Part shown: positions 1 through 64,000 of the stretch, one piece after another | Numbering within the stretch: position 1 is the first letter of the stretch | Layout of the letters: the number at the start of each line of letters is the position of its first letter | Assembly: GCF_023509035.1 (NCBI RefSeq) | Contig: NZ_CP075583.1 | Span: forward strand, 4,030,001-4,094,000 | Length of the DNA stretch: 64,000 nt | Source of the DNA: Janthinobacterium lividum | Lineage (GTDB): Bacteria; Pseudomonadota; Gammaproteobacteria; Burkholderiales; Burkholderiaceae_D | Direction of reading: 5' to 3' | Made by a program: the position numbers and the translations under genes | The notes under the pieces: model-generated | What the model saw: only the letters and a program-made list of their open reading frames with translations | Told to the model about the DNA's origin: nothing | Databases searched by the model: none

Positions 1-1737
1 GTTCATCCCGACGACCGCATGGCGGCCTTGAAGGACTTGTCGTGCCTGGCCCACGGCGCGCCCACCTTGCGCATGGAAAACCGCTACCGGCGCCGCGATG
101 GCGGCTACCGCTGGATTTCCTGGACGGCCGTGCCGGCGCAAAAGCTGATCCATGCCATCGGCCGCGACGTCACGGACGAAAAAGAGGCGCGGCTGGCGCT
201 GGTGCGCAGCGAGCAAGCTTTATTGCAGGCGCAAAAGCTGGAATCGATCGGCAAGCTGACGGGCGGCGTGGCCCACGACTTCAATAACGTCCTGCAAATT
301 ATCTCGGGCAATTTGCAGTTGCTGAAGCTGACCGTGGCCGACAATCCGCAGGCGGCCAGGCGCCTCGCTTCGGCGGCCTCGGCCGTCGAACGGGGCGCCA
401 AGCTGTCCTCGCAACTGCTGGCCTTTGCGCGGCGTCAGCCTTTGCGGCCGCTGGTGACGGACCTGGGGCGTTTGCTGCGCCGCATGCATGAGCTGATCCG
501 CCGCGCCCTGGGCGAAGCTATTTCCGAGGAAACCTTCATCAGCGAAGGCTTGTGGCATACCCTTGTCGACCCGAACCAGATGGAAAACGTGCTGCTGAAC
601 ATGGCCATCAACGCGCGCGATGCGATGGACAAGGGCGGGCGCCTCACTTTTACCTTGAGCAACGTCACCCTCGATGCCGCCTACGCCAGCCTGCATGCCG
701 ACGTGCTGGAAGGGCAATACGTGCTGCTGACCATCACCGACACGGGCCATGGCATGGAGCGCGACGTGATCGACCAGATCTTCGAGCCGTTCTTCACCAC
801 CAAGCGCGAGGGCGAGGGCACGGGGCTGGGGCTTTCCATGGCCTACGGCTTCATCCGCCAGAGCGCGGGCCACATCAAGGTGCACAGCGCGCCGGGCGCC
901 GGCACGACGTTCAAGATTTACTTGCCCCGTTCGCTGGAAAAGCTGGCGGAGCCGCCACCGGGCCTGACGGGCCCCGTGCTGGGCGGCAGCGAGACCATCC
1001 TCGTGGTGGAAGACGATGCCCCCGTGCAACATACGGTGGTCGACATGCTGCGCGGCCTTGGCTATGACGTGCTGCATGCGGACGATGGCGCCTCGGCCCT
1101 GGCCCTGCTGGGTACGGGCGTGGCCATCGACCTGTTGTTTACGGACGTGGTCATGCCGGGGCCCGTCAGCAGCAAGGAGATGGCGCGGCAGGCCCGGCTG
1201 CTGCTGCCGGAACTGGCCGTATTGTTTACCTCCGGCTACACGCACAACGCCATCATGCAGGGCGGGCGGCTGGACCCCGGCGTGGAGCTGTTGAGCAAAC
1301 CCTACCAGCGCGAAGACCTGGCGCGGCGCATCCGCCACGTGCTGGCCGACCGCCGCCTGGTGGGCGCGCCCGACCCGTCCGGGCGGCGCATCCTGCTGGT
1401 GGAAGACAATGACGATGCGCGCGAAATGACGACCGAGATGCTGAATATACTGGGGCACACCGTGCACGGGGTGGCCAGCGCCGAGGAAGCCTTGCCGCTG
1501 CTGGCGATGCCGGGCCTGGACGTGCTGGTGACGGACATCAGCCTGCCCACCATGTCCGGCCTGGAACTGGCGCGCCATGCGCGCGCGCACTGGCCGCAGC
1601 TGGACGTGGTGTTTGCTTCCGGGCACGACTGGGGCGCCAGCCTGATGCAGGACGCCAGCGCGCGCTTCCTGCGCAAACCCTTTGGCCTCGACGAGCTGGC
1701 AGGCGCACTGAAGGCGCGCCGGCTCGACGTTTACTAG
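1..1737 (+). CDS. Hybrid sensor histidine kinase, 5' end cut by window edge
   Basis: The reading frame is open from base 1 and begins with the VHPDDR motif typical of a PAS domain, so the true start lies upstream. After the PAS remnant comes a coiled linker and a HisKA domain with the phospho-acceptor histidine in GGVAHDFNN (codon at 274-276). A HATPase_c domain follows, with N-box NMAINARDAM, G1 DTGHGM and G2 GTGLGLSMAYGF. Two receiver domains end the protein, with acidic pockets and aspartates in LLFTDVVMPG and LVTDISLPTMSG and lysines in SKPY and RKPF. It should autophosphorylate and relay to its own receivers. It is a close paralogue of the next gene, which faces it tail to tail one base away. 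The signal sensed is unknown. Confidence 0.93.
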   Translation, partial: VHPDDRMAALKDLSCLAHGAPTLRMENRYRRRDGGYRWISWTAVPAQKLIHAIGRDVTDEKEARLALVRSEQALLQAQKLESIGKLTGGVAHDFNNVLQIISGNLQLLKLTVADNPQAARRLASAASAVERGAKLSSQLLAFARRQPLRPLVTDLGRLLRRMHELIRRALGEAISEETFISEGLWHTLVDPNQMENVLLNMAINARDAMDKGGRLTFTLSNVTLDAAYASLHADVLEGQYVLLTITDTGHGMERDVIDQIFEPFFTTKREGEGTGLGLSMAYGFIRQSAGHIKVHSAPGAGTTFKIYLPRSLEKLAEPPPGLTGPVLGGSETILVVEDDAPVQHTVVDMLRGLGYDVLHADDGASALALLGTGVAIDLLFTDVVMPGPVSSKEMARQARLLLPELAVLFTSGYTHNAIMQGGRLDPGVELLSKPYQREDLARRIRHVLADRRLVGAPDPSGRRILLVEDNDDAREMTTEMLNILGHTVHGVASAEEALPLLAMPGLDVLVTDISLPTMSGLELARHARAHWPQLDVVFASGHDWGASLMQDASARFLRKPFGLDELAGALKARRLDVY

Positions 1738-1738
1738 C

Positions 1739-4633
1739 TTACCGGGCTGGAGCCTGCAAGGCTAGTTGCAGTTGCTCGACGGTAAATGGTTTCACGAGGA
1801 AGCGCGCCTGCGGGTCCAGCACGCCGGAATTGGCCAGTGCATGGCCGGTGGAAAACACTACTTCCAGCTGCGGCTGCCCGCGGGCCGCCAGCTCGGCCAG
1901 CTCGACGCCCGACATCTGCGGCAGGCTGATGTCGGTCAGCAGCAGTTCCAGTCCCGGCGTGCCCAGCAAGGGCAAGGCTTCCTCGGCCGTGCCCACGGCC
2001 AGTACCGTGTGTCCCAGCATGGCCAGCAGTTCGCTCGTCATGGCGCGGGCGTCCGCATTGTCTTCCACCAGCAAGATGTGACGCATACCCGGCCGCACCC
2101 CCGGTAGTGGCGGCACGGACGGCTGCGGCGCCAGTTGCGCGCGGTACTGGTGCAGGGCCGTCACGTGGCGGCCGTTGGCCAGCAGGTGGCGGATGCGCCG
2201 CGCCAAGTCTTCGCGCCGGTAGGGTTTGCTTAATAATTCCACGCCCGGCTCCAGGCGGCCGCCCTGCATGATGGCGTCCTGCGTGTAGCCCGACGTAAAC
2301 AACACTGTCAGCTGCGGCAGCAGCACGCGGGCCTGGCGCGCCAGTTCCGTGCTGGCCACCTTGCCCGGCATGACCACATCGGTAAACAGCAGGTCGATGG
2401 GGGCGCCGCTGCCGATGACGGCCAGCGCGCTTTCGCCATCGCTGGCGCGCAGCACGCCATAGCCGAGGCCGCGCAGCATGTCGACCACCGTCGTCTGTAC
2501 CTGCATGTCGTCTTCCACGACGAGGATGGTTTCCTTGCCGCCCAGCACCGGGCCGCTCAGCTGCAGCGGCAGTTCCGTTTCCGCTTCGAGTGAGCGCGGC
2601 AGGTAGATGCGGAAGGTGCTGCCATGGCCGTGCAGGCTGTCCACCGTCAGGTGGCCGCCGCTCTGGCGCAGGAAGCCATACGCCATGGACAGTCCCAGGC
2701 CCGTGCCTTCGCCTTTGGTCGTGAAGAACGGTTCGAAAATCTTGTCCAGCAAGTCGGCAGGAATGCCCGTGCCCGTGTCCGAGACGGCCAGCTGCACGTA
2801 GTCGCCGGGCGCCACGTCCGCATGGCGCGTCGCATAGTCGCTGCCCAGCACGCTGTTGCTCAGTTCGATGGTCAGCTGGCCCTGGCCATCCATGGCGTCG
2901 CGCGCGTTGATGGCCAGGTTGAGGACGACGTTTTCCAGCTGATGCGGGTCGACCAGGGCGCGCCAGCAGTCGTCGGCCAGCAGAAAACGCGTTTCGATGG
3001 TTTCGCCGGTGGCGCGTCGCAGCAGCTCTTCCGTCGCGCGCAGCAGTTGCGCCAGGTCCGTCACCAGCGGTTTCAAGGGCTGGCGCCGCGCAAAGGCCAG
3101 CAGCTGGGCCGCCAGCTTGGCGCCCCGTTCCACGGCGGCCGAGGCGCTGGCGATGCGCTTGGCGGCCTGCGGGTCGTCGTCCAGGCGCAGCTGCAGCAAT
3201 TGCAAATTGCCGGAGATAATTTGCAGGACGTTATTGAAATCATGGGCCACGCCGCCCGTCAGCTTGCCCAGCGCTTCGAGTTTTTGCGATTGCAGCAGGG
3301 CCATTTCGCTGTGGCGCAACGATTCCTGCATGCTGCGCATGGTGGCTTGCGCCTCTTTTTCCAGGGTGACGTGGCGCCCGGTGGCAAACACCAGGTCACC
3401 TTCGGGCGCCGCCACCCACGACAGCCAGCGGTGGCCGCCATCGCGGTGCCGGTAGCGGTTTTCAAAGCTGGGCATGGCCTCCTGCGTCACTTGCGTCAGC
3501 GCCAGGCGCGTGGCGGAGGCATCCTCGGGCAGCACGAAGTCGAAGAGGCTGCGGCCCAGCATTTCCTCGGGCAGCCAGCCCAGGATGGTGCTCGCGGCCG
3601 GGTTGACGGCGGCAAAGCAGCCTTCGGCATCGATGGCCACCATCAGGTCCTGTGCGCTGCGCCACAGCCGCTCGCGCTCGCTGTTGCGCGCGGCCAGGTC
3701 CGCTTCCAGCTTCTTTTCCACGGTGATGTCGCGTGCGCTGCAATATACCTTCTCGCCCTCGGGCACGGCCACCCACGACAGCCAGTGCCAACCGCCCAGC
3801 TTGTGGCGGTAGCGGTTTTCGAATCGCAGCGCCGGCTGGCCCTGGTTGGCCGCGTCCCAGGCCGCATAGGTGCGCGGCAAGTCGTCCGGATGGATCAGTT
3901 CAAAAAATTTCGTCGTGCGGATTTCCTCCGCCGACCAGCCCAGGGTGGCTTGCCAGGCCGGGTTCGAGTGCTCGAAATAGCCGTCGAGGTTGAGCACGCC
4001 CAGCAAATCCGGGCTGACGTTCCAGGTGCGGCCAAATTCGCGCGTGCGTTCGGCCACCTGCGTTTCCATACTGGCACTGAGCGTGCGCAGGCGCGATTCC
4101 GCCTGGGCCCGCAAGATGGTCGACCAGACCCGCTCCGACACTTGCACGGCCAGTTCGATTTCGTCCGCATGCCACAGGCGCGCCGCGCTGCTGTGCACGA
4201 CGAACAGGGCCGCCAGCCGGCCCTCCTTGGCGATGGGAATGTTCAGGAAGGCACGGATACCCAGGCGCGCAAACGTGGCCAGTGCGGCCGGCATCGCCGT
4301 GCGCGGGTCGCTCGCCACATCGCTGACAGCGAGCGCCTGACCGGCGGCCAGCGTATCGGCCAGGCGGGCGGCATAATCACCGTGGAAATACTCGCCGGCG
4401 GCGCCGGGCGCCAGGCCATCGCTCCACGCATGCTGGAGGGTGGGGCATTGCAGGGTCTGGTCGATATCGAAACAGGCCACTTGCTGGGCGCCCAGACGCT
4501 GTCCCAGCAGCTGCGCCGACAATGAAAGGATATCGCCCGTGTCTTGCAGCAGGCGCAGCCGGCGTTCCAAGTGCAGCAGAAAGGCCACGCCGCTGGCGCC
4601 GGCCTGGCTGCTGTTGGCAGGAGTGCTGCTCAT
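1739..4633 (-). CDS. GAF-PAS-PAS hybrid sensor histidine kinase
   Basis: 964 aa with no membrane segment, so probably a cytoplasmic sensor. An N-terminal GAF-like region (about residues 20-175) leads through a coiled coil into two PAS domains (about 205-315 and 325-440), each with the ENRYRH...GWHWLSW type of PAS core. HisKA follows with its histidine near residue 463 in GGVAHDFNN, then HATPase_c (NLAINARDAM, DTGTGI, GTGLGLSMAYGF) and two receivers (LLFTDVVMPG and LLTDISLPQMSG). The C-terminal half closely matches the kinase on the other side, suggesting an inverted duplication. It starts 6 bases after the stop of the 396-aa REC-kinase gene that precedes it in transcription, so the two are probably one transcript. 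Confidence 0.94.
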   Translation of the reverse strand: MSSTPANSSQAGASGVAFLLHLERRLRLLQDTGDILSLSAQLLGQRLGAQQVACFDIDQTLQCPTLQHAWSDGLAPGAAGEYFHGDYAARLADTLAAGQALAVSDVASDPRTAMPAALATFARLGIRAFLNIPIAKEGRLAALFVVHSSAARLWHADEIELAVQVSERVWSTILRAQAESRLRTLSASMETQVAERTREFGRTWNVSPDLLGVLNLDGYFEHSNPAWQATLGWSAEEIRTTKFFELIHPDDLPRTYAAWDAANQGQPALRFENRYRHKLGGWHWLSWVAVPEGEKVYCSARDITVEKKLEADLAARNSERERLWRSAQDLMVAIDAEGCFAAVNPAASTILGWLPEEMLGRSLFDFVLPEDASATRLALTQVTQEAMPSFENRYRHRDGGHRWLSWVAAPEGDLVFATGRHVTLEKEAQATMRSMQESLRHSEMALLQSQKLEALGKLTGGVAHDFNNVLQIISGNLQLLQLRLDDDPQAAKRIASASAAVERGAKLAAQLLAFARRQPLKPLVTDLAQLLRATEELLRRATGETIETRFLLADDCWRALVDPHQLENVVLNLAINARDAMDGQGQLTIELSNSVLGSDYATRHADVAPGDYVQLAVSDTGTGIPADLLDKIFEPFFTTKGEGTGLGLSMAYGFLRQSGGHLTVDSLHGHGSTFRIYLPRSLEAETELPLQLSGPVLGGKETILVVEDDMQVQTTVVDMLRGLGYGVLRASDGESALAVIGSGAPIDLLFTDVVMPGKVASTELARQARVLLPQLTVLFTSGYTQDAIMQGGRLEPGVELLSKPYRREDLARRIRHLLANGRHVTALHQYRAQLAPQPSVPPLPGVRPGMRHILLVEDNADARAMTSELLAMLGHTVLAVGTAEEALPLLGTPGLELLLTDISLPQMSGVELAELAARGQPQLEVVFSTGHALANSGVLDPQARFLVKPFTVEQLQLALQAPAR

Positions 4634-4639
4634 GCGGCC

Positions 4640-5830
4640 TCAGCTACCGGCCAGCGGCAGGGTGACGCTGAACAGGGCGCCATTGCCGGGCTGGCTTTGC
4701 AGGGTGATGGCGCCGCCATGCGCATCGACCAGTTGCTTGGTAATGAACAGGCCCAGGCCCAGGCCGCCCGTGCGGTCCTGGTACATGACGCGCTCGAAGG
4801 CGTCGAAAATGCGTTCCTGGTCGCGCGCATTGATGCCGATGCCATGGTCGCGCACTTCGATGACGGCGCTGTTCTGTGTGTGCGCCAGGCTGATTTCCAC
4901 GGGCTGGCCCTGGCCGTAGCGCACGGCATTGCTGATCAGGTTGACAACGATCTGCTCGACGCGGAAGGCATCCCAGAAACCCTGGATGGGTTCGAAGGCC
5001 ATCACTTCCAGCACGCTGCCCGTCGTGGCCGCATACGGGCCCAGGTCGTCAGCCACCCGGCGCACCAGGCTGGTCAGGTCGACGGCTTCGCGGCGGATCG
5101 ACAGCTTGCCGCTGGTGATGCGCGACACGTCGAGCATGTCGTCGATCAGGCGCACCATGCTGCGGATTTGCCGCCCGTCGCGCGCCACCATCTTGCCCAG
5201 CTTTTCCGGCTCGAAGGCGGCCAGGTTGCCCCGTTCCAGGTTGACAGTGCGCATCTGCGTTTCCAGGAACAATGTGTTCAAGGGCGTGCGCAGTTCATGC
5301 GCCACCATCGACATGAATTCGTCGCGCAGGCGAAGCGAGCGCTGCAGTTCAGCCTGGGTGGCGCGCAATTCCTTCAGCAGTGCTTCCTGCTGCTGGCGGC
5401 TGTGCTCCAGCGCCTGCACCTGGCGCCGCGTTTCGCTGCGCTGCTGGTGCAGGGCGACAAAGACGTTGACCTTGCTCTGCACGGCATTGATGTCGAGCGG
5501 CTTGTGCAGGAAGTCGACGGCGCCGCTTTCATAGCCCTGGAAGGCAAAATTCATTTCCTTGCCAGCCGCCGTGACGAAGACGATGGGAATATGGCGCGTT
5601 TTTTCCGTGCCGCGCATCAATTGCGCCAGCTCAAATCCATCCATTTCCGGCATTTGCACATCGAGGATGGCCAGCGCGAAATCGTGTTCCAGCAGCAGGG
5701 CCAGCGCTTCTTCGCCCGAGGATGCCTGGTAGACGCTGCGGTCGCTCTCACGTATCAGCGCATTGAGCGCGCGCAAGTTTTCCGGCAAGTCGTCGACGAT
5801 CAATAGTTTAGTGCTTGTTTCATTCATCAT
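4640..5830 (-). CDS. Receiver-histidine kinase (REC-HisKA-HATPase)
   Basis: 396 aa with an N-terminal receiver (KLLIVDD, aspartate in AILDVQMPEMDG) followed by a coiled linker and a transmitter: HisKA EFMSMVAHELRTPLN, N-box NLISNAVRYG, G1 VRDHGIGI and G2 GLGLGLFI. This order is typical of kinases whose activity is gated by phosphorylation of their own receiver. The start overlaps the stop of cheR by four bases (ATGA), which implies translational coupling. In related clusters such proteins pass signals between a multi-receiver kinase and CheR/CheB-like partners. That role is inferred from context only. Confidence 0.93.
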   Translation of the reverse strand: MMNETSTKLLIVDDLPENLRALNALIRESDRSVYQASSGEEALALLLEHDFALAILDVQMPEMDGFELAQLMRGTEKTRHIPIVFVTAAGKEMNFAFQGYESGAVDFLHKPLDINAVQSKVNVFVALHQQRSETRRQVQALEHSRQQQEALLKELRATQAELQRSLRLRDEFMSMVAHELRTPLNTLFLETQMRTVNLERGNLAAFEPEKLGKMVARDGRQIRSMVRLIDDMLDVSRITSGKLSIRREAVDLTSLVRRVADDLGPYAATTGSVLEVMAFEPIQGFWDAFRVEQIVVNLISNAVRYGQGQPVEISLAHTQNSAVIEVRDHGIGINARDQERIFDAFERVMYQDRTGGLGLGLFITKQLVDAHGGAITLQSQPGNGALFSVTLPLAGS

Positions 5831-6706
5831 GTTTCATTCCTGGCATGGCCATGCCGTCCAGCGTAGTGGGAGGCGGCGTGCGACGTTGCACGCTTGCGGT
5901 AGAGCTTTTCGGGACCCGGCAATGGCTCGAAGTCGGCGGCAAAGCGGGTGAAATGCGTACTTTCCTTGCTGCCCAGTCCCAGGAAGCCCCGGTGGCACAG
6001 CGAGTCGTGGAACAGGCCCAGGGCCCGTTCCTGCAAGGTTTTATTGAAGTAAATCAGGACGTTACGGCAGAAAATCAATTGCGTTTCAATAAAGACGCTG
6101 TCCGTGGACAGACTGTGGTCGGCAAAGTTGATACTGTCGAGCAGGCGTTGCTGGAAATGCGCGGTGGCATGCTCGACCGTGTAGTATTCGGCCAGCTGGC
6201 CCAGGCCGCCCGCAGCCAGGTAGTTGTCGCTGTAGTCGGCCATGCGGTGCAGCGGATACACGCCGCGCGCGGCCGTGGCCAGCGCTTGCGGATTGATGTC
6301 GGTGGCGTAAATCGTGCTGCGCTCGAGCAAGCCTTCCTCGTGCAGCACGATGGCCAGCGACAGCGCTTCTTCTCCCGTGCAGCAGCCGGCCACCCAGATC
6401 GTCGGCGACGGATAGGTTTTTCAGCACGGGCACCACCTGTTCGCGCAAGACGAGAAAAAACGCCGGATCGCGGAACATTTGCGTGACCGGCACGGTCAAA
6501 ATCTGCAGCAGCTTGCCAAAGGCGGCTGCGTCGTCCAGCACCAGTTGCTGCAAGGCGGGCAAGTCGGCGCAGTGGAAGCGCTCGAGCGCCTGATTCAGGC
6601 GGCGCCGCTGCGAGGGCAGGGAATAGTCGCGAAAATCATAGCTGTAGCGCTGATAGATCGCGTCCATCAGCGCATGCAGTTGCGCGTCCGTATAGCGCAG
6701 GGACAT
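5827..6706 (-). CDS. cheR: CheR-type protein-glutamate methyltransferase (apparent frameshift)
   Basis: The N-terminal CheR domain (MSLRYTDAQLHALMDAIYQR start, RRRLNQALERF) and the SAM-binding domain (VAGCCTGEEALSLAIVL, IYATDINPQAL, IFCRNVLIYF) lie in two different frames. They join if one A is removed from the A5 run at 6417-6421 (T5 on the plus strand), giving VLKTYPSPTIWVAGCC and about 292 aa, a normal CheR length. The start overlaps the stop of the upstream kinase by one base (TGATG) and the end overlaps the next gene by four, so the gene is embedded in an operon. CheR enzymes methylate receptor glutamates using SAM. No chemoreceptor is present here and no CheB was found, so the target may be non-chemotactic. 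The frameshift is probably a sequencing error. Confidence 0.88.
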
Positions 6707-9700
6707 CACATGCGTTCCATCTTCGGCATCCACACGCGCAGCAGCGAATACAAACGGTCGAGGTCGATCGGTTTGGCCAGGTAATCGGACGCGCCCGCCT
6801 GCAGGCATTCTTCCTGGTCATTCTTCATGGCCTTGGCGGTAATGGCGATGATGGGTAGCTTGTTGTAGCGCCCATCGGCGCGGATCAGACGCGTCGCTTC
6901 CAGGCCATCCATGCCAGGCATCATGACATCCATCAACACCAGGTCGATATCGTCAATGCTGTTGAGCTTGCTGATGGCTTCGAAGCCGTTGCGGCCGATT
7001 TCCACCACCACGCCTTTCTGTTCCAGCGCATTCGTCAGGGCAAAGATATTGCGCACATCGTCGTCCACCAGCAAAATCTTGCGCCCTTCAAATACGCGTT
7101 CGCGGCTGCGCACCTGCTGCAGCATGCCCTGGCGCTCGCTCGACAGCTCCGACTCCACCTTGTGCAGGAATAAGGTGACTTCGTCGAGCAGGCGTTCGGG
7201 CGAGCGGGCGCCCTTGATGATGATGGAACGCGAATACTTCATCAGGTCAGCTTCTTCCTCGCGGCTCAGGTTGCGGCCCGTGTAGACGATGACAGGCGGG
7301 AACGAACACAGCTCTTCATGTTCCATGCGTTCGAGCAACTCGTTGCCCTGGATATCGGGCAGCTTCAAGTCGATGATCATGCAGTCGAAAATCTGCGTTT
7401 TCAGCAATTCCAGCGCCTGCTCGCCCAGCGCCACGGCCGTGATTTCCACGTCGTCGTCGCTGATCAGGTGGACCACGCTTTCGCGCTGGCGTTCGTCATC
7501 CTCGACCAGCAGGATGCGTTTCATCTTTTGCGTGAATTTCGATTCGAGCTTGCGGAACACTTCCTTCAGCTGCTCGCGCGTGCGCGGCTTGGTGGCGTAG
7601 CCGATGGCGCCCAGCTGCATGGCTTCCTGTATCTGGTCATTACCTGACACGATGTGCACGGGAATGTGGCGCGTCAGCGGGTTTTCCTTGAGCTGCTGCA
7701 AGACCAGCAAGCCGGGGCGATCCGGCAAGCCCATGTCGAGCAGGATGGCGTCGGGCAGGAACTCTTCCGCCAGGCGCAAACCTTCGTCGGCGCCATGCGC
7801 CACCAGGCAGCGGTATTGCATTTCATGCGCGAGGTCGAACAAGATGCCGGCAAACGACGGTTCATCCTCGATTACCAGCACGGACCGCTGGCCGGTCTTG
7901 ACAGCCGGCACGCTATTTCTGTCATCCTGGAAAGTGGGCAGTGGCACGGGTTTGGCGGCGGGTGCCGCCTTGGGTACGGCGGCGGCTGCGGGCGCTTGCG
8001 GCGCGGCGGCCGGCGTCGCCGCCGCTTCCACCGCGCGTTCCGGCATGACGGCAGGCAGCATCAAGGTAAACGTGCTGCCCTGGCCTGGCGTGCTGGCCAA
8101 CTCGATGCTGCCGCCCAACAAGGCTGCCAGGTCGCGCGAAATCGACAGGCCCAGGCCCGTGCCCCCATAGCGGCGGCTGGTGGTGCCGTCGGCCTGGTGG
8201 AAGGCGTCGAAAACCTTTTGCTGCTGGTCGTCGGCAATGCCGATGCCCGAATCCTGCACCTGGAAGCGCACCTGGCCGTCCACAGCGGTGCTCACGTGCA
8301 GGGACACCGTACCCGCATCGGTAAACTTGATGGCGTTCGACAGCAGGTTTTTCAGGATTTGCTCCAGGCGCTGGCGGTCGCTGACCAGCGACGGCGGCGC
8401 ATCAGGCGCCACTTTGACGTCAAAAACGAGTTTCTTTTGCTGGGCCTGGGCGCCAAACAGCATTTTCATGCTGCTGAGCAGCTCCTCGAAGGGCACGGCT
8501 TCCGGCGTCAATTCCAGCTTGCCTGCCTCGACCTTGGAAATGTCGAGGATGTCGTTGATGAGGGTCAATAAATCATTGCCGGCCGAATAAATGGTTTGCG
8601 CAAACGTCACTTGCTCCGGCGTCAGGTTGCCGCCGCTGTTATCCGACAGCAGTTTCGACAGGATGAGCGAGCTGTTCAGTGGCGTGCGCAGCTCGTGCGA
8701 CATGTTCGCCAGGAATTCGGATTTGTAGCGGCTGGCCCGCTGCAGCTCTTCGGCACGGGCTTCCAGCTGGGCGTGTGCCTGGACGATGGCCATGTTCTTC
8801 TGGTCCAGCGACAACGCTTGCACAGCCAGTTGCTCGTTCGACTGCTCCAATGCCGCCTTTTGCTCTTCCAGGTGGGCTTGCGACTGTTCCAGCACGCGCG
8901 ACTGCTCGCCCAGCTCTTCATTGGCCGTGCGCAGTTCTTCCTGCTGCACTTCCAGCTCTTCATTCAGTTGCTGGGTTTCTTCCAGCACATTTTGCAGGCG
9001 CTGGCGGTACAGGGCCGCTTCCAGCGAGGTGCCGACGTTGCCGGCAATCAGGTTCAGCCATTCCTTGGCGCGCGCGTTGACGGGATGCGTAAAGCCCAGT
9101 TCGATGACGCCGTTGACGACGCCTTCGTTGTTGACGGGTGTCAAGACCAGTTCCAGCGGCGCGCCGCGGCCCAGGCTCGACGTCACGGTCAGGTAATTCT
9201 CGGGCACTTGCTGCACATGCTTGAGGCGTTTTTCGCGCGCCGTCTCGCCCACCAAACCTTCGCCCAGTTTGAAGACTTGCTTATCCTTCACTCCCTGATC
9301 GTTGAAGCCGTACACGGCCGTGCGGCGCAGGCTGCCATCATCGTCGACGACGTACAGGGTGGCGACGGCCACGTCAAGGCGATGGGCGAGGAAATCGAGT
9401 ATGTGCCGTCCCAGCTGCGACAAGCCCAGCTGGCCGCTCGTGTGGGCTGCAAGTTCCGTCTGCCCCGTGCGCAGCCATGCTTGTTCCTGCAACACCTCGT
9501 TATCCTTGCCGCGTTGTTCAAGCGCATCGTTGTAGATATCGGACAGGCGCAGCAGTTCACGCCGTCCAAGGTAGGCTAGCAGGCCCGACAATCCCAGGCT
9601 CAGGACCAGGAACACCACCACGGCCAGCATGGTGCGGCTCTCGGCCGTATCGGCCCGTTCCTGGCGCAGCCGCTGTTCCATGGACAGAAAGGTGAGAAAT

Positions 9701-10185
9701 TCGCGGCGGATTTCGTCAAATTCCAGCTTGCCTTCGCCTTGACGCACGCGGGCGAGGAATTCCTGGTTGCTGCGGCGTTGGGCGATCACGCTTTCCGCAT
9801 AGGCCATCCACTGGTTTTGCAGGGCGCGGATGCGGCGCAAACGGTCCGTCTGGATGGGACTGTCGGACACCAGTTCCAGCAGGGTAGTCATTTCCACAGA
9901 GATCTTCGCCTTGCCCGATTTGTACGGCGCCAAAAATGTCTCGTCGCCCGTCAGCAAGTAGCCGCGCATGCCCGTTTCCAGGTCGACCGACAACTTCATG
10001 ACTTCATTCGCATTGCCGATCACCCGTTCGGAATGCTCGACCGAGCGCAGGGCCGAGAGCAGGTAGGCGATCAGGCCGACAAACACGAGGGCCGTGACGA
10101 CCCCGATGACCAGCGGCAAGGTGACGTTGCGGGCGAGAATGCGGCGAAAGCTGAAGGAGTCGATCGGGGTCTTGGTATTCATCAT
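6706..10185 (-). CDS. CHASE3-GAF hybrid histidine kinase with three receivers
   Basis: 1159 aa inner-membrane sensor. Two membrane helices near residues 22-45 and 188-208 flank a CHASE3-type extracytoplasmic domain (ETGMRGYLLTGDETFL is characteristic). Then come a GAF domain (about 235-390), a long coiled coil rich in QEE repeats, HisKA (FLANMSHELRTPLNSSLILS), HATPase_c (DSGIGI, GTGLGLSISRDL), an Ala/Pro-rich linker and three receivers with aspartates in ILLDMGLPD, MIIDLKLPD and LVLMDVMMPGMDG. It is the promoter-proximal gene of a leftward operon with cheR and the REC-kinase. The domain set resembles general-stress or biofilm phosphorelay sensors. The signal is unknown. Confidence 0.94.
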   Translation of the reverse strand: MMNTKTPIDSFSFRRILARNVTLPLVIGVVTALVFVGLIAYLLSALRSVEHSERVIGNANEVMKLSVDLETGMRGYLLTGDETFLAPYKSGKAKISVEMTTLLELVSDSPIQTDRLRRIRALQNQWMAYAESVIAQRRSNQEFLARVRQGEGKLEFDEIRREFLTFLSMEQRLRQERADTAESRTMLAVVVFLVLSLGLSGLLAYLGRRELLRLSDIYNDALEQRGKDNEVLQEQAWLRTGQTELAAHTSGQLGLSQLGRHILDFLAHRLDVAVATLYVVDDDGSLRRTAVYGFNDQGVKDKQVFKLGEGLVGETAREKRLKHVQQVPENYLTVTSSLGRGAPLELVLTPVNNEGVVNGVIELGFTHPVNARAKEWLNLIAGNVGTSLEAALYRQRLQNVLEETQQLNEELEVQQEELRTANEELGEQSRVLEQSQAHLEEQKAALEQSNEQLAVQALSLDQKNMAIVQAHAQLEARAEELQRASRYKSEFLANMSHELRTPLNSSLILSKLLSDNSGGNLTPEQVTFAQTIYSAGNDLLTLINDILDISKVEAGKLELTPEAVPFEELLSSMKMLFGAQAQQKKLVFDVKVAPDAPPSLVSDRQRLEQILKNLLSNAIKFTDAGTVSLHVSTAVDGQVRFQVQDSGIGIADDQQQKVFDAFHQADGTTSRRYGGTGLGLSISRDLAALLGGSIELASTPGQGSTFTLMLPAVMPERAVEAAATPAAAPQAPAAAAVPKAAPAAKPVPLPTFQDDRNSVPAVKTGQRSVLVIEDEPSFAGILFDLAHEMQYRCLVAHGADEGLRLAEEFLPDAILLDMGLPDRPGLLVLQQLKENPLTRHIPVHIVSGNDQIQEAMQLGAIGYATKPRTREQLKEVFRKLESKFTQKMKRILLVEDDERQRESVVHLISDDDVEITAVALGEQALELLKTQIFDCMIIDLKLPDIQGNELLERMEHEELCSFPPVIVYTGRNLSREEEADLMKYSRSIIIKGARSPERLLDEVTLFLHKVESELSSERQGMLQQVRSRERVFEGRKILLVDDDVRNIFALTNALEQKGVVVEIGRNGFEAISKLNSIDDIDLVLMDVMMPGMDGLEATRLIRADGRYNKLPIIAITAKAMKNDQEECLQAGASDYLAKPIDLDRLYSLLRVWMPKMERM

Positions 10186-10350
10186 GTCCGTGTAAGGCTA
10201 TCGCGAAAAGTCAATTTTAATTGAAATGCAAGTTTTCTGGTGGTCAAGCAAAGTGTGCGCTAGCATAACAGCCTTGCGATAAATTTCCGACTTGTAAGGC
10301 CGTGCAATGCGGGGCAGCGCACAGATGAGGTTGCGTGGCTGCCATGCATA

Positions 10351-10380
10351 AAAAAACGCCGGACGGTGCCGGCGTTTTTT
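10351..10380 (-). terminator. Intrinsic terminator after the MFS gene
   Basis: A perfect 12-bp inverted repeat (AAAAAACGCCGG and CCGGCGTTTTTT) with a 6-base loop. It lies about 30 bases beyond the stop of the leftward MFS gene, and the symmetrical A/T tracts would let it work on either strand. Confidence 0.9.
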
Positions 10381-10411
10381 AGTACTGCGCGTGCTGCGCT
10401 GACTATATATG

Positions 10412-11757
10412 TCAGTCGCGAATTTCCAGCGCCCGGTTCAGGCTCAGGGCGGCCAGCGAAGCGACGGCGCCCGACAGCAGGTAGAAGCTGACATAGGCGA
10501 GACCGAAGTTGGCCGACAGGCCCAGCGCTACGAGCGGGGCGAAGCCGGCACCCACCAGCCAGGCCAGGTCGGACGTCAGGGCTGCACCCGTGTAGCGGAA
10601 GCGGGCAGGGAAGTTGGCCGTCACGGCGCCGGCTGCCTGGCCGTAGGACAGGCCCAGCAGGCTGAAGCCGACGAGGATGAAGACGTCCTGGCCCGTATTG
10701 CCGCCGCCCATCAGGGTAGGCACGAAGGCGCTGAAGATGGCGATCAGCACGGCCAGCACGCCCAGGGTGGTGCGGCGGCCGAATTTATCGGCCAGCAAGC
10801 CGGAAATCACCACGCCGACGGCGGCCAGCACGGCGCCCACCATCTGCACTTGCAGGAAGTCGGAAGCGGAACGCGTCTGGTAGACGGAAATCCACGACAG
10901 CGGAAACACGGTGACCAGGTGGAACAGGGCGTAGCTGGCCAGCGCGGCGAGGGCGCCGATCAGCACGTTGCGGCCCTGGCCGCGGCTCATTTCAAACACG
11001 CTCACGGGCTGCAGTTCGCGTTCGTCCAGCAGGCGCGCATATTCATTCGTCGATACGAGGCGCAAACGGGCAAACAGGGCTACCACGTTGATGGCGAAGG
11101 CGACATAGAAAGGATAGCGCCAGCCCCAGTCGAGGAAGTCTTCATCCGTCAGGGTGGTCAGCATGAACCAGAACAGGCCGGCGGCGATCAGGAAGCCGGC
11201 GGGCGCGCCCAGCTGGCCCAGCATGGCGTACCAGCCGCGCTTGTTTTCCGGCGCGTTCAGGGCCAGCAGCGATGGCAAGCCATCCCACGATCCGCCCAGC
11301 GCCACGCCCTGGCCGATGCGCAGCACGGACAGCCAGATGATGGCGGCAAAGCCCAGGTGCGAATAGGTCGGCAGGAAGGCGATGCCGGCCGTCGACACGC
11401 CCAGCAGGAAGAGGGCGATCGTCAGCTTGGCGCTGCGCCCCATGCGGCGCTGGATCTCCATGAAGATCACGGTGCCGAACGGACGGGCGATGAAGGCAAA
11501 CGAAAATATCAGGAAGGCATACAATGTGCCCTCCAGGCGTTCTTCAAACGGGAAGAAGACACGCGGAAACACCAGCACCGAGGCGATGGCGTAGACAAAG
11601 AAGTCAAAGTATTCGGAAGCGCGGCCGATGATCACGCCGACGGCGATCTCACCAGGGTCGATATGCGATTCGACCGTACCGGCCCCGCTTGCGTCGCGCA
11701 GGGAATGGGGGAAAAGTCGGCGGGTACATCCCCGCTGTGTATGCGCGTGCTGGACAT
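10412..11757 (-). CDS. MFS transporter, metabolite:H+ symporter type (apparent frameshift near N terminus)
   Basis: A 12-helix permease with the metabolite:H+ symporter signature GEIAVGVIIGRASEYFDFF and the inter-helix motif DKFGRRTTLG. The start proposed here, ATG at 11757, has a good ribosome site (GGAGA, 9 bases upstream) and reads MSSTRIHSGDVPADFSPIP before stopping at once. Adding one G in the GG at 11652-11653 (CC on the plus strand) joins it to the permease frame and gives about 448 aa. An uninterrupted in-frame alternative from 11803 exists but has an implausible Arg/His-rich N terminus. Family members import organic acids or similar small solutes with protons. The substrate cannot be told from sequence. 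It is divergent from the cyo operon. Confidence 0.85.
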
Positions 11758-11895
11758 GATGATCGTCTCCAATATAGTTTCGAGTTCGGCCAACGCGTAA
11801 CATACCCCGGGTGTCTCACGCCCGGAGTAGGACTACTCATCAGGTAGTCGTAGGAAAACTCCGCACGTACCCAGTGAAAATCCGAGCAAGGGGTA

Positions 11896-11939
11896 GGACA
11901 AAACGTCCAATTGCCAACGCGCTCCAGTGAGAATACAGT
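11896..11939 (+). promoter_or_regulatory. Candidate cyo promoter with upstream inverted repeat
   Basis: TTGCCA at 11911-11916 and TACAGT at 11934-11939 are 17 bases apart and lie 36 bases before the cyoA start, a good sigma70-like match. Just upstream, GGAC-N5-GTCC (11896-11908) forms a small inverted repeat that could be an operator. No regulator is assigned. Confidence 0.5.
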
Positions 11940-11974
11940 ACCATATCTTCATCCCCTGTACTGGACTTTCCTGT

Positions 11975-12958
11975 ATGTTTTCATTAAAAGTTCGTCGCGG
12001 ACTGTTTCTTTTACCTCTCGCATTGTTGGCTGGATGCAATACGGTGGTACTGAATCCGTCCGGTGACATCGCAATTCAGCAAGGCAATCTGATTGTCATC
12101 TCGACATTGCTGATGCTGCTGATTATCGTTCCGGTAATCGCCCTGACCCTGCTTTTCGCATGGCGCTATAGAAAAAACAATACCGCGGCCAAATACGAGC
12201 CGGACTGGGACCACTCGACTCGTCTCGAGCTGATCATCTGGGGCGCGCCCCTGTTGATCATCATCGTGCTGGGCCTGTTGACCTGGATCAGCACCCACAC
12301 CCTCGATCCTTATCGTCCGCTGAGCCGTATCGACGCCAACCGTCCGATTCCTGCCAGCCACAAGCCGATGATCGTCGAAGTCGTGGCGCTGGACTGGAAA
12401 TGGTTGTTCATCTACCCAGAGCAAGGCATCGCTTCCGTGAATGAACTGTACGCGCCCGTCGATCGTCCGATCCGCTTCAAGATCACCGCCTCGTCCGTCA
12501 TGAACTCGTTCTTCATCCCCGCACTGGCAGGTCAGATCTACGCCATGCCGGGCATGGAAACGCAGTTGAATGCCGTCATCAACAAGCCTGGTGTCTACAA
12601 GGGCTTCTCCGCGAACTACAGCGGTGCCGGTTTCTCGGGCATGCGCTTCAAGTTCCACGGTGTCAATGATGCGGACTTCGACAAGTGGGTGGAATCGGCA
12701 CGTGCCGGTGGCGGCGCGCTGAACCGCGACGACTACCTGTCGCTGGCCCAGCCTAGCGAACGCGACCCGGTGCGCCGCTACAGCGCGGTACCTAACGATC
12801 TGTACAAGGCAATTCTGAACCGCACCATCGTTTCCGACGCCCTGTGCGTGACGCCGGTCGAGCCATACAAATTGACGATGGCAAATAGCCCGGTAGCGGC
12901 CGTAACGGCAGTAGTCGCTAGCGATGCAGTGGTTGAAAAGGGCGTTCAAGCCAAGTAA
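11975..12958 (+). CDS. cyoA: Cytochrome bo3 ubiquinol oxidase subunit II
   Basis: About 327 aa. A lipoprotein signal peptide ends in lipobox LLAGC with the lipidated cysteine at residue 21. Two membrane helices follow and then a periplasmic cupredoxin-like domain ([22 protein letters not shown], split here only by description). The copper-A ligands of cytochrome c oxidases are absent, as expected for a quinol oxidase; the region [16 protein letters not shown] matches CyoA. ATG at 11975 is preferred because it places the lipobox correctly; a GTG at 11927 would add 16 residues in front of the signal. First gene of cyoABCD. Confidence 0.96.
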
Positions 12959-12998
12959 CAACTGCATGAATCCCGCAGCGCATTGCGCTGCAGATACT

Positions 12999-13029
12999 GG
13001 CGCCGCTTGCCTGGCGCCTCCCTTTTTTT
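12999..13029 (+). promoter_or_regulatory. Terminator-like hairpin between cyoA and cyoB
   Basis: GGCGCC (12999-13004), an 8-base loop and GGCGCC (13013-13018) are followed after four bases by seven T. The layout is that of a weak intrinsic terminator or attenuator in the 85-base gap between cyoA and cyoB. It could lower transcription into cyoB or mark a processing site. Confidence 0.45.
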
Positions 13030-13043
13030 CTCTGAGAGTAACA

Positions 13044-15047
13044 ATGCTAGACCATATTGATCTGACGAAGCTTATATTCGGCCGTCTGACTTGGGATGCA
13101 ATTCCATTTCACGAACCTATCCTGCTGGCGACCTTTGCAATGGTCGCCCTGGGCGGTATCGCACTCGTTGCGGCACTGACGTATTTCCGCGTCTGGGGTA
13201 CCCTGTGGCGCGACTGGATCACCAGTATCGACCATAAAAAAATCGGTATCATGTACATGATCCTGGGCCTGGTCATGCTGCTGCGCGGCTTTGCCGACGC
13301 GCTCATGATGCGTACCCAGCAGGCGATCGCCTTTGGCGACAATGCCGGCTTCCTGCCACCGCATCACTACGACCAGATCTTCACCGCCCACGGCGTGATC
13401 ATGATCTTCTTCGTGGCGATGCCTTTCGTGACGGGTCTGATGAACTACGTGGTGCCGCTGCAAATCGGTGCGCGCGACGTGGCTTTCCCTTTCCTCAACA
13501 ACTTCAGCTTCTGGATGACCACCATGGGCGCCGCCCTGGTCATGGCTTCGCTGTTCGTCGGCGAATTCGCCCGCACGGGCTGGCTGGCGTATCCACCGCT
13601 GTCGGGCATCGTCGGCAGTCCGGACGTGGGGGTAGACTATTACATCTGGTCCTTGCAGATTGCCGGGGTCGGGACGCTATTGTCCGGTGTCAACCTGATC
13701 GCCACCATCGTCAAGATGCGCGCGCCCGGCATGACCTGGATGAAAATGCCAGTCTTCACCTGGACCGCACTGTGCACCAACATCCTGATCGTCGCCGCTT
13801 TCCCGGTACTGACGGCTGTATTGGCCATGCTGTCGCTGGACCGCGTTGCCGGCTTTAACTTCTTCACGACGGAACTGGGCGGCAACGCCATGATGTACGT
13901 CAACCTGATCTGGATCTGGGGTCACCCAGAGGTCTACATCCTGATCCTGCCACTGTTCGGCGTGTTCTCGGAAGTCGTTGCCACGTTCAGCAGCAAGCGT
14001 TTGTTCGGCTACGCCTCGATGGTGTACGCCACCTGCGTGATCATGATCCTGTCGTACCTGGTATGGCTGCATCACTTCTTCACCATGGGTTCGGGCGCCA
14101 GCGTCAACTCGTTCTTCGGCATCACGACGATGATCATTTCGATCCCGACGGGCGCGAAGATCTTCAACTGGCTGTTTACCATGTACCGCGGCCGTATCCG
14201 TTTTGAACTGCCTATGCTGTGGACGATCGGCTTCATGGTCACCTTCACCATCGGCGGCATGACCGGCGTGCTGCTGGCCGTCCCACCAGCTGACTTTGTC
14301 TTGCATAACAGCCTGTTCCTGATTGCCCACTTCCATAACGTGATTATCGGCGGCGTGGTGTTCGGTGTGTTCGCTGCGATCAACTACTGGTACCCGAAAG
14401 CCTTCGGCTACAAGCTCGACTCTTTCTGGGGCAAGTGCTCGTTCTGGTTCTGGTTCGTCGGCTTCTACCTGGCCTTCATGCCGCTGTACGTGCTGGGCCT
14501 GATGGGCGTGACCCGTCGTGTCAACCACTTTGAAGATCCATCGCTGCAAATCTGGACCATCATCGCCTGGTTTGGCGCCGTCTCGATCGCACTGGGTATC
14601 GCTTCCATGCTGATCCAGTTCTTCGTCAGCTACCGCAACCGTCACGCCCTGCGCGACGTGACCGGTGACCCATGGGGTGGCCGTACCTTGGAATGGTCGA
14701 CGTCGTCGCCTCCGCCAGACTATAATTTCGCCTTCACGCCACAAGTGCACGAACTCGATGCATGGACTGACATGAAGAAACACGGTTACCAGCGTCCGAC
14801 GTCCGGTTTCACGAAGATCCACATGCCGAAGAACACCTGGGCTGGTTTCGTGATCGCCGCACTCTCCGCACTGGTCGGTTTTGGCCTGATCTGGCAAATG
14901 TGGCTCGTCGCCAGCATAGGCTTCGTGATCATGATGGTCACCATCATCGTCCATACCTTTAACTACAAGCGCGATTACTACATTCCTGCGGAAGAAGTGG
15001 TCCGTACCGAAGACGCTTACACTAAATTGCTGAGCAGCCATGTCTGA
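13044..15047 (+). CDS. cyoB: Cytochrome bo3 ubiquinol oxidase subunit I
   Basis: 667 aa, close to E. coli CyoB, with about 15 membrane helices. It carries the heme-copper oxidase core: the copper-B histidine and cross-linked tyrosine in [13 protein letters not shown], the HH pair in LHHFFTMG, and the heme ligands in [10 protein letters not shown]. Quinone-site residues are present in [14 protein letters not shown] (R and D) and [11 protein letters not shown] (H and Q), supporting a quinol rather than cytochrome c donor. It pumps protons while reducing O2. The start at 13044 was chosen because it follows a GAGAG ribosome site and matches the family N terminus; the longer open frame upstream overlaps cyoA. 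Confidence 0.97.
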
Positions 15048-15678
15048 TACCATCGCCCATAACACCGGCGCCGCTGGCGCCGCACCAAGCACGCGCAGCT
15101 ACTTTGTGCGCGAGCACCACCCGGAAAACGGCAGCTTGCTGGGTTTCTGGCTCTACCTGATGAGCGATTGCCTGATCTTCGCCTGTCTGTTCGCCACGTA
15201 CGCCGTGGTGGGCCGCAACTACGCGGACGGCCCGACGGGCGCCGCGCTGTTCGACCTGCCGCTGGTGGCAGTCAACACGGCCATGCTGCTGCTGTCGTCG
15301 ATCACCTACGGCTTCGCCATGCTGGCCATGCAGCGCAAGCAATTGCGCAGCACCCTGGTCTGGCTGGGCATCATGGGCCTGTTCGGCCTGGCCTTCCTGT
15401 CGCTGGAAATGTATGAATTCATTCATCTGATCCACGAAGGCGCCGGCCCGCAACGCAGCGCGTTCCTGTCGTCGTTCTTCGCCCTGGTCGGTACCCACGG
15501 CTTGCACGTGACGTTCGGCGTGATCTGGCTCGTGACCTTGATGTTCCAGTTGAACAAGCATGGCCTGACCCCGGAAAACGGCCGTCGCATGATGTGCCTG
15601 TCCTTGTTCTGGCACTTCCTGGACGTCATTTGGATCGGCGTCTTCACCTTTGTCTACCTGATGGGAGTGCTGCCATGA
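15040..15678 (+). CDS. cyoC: Cytochrome bo3 ubiquinol oxidase subunit III
   Basis: 212 aa with five predicted membrane helices and the subunit III features [19 protein letters not shown] and the conserved glutamate region [12 protein letters not shown]. It starts 8 bases before the cyoB stop, so translation is coupled. The subunit stabilises the oxidase core in the inner membrane. Confidence 0.96.
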
Positions 15679-16061
15679 GCGACCACCACACACACGGCGA
15701 TAGCCACCACCATGACCATCACGATCATGGCAGCCTGAAAAGCTACGCCATCGGCTTCATCCTGTCGGTGATCCTGACGGCCATTCCTTTCTGGCTGGTG
15801 ATGACGAAAGCCATCACCAACTCGGGCACCATGGGCCTGGTCCTGCTGGCGTTCGCGGCTGTTCAAGTAGTAGTGCACATGGTGTACTTCCTGCACATGA
15901 ACACCAAGTCCGAAGGCGGCTGGAACATGATGGCGCTGATCTTCACGATCATGATCGTGGGTATTGCCATGGCCGGTTCCCTGTGGGTCATGTACCACAT
16001 GAACCACAACATGATGCCGGATCTGATGCCTGAGTACATGCATACGAAAACGGCTCCATGA
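15675..16061 (+). CDS. cyoD: Cytochrome bo3 ubiquinol oxidase subunit IV
   Basis: 128 aa with a His/Asp-rich N terminus ([18 protein letters not shown]) and three membrane helices, including LKSYAIGFILSVILTAIPF and the motif VHMVYFLHM of the CyoD family. It overlaps cyoC by ATGA, which fixes the start at 15675. CyoD assists assembly of the copper-B site of subunit I. The poly-His tail may add metal affinity, but that is a guess. Confidence 0.95.
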   Translation: MSDHHTHGDSHHHDHHDHGSLKSYAIGFILSVILTAIPFWLVMTKAITNSGTMGLVLLAFAAVQVVVHMVYFLHMNTKSEGGWNMMALIFTIMIVGIAMAGSLWVMYHMNHNMMPDLMPEYMHTKTAP

Positions 16062-16891
16062 TGAGTAATACGCGCCCAAGCAACACCGGGCGCGCCCCTG
16101 GCGCCGCATCGCAAGATGCCGCGCCAGGCCCACGCGGCATGGCTGTGCATTATTCAAAAATTGCATTAGCCTTGCTGGCGGGGATCGTTTTTGCCGGTTT
16201 CTGTGCCCTGGGCACCTGGCAAGTCAAGCGCCTGTTCTGGAAGCTTGACCTGATCGAGCGCGTCGAACAACGCGTACATGCGCCCGCAACGGACGCACCT
16301 GGACCCGCAGCCTGGGCCAGTATCACGCCACAAACGGATGAATACCGCCATGTGCGACTCTCCGGTACGTATCTCCCCATTTTCAATACCCTGGTGCAAG
16401 CAACGACGGCACTGGGCAGCGGCTATTGGTTAGTGACGCCATTGCGCCTGGCCGATGGCAGCACCGTGCTGGTCAACCGCGGCTTCGTGCCGAAACGCGA
16501 AAGCATCGCCGCCAGCACCCCGGCCGGCATCGTGCATGTCGACGGCTTGCTGCGCATCAGCGAGACGGGCGGCGGTTTCCTGCGCGAAAATAGTCCTGCC
16601 ACGCAGCACTGGTATTCGCGCGACGTGGCCGCCATCGGCGCCTCGCACATGCTGACCAAGGTGGCGCCGTATTTTGTCGATGCGAAGGAAAAGTCGGAAA
16701 CGGCCAGTGACGCGCCCGTCGGCGGACTGACCGTGATTTCCTTCCACAACAACCACCTCGTGTACGCCTTGACGTGGTTTGCGCTGGCCTTGATGGTGGC
16801 CGGCATCAGCTGGTGGATCGTGCGCGAGGACAAGCGCCGCCGCGCCCGTGGCGCCCAGCACCAGGAAAGCGACCATGTCGGGCAGGATTGA
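16058..16891 (+). CDS. SURF1-family oxidase assembly protein
   Basis: 277 aa. The SURF1 architecture is clear: one helix near the N terminus (ALALLAGIVFAGFCALGTW) followed by QVKRLFWKLDLIERVEQRV, a periplasmic domain with the signature VLVNRGFVPK, and a C-terminal helix ending at WWIVRED. SURF1 proteins help insert heme into subunit I of heme-copper oxidases; a quinol-oxidase-specific SURF1 in a qox operon is known from Paracoccus. Coupling by ATGA to cyoD argues for a dedicated role with this bo3 oxidase. The heme O synthase gene cyoE, usual in enterobacterial cyo operons, is not in the window. Confidence 0.9.
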   Translation: MMSNTRPSNTGRAPGAASQDAAPGPRGMAVHYSKIALALLAGIVFAGFCALGTWQVKRLFWKLDLIERVEQRVHAPATDAPGPAAWASITPQTDEYRHVRLSGTYLPIFNTLVQATTALGSGYWLVTPLRLADGSTVLVNRGFVPKRESIAASTPAGIVHVDGLLRISETGGGFLRENSPATQHWYSRDVAAIGASHMLTKVAPYFVDAKEKSETASDAPVGGLTVISFHNNHLVYALTWFALALMVAGISWWIVREDKRRRARGAQHQESDHVGQD

Positions 16892-18224
16892 GATCCTGCC
16901 CAACCGCGAAGTACTAGAGCGCGGTGCGGTGGCGGCCGAGATGGAACATCCGGCCGGCCACCAGAACATGAAGCTGCTGATCCAGTTGCGCTGGCTGGCC
17001 GTGATCGGCCAGATCAGCACGATCTTCGGCGTGGGCGTGGGACTGGGCATCGCCTTGCCCGTGCCCTACATGCTCGAAGTGCTGTCCTGCCTCATCGCAT
17101 TCAACCTGGCCAGCCTCTTGCGCTGGCACGAACGCCAGCCCGTCTCGAACACGGCCCTGTTCCTCGCTCTGCTGGTCGACGTCACCGTGCTGACGGCCCA
17201 GCTCTACCTGAGCGGCGGCATCAGCAACCCGTTCGCCTTTCTGTATCTGTTACAAGTCATCCTCAGCGCCGTGCTGCTGGAAGTGTGGTCGACCTGGATC
17301 ATGGTGGCCATCACCAGCCTGTGCCTGGCCGGCCTGGCCTTGCTGCCCGGCCCCTTGATCCTGCCGATCGACCCCGAGCGGGGGTTTTCCAGCCTCTACG
17401 TGCAAGGCTTGCTGATCTGTTTCATCCTGAACGCCGCCTTGCTGGTGGTATTCATCACGCGCATCAACCGCAACCAGCGCGCCGGCGACGCCAAAGTGGC
17501 CGACTTGCGCCAGCGCGCGGCGGAAGAAGAGCACATCATCCGCATGGGCTTGCTGGCTTCGGGCGCCGCGCACGAGCTGGGCACGCCGCTGGCGACCCTG
17601 TCCGTCATCCTCGGCGACTGGCGCCGCATGCCGGAACTGAGCAAGAACAGCGAATTGCTGGAAGAAATCACGGAAATGCAGGCCCAGTTGCAGCGCTGCA
17701 AGAGCATCGTCAGCGGCATCCTGCTGTCGGCGGGCGAGGCGCGCGGCGAATCGTCCGTAAAAACGACGATCAATACCTTCCTCAACGACCTGGTTGACGA
17801 GTGGCGCACCAGCCGGCCGATCCAGGATTTCGAGTACGATAACCGTATCGAGCACGACGTGCCCGTCGTCTTCGATTCGACCCTGAAACAAACCATCTGC
17901 AATGTGCTCGACAATGCGCTGGAAGCGTCGCCCGACTGGCTGCGCTTCGAAGCGACGCGCGAAGCGGATGCCTTGCACCTGGTCATTACCGATGCGGGCC
18001 CCGGCTTCGAGCCGTCGATGCTGACGCACCTGGGCAAGCCGTATCAAAGCAGCAAGGGTAAACCCGGTGGCGGTCTGGGTCTGTTCCTGGTGGTGAATGT
18101 TGCGCGTACCCTGGGCGGTACGGTGACGGCGCGCAACAGGGTGCAGGGCGGGGCGGTGGTGCACCTGGCCTTGCCGCTGGCGGCCATCAAACTGGAAAGA
18201 GAAAGCGACCAAAATGCAGGATGA
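16875..18224 (+). CDS. regB: RegB/PrrB-type redox sensor histidine kinase
   Basis: 449 aa with about six N-terminal membrane helices, then a kinase core. The RegB hallmark LSGGISNPFAFLYLLQVIL contains the GGxxNPF motif, known in RegB to bind ubiquinone. The H-box reads SGAAHELGTPLATL and HATPase_c contains DNALEASP, DAGPGF and GGLGLFLV. Members sense the redox state of the quinone pool and phosphorylate RegA-type regulators that control terminal oxidases. Start 16875 was chosen for its AGGAAAG ribosome site; it overlaps the SURF1 gene by 17 bases. Location right behind cyoABCD implies feedback between quinol oxidase supply and quinone redox state. Confidence 0.92.
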   Translation: MSGRIEILPNREVLERGAVAAEMEHPAGHQNMKLLIQLRWLAVIGQISTIFGVGVGLGIALPVPYMLEVLSCLIAFNLASLLRWHERQPVSNTALFLALLVDVTVLTAQLYLSGGISNPFAFLYLLQVILSAVLLEVWSTWIMVAITSLCLAGLALLPGPLILPIDPERGFSSLYVQGLLICFILNAALLVVFITRINRNQRAGDAKVADLRQRAAEEEHIIRMGLLASGAAHELGTPLATLSVILGDWRRMPELSKNSELLEEITEMQAQLQRCKSIVSGILLSAGEARGESSVKTTINTFLNDLVDEWRTSRPIQDFEYDNRIEHDVPVVFDSTLKQTICNVLDNALEASPDWLRFEATREADALHLVITDAGPGFEPSMLTHLGKPYQSSKGKPGGGLGLFLVVNVARTLGGTVTARNRVQGGAVVHLALPLAAIKLERESDQNAG

Positions 18225-18750
18225 CCGTCTGTTACTGATCGTGGAAGACGACGCCGCGTTTGCCCGCACCCTGGGCCGCTCGTTCGAGCGGCGCGGCTAC
18301 CAGGTCATCCTGGCCACCAATTTCGACGAAGCGAGCGCCTTGCTGGAACAGCATTGCCCCGACTACGCCGTCGTCGATCTGAAACTCAATGGCAATACCT
18401 CGGGCCTGGCTTGCGTGCAGATGCTGCACCAGCACGACCCGGAAATGCTGATCGTCGTGCTGACGGGCTACGCCAGCATCGGCACGGCGGTCGAAGCCAT
18501 CAAGCTGGGCGCCTGCCAGTACCTGGCGAAACCGTCGAACACGGACGACATCGAAGCGGCCTTCGGCCACGTGGCCGGCAACGCCGACATCGAATTGACC
18601 AACCGCGCGACCAATATCAAGACCCTGGAATGGGAGCGCATCCACGAAATGCTAGCCGAGACGGATTTCAATATCTCGGAAACGGCAAGAAGGCTGGGCA
18701 TGCACCGGCGCACCCTGGCCCGCAAGCTGGAGAAGCAGCGGGTGAAGTAG
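18214..18750 (+). CDS. regA: RegA/PrrA-type response regulator
   Basis: 178 aa, the usual RegA length. The receiver has LIVEDD, aspartate in YAVVDLKLNG and the stretch LTGYASIGTAVEAIKLGA, and ends with the lysine in YLAKPSN. A short linker precedes a Fis-type helix-turn-helix, SETARRLGMHRRTLARKLEK, nearly identical to the RegA DNA-binding helix. It overlaps the regB-like gene by 11 bases. It is the expected phosphorylation partner of that kinase and likely regulates respiratory genes, possibly including this operon. Confidence 0.93.
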   Translation: MQDDRLLLIVEDDAAFARTLGRSFERRGYQVILATNFDEASALLEQHCPDYAVVDLKLNGNTSGLACVQMLHQHDPEMLIVVLTGYASIGTAVEAIKLGACQYLAKPSNTDDIEAAFGHVAGNADIELTNRATNIKTLEWERIHEMLAETDFNISETARRLGMHRRTLARKLEKQRVK

Positions 18751-18774
18751 GCACTGCGATAGCCCCAGCGCGGT

Positions 18775-19510
18775 CTAATCGTTTTCGAACGTCAGTTCCA
18801 GCACGCTGTCGTCGCTCCAGTCCTGTTCCCGTAACGGTGGCGTGAACGACGAGCCGCTGAAGGGCACGGGGGCGCTCTTGCCGTTAAAGCTGATCGTCGC
18901 AGCCGTGATGCGCCGCGCTTCGGAAAAGCTGTAGGTTCCCTTTTGCGACACGAAATTGCACGGCCCGCCCATTGCGCTCATCGCCGTGCGCATGGCGAAA
19001 GGCAAGGTGTCCTTGTCGATGGCCCAATGCACTTCGCACGCCAGCCGCAGGTCGCCCAGGCGGCGGAGGGTGTCGCTGGTCGCCGTGCTCCTGACGTAGG
19101 GAATCCACCTGACCGACCCCGCCTTGCGGTTCACGGTCAGTTCGGCCTTCTCATACAGCGGGCCCTGCTCGACGGGCAGGGTGAAGATATTGCGCTCCCC
19201 CAGCGGTATCGCCGTACCTGCCTCGTCACTTTCAAGTCGGAGCGCGATGGCGTGCATGTCGACATCGGGACGGCGCGGTTCCCAGGATGAACCGCAACTC
19301 GGCGCCTGGCGCCAGCGCATGTTTTTCCTCAAACCGTTTGACGCCCTTGAGCATGGCACTGTAGGGCTTCCAGTCCGGATCCCGGATGCCCTTCACATTG
19401 ACTGACGCTGCCGCATCCCGCCCGGCTTGCTCCACGGCTTGCGCCATGTCCGCCTGGGCCTGTACCGCAGCGCCGTATAAACACAGCAGAAGACCAGCTA
19501 TTGCACGCAT
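18775..19510 (-). CDS. Exported protein of unknown function (apparent frameshift)
   Basis: A signal peptide (MRAIAGLLLCLYGAAVQAQA) starts at 19510 behind AGGA at 5 bases. The frame breaks at GGG on the coding strand (CCC at 19281-19283). With two G the protein continues as ELRFILEPRRPDVDMHAIAL and runs to 18775, about 244 aa. The mature part is beta-rich in appearance with no recognised motif. A family name cannot be given. The single-base repair suggests an assembly error. Confidence 0.7.
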
Positions 19511-19660
19511 ATTCATCCTGTTCATTAATCTCAAGTAATTGCTTGTCAAACTCAGCTTGGCATAAGTGTAAAAAGAAACAGAAACGCCAGGCGGTTTTTA
19601 AGACAGAGTGTCAATTGGGATGAATGAAGTGCTTGAAATCGCAGTTTTGCAGCGTCGTCA

Positions 19661-20251
19661 TCAATGATCTGTGGCTTTCACGGCGACGCCCGAGGTGACC
19701 AGGACTTCATGTTCATAGGCGCCCAAATGGCCATAATGACCTTTGGGGCTGAGATAACCGACAATCCGTACCCGTGGCTGCTCATATATTGAATTGGGCG
19801 CCACCAGGCCGACGTCCTTCCATGCAACGCCGCCGAAGGAGTCAAGCCACCATGCGCCGGCGTCAGCGTCAACATGGGCCGCTTGGAAAACGCTCTTTTC
19901 AAAGCTCCGCGACCAAGTGCCTTCGCGCTCGATGGCAAGGTAGCCATAGCCTGCCATGATATTGGCCCGTTCGGACGGATGATCGCGCCAATAGCGTTGA
20001 CCATTCGTGTAGGCATCGCGCATGATCGCCGATTGCGTCACGATCCCGCCCGCTGGATGGATCAAACCTTGAAAGAACCACTGCGCGTATTCGGCTGGCA
20101 AAGTGGGGGACGTGGGCAATTGCTTATCCGCTGCCTGTGTTTGAGCGAAAGCATGGGCGTATTCAAGTACGATATCTGGAATATTGCCAGCCGTCGCCTT
20201 GCCGGCAAGGGCAGTCATTAATAGCAGGAGTGTCGAAATCGATCGTCGCAT
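19661..20251 (-). CDS. Secreted protein of unknown function
   Basis: 196 aa with a clear Sec signal peptide (MRRSISTLLLLMTALAGKATA). The mature region has aromatic-rich stretches such as EYAQWFFQGLIHPAGG and DAYTNGQRYWRDHPSERANIMAGYGYLAIE. No catalytic motif is recognised. It is monocistronic by spacing: over 100 bases separate it from the preceding gene and about 260 bases of featureless sequence lie upstream of it. Confidence 0.7.
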   Translation of the reverse strand: MRRSISTLLLLMTALAGKATAGNIPDIVLEYAHAFAQTQAADKQLPTSPTLPAEYAQWFFQGLIHPAGGIVTQSAIMRDAYTNGQRYWRDHPSERANIMAGYGYLAIEREGTWSRSFEKSVFQAAHVDADAGAWWLDSFGGVAWKDVGLVAPNSIYEQPRVRIVGYLSPKGHYGHLGAYEHEVLVTSGVAVKATDH

Positions 20252-20512
20252 CGCGGTGCATCCTTGCAGTTTGTAGAAGTGATGACTGAACAGGCCGCCT
20301 GCGTTCCATTGCCGGCCAGGTTCACTGCCGGGAGAAACGGAAATTGCAGTGGCTCGCGCCGCCAGCCAAGGTTTGCGTTCTTTCCAGGAGTTCGGCCATG
20401 CTCCACATCCTTAGCACATCGTCTGTTGCAAGCAGACCCGACAATCCAGCGCACAGATGCGTTGTAGGCAGGAAGCGCCTGCATAACCGAGACCAGGGCG
20501 CCTGTTTCAATG

Positions 20513-21046
20513 TCAACCGGGCATCCGTCGTGAACCCTCGGCAATGCATTCATCGCAGGCGGGACGCCACTCCATCTTCTGCACCTGGATATGCGGATGG
20601 CTTTCCAGCGCTTCCCATTCCGGTAAAAAGACAAAGCCCTGTTTCTGGTAAAACGCGGCCGCGCGCGCATTCTCCGGCGCCACGTCGAGCACCAGCCGCG
20701 CGTGTCCATTGTCGACGGCGCGCTGTTTGACGGCCTCGACCAGCTCCTGCGCCACGGCCATGCCCCGGTATTGCTGCGCTACCCACATGGCGATCAGGTG
20801 GCATACACCATCGGCGGCCACCACTTGCGCGGCAAGGCCTATGGGTTTGTCGCCGTCAAAGGCAAGGAAAAACGTGCGCTGGGGCGTGCTGATGGCGCGC
20901 TGTTGCCAGTCTGCATCGGAAAAACGGGCCGCGCTGGCGTGGCTGGCGCCAAAGGCGGTCGGGGCGTCGAGCAGGGCAGCCAGGCGCGTGGATTTCAGGG
21001 CTGGCCAGTCGGCGGCGCTGGCGGGGCGGATGATAGTGTTCTTCAA
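20513..21046 (-). CDS. GNAT-family N-acetyltransferase
   Basis: 177 aa with the GNAT fold: N-terminal IIRPASAADWPALKSTRLAA, the acetyl-CoA loop in VAQQYRGMAVAQELVEAVKQRA (motif A, QxxGxA-like) and motif B in LVLDVAPENARAAAFYQKQGF. Such enzymes transfer acetyl from acetyl-CoA to an amine; the acceptor cannot be predicted. It lies 14 bases after the stop of the small secreted protein upstream and is probably cotranscribed with it. Confidence 0.9.
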   Translation of the reverse strand: MKNTIIRPASAADWPALKSTRLAALLDAPTAFGASHASAARFSDADWQQRAISTPQRTFFLAFDGDKPIGLAAQVVAADGVCHLIAMWVAQQYRGMAVAQELVEAVKQRAVDNGHARLVLDVAPENARAAAFYQKQGFVFLPEWEALESHPHIQVQKMEWRPACDECIAEGSRRMPG

Positions 21047-21060
21047 ATCTGTGGGCGTCC

Positions 21061-21411
21061 TTAACTGGTCGGCGCGGCCGTGGAGGACGAAGTCTTTTTG
21101 TACGCTTCAGCCAGCATCGTGACGGTCGCCACACCGTTCACGCTGCGCGCCTCGATGACCGTCCCGTCCGTAGCGATGGTGACATCGCCGTCTGCATAGC
21201 TGGCAGGAAAGCGCCGCTCGGTGATCTTGTTGGTGAGGACATTGCGTGCGTAGCGCAGCGCCACGAGCCGCTCGCCTTCCTGCTTGATGACGACATAATT
21301 CGGGGCGGTGGTGCGTTCCAGTTTCCATGTGCCGATAAAGTCTTCGACGGGGGCGGCGCTGGCGTGCAGCGCACAGCAGGCGGCGAGGGTGCCCAGCAGC
21401 AGTTTCTTCAT
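21061..21411 (-). CDS. Small exported protein of unknown function
   Basis: 116 aa with signal peptide MKKLLLGTLAACCALHASA. The mature part, beginning VEDFIGTWKLERTTAPNYVVI, resembles small beta-sandwich or lipocalin-like domains with a GTWKL-type opening, but the match is only impressionistic. It ends in a Ser/Thr/Ala-rich tail. It is followed after 14 bases by the GNAT gene. Confidence 0.7.
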   Translation of the reverse strand: MKKLLLGTLAACCALHASAAPVEDFIGTWKLERTTAPNYVVIKQEGERLVALRYARNVLTNKITERRFPASYADGDVTIATDGTVIEARSVNGVATVTMLAEAYKKTSSSTAAPTS

Positions 21412-21571
21412 GGTGTTGACAGCCTATGCAAGGGTGGCCTGCGGTGCAGGAAAATACGTCCATCATGCTTGAATGGCGTGGCAGCTCTCCATGGGGTGGC
21501 GCCAGTCATTGAAGTATTTGGCAATATTAACAGGGACGCTGCCTTGTTTGCCGCCGTTCCTGCAATTTTGC

Positions 21572-21934
21572 TCAGGCCGTGTTGTATGCGCGCCTTGACA
21601 GTTCCAGTAGCGCCTTGGCCTGTGCTACCACCAGCAAGCTCGCGCGGTAAAAGGTATCTGGCGAGGAGCTGACGTTGTCGACCAGCACTTCCGTGATCCA
21701 CACGCCGCTGCTTGCCAGATACTGCGGAAAAGCGTCGTTCATGCCCTCGTGCAAACCTTGCAGGATAGCGGCCTGGTATTCCTCGGGACACGCCACCTTC
21801 CAATGGATGCCAGCTTCCTGGTTATCATGGAATTGAATGCGCAATCCCGCCGTGCGGAAGCGCCCGCCCAGGTGCTGGCTGAACCAGGCGAGGTGTTCTA
21901 TCTGCAAGGGAACCTTGCTACGCTGAGTTGTCAT
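21572..21934 (-). CDS. Unknown protein, last gene of the selenium-associated operon
   Basis: 120 aa, soluble, no signal peptide. Starts at 21934, overlapping the preceding gene by ATGA, so a long in-frame extension upstream is rejected. Visible features are an amphipathic N-terminal half (IEHLAWFSQHLGGRFRTAGL) and IHWKVACPEEYQAAILQGL with a single cysteine. No family is recognised. Its position as the eighth gene behind mnmH, selD and a PhnD/C/E-like transporter hints at a role in selenium handling, but it could be an unrelated passenger. Confidence 0.65.
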   Translation of the reverse strand: MTTQRSKVPLQIEHLAWFSQHLGGRFRTAGLRIQFHDNQEAGIHWKVACPEEYQAAILQGLHEGMNDAFPQYLASSGVWITEVLVDNVSSSPDTFYRASLLVVAQAKALLELSRRAYNTA

Positions 21935-22296
21935 GACTGGTCCCACACTTCGATCGTCAGCAGTTGCCCGGGCAGGCAGGCGGCAATGCGTTCCGTATGC
22001 ACGGTAATGCAGCCGGGCCAGCCCGTCAGCCGGTCCTGTGGAAATTCGCCATCCTGCGCTTCGGCAATGCCCGCCAGCAGCAGGGGTGCGATGATGTCCG
22101 CCGAGGCAGTGTAGCGGTTGGGAAAACCGTTGAAGGTCAGCTGGGTCGCCTTGCCTTGTGTGCACAATTGCGCGATCCAGTCCGCGCCGAACAGGCCCGC
22201 TTCCCAGCTGGCCAGGAAGGCTTCCTTGTTGACTTTCGTCATATCGGCCAGCTGTTCCGGCGTTTGCGTCGAGATTATGGTCCACCAGCCTGACAT
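21931..22296 (-). CDS. Unknown protein behind the PhnE-like permease
   Basis: 121 aa, soluble, with tryptophan-rich N terminus (MSGWWTIIST) and two cysteines in WIAQLCTQG and GWPGCITVH. The start at 22296 is preferred over 22302 because AAGGA lies at a proper distance only from it. The gene begins 28 bases after the second permease and overlaps the next gene by four bases, so it is very likely cotranscribed with the transporter. Function unknown. Confidence 0.65.
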   Translation of the reverse strand: MSGWWTIISTQTPEQLADMTKVNKEAFLASWEAGLFGADWIAQLCTQGKATQLTFNGFPNRYTASADIIAPLLLAGIAEAQDGEFPQDRLTGWPGCITVHTERIAACLPGQLLTIEVWDQS

Positions 22297-22324
22297 GGGC
22301 ATTCCTTATAAAAAGTGAAATGAA

Positions 22325-23131
22325 TCAGCGCGTCATGGCGCGGCGCAGCAGGTAGCTGAGGCCATCGACGGCGGCCACCATCAGCAGCATGGCGACGATG
22401 ACGGTGGCGGCGTTCTGCATCTGGAACAGCGACAAGTGATATTTCAGCATCTGCCCCAGGCCGCCCGCACCGACGACGCCGAGGATGGCGGCGGCGCGGA
22501 TATTGTTTTCCCAGCGGTACAGGGTGTAGGACATCATTTGCGGGCTGCATTGTGGCAAGGTCGCGTACAGGAAGGCCACGGCGGGGCGCGCGCCATTGAT
22601 GCGCAAGGTGGCGGCCGGCAAGGGCGGGCAATTTTCGAAGGCATCGGCAAACAATCGGCCCAGCACGCCTACCGTGTGCAGGGCCAGCGCCAGGGTCCCC
22701 GCGAACGGGCCCAGGCCGGCGGCGATCAGCAAAATCGAGGCCCACACCAGTTCCGGGATCGAGCGCAGCACGTTCAGGATGGCGCGCGTAGCGTTGCGCG
22801 CCAGGTTGCCGAAACGGCCGCTGGCGGGCAGGGCCAGCAGCGCACCCAAAAGTGCGGCGATGACCGTGCCGATGGCCGACATGGCCAGCGTCTCGAACGT
22901 GGCGACGCCGACTTTCATGAGGAAGGGGCTGGCCAGCTCCGGCGGGGCGAAGCCGTGCAGGAAATCGGCGCTGGTGCGCACGGCGTCGGTACTGAAGAAT
23001 TCACCCCATTTCAGGGAGAGGGTGGCGAAGCTGGCGATGACCAGCAGCACTAAGCCGGCCAGCAAGGCCCACGTCGACCAGCGCACGGGAGCCGGGACGG
23101 GCAGGGCGGGCAACATCGGTTCCGTCTTCAT
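22325..23131 (-). CDS. phnE: PhnE-like ABC transporter permease (second copy)
   Basis: 268 aa inner-membrane permease with about six helices. The binding-protein-dependent permease signature is present (RSIPELVWASILLIAAGLGP, and the EAA-like loop around VGVLGRLFADAFEN). It overlaps the first permease by ATGA, so the two probably form a heterodimer that pairs with the PhnC-like ATPase. By sequence type these are phosphonate-class permeases; by context a selenium oxyanion is the likelier substrate. Confidence 0.85.
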   Translation of the reverse strand: MKTEPMLPALPVPAPVRWSTWALLAGLVLLVIASFATLSLKWGEFFSTDAVRTSADFLHGFAPPELASPFLMKVGVATFETLAMSAIGTVIAALLGALLALPASGRFGNLARNATRAILNVLRSIPELVWASILLIAAGLGPFAGTLALALHTVGVLGRLFADAFENCPPLPAATLRINGARPAVAFLYATLPQCSPQMMSYTLYRWENNIRAAAILGVVGAGGLGQMLKYHLSLFQMQNAATVIVAMLLMVAAVDGLSYLLRRAMTR

Positions 23132-23958
23132 GCCAGCCTCCGGCGCAGCATGGCGGAAACGGCGTCGGCGCCCGCCACCAGCAGCACGAACACCATCAGC
23201 ATGGTGGCTAGTTCACTGCCCGCCATCATCTTCATCGATTCATCCATGCGTTGGCCCAGGCCGCCCGCGCCGACAAAACCCATGACGACGGAGCCGCGGA
23301 TCGCGCATTCCCAGCGGTAAATCGTGTACGACACCAGCTCGGCGGCCGATTCGGGCAAGGCACCGTACAGCAGGGCTTTTAATCTGCCGCTGCCGTTGTG
23401 AAGCAGGGCGTTGCAGGTGGAAGCGTCCGACGATTCGAGGATTTCCGCATACACCTTGCCCAGCATGCCGCAATAGGTCAGCGCGATGGCGATCACGCCC
23501 GCCGTCGGTCCCAGTCCCACGATGCGTACCAGTAACAAGGCCCAGACCAGTTCCGGCACGCTGCGCAGCAGCACGAGCAGTGAGCGCACGGCATGGCGCA
23601 GGACGGCGGCCAGCGGCGATACTTTGCCGCTGCCGATGCGCGAAATCGACAGGCGCTCCGTCACCAGCAGAGTCAGGGGGATGGCGCCCAGCATGGCCAG
23701 CGCCATGCCGGCCGTGGCCATGGCAATGGTTTCCCAGCTGGAAATGGCCACCAGTTGCAGGAATTCCAGGGAGTGGGCGGGCGGCACGAAGCTGGCAAGG
23801 AATTGCCAGGTGGCCGCCAGGCTTTGCGCATCCCATAAAATCCACGGCTTGAACTCGGCTTGCACCAGCATCGGCCACAGCACGAGCAGCACGACGGCAG
23901 CGGTGGTCAGGCGCCCGCGCCAGGCGGGATCGCGCGGCAGGGTGGAGACCTTCAGCAA
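23128..23958 (-). CDS. phnE: PhnE-like ABC transporter permease (first copy)
   Basis: 276 aa, a paralogue of the next permease with the matching stretch LRSVPELVWALLLVRIVGLGP and the loop YCGMLGKVYAEILESSD. Six helices are predicted. It overlaps the ATPase gene by 7 bases. Two permease genes in tandem are common in PhnCDE-type systems and give an asymmetric membrane pore. Confidence 0.85.
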   Translation of the reverse strand: MLKVSTLPRDPAWRGRLTTAAVVLLVLWPMLVQAEFKPWILWDAQSLAATWQFLASFVPPAHSLEFLQLVAISSWETIAMATAGMALAMLGAIPLTLLVTERLSISRIGSGKVSPLAAVLRHAVRSLLVLLRSVPELVWALLLVRIVGLGPTAGVIAIALTYCGMLGKVYAEILESSDASTCNALLHNGSGRLKALLYGALPESAAELVSYTIYRWECAIRGSVVMGFVGAGGLGQRMDESMKMMAGSELATMLMVFVLLVAGADAVSAMLRRRLA

Positions 23959-24764
23959 CGGGGCCTCGCCGCGTTGAGATCGACGTCCACAGGCTCGAAT
24001 GCGGGCGCCGGATCGGCCTGGTTGCGGTACAGCTTCTCTATCATGGCGTCGCTGACCTCGCTGCTGGGCAAGTCGAAGACGACCTGGCCGTCGCGCAGGG
24101 CGACGATGCGCGTAAAACAGGCGCGGGCGATGTCCACCTGGTGCAGGCTGCAGATCAGGGTGGCGTTGCGCGCCGTCGCTTCGGCCTGCAGCACATTGAT
24201 CGTCTGCAAGGCCAGTGTGGGGTCGAGCGCGGACAAGGGCTCGTCAACGAGGAAGACCTCGGCATTCGACACAAGTGCGCGGGCCATGCCGCAGCGCTGG
24301 CGTTCGCCGCCGGACAGGCGGTCGACTCTCGCATACAGCTTGTCCTGCAGGTTGAATTTACCCAGGGCTTCCCACGCGGCGCGCGGATCGACGGGCGCCA
24401 GCAGCGAACGGATGGCCGTCCACAAGCTCCATTGCGGCAAGCGGCCTGCCAGCACGGCGTTGACGACCCGCTGGCGCGGCGGCAAGGGCGGCGTTTGCGG
24501 CGCCAGGAACAGGCGCGCGCGCAAGGCGTGGCGCCCGGCGCTGCCGACTTGCCAGGGCGAAGCGCCCAGGATGTCCAAGGTGCCGGACTCGGGACGCAGC
24601 GCGCACGCCAGCGTGTGCAGCAGGCTGGTCTTGCCGGCGCCGGAAGGGCCGATCAGGGCGATCTGTTCACCCTGGGCCACGTCCAGGTCCAGGTCGCGCA
24701 GGGCCAGCGCATTGCCGGCGGCGCCCGCGTGGTGGACGCTGACCTTGTGAAGTTGGAATGTCAT
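23952..24764 (-). CDS. phnC: PhnC-like ABC transporter ATPase
   Basis: 270 aa nucleotide-binding subunit with Walker A IGPSGAGKTSLL, signature LSGGERQRCGMARAL, Walker B VFLVDEP and the switch histidine in LICSLHQVDIA. It lies 67 bases after the binding-protein gene and overlaps the first permease. It would power import of the ligand caught by the PhnD-like protein. Confidence 0.88.
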   Translation of the reverse strand: MTFQLHKVSVHHAGAAGNALALRDLDLDVAQGEQIALIGPSGAGKTSLLHTLACALRPESGTLDILGASPWQVGSAGRHALRARLFLAPQTPPLPPRQRVVNAVLAGRLPQWSLWTAIRSLLAPVDPRAAWEALGKFNLQDKLYARVDRLSGGERQRCGMARALVSNAEVFLVDEPLSALDPTLALQTINVLQAEATARNATLICSLHQVDIARACFTRIVALRDGQVVFDLPSSEVSDAMIEKLYRNQADPAPAFEPVDVDLNAARPRC

Positions 24765-24831
24765 GCGATGTTTCGGTGTGGGGGAGTGTGTCGGATGCGT
24801 CCGCAGGACGTCATCCGACCGGTTTCAGCAG

Positions 24832-25710
24832 TTACTTCAACAGCTTCGCATCGCGCGCGGCCGCTTCGATATCCTTGTAATTCTCGGCCTTGGTGGGGAT
24901 AAACTTCGTGGCGCGCTGCAACTCGAGGATTTCCTTGCCTTCCGGCGTGGATGGGTCCAGCGCCAGGAAGGCGTCCGTCAGCTTCTTGCGCACGACAGGA
25001 TTCATGTCGGCGCGCACGCTCCAGTTGTAATCGTAGTAGCCGGGCGTCGTGTAGAACACGCGCACCTTGCTTGGATCGACTTTTTTCGCTTCGACCAGTT
25101 TTTCCCATACGGAAATGTTCAAGGTGCCCGCATCGACCTTGCCGCCGGCCACTGCCGCCACGGTGGCGTCATGTGCGCCGGAAAACGCGATGCGCTTCAT
25201 GTCGGTATCCGGGTTGATCTTGGCGGCCAGCAAGTAGTAGCGTGGCATCAAATGGCCCGAGGTCGACGATTCCGAGCCGAACGTGAAGTTCTTGCCCTTC
25301 AGGTCAGACAATTGATTGATGTCCTTGCTGGTGGTGACGAACACGGAGCGGAATTTCGTGTCTTCCTCGCGCTGCACCAGCGGCACGATCTTGCCGCCGC
25401 TGCGCACGTTCGCTTGCACGAAAGTAAAACCGCCGAACCAGACCATGTCGAGCTTGTGATTGATCAAGCCTTCCACGGAGGCCGCGTAATCGGTGACGGG
25501 CGTAAATTCCACCTTCATGCCCAGCTTTTTCTCCAGGTAGCTGCCCAGCGGCTTGAACTTGCGCTGCAATTCCGTCGGCGCTTCGTCGGGAATGGCGGAC
25601 ACGCGCAACACTTGCTGCGCCTGCGCCAGGCCGCTGTGGATGGCCAGGGTGGCGGCGACGGTAGCCAGGATGGCGGGGAACTTGTTGAATGAGTTGGAGA
25701 ACATGGTCAT
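24832..25710 (-). CDS. PhnD-like periplasmic binding protein, putative selenium-oxyanion type
   Basis: 292 aa with a signal peptide ending ...GLAQAQ and a PhnD-type fold: RVSAIPDEAPTELQRKFKPL, VEFTPVTDYAASVEGLINHK and the serine-rich anion-binding loop FGSESSTSGHLMPRYYL. A PhnD-like subfamily defined by linkage to SelD has been described as a putative selenate-binding protein, and this gene sits 25 bases behind selD. Start 25710 has AGG at 7 bases. Phosphonate or phosphite import is the alternative, but no C-P lyase or phosphonatase gene is present. Confidence 0.82.
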   Translation of the reverse strand: MTMFSNSFNKFPAILATVAATLAIHSGLAQAQQVLRVSAIPDEAPTELQRKFKPLGSYLEKKLGMKVEFTPVTDYAASVEGLINHKLDMVWFGGFTFVQANVRSGGKIVPLVQREEDTKFRSVFVTTSKDINQLSDLKGKNFTFGSESSTSGHLMPRYYLLAAKINPDTDMKRIAFSGAHDATVAAVAGGKVDAGTLNISVWEKLVEAKKVDPSKVRVFYTTPGYYDYNWSVRADMNPVVRKKLTDAFLALDPSTPEGKEILELQRATKFIPTKAENYKDIEAAARDAKLLK

Positions 25711-25735
25711 GGGACTACCTTTAAAAAATTGTTCA

Positions 25736-26800
25736 TTAATATACGGAAACCCCGGTACTGCCTTCCTGCATCTCGCCGATGACGACAGCGTCGCCAAAGC
25801 CTTCGGCACGGAAAATCGCCAGCACTTGTTCGACAGCTTCCGGCGCACAGGCCACCAGCAGGGGGCCAGCCGTTTGCGGGTCCGTCAGGATCGCCTTGTC
25901 GATGGCGCTTAAACTGTCGTCCAGCACGACTTGCGCGCCATAGCCCTGCCAGTTGCGGCCGGAAGCGCCCGTGATGTTGCCATTCTGCGCCAGTTGCTGC
26001 ACTTGCGGCAGCAGCGGCACGGAATTCATGGCGATGCGCGCCTGCAGCTTGGCGCCGCGCGCCAGTTCCAGGGTGTGACCCAGCAAGCCGAAGCCCGTCA
26101 CATCCGTCAGCGCATGCACGCCGTCCAGCAGGGCCAGTTTCTTGCCCGGGGTATTCAATTTGGTGGTGTTGGCTATCAGCGAGGCGTAGCCATCCGCATC
26201 CAGCGCATTTTTCTTTAGCGCGGCCGATAAAATGCCCACGCCGATCGGCTTGCCCAATACCAGTTTATCGCCGGCGCGCGCGCCCGCGTTGCGTTTCACT
26301 TGCGACGGGTGCACCAGGCCCAGCACGACCAGGCCATAGATCGGTTCGACGGAATCGATGGTGTGGCCGCCCGCGATGGGGATGCCGGCCTGGGCGCAGA
26401 TGGTTTCGCCACCCTTCAAGATGAGGCCGATGGTTTCCACCGGCAGCTTGTTGATCGGCATGCCGACCAGGGCCAGGGCCATGATGGGCGTGCCGCCCAT
26501 GGCGTACACGTCGGAAATGGCATTGGTGGCGGCGATGCGGCCAAAGTCGAACGGGTCGTCGACGATGGGCATGAAGAAGTCCGTCGTGGCGATCAGCGCC
26601 TGCTCGTCGTTGAGCTGGTAGACGGCCGCGTCATCCGAGGTTTCTATGCCGACCAGCAATTCCTTCGGCAGGGGAAAACCGCCGCTGCCCTTTAGAATGT
26701 CGGCCAGCACGCCCGGCGCAATTTTGCAGCCGCAGCCGCCGCCATGGGCAAATTCGGTCAATCGGATGGGTGTATTGGGTGTTGCTGCGCTATCGGACAT
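25736..26800 (-). CDS. selD: Selenide, water dikinase (selenophosphate synthetase)
   Basis: 354 aa. It makes selenophosphate from selenide and ATP. The catalytic glycine-rich segment HGGGCGCKIAPG carries cysteine, not selenocysteine, and the conserved lysine. Metal and ATP sites are seen in TSDDAAVY, TTDFFMPIVDDPFDFGRIAA and GGHTID, and the C-terminal domain in TDVTGFGLLGH. Start 26800 was chosen because AGGA lies 8 bases upstream; a longer reading to 26887 overlaps mnmH. The selenophosphate is presumably used by the preceding mnmH gene, since no selA, selB or Sec-containing gene is in the window. Confidence 0.95.
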   Translation of the reverse strand: MSDSAATPNTPIRLTEFAHGGGCGCKIAPGVLADILKGSGGFPLPKELLVGIETSDDAAVYQLNDEQALIATTDFFMPIVDDPFDFGRIAATNAISDVYAMGGTPIMALALVGMPINKLPVETIGLILKGGETICAQAGIPIAGGHTIDSVEPIYGLVVLGLVHPSQVKRNAGARAGDKLVLGKPIGVGILSAALKKNALDADGYASLIANTTKLNTPGKKLALLDGVHALTDVTGFGLLGHTLELARGAKLQARIAMNSVPLLPQVQQLAQNGNITGASGRNWQGYGAQVVLDDSLSAIDKAILTDPQTAGPLLVACAPEAVEQVLAIFRAEGFGDAVVIGEMQEGSTGVSVY

Positions 26801-26844
26801 GGTCGTCATCCTGCTCAAGAAGTCATTAAAAGCTGCGCCAGCGC

Positions 26845-27936
26845 TTACGCGGCGGTGGCGGTACGGGGTTCGCCGACGATAGCACATAATGCGCGCGCGG
26901 CTTGCTCAAAGGCATGTTCTGAAATGTCGGGCAAGACCAGCGGCGTCGCCTGGGCGTAGCGGATGAAGTTGCGGGCGATCGATTGCCGGTAGACGGGGTC
27001 GTAATGCTGGACCAGCAACGCTTCCACCAGCTCGGCCATGCGGCCAGACGTGGCCAGTTGCTGCCAGTGGGCAATTTTCTCCTTGCCATGCAGCTGCGTC
27101 AACAGGGCCAGTTGCGCATTGAGGCGTGCCGGATCGCCGACGAAATGCACATAGTCTTGCATCAGCAATTGCACGCGTTCCCCGATGTCCAGGCGCACGT
27201 CGGTGCAATCGGCCGCGCGCATCTTTTCCATCAGTGCGTCGGGCACGCGCAAACGGCCCACTTTCTTGCTTTCCGATTCTATGAAGACGGGCAGTTGCGG
27301 GTCGAAACGGCGCAGTTGCTGCCACAGCGCGCTTTCAAACGCTTTTTGCGAGGGCTGGTCCGCGTCCGGCAATCCGCCCAGCACGGAGCCGCGGTGGGCC
27401 GCCATCTCTTCCAGGTCGATCACTTGCGCGCCTTGCCTGTCGAGCACCTGCAACAAACGGCTCTTGCCGCTGCCCGTGGGACCGCACAGCACGTTGATGA
27501 AGTCGAAGCGTTCGGGCAGGGTGGCCAGTTCGGCGTTCACGTGGCGCCGGTAATCCTTGTAGCCGCCCTCGAGTTGCGTGACGGGCCAGCCGATGCGCGC
27601 CAGGATGTGCGCCATGGCGCCGCTGCGGTTGCCGCCGCGCCAGCAGTAGACCAGCGGCTTCCAATGCTGCGGGTGGCCGAGAAAACCCTCTTCGATATGC
27701 CGCGCAATGTTCTTGGCGATCAGCGCCGCACCCAGCTTCTTCGCTTCGAAGGCGCTCGTCTGCTTGTACAGCGTACCGACGCGCACGCGCTGCTCGTCGT
27801 CCAGCACGGGCAGGTTGATGGCGCCCGGCAAATGGTCTTCCGCGAATTCGGACGGGCTGCGCACATCGATGACGGCATCGAATTCGTCCAGGCGGTGTAA
27901 GAGATCGCTGAAAGGCAGAACTGCAGGGTATTTCAT
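26845..27936 (-). CDS. mnmH: tRNA 2-selenouridine synthase
   Basis: 363 aa, also called SelU or YbbB. An N-terminal rhodanese domain (AVIDVRSPSEFAEDHLPGAI) holds the essential cysteine in VYCWRGGNRSGAMA, and a P-loop domain follows with Walker A GPTGSGKSRLL. The enzyme replaces sulfur with selenium at the wobble 2-thiouridine of tRNAs for Lys, Glu and Gln, using selenophosphate. It is the first gene of the leftward selenium operon, 44 bases before selD. Confidence 0.95.
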   Translation of the reverse strand: MKYPAVLPFSDLLHRLDEFDAVIDVRSPSEFAEDHLPGAINLPVLDDEQRVRVGTLYKQTSAFEAKKLGAALIAKNIARHIEEGFLGHPQHWKPLVYCWRGGNRSGAMAHILARIGWPVTQLEGGYKDYRRHVNAELATLPERFDFINVLCGPTGSGKSRLLQVLDRQGAQVIDLEEMAAHRGSVLGGLPDADQPSQKAFESALWQQLRRFDPQLPVFIESESKKVGRLRVPDALMEKMRAADCTDVRLDIGERVQLLMQDYVHFVGDPARLNAQLALLTQLHGKEKIAHWQQLATSGRMAELVEALLVQHYDPVYRQSIARNFIRYAQATPLVLPDISEHAFEQAARALCAIVGEPRTATAA

Positions 27937-28002
27937 CGTGGCGCGGCTGCCTGGAAAGGGGAAAGACGTATTATCCCCGATAAACGCCGCTGGCGTGGCG
28001 GT

Positions 28003-28692
28003 TTAGCCCAGCAGATGTCCCAGCAAAGGCGCCAGCAGCACCGTCACGACGCCCGAGAAAATCATCGTCAGGCTGGCAACGGCGCCTTCTTCCGTACCGA
28101 CACGGCGCGCCACGGACAAGCCAAAGCCGTGGGCCGCCGCGCCATACGGGGCGCCACGGGCGATGCGCATGCGCAAGGGCAGCAGTTTCAGCAGCGGTTT
28201 GCCGAGCATCAAGCCGAACAAGCCCGTCATGACGACGAAGATGCCCGTCAGCTGGGCCGAGCCGCCCATGTGGCGCGACGCTTCCAGCGCGAACGGCGTC
28301 GACACGGAACGGGCCAGCAGGCTGCGCGCCATATCGCCATGCACGCCCAGCAAGCGGTCCAGCAGCAGGGTGGCGGCAACCGATGCCACGATGCCGGCGC
28401 AGCTGCCCAGCGACAGGGCCAGCCAGTGTTTGCGGATCAGCCTGCGCTCCTGGAAGATGGGCAGGGCGAAGGCGATGGTGGCGGGGCCCAGCAGCCACGG
28501 CAGCCAGCGCGTCTCGCCGAAATACGTGGCGAACGGCGTCGAGGTCGCCTGCACGATGACGATCAATATCGCCGAGGTGCAGATGGCGGGCGTCAGCAAA
28601 AAATGCGGATGGCGGCGGTGCACGGCCTGGTTGGCGTAGAACAGGACCAGGGTCAGCAGCAAAAACAGCAGCGACAGGAGCAGGGTGCTCAT
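28003..28692 (-). CDS. lrgB: LrgB/CidB-family membrane protein
   Basis: 229 aa polytopic membrane protein with about seven helices. The LrgB core is visible in LLDRLLGVHGDMARSLLARSVSTP (shown only in part as motif SLLARSVSTPFALE) and GAPYGAAAHGFGLSVARRVG. LrgB works with LrgA; the pair modulates murein hydrolase activity and has been linked to export of small organic acids. It overlaps lrgA by ATGA. Confidence 0.9.
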   Translation of the reverse strand: MSTLLLSLLFLLLTLVLFYANQAVHRRHPHFLLTPAICTSAILIVIVQATSTPFATYFGETRWLPWLLGPATIAFALPIFQERRLIRKHWLALSLGSCAGIVASVAATLLLDRLLGVHGDMARSLLARSVSTPFALEASRHMGGSAQLTGIFVVMTGLFGLMLGKPLLKLLPLRMRIARGAPYGAAAHGFGLSVARRVGTEEGAVASLTMIFSGVVTVLLAPLLGHLLG

Positions 28693-29156
28693 GCTTGCGC
28701 CCTGGCTGCGCGCTGGCGCAGCAGTTTTTGCAGGCGCAGCTTGCGCTCATAGCGGCACACCCATTCCACCGTCAACGCCGTGGCCAGCATCACGCTGGCA
28801 AAGCCCAGGCCGATATTCACGAACAGCATCAGACCTTGCGACTTCAATAATTGTGTAAATTGCACCACGGATACGACCAGCGGAATGAAGAACAACAGCA
28901 TGTTGGCCAGCAGCCAGTTCGCGCCCAGTTCGATGGCCGCAGGCCGCACCCAGCCTGCCAGCAGCAGGGCCACCAGCACGAACAGGCCCACCACGCCGCC
29001 GGAAAACGGCAAGTGCAGGGCGGAAGCGGCCTCGTCGGCAAGCCACCATGCGGCGATCAGCACGCCAACCTGCCACACGGTATGCGCGGGCCGGCGCCAG
29101 GCGGAGGCATGCATCAGGGGTGTGGAGACACGGTGTTGCAGGGCTGGGGCTTTCAC
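28689..29156 (-). CDS. lrgA: LrgA/CidA-family holin-like protein
   Basis: 155 aa with four predicted helices and the LrgA motif LPFSGGVVGLFVLVALLLAGW followed by LGANWLLANMLLFFIPLVVSV. The long basic N-terminal and C-terminal tails lie in the cytoplasm. It is the first gene of lrgAB and is divergent from a LysR regulator, the classic arrangement for CidR-type control. Confidence 0.88.
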   Translation of the reverse strand: MKAPALQHRVSTPLMHASAWRRPAHTVWQVGVLIAAWWLADEAASALHLPFSGGVVGLFVLVALLLAGWVRPAAIELGANWLLANMLLFFIPLVVSVVQFTQLLKSQGLMLFVNIGLGFASVMLATALTVEWVCRYERKLRLQKLLRQRAARAQA

Positions 29157-29230
29157 GGCGGGCTTTCAAACGGCTGGGGGAAGTTTTCATTGTAGTGACC
29201 CCACATCAAAAGATAAAATGACTTAAACTC

Positions 29231-29241
29231 ATGATTATCAT
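29231..29241. promoter_or_regulatory. Candidate operator between lrgA and the LysR gene
   Basis: ATGATTATCAT, a perfect 5-1-5 inverted repeat, lies in the AT-rich 103-base divergent gap, 19 bases before the regulator start. Position and symmetry fit a LysR-type binding site, and the core also resembles part of a Fur box. Confidence 0.4.
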
Positions 29242-29259
29242 TCGATATTGGAATGCATC

Positions 29260-30168
29260 ATGGATATCCGCTCCTTGCGCTACTTCGTCGAAGTGGTCGA
29301 GCAAAACAGTTTTACGCGCGCGGCCAGCAAGTTGCACGTGACGCAGCCCACCGTCAGCAAGATGATTGCGCAACTGGAACAGTCGCTGGACCTGGCCTTG
29401 CTGGATCGCGCTGGCAAGCGTTTTACCCTGACGGACGCGGGCAAGGTGGTGCTGTCGCGCGCGCATGAGCTGCTGGCCCTGCACGCGGAACTGAAGGTGG
29501 AATTGCGCGACCTGCAACATCTGGAACGGGGCGAGCTACGGGTCGGCGTGTCGCCGCAGACGCATTCCACCCTGGCACCGTGGCTGGCCGAATACCACCA
29601 GCGCTATCCGGGCATCGAGCTGAAAATGTACGAGAGCGGCACGCAAGCCATCGAGCGCGACTTGCGCACGGGCACGGTGGAACTGGGCACCATGCTCGAC
29701 TATCCGGGCAATGCGGCCACCTGGCAGGATTTCGAGGCGCTGCCTCTCGTGCGTTCGCCTCTGTGCCTGCTGGCTGCACCCGGCTCGCCGTGGCAGGGAC
29801 GCTCTTCCGTGGCCCTGGCCCAGCTCGCCGACAGTCCCTTCATTTTCTACGGCGCCGCCTTCGCCCTGAATGACATCGTGCTGGACGCCTGCCAACGGGC
29901 CGGATTCGCCCCGCGCATCACGGGACGCAGCGGCCAGTGGGATTTCATTGCCTCGCTGGTGAGACTGGGCGTGGGCATCTGCCTGCTGCCGAAGATGTAT
30001 TGCGACACCCTGGAGCCAGCGCAGTTTGCCGTCATTCCCCTGGCCGGCCCGCCCGTGGAGTGGAATTTGATGCTGGCCTGGCGCCGCGGCGGACGGCTGT
30101 CTTTCGCCGCGCGCGCCTGGCTGGAGCTTGTCAGGGCGCGCATGGCGCAGCCAGGGCGATTACAATAG
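29260..30168 (+). CDS. LysR-family transcriptional regulator, CidR-like by context
   Basis: 302 aa. The N-terminal winged helix-turn-helix is typical (MDIRSLRYFVEVVEQNSFTR, AASKLHVTQPTVSKMIAQLE) and the effector domain follows from LRVGVSPQTHSTLAP. ATG at 29260 fits the family start; an upstream TTG would add four residues. It is transcribed away from lrgAB, so it most likely activates that pair and represses itself. The co-inducer is unknown; CidR of Gram-positive bacteria responds to acetate or pyruvate metabolism. Confidence 0.9.
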   Translation: MDIRSLRYFVEVVEQNSFTRAASKLHVTQPTVSKMIAQLEQSLDLALLDRAGKRFTLTDAGKVVLSRAHELLALHAELKVELRDLQHLERGELRVGVSPQTHSTLAPWLAEYHQRYPGIELKMYESGTQAIERDLRTGTVELGTMLDYPGNAATWQDFEALPLVRSPLCLLAAPGSPWQGRSSVALAQLADSPFIFYGAAFALNDIVLDACQRAGFAPRITGRSGQWDFIASLVRLGVGICLLPKMYCDTLEPAQFAVIPLAGPPVEWNLMLAWRRGGRLSFAARAWLELVRARMAQPGRLQ

Positions 30169-30193
30169 GCGCTCGCCAACCACCGCCAAGAAT

Positions 30194-31012
30194 ATGAAGA
30201 ACACAGGTAAAGCCAGACTGAAACGCACGGCAGGCTCGCTGCTGCTGGGATTGCTATGCACCGTGGGCCTGATGAGCGAAATGGGCTACGCCCAGGCCGC
30301 CATTCCCGTGTATGGCTATTTCGTCAAGAATGCCTATCCGCACGACCCCCAGGCGTTTACCCAGGGCTTGCTGTTCAAGGATGGCCATCTGTATGAAAGC
30401 ACGGGCCAGAACGGCCAGTCTTCGCTGCGCAAGGTGGAATTGACGACAGGCAAGGTGCTGCAGAAAAGCATGCTCGATAAAACAGTGTTTGGCGAAGGCA
30501 TCACGGACGTGGGTGATGAAATCCTTGGCCTGACGTGGATGTCGCAGACAGGTTATGTCTTCGACCAGAAAACCTTTAAACTCAAGCGCAAATTCAGCTA
30601 CCAGGGCGAAGGCTGGGGCTTGGCCAGCGACAGTCAATTCGTCTACATGAGCGACGGCACCTCCGCCATCCGCGTGCTCAATCCGAAAACCCTGGCCGAG
30701 ATCCGCCGCTTCGAAGTGAAGGCGGAAGGCCGCCCCATCGAACGCCTGAACGAACTGGAAATGGTCGACGGGGAACTGTTTGCCAATGTGTGGGGAGCGG
30801 ACGTGATCGCCCGCATCGACCCTGCCAGCGGTAAAGTTGTCGGCTGGATCGACTTGACGGGCTTGCTGCCACCGGGCCAGCGGGGCACGGCCAACCCGGA
30901 CGCCGTGCTCAACGGCATCGCCTGGGATGCGCGCGGCAAGCGCTTGTTTGTCACGGGCAAACTGTGGCCCAAGCTGTTCGAGATCGAGTTGATCGAAATC
31001 CAGCGCCATTGA
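30194..31012 (+). CDS. Glutaminyl-peptide cyclotransferase (glutamine cyclotransferase family)
   Basis: 272 aa with an N-terminal export signal (SLLLGLLCTVGLMSEMGYAQA). The mature protein has the plant-type glutaminyl cyclase motifs PHDPQAFTQGLLF, VFGEGITDVGDEI and RPIERLNELEMVDGELFANV of a five-bladed propeller. It converts N-terminal glutamine of exported peptides to pyroglutamate. It follows the LysR gene by 25 bases but is probably functionally separate. Confidence 0.9.
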   Translation: MKNTGKARLKRTAGSLLLGLLCTVGLMSEMGYAQAAIPVYGYFVKNAYPHDPQAFTQGLLFKDGHLYESTGQNGQSSLRKVELTTGKVLQKSMLDKTVFGEGITDVGDEILGLTWMSQTGYVFDQKTFKLKRKFSYQGEGWGLASDSQFVYMSDGTSAIRVLNPKTLAEIRRFEVKAEGRPIERLNELEMVDGELFANVWGADVIARIDPASGKVVGWIDLTGLLPPGQRGTANPDAVLNGIAWDARGKRLFVTGKLWPKLFEIELIEIQRH

Positions 31013-31093
31013 TGTTTCCTACCGGACAGTGTTGCTGACGACGAATCGTCTATGATGCTAATCCTTCGCCCAGTGCGACCTTTACAGGATGCC

Positions 31094-31954
31094 ATGCTGT
31101 CCCTTTCTTTTCCCCTGCGCCGCCTGGCGGCTGCCGCCAGCCTTGCTGTCGCCATCTTGCCCGCCGCGCAGGCGCAAGCGCCGTATGTGCCGGTGAGCAA
31201 ACAGTACGGCGACTTCGTCGTCACGCATGACCGCTTCGACCCGCTCGTCACTTTGTCTTTCCGCCAGCACGGCTACTGGCCTGGCGGCGCGCGCGAAGTG
31301 GTGGAAGTGCGGCCCCTCAAGGCCACGCGCGAAGGCCAGCCTATGCTGCTGGCCTTTACCAAGGGCTATACGGGCCAGGGCACGATACTCATCGGCGTGC
31401 AGAATGGCGAGCCGCTGATGCGCCCCCTCAGTCCCATGCAGCGCGACAACATGGTGCGCACGGAACGCGACCCCGAATGGGGCGTGCCGCAGCCGGGCCG
31501 CAGCGAAATACTGCTGTTCGCCCGCGACGGCCGCGCGCTCGATACGGGCACAGGCGAACTGTTGTGGTTTGACGTGCAGGACACCGTTACCGGCGATTAC
31601 GCGCCCGCCATGCTGGTCTCCGTCTCGCCCGACGGCCGGCGCGGCGCCTATCTCGCCAGGAAGCTGACCAAGCTGCAGATTATCGTTGCCACGCGTGACG
31701 ACGGCGTGGCCGGCGTCCTGGCCTTACCGCCCGACACCTATCAACGGTGGCTGAAGCCCTTGTCGGAGGCCGCTTCCGAACAGGCGGGCGCCGCCATCAA
31801 GGCGCGCCAGGGCCGCACGGATTCGAACCGCATCCGGCGCGAGCTGGAACTGGCCTGGTTCGGCCAGCAATTTCAATGGAAACAAGGCAAGAATGGCTGG
31901 CAAGTGACGGGGCTGGGCCTCAGTTCAACGCCGCCAGAAGGAAAACAGCCATGA
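31094..31954 (+). CDS. Exported protein of unknown function
   Basis: 286 aa with signal peptide SFPLRRLAAAASLAVAILPA. The start at 31094 has AGGA five bases upstream; the longer open frame from 31052 is less likely. The mature protein shows repeated beta-rich segments (QYGDFVVTHDRFDPLVTLSF, GTILIGVQNGEPL) and a basic C-terminal part with KLQIIVATRDDGVAGVL. No known domain is recognised. It overlaps the lipoprotein gene behind it by ATGA, so both act together or share expression. Confidence 0.75.
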   Translation: MLSLSFPLRRLAAAASLAVAILPAAQAQAPYVPVSKQYGDFVVTHDRFDPLVTLSFRQHGYWPGGAREVVEVRPLKATREGQPMLLAFTKGYTGQGTILIGVQNGEPLMRPLSPMQRDNMVRTERDPEWGVPQPGRSEILLFARDGRALDTGTGELLWFDVQDTVTGDYAPAMLVSVSPDGRRGAYLARKLTKLQIIVATRDDGVAGVLALPPDTYQRWLKPLSEAASEQAGAAIKARQGRTDSNRIRRELELAWFGQQFQWKQGKNGWQVTGLGLSSTPPEGKQP

Positions 31955-32598
31955 CAAACCCTAAACTTATCGCCGGCTGCTTCGCCGCCTCCTTGCTGGC
32001 CGGCTGCGTGCACGGCGAAATGTTCCCCAAGGATTATCTGGCGCAAGATATCGACAAGCAACAAGCGTTGCTGGAACTGGACGTGGTCTTCGGGCAAGTG
32101 CCCGATGACAAGCTGACGTCGCGCGTGACGGCCCGCAATACCGTGGAATACACGGGCGCGCCGCATATCGTCGTGCCGTTTTACCAGAAGGGCCTTGGTT
32201 TCGACCAGGGTTTTGCAGGCACTTACATGTTTGCCGTCGTGTATCCGGTTGCCAAGGTCGAGACAGCCACGGCCAGCAGCCGCGTCTTCGGCCAGAAACT
32301 CGATGGCCAGCAGCCGGGCAGCCCGCGCTACCGCTTCCGCGTGCCGGGCAAGGCGCAGTGGAACAGCAATGAAACCTTCATGCTGAGCTTTGAACGCAAG
32401 GGCCGCCGCGAAGAAATCACTTTCCGTTTCAGCAACGAGCAAAGCTGCCCGTCCGCCTTCCTGGCCACCACGCCAAAATATGGCTTCCCCATCAAGGTTA
32501 TCGCCACGTTCAAGGATAATAAAGGCTGCCTGAAAGTGTGCGACAGCCGCGACCAGTCGCCGGGTTTTTGCGCCTTCCAGCCGCCGCCGGCGGCTTGA
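31951..32598 (+). CDS. Lipoprotein of unknown function
   Basis: 215 aa with a lipoprotein signal (lipobox LLAGC) starting at 31951, coupled by ATGA to the exported protein upstream. The mature part contains a beta-rich domain (KLTSRVTARNTVEYTGAPHI) and four cysteines in the C-terminal third (EQSCPSAF, KGCLKVCDSRDQSPGFC) that could form two disulfides. Function not recognised. Confidence 0.75.
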   Translation: MTNPKLIAGCFAASLLAGCVHGEMFPKDYLAQDIDKQQALLELDVVFGQVPDDKLTSRVTARNTVEYTGAPHIVVPFYQKGLGFDQGFAGTYMFAVVYPVAKVETATASSRVFGQKLDGQQPGSPRYRFRVPGKAQWNSNETFMLSFERKGRREEITFRFSNEQSCPSAFLATTPKYGFPIKVIATFKDNKGCLKVCDSRDQSPGFCAFQPPPAA

Positions 32599-32632
32599 GC
32601 GGCAATGGCGACAGAGTAATACCTGCAGACGT

Positions 32633-32655
32633 AAAAAGGCCGATGAAAATCGGCC
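32633..32655 (-). terminator. Intrinsic terminator of the DUF3297 gene
   Basis: On the minus strand GGCCGAT-TTTC-ATCGGCC is followed by TTTTT, a perfect 7-bp stem with a 4-base loop. It lies 23 bases after the DUF3297 stop and also separates it from the convergent lipoprotein gene. Confidence 0.85.
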
Positions 32656-32678
32656 TCGATGACAACTGCATGTGTTGC

Positions 32679-32927
32679 TTAGCGGTAAAACGCTTCGACT
32701 TTGCCCTTCAGCTTGATCTGCAGCGGACGGCCGCGGCGGTCGAGGGACTTGGTGGAAGCGACCTTGATCCAGCGTTCGCTGATGCAATATTCTTCTACGT
32801 CAAGACGTTCCTTGTCGTTGAAGCGGATGCCGACGTCATTCTCGAACACGGCTGCAACGTGGTAAGGGCTGCTAGGGTCGATCGACAGGCGATCGGGCAA
32901 TGGGGGTAAGGTGGTGGTATCGTTCAT
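32679..32927 (-). CDS. DUF3297 family protein
   Basis: 82 aa small soluble protein. The sequence from PDRLSIDPSSPYHVAAVFE through GIRFNDKERLDVEEYCISE to QIKLKGKVEAFYR matches the DUF3297 family end to end. The biochemical role is unknown; such proteins have been noted as glutathione-peroxidase-annotated or stress-related in some genomes without proof. Start 32927 was chosen by family length; a longer open frame exists. Confidence 0.85.
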   Translation of the reverse strand: MNDTTTLPPLPDRLSIDPSSPYHVAAVFENDVGIRFNDKERLDVEEYCISERWIKVASTKSLDRRGRPLQIKLKGKVEAFYR

Positions 32928-33037
32928 GGGCGTAATTATCACCCAAAATGCCGATCCAGACAACGGGGAGCGCAAGCTTATCTGGGCGCCTGCGACATGG
33001 CGCAGCCGTATTTCCCGTCCCGGCCTTGCTTCTGCCT

Positions 33038-33439
33038 CTACAGATGCCGCGTTTCCTGCGGCGGCGTGTTCCACTCGTCATGCCAGCCATCGACAAAGGT
33101 AACGGGCACCCGGGCCAGTTCGGCCACCGAGGCATCGTCGAGGCAGTTGACGCCGATGCCGACAAACGGGCCGCTGCGCGCAGAATCGCCGCGGCAAAAC
33201 GGGCGCACGCCACAGTGGCGGCAAAAATAGTGCCGCTCGCGGCCCACGCCGAAGCGGTATTCGCTCAAGGCCGCTTCACCGGCCAGCAGGCGGAAGGCCG
33301 TGGGCGGCACTTGGCTGGCCCAGCAACGGATTTTCAGGCAATACGAGCAGTTGCAGCGCAGGCTGGGGGCCGCCAGGTCGATCTCGGCCGCGAAACGCAC
33401 ACTGCCGCAGTGGCAACTGCCATGGTAGGTTTTTTTCAT
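33038..33439 (-). CDS. GFA (CENP-V/GFA) domain protein
   Basis: 133 aa single-domain protein with the GFA zinc-site pattern: CHCGSVRF, CNCSYC and FCRHCGVRPFCRG. The family includes glutathione-dependent formaldehyde-activating enzyme, but most members have no proven function. It starts 11 bases behind the ABC exporter of the peptide cluster and may be cotranscribed with it. Whether it serves that pathway is open. Confidence 0.88.
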   Translation of the reverse strand: MKKTYHGSCHCGSVRFAAEIDLAAPSLRCNCSYCLKIRCWASQVPPTAFRLLAGEAALSEYRFGVGRERHYFCRHCGVRPFCRGDSARSGPFVGIGVNCLDDASVAELARVPVTFVDGWHDEWNTPPQETRHL

Positions 33440-33450
33440 CGTGGCCTACT

Positions 33451-35224
33451 TTACAGGGTTGCCGTACTGTCATGCAACTGCTGGAATTGCGACAACTGCT
33501 GCTGCATCAGCCGCGCATACTGGCCGCCAGCGCGCAGCAGCTCGGCGTGCGTGCCTTGCTGGCAAATCCTGCCCTGGTCCATGACGATGATGCGGTCCGC
33601 TTTCACGATGGTGGAGAAGCGGTGGGCGATGATGATGGTGGTGCGTCCTTGCATCAGCGTATCGAGGGCGCGCTGCACCTGCTGTTCGCTGGCGGCGTCG
33701 AGGGCGCTGGTGGCTTCATCCAGGATGAGGATTTTCGGCGCGCGCAGAATGGCGCGGGCAATCGCGATGCGCTGCTTCTGTCCACCGGACAATTGCACGC
33801 CCCGTTCGCCCACCAGGGTCTCGTAGCCGTCAGGAAAGGCCGCAATGAAGTCGTGGGCGTGCGCCAGGCGCGCCGCCGCGACCATCTCTTCGCGCGTCAC
33901 TTGCCGGTCCGGCACGGCAAAGCCGATATTGTCGCCGATGCTGCCGGAAAACAGGGCCGGTTCCTGTTCCACCACGGCCATTTGGCGGCGCAGCTGCGCC
34001 ACACCGAGCACGCGCGCATCGATGCCGTCGAACTGCAGGCTGCCCGCGTCAGGCTGGTAATGGCCCAGCACGAGGCTGGCGATGGTGGACTTGCCCGCAC
34101 CCGAAGCGCCGACCAGGGCGATTTTTTTCGCCCGCACGTATGGCCAGACTGACGCCGTCGAGTGCCGTGACCTGCGTGCGCTCGGGATACGAAAAGCGCA
34201 GCTCGCGCAGCGCGATATGGCCGGCCAGTGGCGGTTGCGGCGCCGCCTCGGACACGGCACGGTGGCTGCGCAGAATCTCGAAGATGCGGTCGGTCGAGCC
34301 CATGGTGCGCATCCAGGTGTTCCAGAATTCGCTGATGGAGCCGGCCGTGTCCGTCACCATGCTGGCATAGATGACGAAGGCCGTCAGCTCGCCCACGCTC
34401 AGGCTGCCCTGGCCGATCAAATGGGCGCCGAAGCACAGCGTGGTCAGCAGGGCCACGAAGGCAAGCAAACCCTGCGCACCCTGGAACACTGCCAGCAGCC
34501 GCGTGCCGGCCAGCGATACGCCCAGCAGTTCTCTCATGGCTTGCGCGTAGCGGGCCATGGCGCCGCCTTGCTGGTTGAACGCTTGCACCAGGCGCGCATG
34601 GGCAAAGTATTCCTGCGCCACCTTGCCGCTGGCGGCCAGGCTGGCTGAAATGGCCCGCGCGCGCTGCCGGTAATTGCTGCCTGATAACTTACCCAGATAC
34701 AGGCTGATGGGAATGAACAGGGCCAGGGGCAGGCTCAGCATCGGTGACAAATGCAGCAGCATGGCGATGCCACCCACAAAGACGCACAGCGAGCGCAGGG
34801 CATTGGCCGCGCCGATGGTCAGGCTTTCATGCAAGGCCGATACGTCGGATGTGAGCCGGCTGTTCAGTTCGCCGCCGTGATGTTTGTCGAAGAAGGTGAT
34901 GGGCTGGTTGATCACCACGTCGAACAGGCGCCGGCGCACGCCCATGACGATCATGTGGCCGCTTGACTGCAGCAGGTAGAAGCGCGCGGCCGAGGCCAGC
35001 GCATACAACAGGCTGAAGACCAGCATGGCGGCGACCATGCCAGGCGTGACGCCGCGCCGCGTCAGTGCCGCCACGTTGTCGATGAAATACGCGATGGCTT
35101 GCGGGAAGGCCAGCTGCGCACCCACGGTGAGGGCCATGCACAGCAAGCCGGCGGCAATGCGCCAGCGCACGGGATACAGCAGGCGCAGGCGTTCAAAATG
35201 CGGGCCGAAGTGTATATGCCTCAT
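33451..35224 (-). CDS. ABC exporter, fused permease-ATPase (apparent frameshift)
   Basis: About 590 aa. A six-helix exporter domain (RWRIAAGLLCMALTVGAQLA through ELTAFVIYASMVTDTAGS) is followed by an ATPase with Walker A GASGAGKSTIASLV, signature QLSGGQKQRIAIARA and Walker B ILILDEATSALD. The frame breaks just before Walker A at a run of seven A on the coding strand (T7 at 34122-34128); six A restore SLAIRAGEKIALVGASGAGK. There is no N-terminal C39 peptidase, so leader removal would need another protease. It overlaps the MauD-like gene by ATGA. Likely exports the mature ATP-grasp peptide. Confidence 0.88.
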
Positions 35225-35775
35225 GCGGCGCGCTCCTCTGCCGTATCGTCAGCCAGTTGTCCGACGAGGGCCAGCCAGTCTTCGTCGCCGATCAGGCCGG
35301 CCGCTTCCACTGTGCCCAGGTGACTGACGAATACATAGGAGGGCGAGCTCATCAGCGGATTTACGCGCCGATAGTCGCGCAGCGCAAGCCGCGCCGTGAC
35401 GGCCCGCAGGCTGTTGCCGGGCAAAAAGGCGCGCAGCCGGCGGGCCGGCTCTTCGCTGAGCAGCCACAGGGCCAGGCCGGCTTCCCGCGCCAGCGGCAGC
35501 AGCCGTTCGATGCCGGCCAGCTTTTCCTCGCATTTCGGGCAGCGGCTGGCTAGGAACAGCAGCACGGTCGCCTGGCCGCCCGCGCCCGGTTGAAAACGCG
35601 CGCCGCCAGCCAAGGGACGGGCTTGCACGGCAGGCAAGGGCTGGCCCGGCACCAGCGCCGTGGGCGCGGTGCGTTCGCGGCGGCTGGCGCGCAGCACGGC
35701 CAGGCTGAGCCAGATATTGCCGGCAAGGGCAAACGCCAGCGCCGCCAGCACCAGTTGCAAGATCGTGGAATCCAT
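35221..35775 (-). CDS. MauD/TlpA-like membrane-anchored redoxin
   Basis: 184 aa. An N-terminal helix (LQLVLAALAFALAGNIWLSL) anchors a thioredoxin-fold domain with active-site motif CPKC in LLFLASRCPKCEEKL. MauD-type proteins act as thiol-disulfide exchange partners of MauE. The start at 35775 overlaps the MauE-like stop by one base (TGATG). In this cluster it probably handles thiols of the peptide, which has two conserved cysteines, or of its processing enzymes. That role is inference. Confidence 0.8.
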   Translation of the reverse strand: MDSTILQLVLAALAFALAGNIWLSLAVLRASRRERTAPTALVPGQPLPAVQARPLAGGARFQPGAGGQATVLLFLASRCPKCEEKLAGIERLLPLAREAGLALWLLSEEPARRLRAFLPGNSLRAVTARLALRDYRRVNPLMSSPSYVFVSHLGTVEAAGLIGDEDWLALVGQLADDTAEERAA

Positions 35776-36296
35776 CAGTCGGCCTTTGCCAAAGTGGCGA
35801 TCTCGTGCAGGGAAATCGTGGCCACGCAGACGATGGCCGCCAGGCCGGCGGCCAATACAGTGGTGGCGATGGGCACGGCCTTGTCTTGCGCCAGCGCAAA
35901 GTAGGCGCCGTTGATGCCGACTACCAGCACATTGCGCAGCAAGTCGTAGCGCGAGACGGGACGCGCTGCTTCGCCAAAACAACTGCAGCGCACCACGCTG
36001 TGCGTGAAGTAACGGTAGATCAGGATGGCGGTGAGCGTGCTCAGCAGCAATAGCGACAGCAACATCGGCAGACGCGTGCCGCCGGCCAGCAGCCAGCAGG
36101 CCAGCAGCAGCTCTGCCGCCACCAGGGCGGGCGCGGCCACGCTGGCGGCGGCGGGCGCCGCGCCGAACGAGGTAGCCAGATTGTCGCGGAAGGCGGCATA
36201 ACTGCGCAGCTTGCCCACGCTGGCCGCCAGCAGCAGCAAGGCGATGCTGCAGCGCGCGATATCGGCCAATAGCGCGGACAGAAGGGGCGTCAGCAT
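35775..36296 (-). CDS. MauE/DoxX-family redox membrane protein
   Basis: 173 aa with four helices. It has the family features LLLLAASVGKLRSYAAFRDN and a cysteine pair in VRCSCFGE at the membrane face. MauE proteins pass electrons across the membrane to a MauD-like redoxin, in the manner of DsbB/DsbD systems. The start at 36296 lies inside the end of the protease gene (7-base overlap). Confidence 0.82.
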   Translation of the reverse strand: MLTPLLSALLADIARCSIALLLLAASVGKLRSYAAFRDNLATSFGAAPAAASVAAPALVAAELLLACWLLAGGTRLPMLLSLLLLSTLTAILIYRYFTHSVVRCSCFGEAARPVSRYDLLRNVLVVGINGAYFALAQDKAVPIATTVLAAGLAAIVCVATISLHEIATLAKAD

Positions 36297-37168
36297 GCGG
36301 GCGCCACTTGCCTGCTCCACAGGGGCGCGAAGCCGCCCGGACGCTGGCGCCGCAGTTGCACGCCGTCGCGCGACGCCAGCAGGGCATCGTTCCACGCTTC
36401 GTCGGGCGCGCTGCGCAGGGCGCCACCTATGCTCGCCTGTAATTGCGTCGAGATGGCCCAGCCCAGCCGTTCGGCGTGGGCATCGCGCGCCATGTGCAAG
36501 CCCAGCTGGGCCAGCTCTTCGCGCGTCAAGGCATAGTTATGCGAGTGATACCCGGTCACCAGTTGCGCGACGATGGCGCGCCGCGCCTCGGGTGTGGCCT
36601 CGGGCAACTGCCAGGCCAGCAATTCCTCGCCGATCTGCGCCAGTTCCAGGGTGGTGCGGTAAAAGGCCGTTAGGGAAGGGGGAAAGATGCTGCCGCACAA
36701 CAGGGACAACGATTGTTGGCGCGCTTCGCTGGCATCTACGCCGAACCACTGCTGCGCCATGTCGCCGAAAACCTTGATGTCGAGGCTGGAAAAGGCGCCG
36801 CCGTCGACGCCATCGAGCTGCGGGTCGATGGGCGAGAACAAGGCCAGGTCGCCGGCGATGATTTCATCCGCGCCCAGGGCCAGCAAGGTGGCGGCCGACT
36901 GGCAGTGGAAGGGCACGATAAAGCTCAGGTGGCGCGCATGCTGGCGCAGCAGAAGGGCGATGCGGCGCGCCGCATTGACGATGCCGCCGCGTCCGTGCAG
37001 CACCACGTCGAGACGCGCCACGGGCCCGATGCCCTGGCACAGCTCGTACAGGGCCGGCAGCAGTTCCATGTCCAGGTGGGAGGCGGCCAGGACGATGGCC
37101 CGGCTGTCTCGTACCTGTTCCAGTTCGCGCAGCTGCGACGGCAGCAGGTTCAGGTCTGGCTGCGGCAT
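36290..37168 (-). CDS. Clp-fold serine protease, serine dehydrogenase proteinase family
   Basis: 292 aa, soluble. The Clp/crotonase-type core is clear: DVVLHGRGGIVNAARRIALL, the probable nucleophile serine in PFHCQSAATLLALGADEI, and LFSPIDPQLDG. These match the SDH_protease family. Start 37168 overlaps the ATP-grasp gene by 19 bases. Because the exporter lacks a leader peptidase domain, this enzyme is the best candidate for cutting the precursor leader, but that has not been shown for the family. Confidence 0.85.
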   Translation of the reverse strand: MPQPDLNLLPSQLRELEQVRDSRAIVLAASHLDMELLPALYELCQGIGPVARLDVVLHGRGGIVNAARRIALLLRQHARHLSFIVPFHCQSAATLLALGADEIIAGDLALFSPIDPQLDGVDGGAFSSLDIKVFGDMAQQWFGVDASEARQQSLSLLCGSIFPPSLTAFYRTTLELAQIGEELLAWQLPEATPEARRAIVAQLVTGYHSHNYALTREELAQLGLHMARDAHAERLGWAISTQLQASIGGALRSAPDEAWNDALLASRDGVQLRRQRPGGFAPLWSRQVAPAC

Positions 37169-38169
37169 ACGGCTCCTTCGATCAGGGTTGCGGCCACGCT
37201 TTCCAGCAGGGGCAAGGCGGGCACCAGTTGTTGCACATATAAAAATTGACCAACAGGATTGTTTTCGAGGAAAACATACTCGCCCTGCGGCGTGACGATG
37301 AGGTCCAGCGCGCCATACTCGAGGCCATAGCTGTGCACAAAATCGAGGCAGCGCTGGCGTATGTCGTCCGGCAAGGTGCACGCCTCATAGCGGATGGGGG
37401 CCGACATGTCGCGCGAATCGATGGCCGTGCGCGCATCGTCCTGGGAATACAGGCGCGCGGCAAACAGTTGCTTGCCGATTACGGTAATCCGCAGTTCGTA
37501 TTGCTTGGCGATATATTCCTGGAACTGGCAGCTCAGTTCGCTGACGGCATCCAGGCTGTCGAGCATGGCATCGTCGACGATGGTGGTGCCGATGCCGATG
37601 CCGGCGCTGACCCTGTCAACGTCGTCGACGGCTTCGGCGGCCAGGCTGGGCGTGGACATGCTCTTGAAAATGATGGGACCTTTGACGCCCGCGCGGAAAG
37701 CGCGCACGTCGTCGGGCACGTTGGTGATCACGGTGGCGGGTACGCGAAAGCCCATGCGCGCGGCCCGCGCAAGCTGTTCGCCTTTCCATTGTGCGCCGCG
37801 CAGGGCCAGCGGATGGCTGAGCCAGTAGCAATCGAGCCCGTACAGCACGCTGAAGATGGCTTGCTCCGTTTCCAGCTGAGCGTAGGCGCGTTCCTGCAGT
37901 GTCAGCTCGGCGCTGGCGTAGGCATAGTCGGCCGCCTTGCGTATCCAGACGGCGCCCACTTGCTGCAAGTCAAGCCAGTCGCCATCGGGCAAGTGGCGCA
38001 AGCGCGCGCTGGCGCGGCCGTCCTGCAGGCGCTGGCACAGCTGGTAATCGCGGGGAAAGGCGTCGAGGTCGATACGGAAGGGAGCATGGCCGCGGGCGGC
38101 GAGGATGGATGCGACCAGGTCGACGTGCAGATCGCCGCTATGGCTGATAATCAAGACCTTTTTGTGCAT
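37150..38169 (-). CDS. MvdC/MvdD-type ATP-grasp peptide ligase
   Basis: 339 aa, the usual size of graspetide ligases. An N-terminal pre-ATP-grasp domain (VLIISHSGDLHVDLVASIL, AVWIRKAADYAYASAEL) leads to the ATP-binding half with GPIIFKSMSTPSL, QEYIAKQYELRITVIGKQLF and the metal-binding end YGALDLIVTPQGEYVFLENN. MvdC and MvdD of microviridin synthesis make side-chain esters or amides between Ser/Thr/Lys and Asp/Glu in a precursor peptide. Two matching precursor genes lie directly upstream, behind a terminator-like hairpin. Confidence 0.87.
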   Translation of the reverse strand: MHKKVLIISHSGDLHVDLVASILAARGHAPFRIDLDAFPRDYQLCQRLQDGRASARLRHLPDGDWLDLQQVGAVWIRKAADYAYASAELTLQERAYAQLETEQAIFSVLYGLDCYWLSHPLALRGAQWKGEQLARAARMGFRVPATVITNVPDDVRAFRAGVKGPIIFKSMSTPSLAAEAVDDVDRVSAGIGIGTTIVDDAMLDSLDAVSELSCQFQEYIAKQYELRITVIGKQLFAARLYSQDDARTAIDSRDMSAPIRYEACTLPDDIRQRCLDFVHSYGLEYGALDLIVTPQGEYVFLENNPVGQFLYVQQLVPALPLLESVAATLIEGAVCRSQT

Positions 38170-38195
38170 TTCGGGGCCTGCGGTAAAGGAAGATG

Positions 38196-38221
38196 AAAAA
38201 GCCTTGTCGTGGCAAGGCTTT
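38196..38221 (-). terminator. Intrinsic terminator or attenuator between precursor and ligase genes
   Basis: On the minus strand AAAGCCTTG-CCACGA-CAAGGCTTT is followed by further T (TTTTT in all), a 9-bp perfect stem. It lies between the stop of the 63-aa precursor and the start of the ATP-grasp ligase. This layout lets substrate peptides be made in excess over their enzymes. Confidence 0.85.
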
Positions 38222-38236
38222 CAGCTGGCGCAAGTA

Positions 38237-38428
38237 TCAGCAGAACTCGCCGCCGTCACTCGAGCCGATACGCGAATAGCGGTATTGCTCCTCGCTGTCG
38301 ACAGCCGTGCAGCCGGCCACGGCGACACCGTCGCGTACCTTCCAGGGTGCAGGACGGGCTGGCTTTTCTTCTTCCTTCTTTTCCGCCAGTTTGAATGCGA
38401 ACAGCTTGGTTTCTTTTTGCTTATGCAT
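38237..38428 (-). CDS. ATP-grasp-modified peptide precursor A
   Basis: 63 aa. The N-terminal leader contains KLFAFKLAEK (residues 8-17), then a charged spacer, then the block WKVRDGVAVAGCTAV (29-43), then an acidic and Ser-rich tail ending in cysteine 63. Leader block, central block and C-terminal Cys are shared with precursor B upstream. Potential cross-link residues in the tail are T41, S45, S52, S56, S57 and D44, E46, E47, D58, E61. Ribosome site AGAGGA is about 5 bases before the start. No signal peptide is present, as expected for a RiPP substrate. Confidence 0.8.
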   Translation of the reverse strand: MHKQKETKLFAFKLAEKKEEEKPARPAPWKVRDGVAVAGCTAVDSEEQYRYSRIGSSDGGEFC

Positions 38429-38598
38429 GAGATCCTCTATTAATGGTTGCGTTCCGATTTTTGCCGATAACTACTTTTAAAAAATGGAATCCAATTGAAA
38501 GGTGAGTGTGTAGCATTATACGTGGCGCAATTCATTACGCGCAGAAAAGCCGCACCGGAATTGGCGCCAGCGCCAGTTTGAATATAAGGGAATATATG

Positions 38599-38620
38599 AC
38601 CCCCCACGCCGGGCGGGGGT
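38599..38620. promoter_or_regulatory. G/C hairpin between the two precursor genes
   Basis: ACCCCC (38599-38604) pairs with GGGGGT (38615-38620) around a GC-rich 10-base loop, 17 bases after the stop of precursor B. No T run follows on either strand, so it is more likely an mRNA stabiliser or processing hairpin than a terminator. Confidence 0.45.
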
Positions 38621-38636
38621 GATGGCATGCCGAGGA

Positions 38637-38816
38637 TCAGCAATACTGGCCGCGGTCGTTTGGCTGGAAGCGCGAGGAATCGCGATATTGCTCAGCCTCC
38701 ACCGCGGTGCAGCCGGCCACGGCGACGCCGTCGCGCACTTTCCAGGCGGTGGCGGGCGCCGCCTGTTTTTCAGCCAGTTTAAACGCGAACAATTTTGGAT
38801 GGTTCTGTTTTTGCAT
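38637..38816 (-). CDS. ATP-grasp-modified peptide precursor B
   Basis: 59 aa, a short gene found by reading the minus strand. It shares with precursor A the leader block KLFAFKLAEK (8-17), WKVRDGVAVAGCTAV (25-39), an EQYR motif (42-45) and a final cysteine at 59. The spacer and the tail between EQYR and the last Cys differ. It has a strong ribosome site (GAGGA, 7 bases before ATG) and a near-consensus promoter 65 bases upstream. It is the first gene of the leftward cluster. The pattern of fixed leader and variable tail is what an ATP-grasp substrate family would show. Confidence 0.8.
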   Translation of the reverse strand: MQKQNHPKLFAFKLAEKQAAPATAWKVRDGVAVAGCTAVEAEQYRDSSRFQPNDRGQYC

Positions 38817-39117
38817 TGTACTATCCTCTTGTGATGGTTAAGTACTGCTTGCGCTGTATGCCATGGTATATGGCCATTCGATCTTAGCGCCGGAATAAAT
38901 AGGCGTCAACTTGAAAATCAATCATATTTCCGATTATCTTCGTGCAATACTCACGAAATATCACGCTGGCCGATTATATTATTGCAGTGCGATAAATAAA
39001 GGGCGCCGATTTAAATGGGCGGCAAGTCGCTTGATTATTGTGGGCAAACGGATCGACTATGCCCACAGCCACGCACTATAATGGCGCCTGTTGAATGGAT
39101 AAGGCAGGAGTGACTCT
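38817..39117. other. AT-rich divergent intergenic region
   Basis: 301 bases without a gene, clearly richer in A/T than the surroundings. It holds the promoter of the peptide cluster on the minus strand and, on the plus strand, a perfect TATAAT at 39077-39082 that may serve the 126-aa gene although no good -35 is seen 17 bases before it. Confidence 0.6.
38881..38909 (-). promoter_or_regulatory. Predicted sigma70 promoter of the peptide cluster
   Basis: Read on the minus strand, TTGACG (38904-38909) and TAAGAT (38881-38886) are exactly 17 bases apart, and the -10 element is 65 bases from the precursor B start codon. The match to consensus is 5 of 6 and 4 of 6. Confidence 0.65.
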
Positions 39118-39498
39118 ATGGAAATGGCCATCACAGATAGCCTGCGGCAACTGGCATACGCGCAGGCCGCGGCCTTCGTGCAGACGCTGGATCGGCGCGA
39201 TCCTGTTGCGTTGCAACGCGACTGGGCCCTGCCGCCAGCCGTGGCCGAGGAGATCGTCGAGATGCTCGACAGCTATTTTGAGGCGAAGCAGGCGCTGTCC
39301 CTGGCGCCGCTGGCGCGAGCCTTTGTGCCGGGCAAAGGCGGCCGTCCCGCCATCGACATGTATGCCACCGACGCCGGACCGCTGGGCCTGGAATGCCAGC
39401 TGCTGGCCGATGGCAAGCCGGGAGAAGCGATCTTGCACCTGGAAATGTCTGGCCACGATGGCGCGCTGCGCCTCCATTACCACTACCTCGGATCCTGA
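39118..39498 (+). CDS. Unknown soluble protein paired with an Imm33-like gene
   Basis: 126 aa, no signal peptide or helix. Its N-terminal half is helical (LRQLAYAQAAAFVQTLDRRD, AVAEEIVEMLDSYFEAKQAL) and the C-terminal half looks like a beta-sheet (GLECQLLADGKPGEAILHLE, ALRLHYHYLGS), a cystatin- or NTF2-like outline seen in immunity proteins. GGAG lies 8 bases before the start. The next gene follows after 7 bases. Function unknown. Confidence 0.7.
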   Translation: MEMAITDSLRQLAYAQAAAFVQTLDRRDPVALQRDWALPPAVAEEIVEMLDSYFEAKQALSLAPLARAFVPGKGGRPAIDMYATDAGPLGLECQLLADGKPGEAILHLEMSGHDGALRLHYHYLGS

Positions 39499-39505
39499 AA
39501 ACAGC

Positions 39506-39835
39506 ATGACCACACCAATCAGCGAAACACAGCAGCGCACCTGCGACAAATTCGGTTTGCCGGCGCAAGCGCCCGAGCCCATGGTGGCCCTGGCCATTGG
39601 CAGCCTGGCGCAGTCGCCCATTTATGGCACGCGCATCGTGCTGCCGGAAAACGGCACCATCAGCTGGTTCATCCACTGCGGCGAGCACGACGACGCCAGC
39701 GGTTTTTACCAGCCCCTGCATGCCGACCACCTGCACGAGATGCTGCCACAGGTGGTCGATTACCTGGCTTTGCCCAGCGGCGCCAAGTTCATCCTCGACC
39801 GGGAAGGGTATGAAGACGTGTGGCTGGAAGAGTAA
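39506..39835 (+). CDS. Imm33 (DUF2185)-like protein
   Basis: 109 aa. The segment SWFIHCGEHDDASGFYQPLH followed by HLHEMLPQVVDYLALPSGAK and a terminal EGYEDVWLEE has the layout of Imm33 domains (GE..DD..FF.P.H..., LP.G..F, YEDVW). Such proteins are often immunity partners of polymorphic toxins, but many stand alone. No toxin gene is visible nearby. Start 39506 was chosen for family fit. Confidence 0.6.
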   Translation: MTTPISETQQRTCDKFGLPAQAPEPMVALAIGSLAQSPIYGTRIVLPENGTISWFIHCGEHDDASGFYQPLHADHLHEMLPQVVDYLALPSGAKFILDREGYEDVWLEE

Positions 39836-39920
39836 CTTTCTAGCTGGCAAGATTGTCGTTGACGTTGATAAATAGGTATGGGATGCTGCGGTTCCGTTTT
39901 CTTCCGCCGAAAGCCGTATC

Positions 39921-41390
39921 TTGAACTCACGCCTTCTGTCTGTCCTGCTCGTCATGGCGCTTGCCGCCGTTCCCGTCGGCGTCGTGGCCGCCGCCCCCGC
40001 CACCCAGTCCCAGACACTGCGCACGGAACAGGATATTGCCGCCTTCGTGCTTGGCGAAATGCAGGAGCGCCAGATTCCAGGGCTGCAACTGGTGGTGATC
40101 CAAGGTGGCAAGGTTGTGCTGAAGCGCAACTTCGGCCTGGCCAGCCTGCAATACCAGGTACCGGTGACGGACGCCAGCCTGTTTTCCATCAATTCGGCAA
40201 CGAAAGCATTTGCGGGAGTGGCCGTGATGCAGCTGGTGCAGCAGGGCAAGATCGACCTGGCGGCGCCGATCGGCCAATACCTGACGGGGCTGCCATCGGC
40301 CTGGCAAGCCGTGACGGTGACGCAATTGCTCAACCATACCTCGGGCTTGCCCGATGTGCTGGATCAGCGCAGCGGCAAGCTGGTGGGCCCGCAGCCGGAC
40401 GACGCCGACGCGGCGTGGCAAGCCGTGCAGGCGCTGCCCGTGGAAGCCCAGCCTGGCGAGCGCTACCGCTATAACCAGACCAATTACGTGTTGCTGGCGC
40501 AATTGATCGAGCGGCAAAGCGGCCAGCCCTTTGTCTCTTTCGTCCAGCGCCAGCAGTTTGACGTGGCGGGTATGCCGCACAGCGGCTTTGGCGACGCGAA
40601 GGACGTGGTCGCCAACAAGGCCAGCTCCTACATGCTGGACAGGGGCGGCAAGGGCTACCGTAACGTGAACGAAGACTTTCCTGTGTTCATGCGCGCCGGG
40701 GCAGGCATCAACAGCAATGCGGGCGAGCTGGCGAACTGGCTCATCGCGCTACAGTCGGGGCGCCTGCTGGCGAGCGCCAGTGTGGAACGGCTGTGGCAGC
40801 CGACCAGCTTGAAGGACGGCAAGCCGGCGACCTGGGCGCTGGGCTGGCCCACCATCGGCCGCGATGGCCACCGCGCCGTGGCCGGCATCGGCGGCGCCCG
40901 CTCAGCCTTTTATGTGTATCCGAACGATGGCCTGGCCGTCATTATCCTGAGTAACCTGGCCGGCGGCCAGCCGGAACAGCTGATCGACACCGTCGCCGGC
41001 TTTTACATTCCCGCCCTGCGCCAGCAGCGTGGCGGCGCGTATGCCGCGCACCTGCTGCGCAACAACGCTGCCAGCACAGGCTTTGACGGGCTGGACAAGA
41101 AACTGGCGGTCATCCGGCGCCAGCATGGACTGCCCGACCCCACAGAAAACGACTTGAATGCCTGGGGTTACCGCCTGCTGGGCCGGCAGCAGCCGAAACA
41201 GGCGGTCGCCGTCTTCCAGCTAGGCGTGCAGCTGTACCCGCAAGGGGCGAACGGCCACGACAGCCTGGCCGAAGCGTACGAGGCGGATGGCGCCAAGGCG
41301 CTGGCCATCACGCATTACCGCCGTTCGCTCGAGCTCGACCCGGCCAACACGCATGCCGTGGCGCGCCTGCGCGTGCTGGACGCCGACTAG
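39921..41390 (+). CDS. Serine beta-lactamase-family hydrolase with C-terminal TPRs
   Basis: 489 aa exported protein (signal LLSVLLVMALAAVPVGVVAA; TTG start at 39921). The class C/DD-peptidase-like fold shows the SxxK motif in SINSATKAFAG, the YxN motif in RYRYNQTNYVLLAQL, and NHTSGLPD. After the hydrolase domain come tetratricopeptide-like helices (LLGRQQPKQAVAVFQLGVQL, ALAITHYRRSLELDPANTHA). Many such enzymes are esterases or peptidases rather than resistance enzymes. The stop overlaps that of the convergent next gene. Confidence 0.88.
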   Translation: MNSRLLSVLLVMALAAVPVGVVAAAPATQSQTLRTEQDIAAFVLGEMQERQIPGLQLVVIQGGKVVLKRNFGLASLQYQVPVTDASLFSINSATKAFAGVAVMQLVQQGKIDLAAPIGQYLTGLPSAWQAVTVTQLLNHTSGLPDVLDQRSGKLVGPQPDDADAAWQAVQALPVEAQPGERYRYNQTNYVLLAQLIERQSGQPFVSFVQRQQFDVAGMPHSGFGDAKDVVANKASSYMLDRGGKGYRNVNEDFPVFMRAGAGINSNAGELANWLIALQSGRLLASASVERLWQPTSLKDGKPATWALGWPTIGRDGHRAVAGIGGARSAFYVYPNDGLAVIILSNLAGGQPEQLIDTVAGFYIPALRQQRGGAYAAHLLRNNAASTGFDGLDKKLAVIRRQHGLPDPTENDLNAWGYRLLGRQQPKQAVAVFQLGVQLYPQGANGHDSLAEAYEADGAKALAITHYRRSLELDPANTHAVARLRVLDAD

Positions 41391-41962
41391 CGAGCCGTCT
41401 TGCCGTGCTCGGCACCGTGCATGGCCAGGTAGGCCGCCAGATTTTCATCATCGATGCCCAGGGCGCGCAAGACTTCCTTTGTGAAGCTGACGGGCGCCGT
41501 GCCGGGCGCCGTGACGATGCGCTGGTCGGCCACGGCCCACGGCACATCCTGGTACAGGGCGGCGCCCGCATAGCCGGTCTCTGTCAGGTTGTCGGCGGAA
41601 TTGGACGTGTGGCGCACGGTGTCGAGCACGCCCGCCTGCGCCAGTACGCGCGTGCCGTCGCAAATGCCGGCCAGCACCACGCCCTTGTCACGGGCGGCGC
41701 GCAGCAACGGACTCAGATCGGGCGCCTTGCCGCTTTGCCAGTGACTGCCGCCGCATACCATCAGCAAATCGAGTTCCTCGAGCACAATCTCTTCCAGCGC
41801 CAGTTGCGGCGTGACCAGCATGCCCCCGGACGAGGTGACGGGCAAGCCGCCCGGCGTGGCGAACTCTGTGTAAAAGCCATAGTACAGGCGCGCCGTGGAA
41901 TTGATCAGGGCGGTTTCCCAATCGGCAAAGTTCTCGGTCAAAATGGTGATGGCACGTGTCAT
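41387..41962 (-). CDS. DJ-1/PfpI-family protein (class I glutamine amidotransferase-like)
   Basis: 191 aa. The flavodoxin-like fold shows the nucleophile elbow VLAGICDGTRVLA with cysteine, LLMVCGGSHWQSGKAPDLSP and the C-terminal ALGIDDENLAAYLAMHG. Relatives include YoaZ and other PfpI-like proteins tied to stress or glyoxal detoxification. A specific activity cannot be assigned. It is monocistronic and divergent from the eptA-like gene. Confidence 0.85.
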   Translation of the reverse strand: MTRAITILTENFADWETALINSTARLYYGFYTEFATPGGLPVTSSGGMLVTPQLALEEIVLEELDLLMVCGGSHWQSGKAPDLSPLLRAARDKGVVLAGICDGTRVLAQAGVLDTVRHTSNSADNLTETGYAGAALYQDVPWAVADQRIVTAPGTAPVSFTKEVLRALGIDDENLAAYLAMHGAEHGKTAR

Positions 41963-42122
41963 GAAAAGTCCTGTCGCAGGTGGAGATATCAATAGTACAG
42001 GCTGGCTAGCCTGCTGGTGCCGAAAGCATAATAAAAAGCACTGACAATTTCTGTCAGGAGCGCACGAGAAATGATGGTACAAGTTGCAACAGGCTGCGCT
42101 ACAATCGCGGGCTTGTCTGCGC

Positions 42123-43803
42123 ATGCCTGTCCCTGTTCAATATCTACTATCCATCACCTCCATGCTGATTCTGTTTTGCCGTGTCCTGTTCAGCATTGCT
42201 GGCCTGCTGCTTTTCTTCCTCTTCGATCAATTAAGCGCGAACGAATGCCTGAAATTGAGCGTCTTGCTGGCGGCTTTCCTGCTGGGTGGGGGCGGCGTGC
42301 TGCACGCCTGGCGCTGCAGCGCCAGCGCGATCTCCGTCCTGATGCGCGTCGTCGTGCCCGTGTTTTATCTCGACGCCGCCATCAAAGGGTTTTTGCGTGG
42401 TTATTTTGGCATGCGGCCGAATCCCAATGCAGTTTTACAGGCCATGTTTGCGACAGATCAAGCGGAAACGGGCGAGTTTTTTCCTGCACAACATCGTCGC
42501 CCTGGCGCAAGCGGCCGGCTGCTTCCTGCTGGTGACGGCGGCGGTGCTGCTGGCCGACCGCCAACTGCAGCGCTGGCAGGCGGCGCGCGACGTTGCGGCG
42601 CCGGGCCTGCCGCAAAAATGCTTTGCCGTCAGCATGGCCATCTTTCTCGCGCTGCTGCACGTCAACACCACCATGCGGCGCGAAAATCCGGCCCTGTTCT
42701 GGCCGCTGCGTTACCAGCAGTACAGCGCGCAACTGGAAGCCATGCAATCGATGCAGCATGCGCTGACGGCGGCCATGGCCGCGCCGCGCGACTGGAACGT
42801 GCGCTATGCGGGCGAGGATGCTCGCACCGTTATCCTCGTGATCGGCGAGAGCACCAACCGCGCCTCGATGTCGCTGTACGGCTATGCGCGCGCCACCACG
42901 CCCCAGCTCGACGCCATGCGGGCCAAGCTGCTGGTGTTCAATGACGTGATTTCGCCGGCCGCCAGCACGGTGGAATCGATGATGACGATGTTGACGCCCG
43001 CCGATATCGGCAACCCGGACGCGTGGATGGTCAAGCCGAATGTGCTGATGCTGGCCGAGGCCGCCGGCTACAAGACGTTCTGGGTCTCGAACCAGACGCG
43101 CAACGATGGCTGGATCGGGCTGCTGGCGGGTCAAGCCGATGAAAGCGACTTCATCAACTACGGCACCGGGCGCGGCGAAAACAATTTCGATGGCAACCTG
43201 TTCCAGCCGTTCGCCCATGCGCTGCGCGACGCGGCGCCGAAAAAGCTCATCGTCGTGCACTTGCTGGGCGCGCATCCCAGCTACGATATGCGCTATCCCA
43301 GCCGCTTTGCGCATTTCGACCGGGCCCACGACGCCGTCAGCGCGCAGATGGAAAACCAGGGCAGGTCAAGCTGGATACGCAACCAGCGCGACGAGTACGA
43401 CAACGCCATCCGCTATGGCGATTACGTGCTGGGCACCCTGATCGGCATGGCGGAAAAGGCCAAGACCGACCACGCCGCTTCGCTGCTGTTCGTTTCCGAC
43501 CATGGTCAGGAAGTGGGCTACAGCCGCAATCATGCGGGCCATTCCGCCTCGGACAAGAGCGGTTATGAAATCCCCATGCTGATCTGGAACAACCAGCAAG
43601 CGCCACAATCGGCGGCCGCGCGCGCCGCGCTGGAAAGCCGGCCATATCAGACGGACAAGCTCGATGCGACCGTGCTGGGCTTGCTGAAGATTGAAACGCG
43701 CTACTACGCGGCGCAGGACGATATCCTCAGCAGTGCCTTTACGCCCGTACGGCGCTTCATGAATGGCTTGCAGTACCAGCGCGGTGCGCCGCTGGGCCGC
43801 TGA
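42123..43803 (+). CDS. eptA: Lipid A phosphoethanolamine transferase (apparent frameshift)
   Basis: About 559 aa after repair. The membrane part (LILFCRVLFSIAGLLLFFLF, then VLLAAFLLGGGGVLHAW) is in one frame and the sulfatase-fold periplasmic domain in another. They join when T6 at 42477-42482 is read as T5, giving ETGEFFLHNIVALAQAAG. Catalytic features are the acceptor threonine region VIGESTNRASMSLYGYARAT, LLGAHPSYDMRYP and metal site VSDHGQEVG. Members transfer phosphoethanolamine from phosphatidylethanolamine to lipid A, and can lower binding of cationic peptides. Start 42123 (or 42162) is uncertain. Confidence 0.88.
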
Positions 43804-43818
43804 AGCGCCAACGAAAAA

Positions 43819-43855
43819 GGCCCGGCGCCGCCGCAGGAAGCGGCGGGGCCGGGCC
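43819..43855 (-). terminator. Intrinsic terminator between eptA and fpr
   Basis: A 15-bp GC-rich stem with one mismatch (43819-43833 with 43841-43855) and a 7-base loop. On the minus strand it is followed by TTTTT, so it terminates fpr; it probably also stops eptA transcription. Confidence 0.85.
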
Positions 43856-43871
43856 CCTGGAGCGTTGCGGA

Positions 43872-44645
43872 TTACTTCTCGGCGAACGCGCGCTCGACAA
43901 CGAAGTCGCCAGGCGTCGAGGTATTGCCTTCCTTGAAGCCACGCGCTTCCAGCATTTCTTTCAGGTCGCGCAGCATGTCCGAGCTGCCGCAGATCATGAC
44001 GCGGTCTTCGGCAGGATTGAGTGCCGGCACGCCCAGATCTTCGGCCAGCTTGCCGTTCTCGATCAGTTCGGTGATACGGCCCATGTTGCGGAAGTCTTCG
44101 CGCGTCACGGTCGGGTAGTAGCGCAGCTTGTCGCTGACCATTTCGCCCAGGAATTCATGCTTCGGCAGATGCTCTTCCAGCAAGTCGTGGTAAGCCAGTT
44201 CATCGACCTGGCGCACGCCATGCACGAGGATCAGCTGGTCGAAACGCTCATAGATGTCCGGATCGCGCACGATGCTGAGGAAAGGCGCCAGGCCGGTGCC
44301 CGTCGACAGCATGTACAGGCGCTTGCCTGGCAGCAGGTAGTCGGACACCAGGGTGCCCGTCGGCTTGCGGCCGACGATGACGGTGTCGCCCACTTGCAAA
44401 TGTTGCAAACGCGACGTCAAGGGACCGCCCGGTACCTTGATGCTGAAAAATTCCAGGTGGTCTTCGTAATTGGCGCTGGCGATACTGTAGGCACGCAGCA
44501 AGGGCTTGCCGTCGACGCGCAGGCCGATCATGGTGAAGTGGCCATTCGAGAAACGCAGCGACGGGTCGCGCGTAGTGGTAAAGGAGAACAGGGTATCCGT
44601 CCAGTGGTGCACGCTTAATACGCGCTCTTCATTCATCGAACTCAT
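43872..44645 (-). CDS. fpr: Ferredoxin--NADP reductase
   Basis: 257 aa, the normal length of bacterial Fpr. FAD-binding motif LLRAYSIASANYEDHLEFF, NADP-binding STGTGLAPFLSIVRDP and the C-terminal VMICGSSDMLRDLKEMLEAR followed by VVERAFAEK are all present. It exchanges electrons between NADPH and ferredoxin or flavodoxin and is often part of oxidative stress defence. The start at 44645 gives the family N terminus MSSMNEERVLSVHHWTDTLF. Confidence 0.95.
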   Translation of the reverse strand: MSSMNEERVLSVHHWTDTLFSFTTTRDPSLRFSNGHFTMIGLRVDGKPLLRAYSIASANYEDHLEFFSIKVPGGPLTSRLQHLQVGDTVIVGRKPTGTLVSDYLLPGKRLYMLSTGTGLAPFLSIVRDPDIYERFDQLILVHGVRQVDELAYHDLLEEHLPKHEFLGEMVSDKLRYYPTVTREDFRNMGRITELIENGKLAEDLGVPALNPAEDRVMICGSSDMLRDLKEMLEARGFKEGNTSTPGDFVVERAFAEK

Positions 44646-44877
44646 AGTGTTTGTTGGCTGGTCAAAAAAATGGTTAGTTGCTGGCAACTGCTGGCAAAAG
44701 TGAAACCCTGTGTAGGCCCAGACGCTATTGTACCGGCCTCCACATGAAATTGTTACCGTCTATCGCCGCCAATGCTGCCGCACGCGGTGCCAACATTATA
44801 GTGCCGTTGGCAAGTTTGGGCTGAAAACCACCGTGAAACGCGCAGGCGACATGCGGACTCTTGACCTGGCTCACTTT

Positions 44878-46023
44878 TCAGGGCGCAGCTCCAGGGCTGC
44901 CGCCCGCGCGTGCAGGCGCGGCCGTTGCAGCGCGCCGCCAGCGCTGACGGATGGCGGCATTGGCCGGTTCGGACACGTAGCGGGCGACGAGGGCGGCCGC
45001 CAGCGCCGTCGCAGCCAGGAAGAGCGCCAGCCACGGCAGGCGCTCGGCGTAGCCCAGGCCCGTCTTGTCGACCACGTTGCGCATGGCGGCCAGCACGATG
45101 ATATGGAACAAGTACAGCTCATAACTATGGCGTCCCAGCCATTGCAGCGGTCCGGGGCGGGTCTGGTTGGCCGCCTGGCCCGGCGTGGCGCCCACGATGA
45201 AGGCGGCGCTGGCCAGCGCGATCGCACTGAAGCCGAAGACTTCATGGCCACCGATGCCGCGCACGTACAAGGCCGCCAGGGCCAGGCCCGCTGCCCAGCG
45301 CAAGAGTTGACCGGTACGCGCGCCAGCTTGCCAATGTTGTGTCAGCAGGGCCGTCAGGCAACCGATGGCGATGGCGTCGAAGCAGGCAATATAGCCGTAC
45401 ATGAAGTAAATCTCGTTATCGACGTGCAGGCTGCGGTAGACGGGGCCTGCGACGATGGCGGCGCCGCACAGCAGCATGATCCAGTGGCGCCGGCGCAGGA
45501 TGCGGCACGACAGCGGCAGCAGCAAATAAAACATTTCCTCGACAGATAAGGACCAGTACACGTTCAGGCAGTAATTAAAATAGCCGGCGCTTTGCATCAG
45601 CACGTTATGCCAGAAAGTCAGCACGGAGGCGATGGCGATGAGGAAATAGCTGGCGGGCAAATCCTTGCCGCCGTCCGAGTTGGCAAAGTAGGGCACGTCC
45701 AGCACGCCCAGCAGCACGATGATGGACAGGGCCAGCAGCAGCGCTGGCAGCAGGCGGGCGATGCGGTAAAGATAGAACGCCGCCAGATCGATGCGCGCTA
45801 GGTCGCCCCAGCGGTGCAGCGAAGTCGAGGTGATCAGGTAGCCGGAAATGACGAAAAACATGGTCACGCCGTAATTGCCCTGGTAGGCGGCGCGCAGCAG
45901 CCAGGAGGGCAGGATGTTGAGCGGGCTGTTCTTCAGGCCGTAGGCGAGGGCGAAGTGCAGCAGCAGCACGCACAGGATGGCCGCGCCGCGCAAGGCGTCA
46001 ATATGGTGGTTGCGGGTTTTCAA
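44878..46023 (-). CDS. Acyltransferase 3 (OafA-type) family membrane protein
   Basis: 381 aa with about ten helices. The family hallmarks are NHHIDALRGAAILCVLLLHF near the N terminus, GVTMFFVISGYLITSTSLHR, and SLSVEEMFYLLLPL in the middle. These enzymes O-acylate surface glycans or peptidoglycan precursors from a cytoplasmic acyl donor. The target here is not deducible. It is divergent from the DASS transporter and has no glycan biosynthesis neighbours. Confidence 0.9.
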   Translation of the reverse strand: MKTRNHHIDALRGAAILCVLLLHFALAYGLKNSPLNILPSWLLRAAYQGNYGVTMFFVISGYLITSTSLHRWGDLARIDLAAFYLYRIARLLPALLLALSIIVLLGVLDVPYFANSDGGKDLPASYFLIAIASVLTFWHNVLMQSAGYFNYCLNVYWSLSVEEMFYLLLPLSCRILRRRHWIMLLCGAAIVAGPVYRSLHVDNEIYFMYGYIACFDAIAIGCLTALLTQHWQAGARTGQLLRWAAGLALAALYVRGIGGHEVFGFSAIALASAAFIVGATPGQAANQTRPGPLQWLGRHSYELYLFHIIVLAAMRNVVDKTGLGYAERLPWLALFLAATALAAALVARYVSEPANAAIRQRWRRAATAAPARAGGSPGAAP

Positions 46024-46067
46024 TGTGTTTCCTTGTCATCATGTCTTGCGACTTATGGGGACATAAT

Positions 46068-46081
46068 GCGACATATGTCGC
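46068..46081. promoter_or_regulatory. Perfect 14-bp palindrome between acyltransferase and DASS genes
   Basis: GCGACATATGTCGC reads the same on both strands. Nearby half-site-like copies (GCGACTTAT, GGACATAATGCGAC, CTTGTCGG) cluster within 50 bases of it. It lies 45 bases before the acyltransferase start in the divergent 263-base gap, a good place for an operator. Confidence 0.45.
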
Positions 46082-46286
46082 TTGTCGGTCAACGATTATG
46101 CAGATAGTGGGTGTCGAACGCAGCAACGGGGCGGGGACAGGGAAGTCTTGCGTGTATGATATTGCCGAACAGAATTGTTGGGCATCAGTCATCTTGCGGG
46201 CTCGCTTCTTGTGCCTTTCAGCCCATGAATCTGCGTGCACGATTCCGACCGCCACGATGCCTGACCCACAGCGAAAGGTAATATAG

Positions 46287-47792
46287 ATGTATAAAACAGT
46301 GCGCGACATGTTCCTGCATTTCAAGGAAGCCGTCCCATTCCGCCTCGTTCCCGCCCTGATCTGCACGGCCTTGCTGGTGAGCATGCTATTGCTGCCGGCA
46401 CCGGATGGCTTGACGCCCAAGGCCTGGGGCCTGGTGGCGATTTTCCTCACCACCATCCTGGCGATCATCCTGAAAGTCATGCCGATCGGCGTGATGGCCA
46501 TGATGGCCATCGTTATCGTGTCCTTGTCGCAAGTGACGTCGACCTCATCCAAGGGCGCCATCACGGATGCGCTCAGCAGTTTTTCCAATCCCCTGATCTG
46601 GCTGATCGTCGTGGCGATCCTGATTTCGCGCGGCCTGAAAAAGACGGGGCTGGGCAGCCGTATCGGGCTGCTGTTCATCTCGCTGCTAGGCAAGCGCACC
46701 ATGGGCATCGGCTATGGCCTGGCCATCTGCGAACTGGTGCTGGCGCCCTTTACGCCCAGTAACACGGCACGCGGCGGCGGCATCGTCCACCCCGTCATGA
46801 AATCGATCGCCAATGCCTTCGATTCGGACCCGGCCAAGGGCACGGAAAAGAAGGTGGGCACCTATCTTGCCCTCGTCAATTACCACGCCAACCCCATCAC
46901 GTCGGCCATGTTCCTGACGGCCACGGCGCCCAATCCGCTGGTGGTCGACTTCGTGGCCAAGGCCAGCGGCCAGAGTTTCCACCTGACGTGGACCACCTGG
47001 GCGCTGTGCATGCTGCTGCCGGGCCTGGTCTGCCTGCTGGTCATGCCTTTGATCATCTACTGGCTGTCACCGCCGGAACTGAAAGCCACGCCCGACGCCG
47101 TTACCTACGCCAAGGCGGAATTGAAAAGCATGGGCCCGCTGTCGCCGTCGGAAAAAGTCATGCTGGGCACCTTCGCCTTGCTGCTCTTGCTGTGGGCTAA
47201 CGTGCCCGCCATGCTGTTCGGCCCCGCGTTTTCGCTCGATGCGACGGTGGTCGCCTTTGTCGGCTTGTTCGTGCTGATCATTACCGGCACCATCGACTGG
47301 GACGACGTGCTGTCGGAGAAGAGCGCCTGGGACACCCTCGTATGGTTCGGCGCGCTGGTGATGATGGCCGAGCAATTGAACAAGACGGGCGTGATCGCCT
47401 GGTTCTCGGCTGGCATGAAGGCCGCCATCGTCGCCAGCGGCATGGACTGGCTGCCGATTGCCGCCGTCCTGGTGCTGGTGTTTGTTTTCTCGCATTACTT
47501 CTTTGCCAGCACGACGGCCCACATCAGCGCCATGCTGCTGGCCTTCCTGACGGTGGGCCTGCACCTGATCCCGGCCGAATACCACGTGCCGTTCATGCTG
47601 ATGATGACGGCTGGCTCGGCCATCATGATGACCCTGACCCACTACGCCACAGGTACCTCGCCCATCATTTTCGGTAGCGGCTTCGTGACGATGGGTAACT
47701 GGTGGCGTGTCGGCTTCATCATGTGCGTGGTGGAACTGCTGATCTTTGCCGTCGTCGGTACGACGTGGTGGAAGGTGCTCGGCTACTGGTAA
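46287..47792 (+). CDS. DASS-family (SLC13-like) anion permease
   Basis: 501 aa with about 12 helices. The divalent anion symporter pattern is visible: SFSNPLIWLIVVAILISRGL, ICELVLAPFTPSNTARGGGI (substrate loop with TPSNTAR) and ASTTAHISAMLLAFL plus THYATGTSPIIFGSGF in the second half. Relatives such as CitT and TtdT exchange citrate, succinate or tartrate. Whether this one uses sodium or an antiport substrate cannot be told. Confidence 0.9.
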   Translation: MYKTVRDMFLHFKEAVPFRLVPALICTALLVSMLLLPAPDGLTPKAWGLVAIFLTTILAIILKVMPIGVMAMMAIVIVSLSQVTSTSSKGAITDALSSFSNPLIWLIVVAILISRGLKKTGLGSRIGLLFISLLGKRTMGIGYGLAICELVLAPFTPSNTARGGGIVHPVMKSIANAFDSDPAKGTEKKVGTYLALVNYHANPITSAMFLTATAPNPLVVDFVAKASGQSFHLTWTTWALCMLLPGLVCLLVMPLIIYWLSPPELKATPDAVTYAKAELKSMGPLSPSEKVMLGTFALLLLLWANVPAMLFGPAFSLDATVVAFVGLFVLIITGTIDWDDVLSEKSAWDTLVWFGALVMMAEQLNKTGVIAWFSAGMKAAIVASGMDWLPIAAVLVLVFVFSHYFFASTTAHISAMLLAFLTVGLHLIPAEYHVPFMLMMTAGSAIMMTLTHYATGTSPIIFGSGFVTMGNWWRVGFIMCVVELLIFAVVGTTWWKVLGYW

Positions 47793-47828
47793 GAGGTGGC
47801 GGCGTCCCGCAACCGTGGGCGGGCTTCG

Positions 47829-48203
47829 TCACGGCAACTGGCCGCGCACGACATGCAGCAGATATTCGCGCGCCGCGGCCCGTTCCATGCCTTTTTCTTG
47901 CAGCAGGGGCAATAGGCGTTCAAACAGGAGGCGACGCTGCTGATAAGCCTCCGACGTGCCGCGCCGGTCCGAAAAGAAATCCATCAGGGTCGAGCCGCAC
48001 AGGCAATTGCGGTAGACCTCCACGATGGCCACGTTGTTGTCATCGAAGCTTTGTTTCAGTCCGGAGACATTCTGGCGCAGCGCCTGCGTCTGCTGTATGA
48101 ACTCGTCCGCCGTAGCGAAAACGCGTCCGCAGCAGGCGCAATGCTTGGGAAAGGCGGCTTCGGCCAGGGCGCGCAGGCCCTCGAAGAACAGTTGCTCCTG
48201 CAT
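47829..48203 (-). CDS. Unknown cysteine-containing soluble protein
   Basis: 124 aa. Two cysteine clusters (KHCACCGRVFATADEF and YRNCLCGSTLMDFF) are spaced as a possible zinc or iron-sulfur site. The rest is helical (EAYQQRRLLFERLLPLLQEK). The gene starts 20 bases after the GGDEF-EAL gene and is probably the last gene of that signalling operon. No family name is recognised. Confidence 0.65.
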   Translation of the reverse strand: MQEQLFFEGLRALAEAAFPKHCACCGRVFATADEFIQQTQALRQNVSGLKQSFDDNNVAIVEVYRNCLCGSTLMDFFSDRRGTSEAYQQRRLLFERLLPLLQEKGMERAAAREYLLHVVRGQLP

Positions 48204-48223
48204 GATGGCTCCTGGTGGCACGC

Positions 48224-50762
48224 CTAAGCGGCACGGTTGCGGATCTCGACGGTATGGGGCCCCTGCGGCGGCCGCTGCACGCCCGATTCGAAGCGCAGGA
48301 AGGCTTCGAGCAAGTGCTCTTTCAGCAGGGTTTCGTCCCAGGGCTTGGTAATGAACTTGTAGACTGAACCTTCGTTGATGGCCGCCGTGACCGAATGCAG
48401 TTCGGGATAGCCGGACAACATCACGCGCACGATCTCGGGGTACAAACCCTTGATGCGGTGCAATAGTTCGTTGCCGGACATGCCAGGCATGCGCGCATCC
48501 GTGAGTATCACGCCCACCGCATGGGCCGCCACCAGTTCCAGCGCTTCCTGCGGCTTGCTGGTGCTGAGTATCTGGTAGCCCTCCTTGCGCAGCGAGCGGC
48601 GCAGGGAGGACAGGATATGCTCTTCGTCGTCCACCAGCAGCAGCACGCGTTGCAGTGCTTCCGCATGGCAGTTCTCGGGCGGCAAATGGGTACCTGCATG
48701 CAATAGCAGGTCCATCTCGGCACCGGGTAGCGGGCGGCTGAAGTAATAGCCTTGCATGGCGTCGCAGTGGTTGGTATTAAGAAACCCCAGCTGGCCTTCC
48801 GTTTCCACGCCCTCGGCCACCGTGGTCATGTGCAGCGACTTGGCCATGGCGATGATGGACCTGGTCAGCGAAGCGCCATCCACGCTGTCGGTCACGTCGC
48901 GGATGAACGATTGATCGATCTTGACGACGTCGATGGGGAATTGCTTGAGATAGGACAGGCTGGAATAGCCGGTGCCGAAGTCGTCCAGCGACAACGTAAC
49001 GCCGATTTCCTTCAACTGTTCCAGCGCCCCCACCACGTGCTCCCGGTTTTGCATCAGCACGCTTTCCGTCAGCTCCAGTTCCAGGCAGTGGGCCGGCAGG
49101 CCGCTGGCGGCCAGCACTTCGCGCACCAGTTCCGGCATGTCGACCTGGCGGAACTGGCGCGCTGACACGTTGACCGCCATCGTCAGGTGCGCAAAACCGT
49201 AGGCATGCCAGACGCCAAGTTGCGCGCAAGCCGTGCGCAGCACCCATTCGCCGATGGGCACGATCATGCCCGTTTCCTCGGCCAGGGGAATGAAGCGGTC
49301 CGGCGGCACCAGCCCGATGCCGGGCCGACGCCAGCGCAGCAGCGCTTCCATGCCATAGATTTTCCCGCTGCTGAGGTCGACCTTGGGCTGGTAGTGCAAT
49401 TCCAGCTCGTCCAGCGCCAACGCCTGGTGCAGCGCGTGTTCGATTTCGGCCCGCTCTTCGACCAGCACACCCATCTTGTGGTTGTAGAACTGATAACCGT
49501 TACGCCCCTTGTCCTTGGCGCTGTAGAGGGCCGCATCGGCCGTTTTCAGCAGCAAGTCGCCGCTGTCGCCATCGAAGGGAAACACGCTGGCGCCGATACT
49601 GGTGCTGACGTGCAGGGTATGTTCGCCCAGCTGGAAGGGATCGGCGAACACCGCCAGCACTTTTTCACGATGTGCTCGGCCGTCTCGATATCGGGCAGGT
49701 CCGTCAGCAGGATGACGAACTCGTCGCCGCCCTGACGGGCCACGGTGTCTCCGGCGCGTACCGCCAGCTTCAGCCGGCGGGCCACCTCCTGCAGCAGCGC
49801 ATCGCCCACCGGGTGGCCATAGCTGTCGTTGACGAACTTGAAACGATCGAGGTCCAGCATCAGGGTGGCCAAGTGCAAACGGGTACGGTGGGCATGGGCG
49901 ATGGCCTGGCCGATGCGGTCGTTCAGCAACTGGCGGTTGGGCAGATCCGTCAGCGCATCGTGGTTGGCCAGGTACTCGATGCGCAATTCCTGCAGCTTGC
50001 GTTCCGTGATGTCCTGCACGGTACCGCGCGTGAGCAGCACCTGATGGCCTTCGCGCACGCACTCGGCCTGGTGAAAGACGATGCATTCGCCGCCATCCGG
50101 CCGCAGCACCTTGTGTTCCAGGCTGTAGCCGGTGCCGCTGGCATGCAGTTCCATGAAGGCATCGAGCAGCAAAGGCCGCTGCGCTTCCGGCAGGCACTGC
50201 AGCAGGCGGTCGAAGCTGGTGGGGCCGGAATCGGCGTCCAGGCCCAGGATGCGCAACAGTTCCGGCGACCAGTAGCCGTCGCCGTCGGCGATCCGGTATT
50301 CCCAGTTGCCGAGGCGGGCCAGCGCCTGCGCGTGACTGAGGCTTTCCTGGATACGGCTCAACTCGGTTAGCGCACTGCTGGCCCGCAGCAGGTAGCGCAG
50401 CCGGTGCGCCAGCAAGCGCCACTGCATGGGCTTGGAGATGAAATCGCTGGCGCCCGCTTCCAGCGCCTGCTTGATGGAGTCATCGTCGTCGTTGCCGGTC
50501 AGGACAACGATGGGCACATGCGCGCCGCCTGGCAGCCGGCGCAGCTGGGCGCAGCATTCGAAGCCGCTCATGCCGGGCATGGCGACGTCGAGCAGGATCA
50601 GGTCGGGCACGCCGCGCTGGAAGGCGGCCAGCGCTTCCGGGCCGCTGGCCGCTTCCTCGATGCGGAAACCTTCCGGCTCCAGTGCTTCCGTCACCAGAAT
50701 GCGCGTCATGGTGTCGTCATCGACCACCAGGATCAGTGCTTGCGGGGGAGTGCGGTATTCAT
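48224..50762 (-). CDS. REC-PAS-GGDEF-EAL-REC c-di-GMP signalling protein (apparent frameshifts)
   Basis: About 846 aa after repair. Order: receiver ([26 protein letters not shown]), PAS ([20 protein letters not shown]), GGDEF with intact motif [14 protein letters not shown] with [33 protein letters not shown] and AEGVET, then a second receiver ([35 protein letters not shown]). Both cyclase and phosphodiesterase sites look complete. The frame breaks at A5 on the coding strand (T5 at 49661-49665), inside GGDEF; six A repair it. The proposed start at 50762 overlaps the kinase stop by ATGA but needs one extra C in C5 (50744-50748). Confidence 0.88.
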
Positions 50763-53700
50763 ATGGCTTCCTTCTCAATGGCCAGGGCGGCGAGGACACG
50801 GTCGAGTTCTTGCTGGATGCCGCGGATATGCTTCAGCGCGCTGCCGACATCGTTGCCGCGCGCATATTGTTCGATTTCACGGCAGGTGGCCGACAAGCCC
50901 AGCGCACCCACGTTGGCGCAGCTCGACTTGAGCGTATGCGCCGCCAGTTGCAGGGCTGCGGCATCGCTGGCCCCGGCGGCCACTTCCAGCTGCCCCAGCA
51001 GGCGCGGGGCGTCGCTGTAGAACAGGTCGATGATGCGGCCCAGCACGTCGGGACGGCCGGGACGGCGCATGGCGCGCAGGTTTTGCAGGGCGGCGGCGTC
51101 GAGGATGGCGCCGGAAGCCGCCGTCGGGGCCGCCTCCGCCGTCACTGCCGATGTCTGCGCGACGGGCGACGGGCGCCAGCGGGCCAGCACCGCTAGCAGG
51201 GCGGCGCGCGTGTACGGCTTGGCGAGGTAATCGTCCATGCCCGCATCCAGGCATAGTTCGCGGTCGCCCAGGATGGCATTGGCCGTCAGGGCAATGATGG
51301 GCGTGCGGCCACGGCCTTGCTGGACTTCCATGCGGCGCACATGCCGGGTCGTTTCGAAGCCGTCCATTTCCGGCATCTGGCAATCCATCAGGATCACATC
51401 GAAGGGGTGCCGTTCCCACAGGGCCAGCGCGCGCCGCCCGTTGTCGGCCGGCGTGGCCTCGTAGCCGGTATCTTCCAGCATGGCCAGCGCGATTTCCTGG
51501 TTGATCGCGTTGTCTTCCACCAGCAGCATGCGCAGCGGCGCCTGAGCTGCGACTGCGGCTATGCTATCCGGTGGGGCGGCCAGGGCAGGCATGGCATGCA
51601 TCGTTGGCGCCAGGGTGCCGAAGCCGCCAATGGCTTCGATGCAGTGGCGCAACTCCAGCGCCCGGACGGGCTTGGTCAGGCAGTATTCCACCCCCAGCGC
51701 CGTCACCTGGCGCAGCTCGGCCGAAGCATCCAGCGAACTGAGCATGATGATTTTCAGCGCCGCCATGCCGACGTCGGCCTTGATCTCCCGCACCAGCTCG
51801 GCGCCATCCATGACGGGCATGCGCAGGTCGATGATCGCCAGGTCAAACGGGCGTCCGCTGCGCAGCGCGCCTTGCAGCAGGCCCAGCGCTTCCGCGCCGT
51901 CCGCGGCGCTGGCCGTGGCCATCTGCCACTCGATTGCGTGCTGCAGCAGGATGTTGCGGTTGGTGGCATTGTCATCCACGATCAGCACGCTCAAGGCGCC
52001 CAGCGATACGCGCGGCGCCGGCGCCGGCGGCGCGTCCTCGGGCGCCACCTTGCCCACGACGACGGTCACGGCGAAGCTGGAACCCTGTCCCGCCACGGAT
52101 TTCAGCACAATGTTGCCGCCCATCATTTCCGCCAGTTGCTTGATGATGGCCAGGCCCAGACCCGTGCCGCCATATTTGCGCGAGGTGGTGCTGTCGGCCT
52201 GGCGGAAGGGCTGGAAGACGGCCGCCGCCGCTTCGGGCGCCATGCCAATGCCCGTGTCGCTCACTTCCAGGCACAGCTGGCCGGCAGCGGGGCAGCTGAC
52301 ATCGACGGAAATTTCGCCCCGTTCCGTGAACTTGGTGGCGTTATTGAGCAGGTTGGTGAGTATCTGGCGCAGGCGCACGGGGTCGCCGCGCACGTGCTGC
52401 GGCACGGCGGGCGCGATGCGGCAGGTAAATTCGATGGCCTTGCGCTGGATGCCGTCGGCAAACAGCGCCACGACATCGTCGATCACCTGGCGCAGGTCGA
52501 AAGCAATATGTTCGAGCACCAGCTTGCCCGCTTCGATCTTGGAAAAATCGAGGATGTCGTCGATGATGCTCAGCAGGCTTTCGCCGGAACGGTGCACGGT
52601 GTGCACGAAACGCTGCTGTTTGGGACTCAGTTCCGTCCGCTGCAGCAATTCCGTCATGCCCAGCACGCCATTCATCGGCGTGCGGATTTCATGGCTCATC
52701 TTGGCCAGGAATTCCGACTTGGCGCGGTTGGCTGCGTCGGCCTCGGCCTTGGCCTGCTTGAGCGCCAGGTCGCGCTGTTCGACGTGTTCGAGCATGCCGT
52801 TAAATCCCATGATCAATTGTCCCAGTTCATCGCTGCCATGCTGCGGCACGCGCACCGACAGCGCCTTGCCGCCACGGATATGGGCGATGGCGTGGGACAG
52901 GCGCGCCAGCGGCCTGGCGATGGAGGCGCTGATCAGTCCCGTGATGGTCACGCAGGCCAGCAGCAGGACCAGCGCGATGCCGAGGATCAGCACGAAGGCA
53001 TGCCGCACGCCATCGCGCACCTCGGTCACCGCGTCCTGCTGCTGCCCGGTGATGCGCGCCACCTGCTGCGCGGAGTAGGCGGCCTGTTCGCGCTCGAAGG
53101 CGCGCACATGGTCGCTGACCTCGTCCAGCGCCTTCTGGCTGTCCAGCACGCTGCCCTTGGCTTGCACCAGCCGCTGTCCCGACCGCGCCACCGCGTCCAG
53201 GTAAGTATTGACGGTCCTCGTTTCGGCCAGCAAGCGCACGCTGTGCCTATGCTTTGCAGCAAGGTCTGCATGGTGCCCATGTCGCGGTGCAGGGCGCTGA
53301 TGCGCTGCGCGATATCGTGGCCCAGGTGCGTGACGTCGCCGGCGGCCGTGGCAAGCATGACTTCGCCCACATCGATGCTGATGGCATCGACGGCAAGGTT
53401 GATGTCGCCGCTGGCATCCTCGATGCGGGCCGAGGTGCGCATGTAGCGGCCAGCTTCCGCCATCCGGTCGCGTCCCATCGCCAGCTGCAGTTCGATGGGA
53501 TCGAGCTCCTCGGCCAGGCGCAGGTGGGCCGTGGCCAGGGCGGCGCTGGTTTGTTCCTTGAGGGCAGCATATTGGGCTTGCTGCGCCGCGCTGGCGCCGC
53601 CCTCGGCCAGCAGCCCGGCGCGCAGGGCCACCAACCCGATGGCTGGCGCAAGCATCTGGCGCGCCGTGGCGAGCAGTGTCGCCCGCAACGCTTGCTGGGC

Positions 53701-54408
53701 CGGGCTGATGTCGCGCTCGCTGCTTCCCGCCAGGCGCGCGGCTGCCGCGGTCAGCCGATCGCGCACGGGGGCAATCCGAAAACGACTCTTCACGGCCTCC
53801 GTTTCGGCCAGTGAAAGCTGCATGTCGAAGATGCTCTTGCGCAGCTCGGTCAGGTAGCGGGCGTTCTGGTTCAGGCGCTGGCTTTGCAGCTGCACCTCGG
53901 CTGCCGTGGCCTGGGCCTGGCTGTCGACCAGGCGGATCTTGCCGCGCGCGCTTTTGGCGGCGGCCTTGATCTGCGCCAGCACCTGGCGTATCTCCGTCGC
54001 CTGCGCCTTGTAGTAGGCCTCGTTTTCCAGGCGTTTGCGCACGGCGACGCGCATGCGCTGGAATTCCTGTTCGAAGGCCGCGTGATAGCGGGGCGGCTGC
54101 GACTCGCCATGGCGGCGCAAATCATTGCCGATGCTCTCGGCGGTCTTGATATTGTCGACGATCTCGTTTGACGCCTGCTCCAGCTGCGCCAGGTCTTCCG
54201 CCTTGCCCAGCTCGAAAAAATCCGATGCCATATCCTGCACGGTATAGCGCAGGCGCAACACGTCCGTGTAAAGCGGCACGGTCCGGTCGGTCAAGCCGTG
54301 CACATGGGTTTCAATGCCTTTTACCAGCAGCAGGCTGGCCGCCGCCATGGCCACCACGCCCGCCAGCAGGACGGTGGTACTGATGATCAGCTTGGACCTG
54401 ATTTTCAT
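50759..54408 (-). CDS. TorS-like hybrid histidine kinase with HPt domain (apparent frameshift)
   Basis: About 1216 aa after repair. An N-terminal helix ([20 protein letters not shown]) starts a long helical periplasmic sensor (about 300 residues) that ends in a second helix and HAMP ([20 protein letters not shown]). Then come HisKA ([20 protein letters not shown]), HATPase_c ([22 protein letters not shown]), two receivers ([25 protein letters not shown]) and a C-terminal HPt ([14 protein letters not shown]). One base is missing near 53235-53245, in the sensor. The size and all-helical sensor recall TorS, which reads a periplasmic binding protein; such a gene lies directly upstream. Confidence 0.88.
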
Positions 54409-54451
54409 GCCAGGCTCCAGGGGAAAGCGGCTGGTGGGCAGGGGGCGTGCA

Positions 54452-55610
54452 TCACTTCGCGCCAGGCCCGGGGTCCACCGGAACGATCCTGCCGTCCACG
54501 ATACGGGTCAGGAAGACGGCCGTCGACGCCTGGTGCTCGCTTGGTCGCAGCGTCAACCGCAAGCCGCCGAGATCGAGCCGGTCGAACGTTTCGAAGCTCT
54601 GGATCAGGCGCTCGCGCGTGAGGTCGACGCCCGTGCGGCGCAGCGCCGCCAACATCAGGGTGGCCGAGATGCAGCCTTCGAAACTCACAAAAGAGAGCCT
54701 GGCCGCCGGCACATGCCTGGCCAGCAGCGCGGCGCAGTCGGCGGCGATGGGCAGCGTATGGTCGTCCGGCAGGGGCACCACTTGCGAAATGACGAGCTTG
54801 TTGCCTTCCGTGCCCAGCAGTTGCAGCAGGCTGTCCGTGCCGACAAAGGATACCGTTGCCAGGGCCGCCTTCAGCCCGGCCTTGCTGGCTTCGCGCACGA
54901 ACGCGGCCACCGGGGTGTAGGGGCCGGCCATGACCACCGCTTGCAAGTCATGCCCGATCAGGGCCGCCAATCCCGCCTTGATGGCCGTGGTGCCGCGCTG
55001 AAAGGAACCCTTGGCAACGAGCTCCATGCCGCGCCGTTGCAGGGCGCGCACGGTGCCGTCGAGCACGGCATTGCCGAAACCGTCGTCCTGGTACAGGACG
55101 CCAAAGCGCTTGACGCCGCGGCTGGCGAAATACTGCACCAGGGCATCGGACTCATCGTCATAACTGGCGCGGAAGTTGATGATTTCATGCACCACGGGGC
55201 GGCGCAAGGTCATCGCGCCCGTAAAACGCGCCCACCAGCGGCACCTTCATTTCCTGGACGATCGGTATGACGGCGTTGGTGGTGGGCGTGCCCACGTTGC
55301 CGAACAGGGCGAACACCTGTTTTTCCTCGAGCAGCCTGAGCGTTTCGCTGATGGCGCGGTCCGGATCGTAGCCATCGTCGGCGACCACCAGCTCGATGCT
55401 GCGGCCATGGATGCCGCCGCGCTGGTTCGCTTCCTGGAAAACAGCCGTCGCGCCGTCGAGCATGGCCCGCCCCAGCCCCGAGGCCGCCCCCGTTTGCGCA
55501 TTGACCATGCCGAGCCGGACTTGCGTATCGGTGACGCCCGGTTCGGCGGCGTGGCCGATCCCGGCTACGAGGGCGATAGCGAGCCAGCAGCATTCCGGGG
55601 GAAAGCGCAT
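54452..55610 (-). CDS. Periplasmic ligand-binding protein, branched-chain amino acid type (apparent frameshift)
   Basis: About 385 aa with a signal peptide (CWLAIALVAGIGHA). Peripla_BP_6-type features: VRLGMVNAQTGAASGLGRAM, GIHGRSIELVVADDGYDPDR and YFASRGVKRFGVLYQDDGFG. The frame breaks at T4 on the coding strand (A4 at 55223-55226); three T give LVGAFTGAMTLRRPVVHEI. There are no permease or ATPase genes around; instead a TorS-like kinase follows after 43 bases. It is therefore more likely a sensor accessory than a transport component. Ligand unknown. Confidence 0.86.
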
Positions 55611-55730
55611 GAGCTACCTTTATTGAGGTTGACCGATATCAACAGGCACGGGGTTGACAATGAGTATGGAGGAAATTACCAACGCAAAACTCACACATAG
55701 TCACAGTGCCGAAAGCAATCCAAAGGCCAC

Positions 55731-56738
55731 TCAGGCAACGGGCATCCGCACCACCACCTTGCCCCGCGCGCGTCCCTGCGCCAGGTAGGCCAGCGCCTGT
55801 TTCGCTTCGGCAAAAGTAAATACCTGGTCGATGACGGGACGGATGGTTCCCGCTTCGAGCAGGCCGGCGATCTGCGCCAGCTGGCTGCCGTCGGGACGCA
55901 CGAAGTGGAAGGCATAGCGGGCGCCGCGCCGCCGCGCCAGGCCGATGATTTTGCGGCTGAGCAAACCAAACACCAGCTTCAGCACCACGTTCATGCCGCG
56001 CGCGCGGGCGAAAGCGGCGTCTGGCGGACCGACCAGCGAGACGACCTGGCTGCCAGGCTTGACGACGCGCAAGGCCTTTTCCAGCCCGTCGCCGCGCACC
56101 GTGCCCAGCACGGCGTCGTAATCGCGCAGCACCTCCTCGAACGGCTGTTTCTTGTAGTCGATGACTTCATCGGCGCCGAGGCCGCGCACCAGTTCCACAT
56201 TCGCCGTGCTGGTGGTGGTGCCCACGCGGGCGCCCAGGTGCCTGGCCAGCTGGATGGCAAACGTGCCGATGCCGCCGGAACCGGCTGGAATGAACACTTT
56301 CTGGCCAGGCTGGAGCTGCATGCGCTCGTGCATGGCTTGCCATGCCGTCAGGCCGACCATGGGAATCGAGGCCGCCTGCACGAAATCGAGGTTGGCGGGC
56401 TTGAGGGCGGCCGCCTGTTCGGGCACGACGGCAAATTCGGCCAGGCTGCCGTGTGGTGTGTCGAAAATACTGGCATACACGGCGTCGCCCACTTTGAAGC
56501 GCGTGACGGCGTCGCCCACGGCCACGACGACGCCGGCCAAGTCGCTGCCCAAGGTGGCCGGCAAGCGCAGTTTCAATATCGGCTTGAAGTCGCCCTTGGG
56601 AATCAGGTTGTCGATGGGGTTCAAGCCCACGGCGCGCACCTGCACCAGCAGTTCGCCGGGTCCGGGCGCGGGGCGGGGCAGTTCGGCAAACGCGACATGA
56701 TCGAGGCCGCCATATTGTTTGAGTTGCAATGCTTGCAT
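55731..56738 (-). CDS. NADP-dependent oxidoreductase, quinone oxidoreductase-like MDR
   Basis: 335 aa zinc-independent medium-chain reductase. GroES-like half: FAELPRPAPGPGELLVQVRA and GSDLAGVVVAVGDAV; cofactor half: IPAGSGGIGTFAIQLARHLG, a Rossmann loop of the GxGxxG kind. Catalytic zinc cysteines are missing, as in quinone or enone reductases. Probably reduces reactive carbonyl or quinone substrates. It follows the SDR gene by 35 bases, so the two may be coexpressed. Confidence 0.9.
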   Translation of the reverse strand: MQALQLKQYGGLDHVAFAELPRPAPGPGELLVQVRAVGLNPIDNLIPKGDFKPILKLRLPATLGSDLAGVVVAVGDAVTRFKVGDAVYASIFDTPHGSLAEFAVVPEQAAALKPANLDFVQAASIPMVGLTAWQAMHERMQLQPGQKVFIPAGSGGIGTFAIQLARHLGARVGTTTSTANVELVRGLGADEVIDYKKQPFEEVLRDYDAVLGTVRGDGLEKALRVVKPGSQVVSLVGPPDAAFARARGMNVVLKLVFGLLSRKIIGLARRRGARYAFHFVRPDGSQLAQIAGLLEAGTIRPVIDQVFTFAEAKQALAYLAQGRARGKVVVRMPVA

Positions 56739-56773
56739 GATGTTCTCTCTGAAGACTGGAAAAATGCTGGCGT

Positions 56774-57583
56774 TCAGGCCAGGCGCAGGTCCTTGCGCAA
56801 ACCGGCGTCCATCAGCGCGGCGGGCATGAAACGGCGCATCAGGCGCAAGCGCGCCGCCAACGGCCCGGCCGCGTAGCGCAGTTTCGGCTGGCGTGCCTGC
56901 GCCGCCGCCAATATGGTATCGGCCACGACGCCAGGGTCATCGGCGCCGGCCATCAGCGCTTGCAGCCGGCGCGTGACGGCCGCGCTGACTTGCCGGTAGG
57001 CGGACAGCGGCGTGTCAGGCGCCAGCAGATTGGCTTCGAACGTGGTTTTCGTATAGGCCGGCTCGATGACGCTGGCGCGGATGCCCCAGCCGCGCACTTC
57101 ATGGTCGAGTGATTCAGTGTAGCCCTCAATGGCGTGCTTGGTGGCGGAGTACAGCGCGCCGTAGGGCATGGGCAGGAAGCCCACGACGGAACCGATATTG
57201 AGAATGCGCCCGCCGCCCTGGGCCCGCATGTGCGGCAGCACGGCCAAGGTCATGCGCAGCACGCCATAGAAATTCGTGTCGAAGATGGCTTGCGCCTGCG
57301 CCACGCTGCTTTCCTCGGCGCCCGCCGGCGCCACGCCGAAACCGGCGTTATTCACCAGCAGGTCGATGCGGCCTTCGCGCTGCATCACCTCGGCCACGGC
57401 CGCAGCGACAGAAGCATCGCTGGTGACGTCGAGCGCCAGCATCGCATGGCCGAGCCCGGCAGCTTGGTCGCCGCGGCGGCTGGTGCCGTACACCGTGTAG
57501 CCCGCTTGCGCCAGGCGCTGGGCCGTGGCCGCGCCGATGCCGGACGAGGCGCCGGTGATCAGGGCAATCTTCTTGTTTTTCAT
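56774..57583 (-). CDS. Short-chain dehydrogenase/reductase
   Basis: 269 aa classical SDR: cofactor motif ALITGASSGIGAATAQRLA, NNAG in LLVNNAGFGVAP, catalytic serine in NIGSVVGFLPMPYGA and YxxxK in YSATKHAIEGYTESL. The substrate is unknown. Start 57583 precedes MKNKKIALITG; the longer frame to 57643 is not needed. It is the first of two oxidoreductase genes. Confidence 0.92.
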   Translation of the reverse strand: MKNKKIALITGASSGIGAATAQRLAQAGYTVYGTSRRGDQAAGLGHAMLALDVTSDASVAAAVAEVMQREGRIDLLVNNAGFGVAPAGAEESSVAQAQAIFDTNFYGVLRMTLAVLPHMRAQGGGRILNIGSVVGFLPMPYGALYSATKHAIEGYTESLDHEVRGWGIRASVIEPAYTKTTFEANLLAPDTPLSAYRQVSAAVTRRLQALMAGADDPGVVADTILAAAQARQPKLRYAAGPLAARLRLMRRFMPAALMDAGLRKDLRLA

Positions 57584-57752
57584 GGCAGTTCCTTCAGTGG
57601 TTGACAGCTTTGGATTTAAAATATGACGACCATCATATAGCAATTTTCAAAATGGCACAGGACCTGTAGCGACAAGTGCTGCGGCAAGTTGTTCGCATCC
57701 TGGCGCGAACGGCGCTACGATGCACTTTATCGACAATCGACCAGGAGCAAAA

Positions 57753-58118
57753 ATGGCCACTATTCCAGCGGCAACGACGGAACACCTGTTTTCCTACGGC
57801 ACCTTGCAGCAGGCGGATGTGCAACTGGCCACCTTCGGGCGGCTGCTCGACAGCCGGCCCGACCAGTTGCCCGGCTACCGCCTGGCGCTGCTGGCCATCG
57901 AGGATGCGCAAGTGGTGGCGACCAGCGGCAAGACGCATCATCCGATCGCCTCGCGCGGCGAAGCGACGGATGGCGTGCCGGGCGCCGTGCTGGCCGTCTC
58001 GGCCGAGGAATTGCGCCAGGCGGACGGCTACGAGGTGGCGGCCTACCGGCGCGAGCGCGTGACCCTGGCGTCGGGCATGCAAGCCTGGGCCTACGTGGAT
58101 GCGCGCGACGCGCCGTAG
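57753..58118 (+). CDS. Gamma-glutamylcyclotransferase-like (AIG2 family) protein
   Basis: 121 aa with the family opening HLFSYGTLQQADVQLATFGR and a probable catalytic glutamate in LRQADGYEVAAYRRERVTL. Small proteins of this fold release pyroglutamate from gamma-glutamyl amines, but many have no tested activity. AGGAG is 7 bases before the start at 57753. It is monocistronic and divergent from the SDR gene. Confidence 0.85.
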   Translation: MATIPAATTEHLFSYGTLQQADVQLATFGRLLDSRPDQLPGYRLALLAIEDAQVVATSGKTHHPIASRGEATDGVPGAVLAVSAEELRQADGYEVAAYRRERVTLASGMQAWAYVDARDAP

Positions 58119-58153
58119 TGAGGTCCGCGCGCACTTTTCCGAACAGAGTGAAT

Positions 58154-58197
58154 ATTGTTTGACCTAAAACAATCAATTACCGTCATTTACATTGACG
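58154..58197. promoter_or_regulatory. Two inverted repeats upstream of the amidohydrolase gene
   Basis: ATTGTTT-N6-AAACAAT (58154-58173) and CGTCA-N7-TGACG (58181-58197) lie side by side in the 255-base gap before the amidohydrolase. Both are perfect. They fit operator sites for one or two dimeric regulators; none is encoded next door. Confidence 0.5.
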
Positions 58198-58373
58198 TGA
58201 CAATGTTTGAGTCTTTTTGCATGGCAAGTCGCTATGCTGCCGAGGCAGTTATTGGCGACAAGCGAACCCATCCATGCCGATCGCTCTGCCGATATTCTGT
58301 TGTCGAGTATATGAGGTCTTGAATAAAGGATGAATTCATTCATCGTCAATCATTCACTTTGATAGGAATCTGC

Positions 58374-60217
58374 ATGAGCCATGACCACCTCGGTTGCGCC
58401 TGCTGCAACCTGCCTCACCTGCCTACGCTGACTACCGGTCTGTTGACGGAAACCGCACTCAGCGGTGAACTGGATGCGGCGTTTCAACAAGCATACGTCC
58501 CACACTCCGGAAAACTGGCGCCGCAAGCCGTGATCTTCCACAACGGTGTCATTCATACCCTGGCCACCGGCGGCAGCGAGCAGGTGGCGGCATTGGGTAT
58601 CGCCGGCGGCACCATCATTGCCACGGGCACGCTGCACGAGGTGCGCCAGGCCATGCAAGCGCACCATCCGGACGAGACGGACCTGGATGGTCGCACCTTG
58701 CTGCCTGGCTTCGTCGAAGCCCACATGCACGTCCTGCCCAGTGCGCTGTACAAGAGCTGGCTGTCGCTCACGCCCTTCCAGCAGGCACCCCGGCAACAGG
58801 AGTTGAATCTGGAATACAGTTTCCGGAGCATCAGCCAGCAGATTGTTAGCGCGCTGGCACAGCCGGAGAAGCTGCCAAAAGACAAGAAGGGCAAGCCTTG
58901 GCTGCTGGGCTTCGGCGTCGATCCCTCGCTGATGCAGCCATGGGAGGACATCACCGCCAGCCAGCTGGACCCGCTGAGCAGCACGGTGCCCATCCTGCTG
59001 ATGAACTCCTCCGGCCACCTTGCCTATCTCAATACCGCTGCGTTGAAGGCGGCTGGCATCGAGGACAATCCTTCCGGCGTGCTGACCGAGATTAAAATCG
59101 CCGAGGCGCTGCTGGTCGCGCCGCAGCCCAAGCTGCTGGAATTTGTCGCTTGCCTGAAGCAGGTACTGGACAACGCCTCCGCCATGGGCTTTACCACCGT
59201 ATTCGATGCCGGCCTGGGCGCCACCGAGCAGGCGCAGGTGGAAATCGGCCTGCTCAAGCTGGCGGCCCACGTCGGTCCCGTGCGCATCGGCGCCGCACTG
59301 TTTTACCAAACCCGAAGAGAAAGCACTGGACAACTGGCTGAAGCGCTACAAGCCGGACCTGGACAGCCACGGCGACCAGCGTTTCAGCATCAAGGCGATC
59401 AAGCTGATCGCGGATGGCTCCAACCAGGGCCTGACCGGCTACCAGAACGAGCCGTATGCCTGCTCGCATGAACATTCCGTTCCTGATGTGCCGGACACGG
59501 GCTTGAGCAATTACCCCGAGACGTCCCTGTTTTACCCGCATGCTGGACAAGGCGGTGGCGCACGGCTGGCCGGTGCTGGTCCACGCCAACGGCGACAAGG
59601 CGGTGGAATATGTGCTGGACAGCTATGCGCAGGTATTGACGCCACGGCAAGGCGGCCTCAGCGAAGAGGAAGCCCGGAGACGACGCCAGCTACGCCTGCG
59701 GGTCGAGCACGCATCGCTGTTGAATGATAATGCAATCAGCAAGATGGCGGAACTGCAATTGAACCCCAGTTTTCTCATCGGCCACGTTGGCTATTGGGGG
59801 TACACCTTCCAAAGCACCATCTTTGGCCAGGAGCGGGCCCAGTTGCTGGACCGCTGCCACTCGGCATTGCAAGCGGGTATGCACATCAGCTTGCACTCGG
59901 ACCATTTCGTCTCGCCACTGGGCCCCTTGCGCATGATGGAGCAGGCGGTGTTCCGCACCATGGAAGGTGCGCCAGGGAAAGAGGTACTGAATCAGGAAGA
60001 GCGGCTCAGCCGGATAGCGGCATTGCGTGCCGTCACGCTCGATGCCGCCTGGCACTGCCACATGGATCATCTGGTCGGCTCGCTGGAAGCTGGCAAGCGG
60101 GCTGATCTGGTAATTCTTGCGCAAGATCCGCTGGACGAGACCGTGCGCAAGATCCGCGACATCGTAGTGGAGGAAACCTGGCTGGCAGGGGTGAGGGTGC
60201 ATAGCAAGAGCACTTAA
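58374..60217 (+). CDS. YtcJ-like metal-dependent amidohydrolase (two apparent frameshifts)
   Basis: About 613 aa after repair. Metal-site and fold motifs: HTLATGG start of the beta-sandwich, LLPGFVEAHMHVLPSALYKS, FTTVFDAGLGATEQA, LVHANGDKAVEYVL, LRVEHASLL, and the end HSDHFVSPLGPLRMMEQAV with LVGSLEAGKRADLVIL. The frame breaks twice, both in the sequence CTGTTTTACC (T4 at 59301-59304 and 59530-59533). Removing one T at each gives ALFTKPEEKALDNW and SLFTRMLDKAVAHGW. AGGA is 7 bases before the start. Hydrolyses an amide or related bond; substrate unknown. Confidence 0.87.
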
Positions 60218-60230
60218 CTGAGTCCGCCAT

Positions 60231-60283
60231 CCCCAATGGCTGCCTGCTGCCATTGGGGAGAAACGCCCATGCGGGCGCGTTTC
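60231..60283. terminator. Two tandem hairpins between convergent genes
   Basis: CCCCAATGGC-N8-GCCATTGGGG (60231-60258) is a perfect 10-bp stem. Directly behind it GAAACGCCC-ATGC-GGGC-GC-GTTTC (60260-60283) forms a second stem with a small bulge. They lie between the amidohydrolase and iron permease stops and likely end both transcripts, although T runs are short. Confidence 0.65.
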
Positions 60284-60301
60284 AAGGGGCGAGTGTCAAG
60301 C

Positions 60302-62245
60302 TCAGGCCAGCTTGCGCTTGCCTGCGGACACGCGGTTCCAGCCATAGCCGGCGACGATGATGGCCAGGATGGCCGCTTGCGCCAGCAAGGTTTCCAGGGT
60401 CGGCAGGATGCCCAGAAGATCAATGCGCATGAAATCGACGGGGGTAACGCCGACCCAGCCCGCTTCTTGCAGCGCGGCCACGCCTTTGCCCATCAGGATG
60501 ACGGCCAGCACGGCCACGAAGGCGGAGGTCAGCGAGAAGAATTTGCCGATCGGCATGCGCGCGCTGGTGCGCAGCAAGGCCCAGGCAATCACGACCAGCA
60601 GCACGATGGCCACCAGGAAGCCGCCCAGCAGGGCGCCGCCATTGCCGTCCGCCGCCAGGGCGGAATAGAACAGCACGGTTTCAAAGACTTCGCGGTAGAC
60701 GGCGATGAAAGCCAGGGCGAACAGTCCCCAGGCGGAGCGCCGGCTCATCGCCGCCGTGAGTTTCTCGTGCAGGTATTCCTGCCAGCGCCCGGCGCTGCTC
60801 TTCTGGTGCATCCACAAGCCCACGCTGAGCAGGACCAGGGCCGCAAACACGGAACCAAGACCCTCGCTCACTTCGCGGCTGGCGCCACTGATGGTCACCA
60901 GATACGTTGCCGCCACCCACGTCAGGCCGCCTGCCACCAGCGCGCTGGCCCAGCCAGCATGCACGTAGGGCAGCACATCGTTGCGCTTGGCCTTGCGCAG
61001 GAAGGCGATGATGCCGATCACGATCAGCAGCGCTTCCACGCCTTCGCGCAGCAAGATGGTCAGGGCGCCGATAAAGGTCGTCATCGGCTCGGCCTTGGCG
61101 TCGCCCAGTTCCGCTTCCACGTGGGTAAACAGTTGCTGCAGCTTTTCGCCCGCCGCATCGGCATCGGCCACCGTGCCCTTGGCAACGGCGGAACGGTAAG
61201 CCAGCATGGCGTTTTCCACCGCCAATAGCAGCGATTTGTTGCGCGCGCCGACCATCGGCTCGATCGGCTCGAAGCCGTCCAGGTAGGCCGACAGGCCTAG
61301 GCGCGTGGCGCCCACGCGGTCGCCAGCGTGCATGGCGGCAAGGCTTTCCGCCAGGCGCAGACGCGACAGGGCCAGGCCGGCCGGCTTGTGCGCCTCGGCC
61401 ATGCCAGGGTTGCTGCGCAAGTACGCCGTCAGCGCTTGCGCCTCTTCCGCGCCCAGCTTGGCGGCAGCCGCTTCCTGCGTCAGGGTCGTCACGGCAGCCA
61501 GGTCCGCGTACAGCTTCTTGGCCCGTGGATCGTCCTGCCACAGCTTTTCGCCGCGCGCGCTTGCCGCCGCATCGTGCGACATGCCGCCAATATAGAAAGC
61601 CAGGTCCCAGCGTTCGTTTTCGGACAACTGGCCGAAACTGGCCATCGACGTGCCGGCCACGCCTTGCGAAATGACCTGGTACAGCGCCATCAGACTGCGC
61701 GACTGCGCCCGTTCACCGTCCGTGAAGGCGATCGGTTTCGGTTCCAGGCTGGCCGCCAGCGGACCATCGCCGCCGCCGGCCACGCCGTGGCAAGAAGCGC
61801 ACTGGGCCGCATACAGGGCCGCGCCGCGCGCCAGGTTGGGCAGCACTTTCGGCGCCACGGGAATCGGGTAGGCGGCAATCAGCAAGCCGTTCGCATGGTG
61901 CGCCAGGCGCTTGACTTCCACACCATCCGCCTTGGCGACGACGGCCGCGCGCAAGTCGGCGATGGCGGCGGCAATGGCCGCTTTCGAAGCGTGGGCGGGC
62001 AGGGCGGCGATCTGCGTCGTCGCGTTGTCCGTGAAGTCGAGCATTTCCGCGTATTCCGCCTCGCTGACCACTTTGCCGTGCTCGACGGCGCCGCTGTAAT
62101 CGACGGCAACGTAATCAATCAATTGCCACAACTGCTTGGCGCCGGCGTCCTGGTCGGCCACTTGCGCTTGTGCGCCTCCGGCCAGCAACAGGCTGGCGGC
62201 CACGAGCGGATAGCATACGAGCCATTTCTTGATAGAACTGAACAT
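60302..62245 (-). CDS. Cytochrome c-FTR1 fusion, iron permease
   Basis: 647 aa. A signal peptide (YPLVAASLLLAGGAQAQ) leads to a periplasmic region with one c-type heme motif, AAQCASCHG, and then a seven-helix FTR1 permease with both iron-transfer motifs, LLREGVEALLIVIG and YREVFETVLFYSAL (REGxE-like and RExxE). FTR1 permeases import ferric iron after oxidation of ferrous iron; the fused cytochrome c may take the electron. The start at 62245 is preferred to 62260. A Fur-like site overlaps the start. The gene following the 234-aa protein by 147 bases has its own regulatory region. Confidence 0.92.
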   Translation of the reverse strand: MFSSIKKWLVCYPLVAASLLLAGGAQAQVADQDAGAKQLWQLIDYVAVDYSGAVEHGKVVSEAEYAEMLDFTDNATTQIAALPAHASKAAIAAAIADLRAAVVAKADGVEVKRLAHHANGLLIAAYPIPVAPKVLPNLARGAALYAAQCASCHGVAGGGDGPLAASLEPKPIAFTDGERAQSRSLMALYQVISQGVAGTSMASFGQLSENERWDLAFYIGGMSHDAAASARGEKLWQDDPRAKKLYADLAAVTTLTQEAAAAKLGAEEAQALTAYLRSNPGMAEAHKPAGLALSRLRLAESLAAMHAGDRVGATRLGLSAYLDGFEPIEPMVGARNKSLLLAVENAMLAYRSAVAKGTVADADAAGEKLQQLFTHVEAELGDAKAEPMTTFIGALTILLREGVEALLIVIGIIAFLRKAKRNDVLPYVHAGWASALVAGGLTWVAATYLVTISGASREVSEGLGSVFAALVLLSVGLWMHQKSSAGRWQEYLHEKLTAAMSRRSAWGLFALAFIAVYREVFETVLFYSALAADGNGGALLGGFLVAIVLLVVIAWALLRTSARMPIGKFFSLTSAFVAVLAVILMGKGVAALQEAGWVGVTPVDFMRIDLLGILPTLETLLAQAAILAIIVAGYGWNRVSAGKRKLA

Positions 62246-62253
62246 GATTCTCA
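62239..62253. promoter_or_regulatory. Candidate Fur box at the FTR1 start
   Basis: On the minus strand TGAGAATCATGTTCA matches the 7-1-7 Fur site TGATAATnATTATCA in 11 of 14 defined positions, and a further GAGAATGAG direct repeat adjoins it. It overlaps the start codon, fitting iron-dependent repression of the permease. Confidence 0.55.
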
Positions 62254-62392
62254 TTCTCATTTGTCGTTAACCCGGCGACTATAGGACAGACCGTGCGGGG
62301 TGTCAACGGCGCACGGGCGTGCGCGTACGGCCCCGGTCAGTATTCTTGACCAGGGCAACGTGCCTGGAGAGTGGAACGAGGGGGAATGAAGA

Positions 62393-63097
62393 CTATTGCT
62401 TCGATGCCGGTTTGGCGTACAGACCCCTGGCCAAGCCATTGTCCGCATCGTCCACTTTCAGGCCACCCTTGACGACGCGCAAGTCCAGCTTCTGGAAGGC
62501 CTGGCCTTGCAGCCACTGGCGGTCGGTGACGGCGAATGCGGCGAGGCGTTCCTGTGCGCGCTCGGGTGGGACGGCCAGCCATTGATAGTCGGCCTTCGAG
62601 CCCTGGCGGCGCAAGCCGGCGCGCACCCAGCGTTCCGACGCCGGCATGCGGACGATGGCGTCGCCGTTCGCCACGCTGACGGCCGTGGCCGTCTTGCCGC
62701 TTTGCGCTTCGAACTTCACTTCCACGCCGGCCATCGGCCCCAGCTGGGGGAAACCGACGATGGCCACCCACGCTCCCGCTTCGGCGGGTTTCTGGATGCG
62801 CATTTCCGATTCCTCGAATACGCGAAACTGCGGCTCCTTGCCGCCGTTGCCCGCCACCAGGGTCACCATGTCGCCGGCAACGCGCCACTCGCCGCTGGCT
62901 TGCTCGTCGGTATTGCCATAACTGAGCATCCATTCGAACTTGCCGTCCTTTTTCAGCAGCAGTTCGGAGCCCACTTCCATGACGCCTTGCAGATAATAGT
63001 GTCCGGGCAGTGTAGGCGCAGCCTCGTCGGCCGCGCTGGCCTGAAACGGCCAGGCGAGGGCGGCGCAGGCCAGCAGGCGAAAGAGCAAGATTTTCAT
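62393..63097 (-). CDS. Exported protein of unknown function
   Basis: 234 aa with a signal peptide (LLFRLLACAALAWPFQASA). The mature part starts with a beta-rich lipocalin-like stretch (PGHYYLQGVMEVGSELLLKK, DGKFEWMLSYGNTDEQASGE) and continues with a less structured region. GAGG lies upstream of the start at 63097. It precedes the FTR1 gene, but the 147-base gap with a Fur-like site suggests separate control. No family recognised. Confidence 0.72.
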   Translation of the reverse strand: MKILLFRLLACAALAWPFQASAADEAAPTLPGHYYLQGVMEVGSELLLKKDGKFEWMLSYGNTDEQASGEWRVAGDMVTLVAGNGGKEPQFRVFEESEMRIQKPAEAGAWVAIVGFPQLGPMAGVEVKFEAQSGKTATAVSVANGDAIVRMPASERWVRAGLRRQGSKADYQWLAVPPERAQERLAAFAVTDRQWLQGQAFQKLDLRVVKGGLKVDDADNGLARGLYAKPASKQ

Positions 63098-63212
63098 TGG
63101 TGTGTCCTCTTTGTGTCCTTTATGATATGCCATCATAGCAACATCATTCCCGTGCCGTCGCGCACCAGGACACACCTTGCAGCCGCCAGCCAGCGTGCCA
63201 CTCAGTTGCGAC

Positions 63213-64000
63213 TCAATTGCGGCTGAAATCGAGCACCACGCGCGAGGCAACCTTGCCTTGCTCCAGCCGGCTGAAAATTTCATTGATGGCCGACAGCGGC
63301 TGCAATTCGATGCCGGCTTTGACCTTGCCAGTGGCGGCGAAGGCGAGCGCCTCGGCCATGTCCTGGCGCGTGCCGACGAAGGAGCCGCGTATCGTCACGC
63401 AATTGGCGACCACATCGAACAGTGGCGTCGGGAAGTCGCCTGGCGGCAAGCCCACGAGCACGCACGTGCCGCGCTTGCGCGTCATCGCCACGCCTTGCTG
63501 GAAGGCGTCGATCGACGGCGCCGTGATCAGCACGCCGTGGGCGCCGCCGCCCGTCGCTTCGCGCAAAGCCGCAACGGGGTCGCCCTGGCGGGCATTGATG
63601 GTCACTTCGGCGCCCAGGGCGCGCGCGTGCTCCAGCTTGCCTTCATCGATATCGACGGCCGCCACGCGCAAGCCCATCGCCAGCGCATATTCGATAGCCA
63701 GGTGGCCCAGTCCGCCGATGCCGGACACGGCCAGCCACTGGCCCGGCCGCGCCCCCGTTTCCTTGATGCCCTTGTAGCTCGTTACGCCGGCGCAGATGAT
63801 GGGCGCCGCTTGCACGGCCGACAGTCCCGCCGGAATATGGGCGACGTAGCGCGGGTCGGCCAGGATGTACTCGGCAAAGCCGCCATTCTTGGTGTAGCCG
63901 CCAAACTGCGCCTCGGCGCAGACGGTTTCCCAGGCTGCCAGGCAATGTTCGCAATGGCCGCACGCCGAGTAGAGCCAGGGCACGCCGACCCGGTCGCCCA
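63213..64000 (-). CDS. Zinc-dependent alcohol dehydrogenase, 5' end cut by window edge
   Basis: The 3' 262 codons are visible and the frame stays open to the window end (GDRVGVPWLYSACGHCEHC), so the start lies beyond 64000. Four structural-zinc cysteines (CGHCEHCLAAWETVC), catalytic-zinc region with CAGVTSYKGIKE and the NAD loop SGIGGLGHLAIEYALAMG are of the AdhP/propanol-preferring class. It oxidises primary alcohols with NAD. The first part, including one zinc ligand, is not in the window. Confidence 0.93.
   Translation of the reverse strand, partial: GDRVGVPWLYSACGHCEHCLAAWETVCAEAQFGGYTKNGGFAEYILADPRYVAHIPAGLSAVQAAPIICAGVTSYKGIKETGARPGQWLAVSGIGGLGHLAIEYALAMGLRVAAVDIDEGKLEHARALGAEVTINARQGDPVAALREATGGGAHGVLITAPSIDAFQQGVAMTRKRGTCVLVGLPPGDFPTPLFDVVANCVTIRGSFVGTRQDMAEALAFAATGKVKAGIELQPLSAINEIFSRLEQGKVASRVVLDFSRN

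Follow-up and report, generated by a model that had tools for sequence, protein, structure and literature searches.

What is made by the run of minus-strand genes between positions 38816 and 33451 of this Janthinobacterium lividum DNA, and which proteins make it? The window, by which we mean the whole 64,000 nt stretch analysed (GCF_023509035.1, contig NZ_CP075583.1, positions 4,030,001 to 4,094,000, forward strand), encodes there two precursors, an ATP-grasp ligase, a protease, a MauE, a MauD-like protein, and an ABC exporter. We think it likely that these genes form a cassette devoted to making a variant graspetide, in which an ester-making ligase, an SDH leader protease, ABC export, and a MauDE disulfide would be combined. 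The genes, their families, their co-occurrence, and their invariant residues were computed; from these we infer each chemical step and the order of the steps.

The gene set and its distribution

A sequence-only reading had described two short paralogous genes sharing KLFAFKLAEK and WKVRDGVAVAGCTAV, and both are present on the minus strand. In the family alignment, precursor peptide 1 (38637..38816, 59 aa) consists of KLFAFKLAEK, a spacer, WKVRDGVAVAG, and the tail CTAVEAEQYRDSSRFQPNDRGQYC; it scores 126.9 bits against itself and 59.1 bits against its paralogue, precursor peptide 2 (38237..38428, 63 aa), whose tail is CTAVDSEEQYRYSRIGSSDGGEFC. The ATP-grasp ligase, Clp-fold protease, and MauE named in the same reading were likewise recovered on this strand with Pfam scores above the cut-offs. 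The ligase (37150..38169) matches PF21068 (6.7e-17; 62.1 bits against a cut-off of 27) and, over its full length, CdnC (7mgv, 2.2e-40), as well as the ligases 5ig8 and 5ig9; these matches and a tree place it with graspetide synthetases of the MvdC/MvdD/CdnC type, its scores against the NCBIfam MvdC, MvdD, and SAV_5884 models lying below their curated cut-offs. It is the one ligase of its family in the window's genome, and the short precursors beside it carry a conserved leader motif. Consecutive enzyme genes overlap by 19, 7, 1, and 4 nt with the start codons as chosen.

Of 294 genomes of the bacterial family, 24 carry the precursor (E ≤ 0.001), precisely these 24 also hold a close ligase and a close protease, and gene order is identical in 23 of 23 relatives fetched. 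One observation that would speak against a graspetide, namely precursors mostly lacking an ATP-grasp neighbour, does not hold here: the ligase lies beside the precursor in each of the 24 precursor-bearing genomes. This association is read from the 294 genomes, since the 535 database relatives carry no information on neighbouring genes and the named loci, 80 in all, were picked by ligase, so that neither set tests it. The precursor-ligase-protease gene set is a cassette. Of 848 candidates from a profile search, those 535 proteins reached E ≤ 0.001, with 120 among the matches listed. Loci that carry the precursor span Pseudomonadota, Myxococcota, and Bacteroidota. In these three phyla the ligase, candidate leader protease, redox pair, and exporter are passed on together as a unit, which makes each step directly testable.

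The precursor tail

Where would the peptide be modified? The earlier suspicion that modification falls on the variable tail rather than on the central block gains support from the family comparison: the conserved block stops at AGC, and beyond it the fixed or nearly fixed positions hold a hydroxyl residue, an acidic residue, glycine, and the final Cys, the rest of the tail being variable. Among 271 precursors, gathered by similarity so that alignment columns are not independent, the tail Cys is followed by Thr or Ser in 270, and an Asp or, once, a Glu stands five residues ahead of the last Cys in all 271 (position −6, counting the last Cys as −1). Both a donor (Ser/Thr/Lys) and an acceptor (Asp/Glu) are therefore conserved in the core, as in graspetides. 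The last Cys is the end of the peptide except in seven precursors with one extra Ala. These fixed hydroxyl, acid, and Cys residues support the RiPP with cross-linked tail and cysteine chemistry that had been suggested from the window itself.

The Phe pair of the leader FAF is kept in 138/138 and 136/138 precursors, and one to ten precursor paralogues adjoin the ligase at each locus. Tail identity falls below leader identity in 33 of 34 multi-copy loci (means 0.43 and 0.68, some loci holding near copies). In 9 of 11 congeneric loci, counting the window, the precursor next to the ligase has almost the tail of precursor 2; the ligase-adjacent precursors of L065 and L066, compared by position, have another tail type. 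A scan with the tail pattern for unrelated precursors yielded only two identical-looking ORFs, taken as spurious. No precursor was recognised at L133, L137, and L140, and the L139 record has no upstream sequence.

Probable protease, redox pair, and exporter

The candidate leader protease (36290..37168) matches PF01972 (7.1e-18, above the cut-off) and combines a ClpP-like fold with a predicted catalytic Ser: Ser91, Asp115, and His210 are invariant among its relatives, and the structure model has a pLDDT of 90.7. Since the Foldseek matches also include crotonase-fold enzymes, the fold by itself is no proof of a protease; a sequence search of the PDB gave 0 matches at E ≤ 0.1. No C39 peptidase domain was found in the exporter with Pfam, so another leader protease is needed, and the SDH/ClpP-fold protein is probably that enzyme. 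A duplicated housekeeping SDH was considered and rejected: the window's genome holds no second SDH above the family cut-off (one weak match, 22.1 bits), and in the 294 family genomes the subfamily occurs only alongside the cassette (24/24, E ≤ 1.6e-90), so that within the family it does not duplicate a housekeeping gene. Across 369 genomes sampled from the class, the best SDH match outside the own genome reached 3.5e-22 at 32% identity, which indicates that this sample missed the gammaproteobacterial hosts known from the named loci.

The MauE-like membrane protein (35775..36296) matches PF07291 (2.3e-19, above the cut-off), and all 61 of its 61 relatives keep the C-x-C (Cys104, Cys106) unchanged. 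Similarly, the C-x-x-C (Cys79, Cys82) of the MauD-like thioredoxin-fold protein (35221..35775), which has a hydrophobic N-terminal segment, is invariant in 61/61. The gene proposed as MauD-like is present, its Pfam assignment falling short (AhpC-TSA, 0.0016, below the cut-off). A membrane protein with an adjacent CxxC thioredoxin-like partner is what a MauE/MauD pair requires, and we predict a redox pair.

The ABC exporter was expected as one gene overlapping its neighbours on the same strand. Its domains and strand are as described (ABC_membrane, 6.1e-42; ABC_tran, 1.7e-29; both above cut-offs), but it is not a single open gene: the membrane half (34049..35224; PF00664 only) and the ATPase half (33451..34140, upper end approximate; PF00005) lie in different frames over a span of 1774 bp. 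The frame changes near a 7-base homopolymer at 34122-34128, and the halves form one ORF in the other 70 of the 71 loci checked. With the exporter out of frame in the window's genome, export of the product by this strain may fail.

Proposed product, rival readings, and flanking elements

How does the cassette relate to known systems? Like the microviridin and chryseoviridin systems (MdnB/C, CdnC), it has short precursors beside a ligase homologous over its full length, a leader FAxxL element resembling PFFARFL, and hydroxyl and acid residues in the core. Unlike them, it has one ligase in its genome, an SDH protease and MauDE as part of the unit, no KYPSDW/KWPSDW core motif, and two fixed Cys in its tails, whereas 16 of 16 microviridin-type precursors have no Cys after the leader motif. 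Cyanobacterial loci in the same scan show PFFARFL and KYPSD-type motifs, several with two ligases; with one ligase and window precursors that lack a PFFARFL leader and a KYPSD-type core, identity with microviridin was rejected. As in methylamine dehydrogenase maturation, a PF07291 MauE with CxC adjoins a CxxC thioredoxin-like partner, but the cassette contains no methylamine dehydrogenase gene and the substrate would be a short peptide. Streptomyces candidates from decRiPPter also place MauE, once with MauD, beside Cys-rich precursor candidates; these have at least 8 Cys, and the covered portion of PMC7794033 states no ATP-grasp ligase or SDH protease for them.

The combination of a protease and MauDE with a graspetide ligase had seemed undescribed, and this holds in the literature searched: nothing was found joining graspetides with MauE or serine dehydrogenase proteinase with ATP-grasp, and the word graspetide is absent among the matches listed for the genus name. 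The caveat is a 2026 RODEO survey (PMC13097080), which notes that more than half of the group 9 graspetides contain a serine proteinase. Judged by the main-text description of group 9, that group may in part be the cassette family; the words MauE, Clp, cysteine, disulfide, and thioredoxin are absent from the main text, and the secondary graspetide modifications that its introduction lists do not include a disulfide. The enzyme cleaving graspetide leaders was called unknown in the part of a 2022 paper covered here (PMC8939145), and NosP was presented in 2026 as the first specific protease of microviridin biosynthesis (PMC13039773, likewise covered in part).

We propose that the ligase would recognise the FAFKLAEK leader motif, because of its similarity to PFFARFL of microviridin leaders, and would join side chains of the tail through an ester, most likely from the Thr/Ser beside the first core Cys to the −6 Asp. 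The SDH/ClpP-fold protease, not a C39 peptidase, would cut off the leader exactly at AG|C or close to it, leaving a product with Cys as its first residue; the ABC transporter would export the peptide; and the MauE and MauD membrane pair would form or proofread a disulfide between the first and the C-terminal Cys. Judged from conserved residues, one Thr/Ser-Asp ester and one Cys-Cys disulfide in the tail would give a loop clasped twice at its base, ester inside and disulfide outside; donor and acceptor would stand 10 to 27 positions apart, and the loop would vary among paralogues. More tentatively, with our confidence somewhat short of even, this may define a subclass in which ester and disulfide side by side clasp a variable loop, perhaps with the first ClpP/SDH-fold RiPP leader protease and dedicated MauE-MauD finishing; ten loop variants in one genome suggest a natural loop-display system. 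If true, fixed clasps and a free loop would make a useful natural scaffold.

Most tails could use a different acceptor, 259 of 271 having an acid within positions 2-8. The ester or esters could use this early acid, closing one or more small rings like those of known graspetides and leaving the −6 Asp structural, and characterised synthetases typically make several linkages according to the covered portion of PMC13097080. The early acid, however, differs in position from tail to tail and 12/271 lack it, the −6 acid present throughout is the sole acid in four tails, and a second ester is impossible in 47 tails because they have a single Ser/Thr; we regard this reading as unlikely. Far less credible still is that the small genes encode structural or regulatory operon proteins. 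Conservation over much of their length would fit, and leader conservation exceeds tail conservation in two of four congeneric tail groups, which were built on tail identity ≥ 0.75, so that tail conservation within them is partly built in; the multiple paralogues beside the ligase, the greater divergence of tails, the microviridin-like leader motif, and the fixed donor and acceptor residues argue against it.

It is also improbable, in our estimate, that the SDH protein is a target or self-protection copy and the product a protease inhibitor, although the covered text of PMC13097080 describes microviridins and plesiocin as serine protease inhibitors and suggests self-resistance for the group 9 serine proteinases. 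The genomic distribution of the SDH subfamily and the continued need for a leader protease weigh against this. We hold a different role for MauE/MauD (such as holding thiols in reduced form or helping an electron carrier to mature), with the Cys pair otherwise modified (for instance, into a thioester or a ligand for a metal), to be similarly doubtful. Both genes are absent within 6 kb in 4 of 49 full loci that keep both Cys (L095, L097, L119, L122), of which the L095 and L097 assemblies each have a second, complete cluster by record title, and non-native thioesters lie within reach of graspetide ligases (PMC13097080, in part). Yet a sister group with SDH and MauDE has Cys-richer upstream candidate precursors (L134, L141, L142), and the decRiPPter association of MauE/MauD with Cys-rich precursors points the same way. 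The ester-plus-disulfide product therefore remains our preferred reading.

Finally, we note three elements around the precursor and enzyme genes. The downstream GFA-like gene at 33038-33439 was rejected as a cassette member: 9 of 10 congeneric loci have it, but 0 of 13 from other genera do. A sigma-70-like promoter candidate 5' of precursor 1 (38881..38909, minus strand; 9/12 matches) is weak evidence, a scan of both strands giving 3 sites against 1.2 expected. In the gap between precursor 2 and the ligase, a minus-strand hairpin followed by a T-run (38198..38221, −12.6 kcal/mol) is a possible attenuator that would yield an excess of precursor, and a hairpin with a T-run was seen in 28 of 55 loci by a crude test run without shuffle control.

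Conservation of the cassette as a unit

Does the cassette behave as one unit? On the minus strand it encodes, in order, two precursors (38637-38816 and 38237-38428), an ATP-grasp ligase, an SDH/ClpP-fold protease (SDH), MauE, a MauD-like thioredoxin and an ABC exporter, with overlaps of 1 to 19 nt between the enzyme genes (start codons as chosen here). A search of 294 genomes from the bacterial family found the precursor in 24 (E <= 0.001), the ligase in 27 (E <= 1e-20) and the SDH protein in 29 (E <= 1e-10); close ligases (at least 53% identity) and close SDH proteins (E <= 1.6e-90) occur in exactly these 24 precursor genomes. The 3 additional ligase genomes contain distant ligases only (29-33% identity), and such distant copies are also present in 3 of the 24 precursor genomes. 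Likewise, the 5 additional SDH genomes contain distant SDH only (best 9e-17). The order and direction precursor(s), ligase, SDH, MauE, MauD, ABC is kept in all 23 other hosts, with 1 to 10 precursor copies per locus. The cassette is thus one unit, and its spread is patchy: 11 of 27 same-genus genomes contain the precursor.

The gap between precursor 2 and the ligase holds a hairpin followed by T, and a hairpin with a T-run occupies the precursor-ligase gap in 28 of 55 loci by a crude test without a shuffle control. The ABC exporter (33451-35224, 1774 bp) lies in two frames in the window, the only split case; of the 71 loci checked, the other 70 have the membrane and ATPase parts in a single ORF. 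The frame change lies near a T7 run (34122-34128) and may therefore reflect either a sequencing error or a genuine defect. The genome is a single contig of 6.26 Mb.

A gene that we take to be GFA-like (33038-33439, minus strand) lies 11 bp downstream of the exporter, and such a gene is found downstream in 9 of 10 congeneric loci versus 0 of 13 loci of other genera. The plus-strand gene at 39921-41390, presumably encoding a beta-lactamase/serine-hydrolase-like protein with a TPR-like end, is divergent from the precursor genes. We assume that 30128-31012 (plus strand) encodes a protein like glutaminyl-peptide cyclotransferase.

Precursor anatomy and a proposed mechanism

We compared 138 distinct precursor-family members taken from loci with 133 further database proteins, namely 156 among the matches listed (one contributing search supplying the best 120 of 535 matches) less 23 sharing their last 40 residues with one of the 138; all are homologues gathered by similarity, so that alignment columns are not independent. 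The leader motif FAFKLA(E)K keeps its two Phe residues in 138/138 and 136/138 locus members, and a second conserved part reads W-x-x-R-(D/E)-G-V-A-x-A-G-C. The tail, which we count from the AGC Cys, varies in sequence and in length (16-33, n=138). Nevertheless, Thr or Ser directly follows the AGC Cys in 138/138 locus members and 132/133 database proteins (Cys in the other), and, counting the last Cys as -1, Asp occupies -6 in 137/138 (Glu in the exception) and 133/133, and Gly occupies -4 in 137/138 and 131/133. Position -2 is mostly aromatic, and the terminal Cys is present in 138/138 (one Ala behind it in 7) and 133/133. Thr exchanges with Ser and Asp with Glu at these sites, the pattern to be expected for an ester donor and its acceptor. 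It is the contrast between these fixed residues and the variable loop that carries the sequence-based argument for a putative donor and acceptor. In 47 of 271 tails there is no Ser/Thr other than the residue after the AGC Cys, and 34 of these 47 also lack Lys; 4 of 271 have no acid besides the -6 Asp. Some acid at positions 2-8 is present in 259 of the 271 tails, which speaks against a unique acceptor assignment.

In 33 of 34 multi-copy loci (the exception being L110), the leaders of paralogues are more alike than their tails, with mean identities of 0.68 and 0.43, respectively; some of these loci are near copies of each other. The ligase-adjacent precursors are nearly alike in the tail in 9 of 11 congeneric loci. 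Four congeneric precursor groups show identities of 0.78-0.96 in the tail versus 0.67-0.92 in the leader, the tail values being partly built in because the groups were formed by tail identity; the leader is the better-kept part in two of the four. One locus (L072) has a tandem array of 10 precursor genes with differing tails before one ligase, and two others (L091 and L092) have 9 each, likewise in tandem with differing tails before one ligase.

We propose, as our best reading, a mechanism inferred in its steps and in their order. The leader would be recognized via FAFKL, an ester would form from Thr/Ser to the -6 Asp, SDH would cut off the leader near AG|C, the ABC transporter would export the product, and MauD/MauE would make a disulfide between the end cysteines at the membrane. 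Compared by eye with the PFFARFL of microviridin-type precursors, FAFKL has FAxxL in common. By analogy, we would guess that the product acts in protease inhibition or in antagonism.

Relation to described graspetides

A survey of graspetides describes 174 families (PMC8939145); MauE, Clp, SDH, thioredoxin and Janthinobacterium are absent from its main text, to which this comparison is confined. Graspetide group 9, with a serine proteinase in over half of its members, is treated in a passage of PMC13097080 that itself names no organism or motif. In the main text of PMC8939145, group 9 motif sequences, in cluster 2, have a leader in common with groups 8 and 11, and the branch with groups 8, 9 and 11 is called actinobacterial. 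That actinobacterial group 9 would fit the window's precursor family poorly, although the numbering may differ between the two papers. For Streptomyces, the decRiPPter study (PMC7794033) describes Cys-rich precursors with MauE beside them, accompanied once by MauD. The words ClpP, SppA, S14 and S49 are absent from a leader-protease review (PMC10885120). From this literature comparison we therefore class the cassette as a new graspetide variant, although group 9 may already include part of it.

Breadth beyond the family and ligase phylogeny

Scanning named genomes with a ligase alignment yielded 80 loci, 54 of which contain the precursor family by profile. By name, the hosts are Oxalobacteraceae, Lysobacteraceae, Rheinheimera, Bowmanella, Kangiella, Shewanella, Aestuariibacter, Caulobacteraceae and other Alphaproteobacteria, Pyxidicoccus (Myxococcota) and Bacteroidota. 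For 49 precursor loci the sequence extends at least 2.5 kb upstream of the ligase and at least 5.5 kb downstream of it; counting genes within 6 kb on either strand, SDH is present in all 49 of these, MauE and MauD in 45, and ABC in 45. Within that distance L095, L097 and L122 lack MauE/MauD, L119 lacks MauE/MauD and ABC, and L117, L123 and L127 lack ABC. Judged by assembly names, the MauDE-bearing clusters L103 and L107 apparently lie in the same assemblies as L095 and L097, and these two-cassette assemblies offer a natural test of MauE/MauD acting in trans.

In a tree of 79 ligases (the window and 78 loci, two short ligases omitted), the window's ligase falls in the Janthinobacterium group. 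One clade (support 96/99) comprises 56 ligases, 55 of which come from loci with the precursor; the sole exception is L116, whose contig starts within the ligase. The sister group comprises 7 ligases from Actinomycetota and Chloroflexota (support 99/87), whose exact placing is unsure given the long branches flagged in the tree output, and SDH plus MauDE occur in 5 of the 7 loci. Three of these SDH + MauDE clusters, all actinobacterial (L141:8152-8886, L142:8465-8854 and L134:8151-8897), have Cys-richer small ORFs upstream, with about 4 to 6 Cys near the end, and those of L141 and L142 contain a FAF motif. These ORFs are candidate multi-disulfide graspetides.
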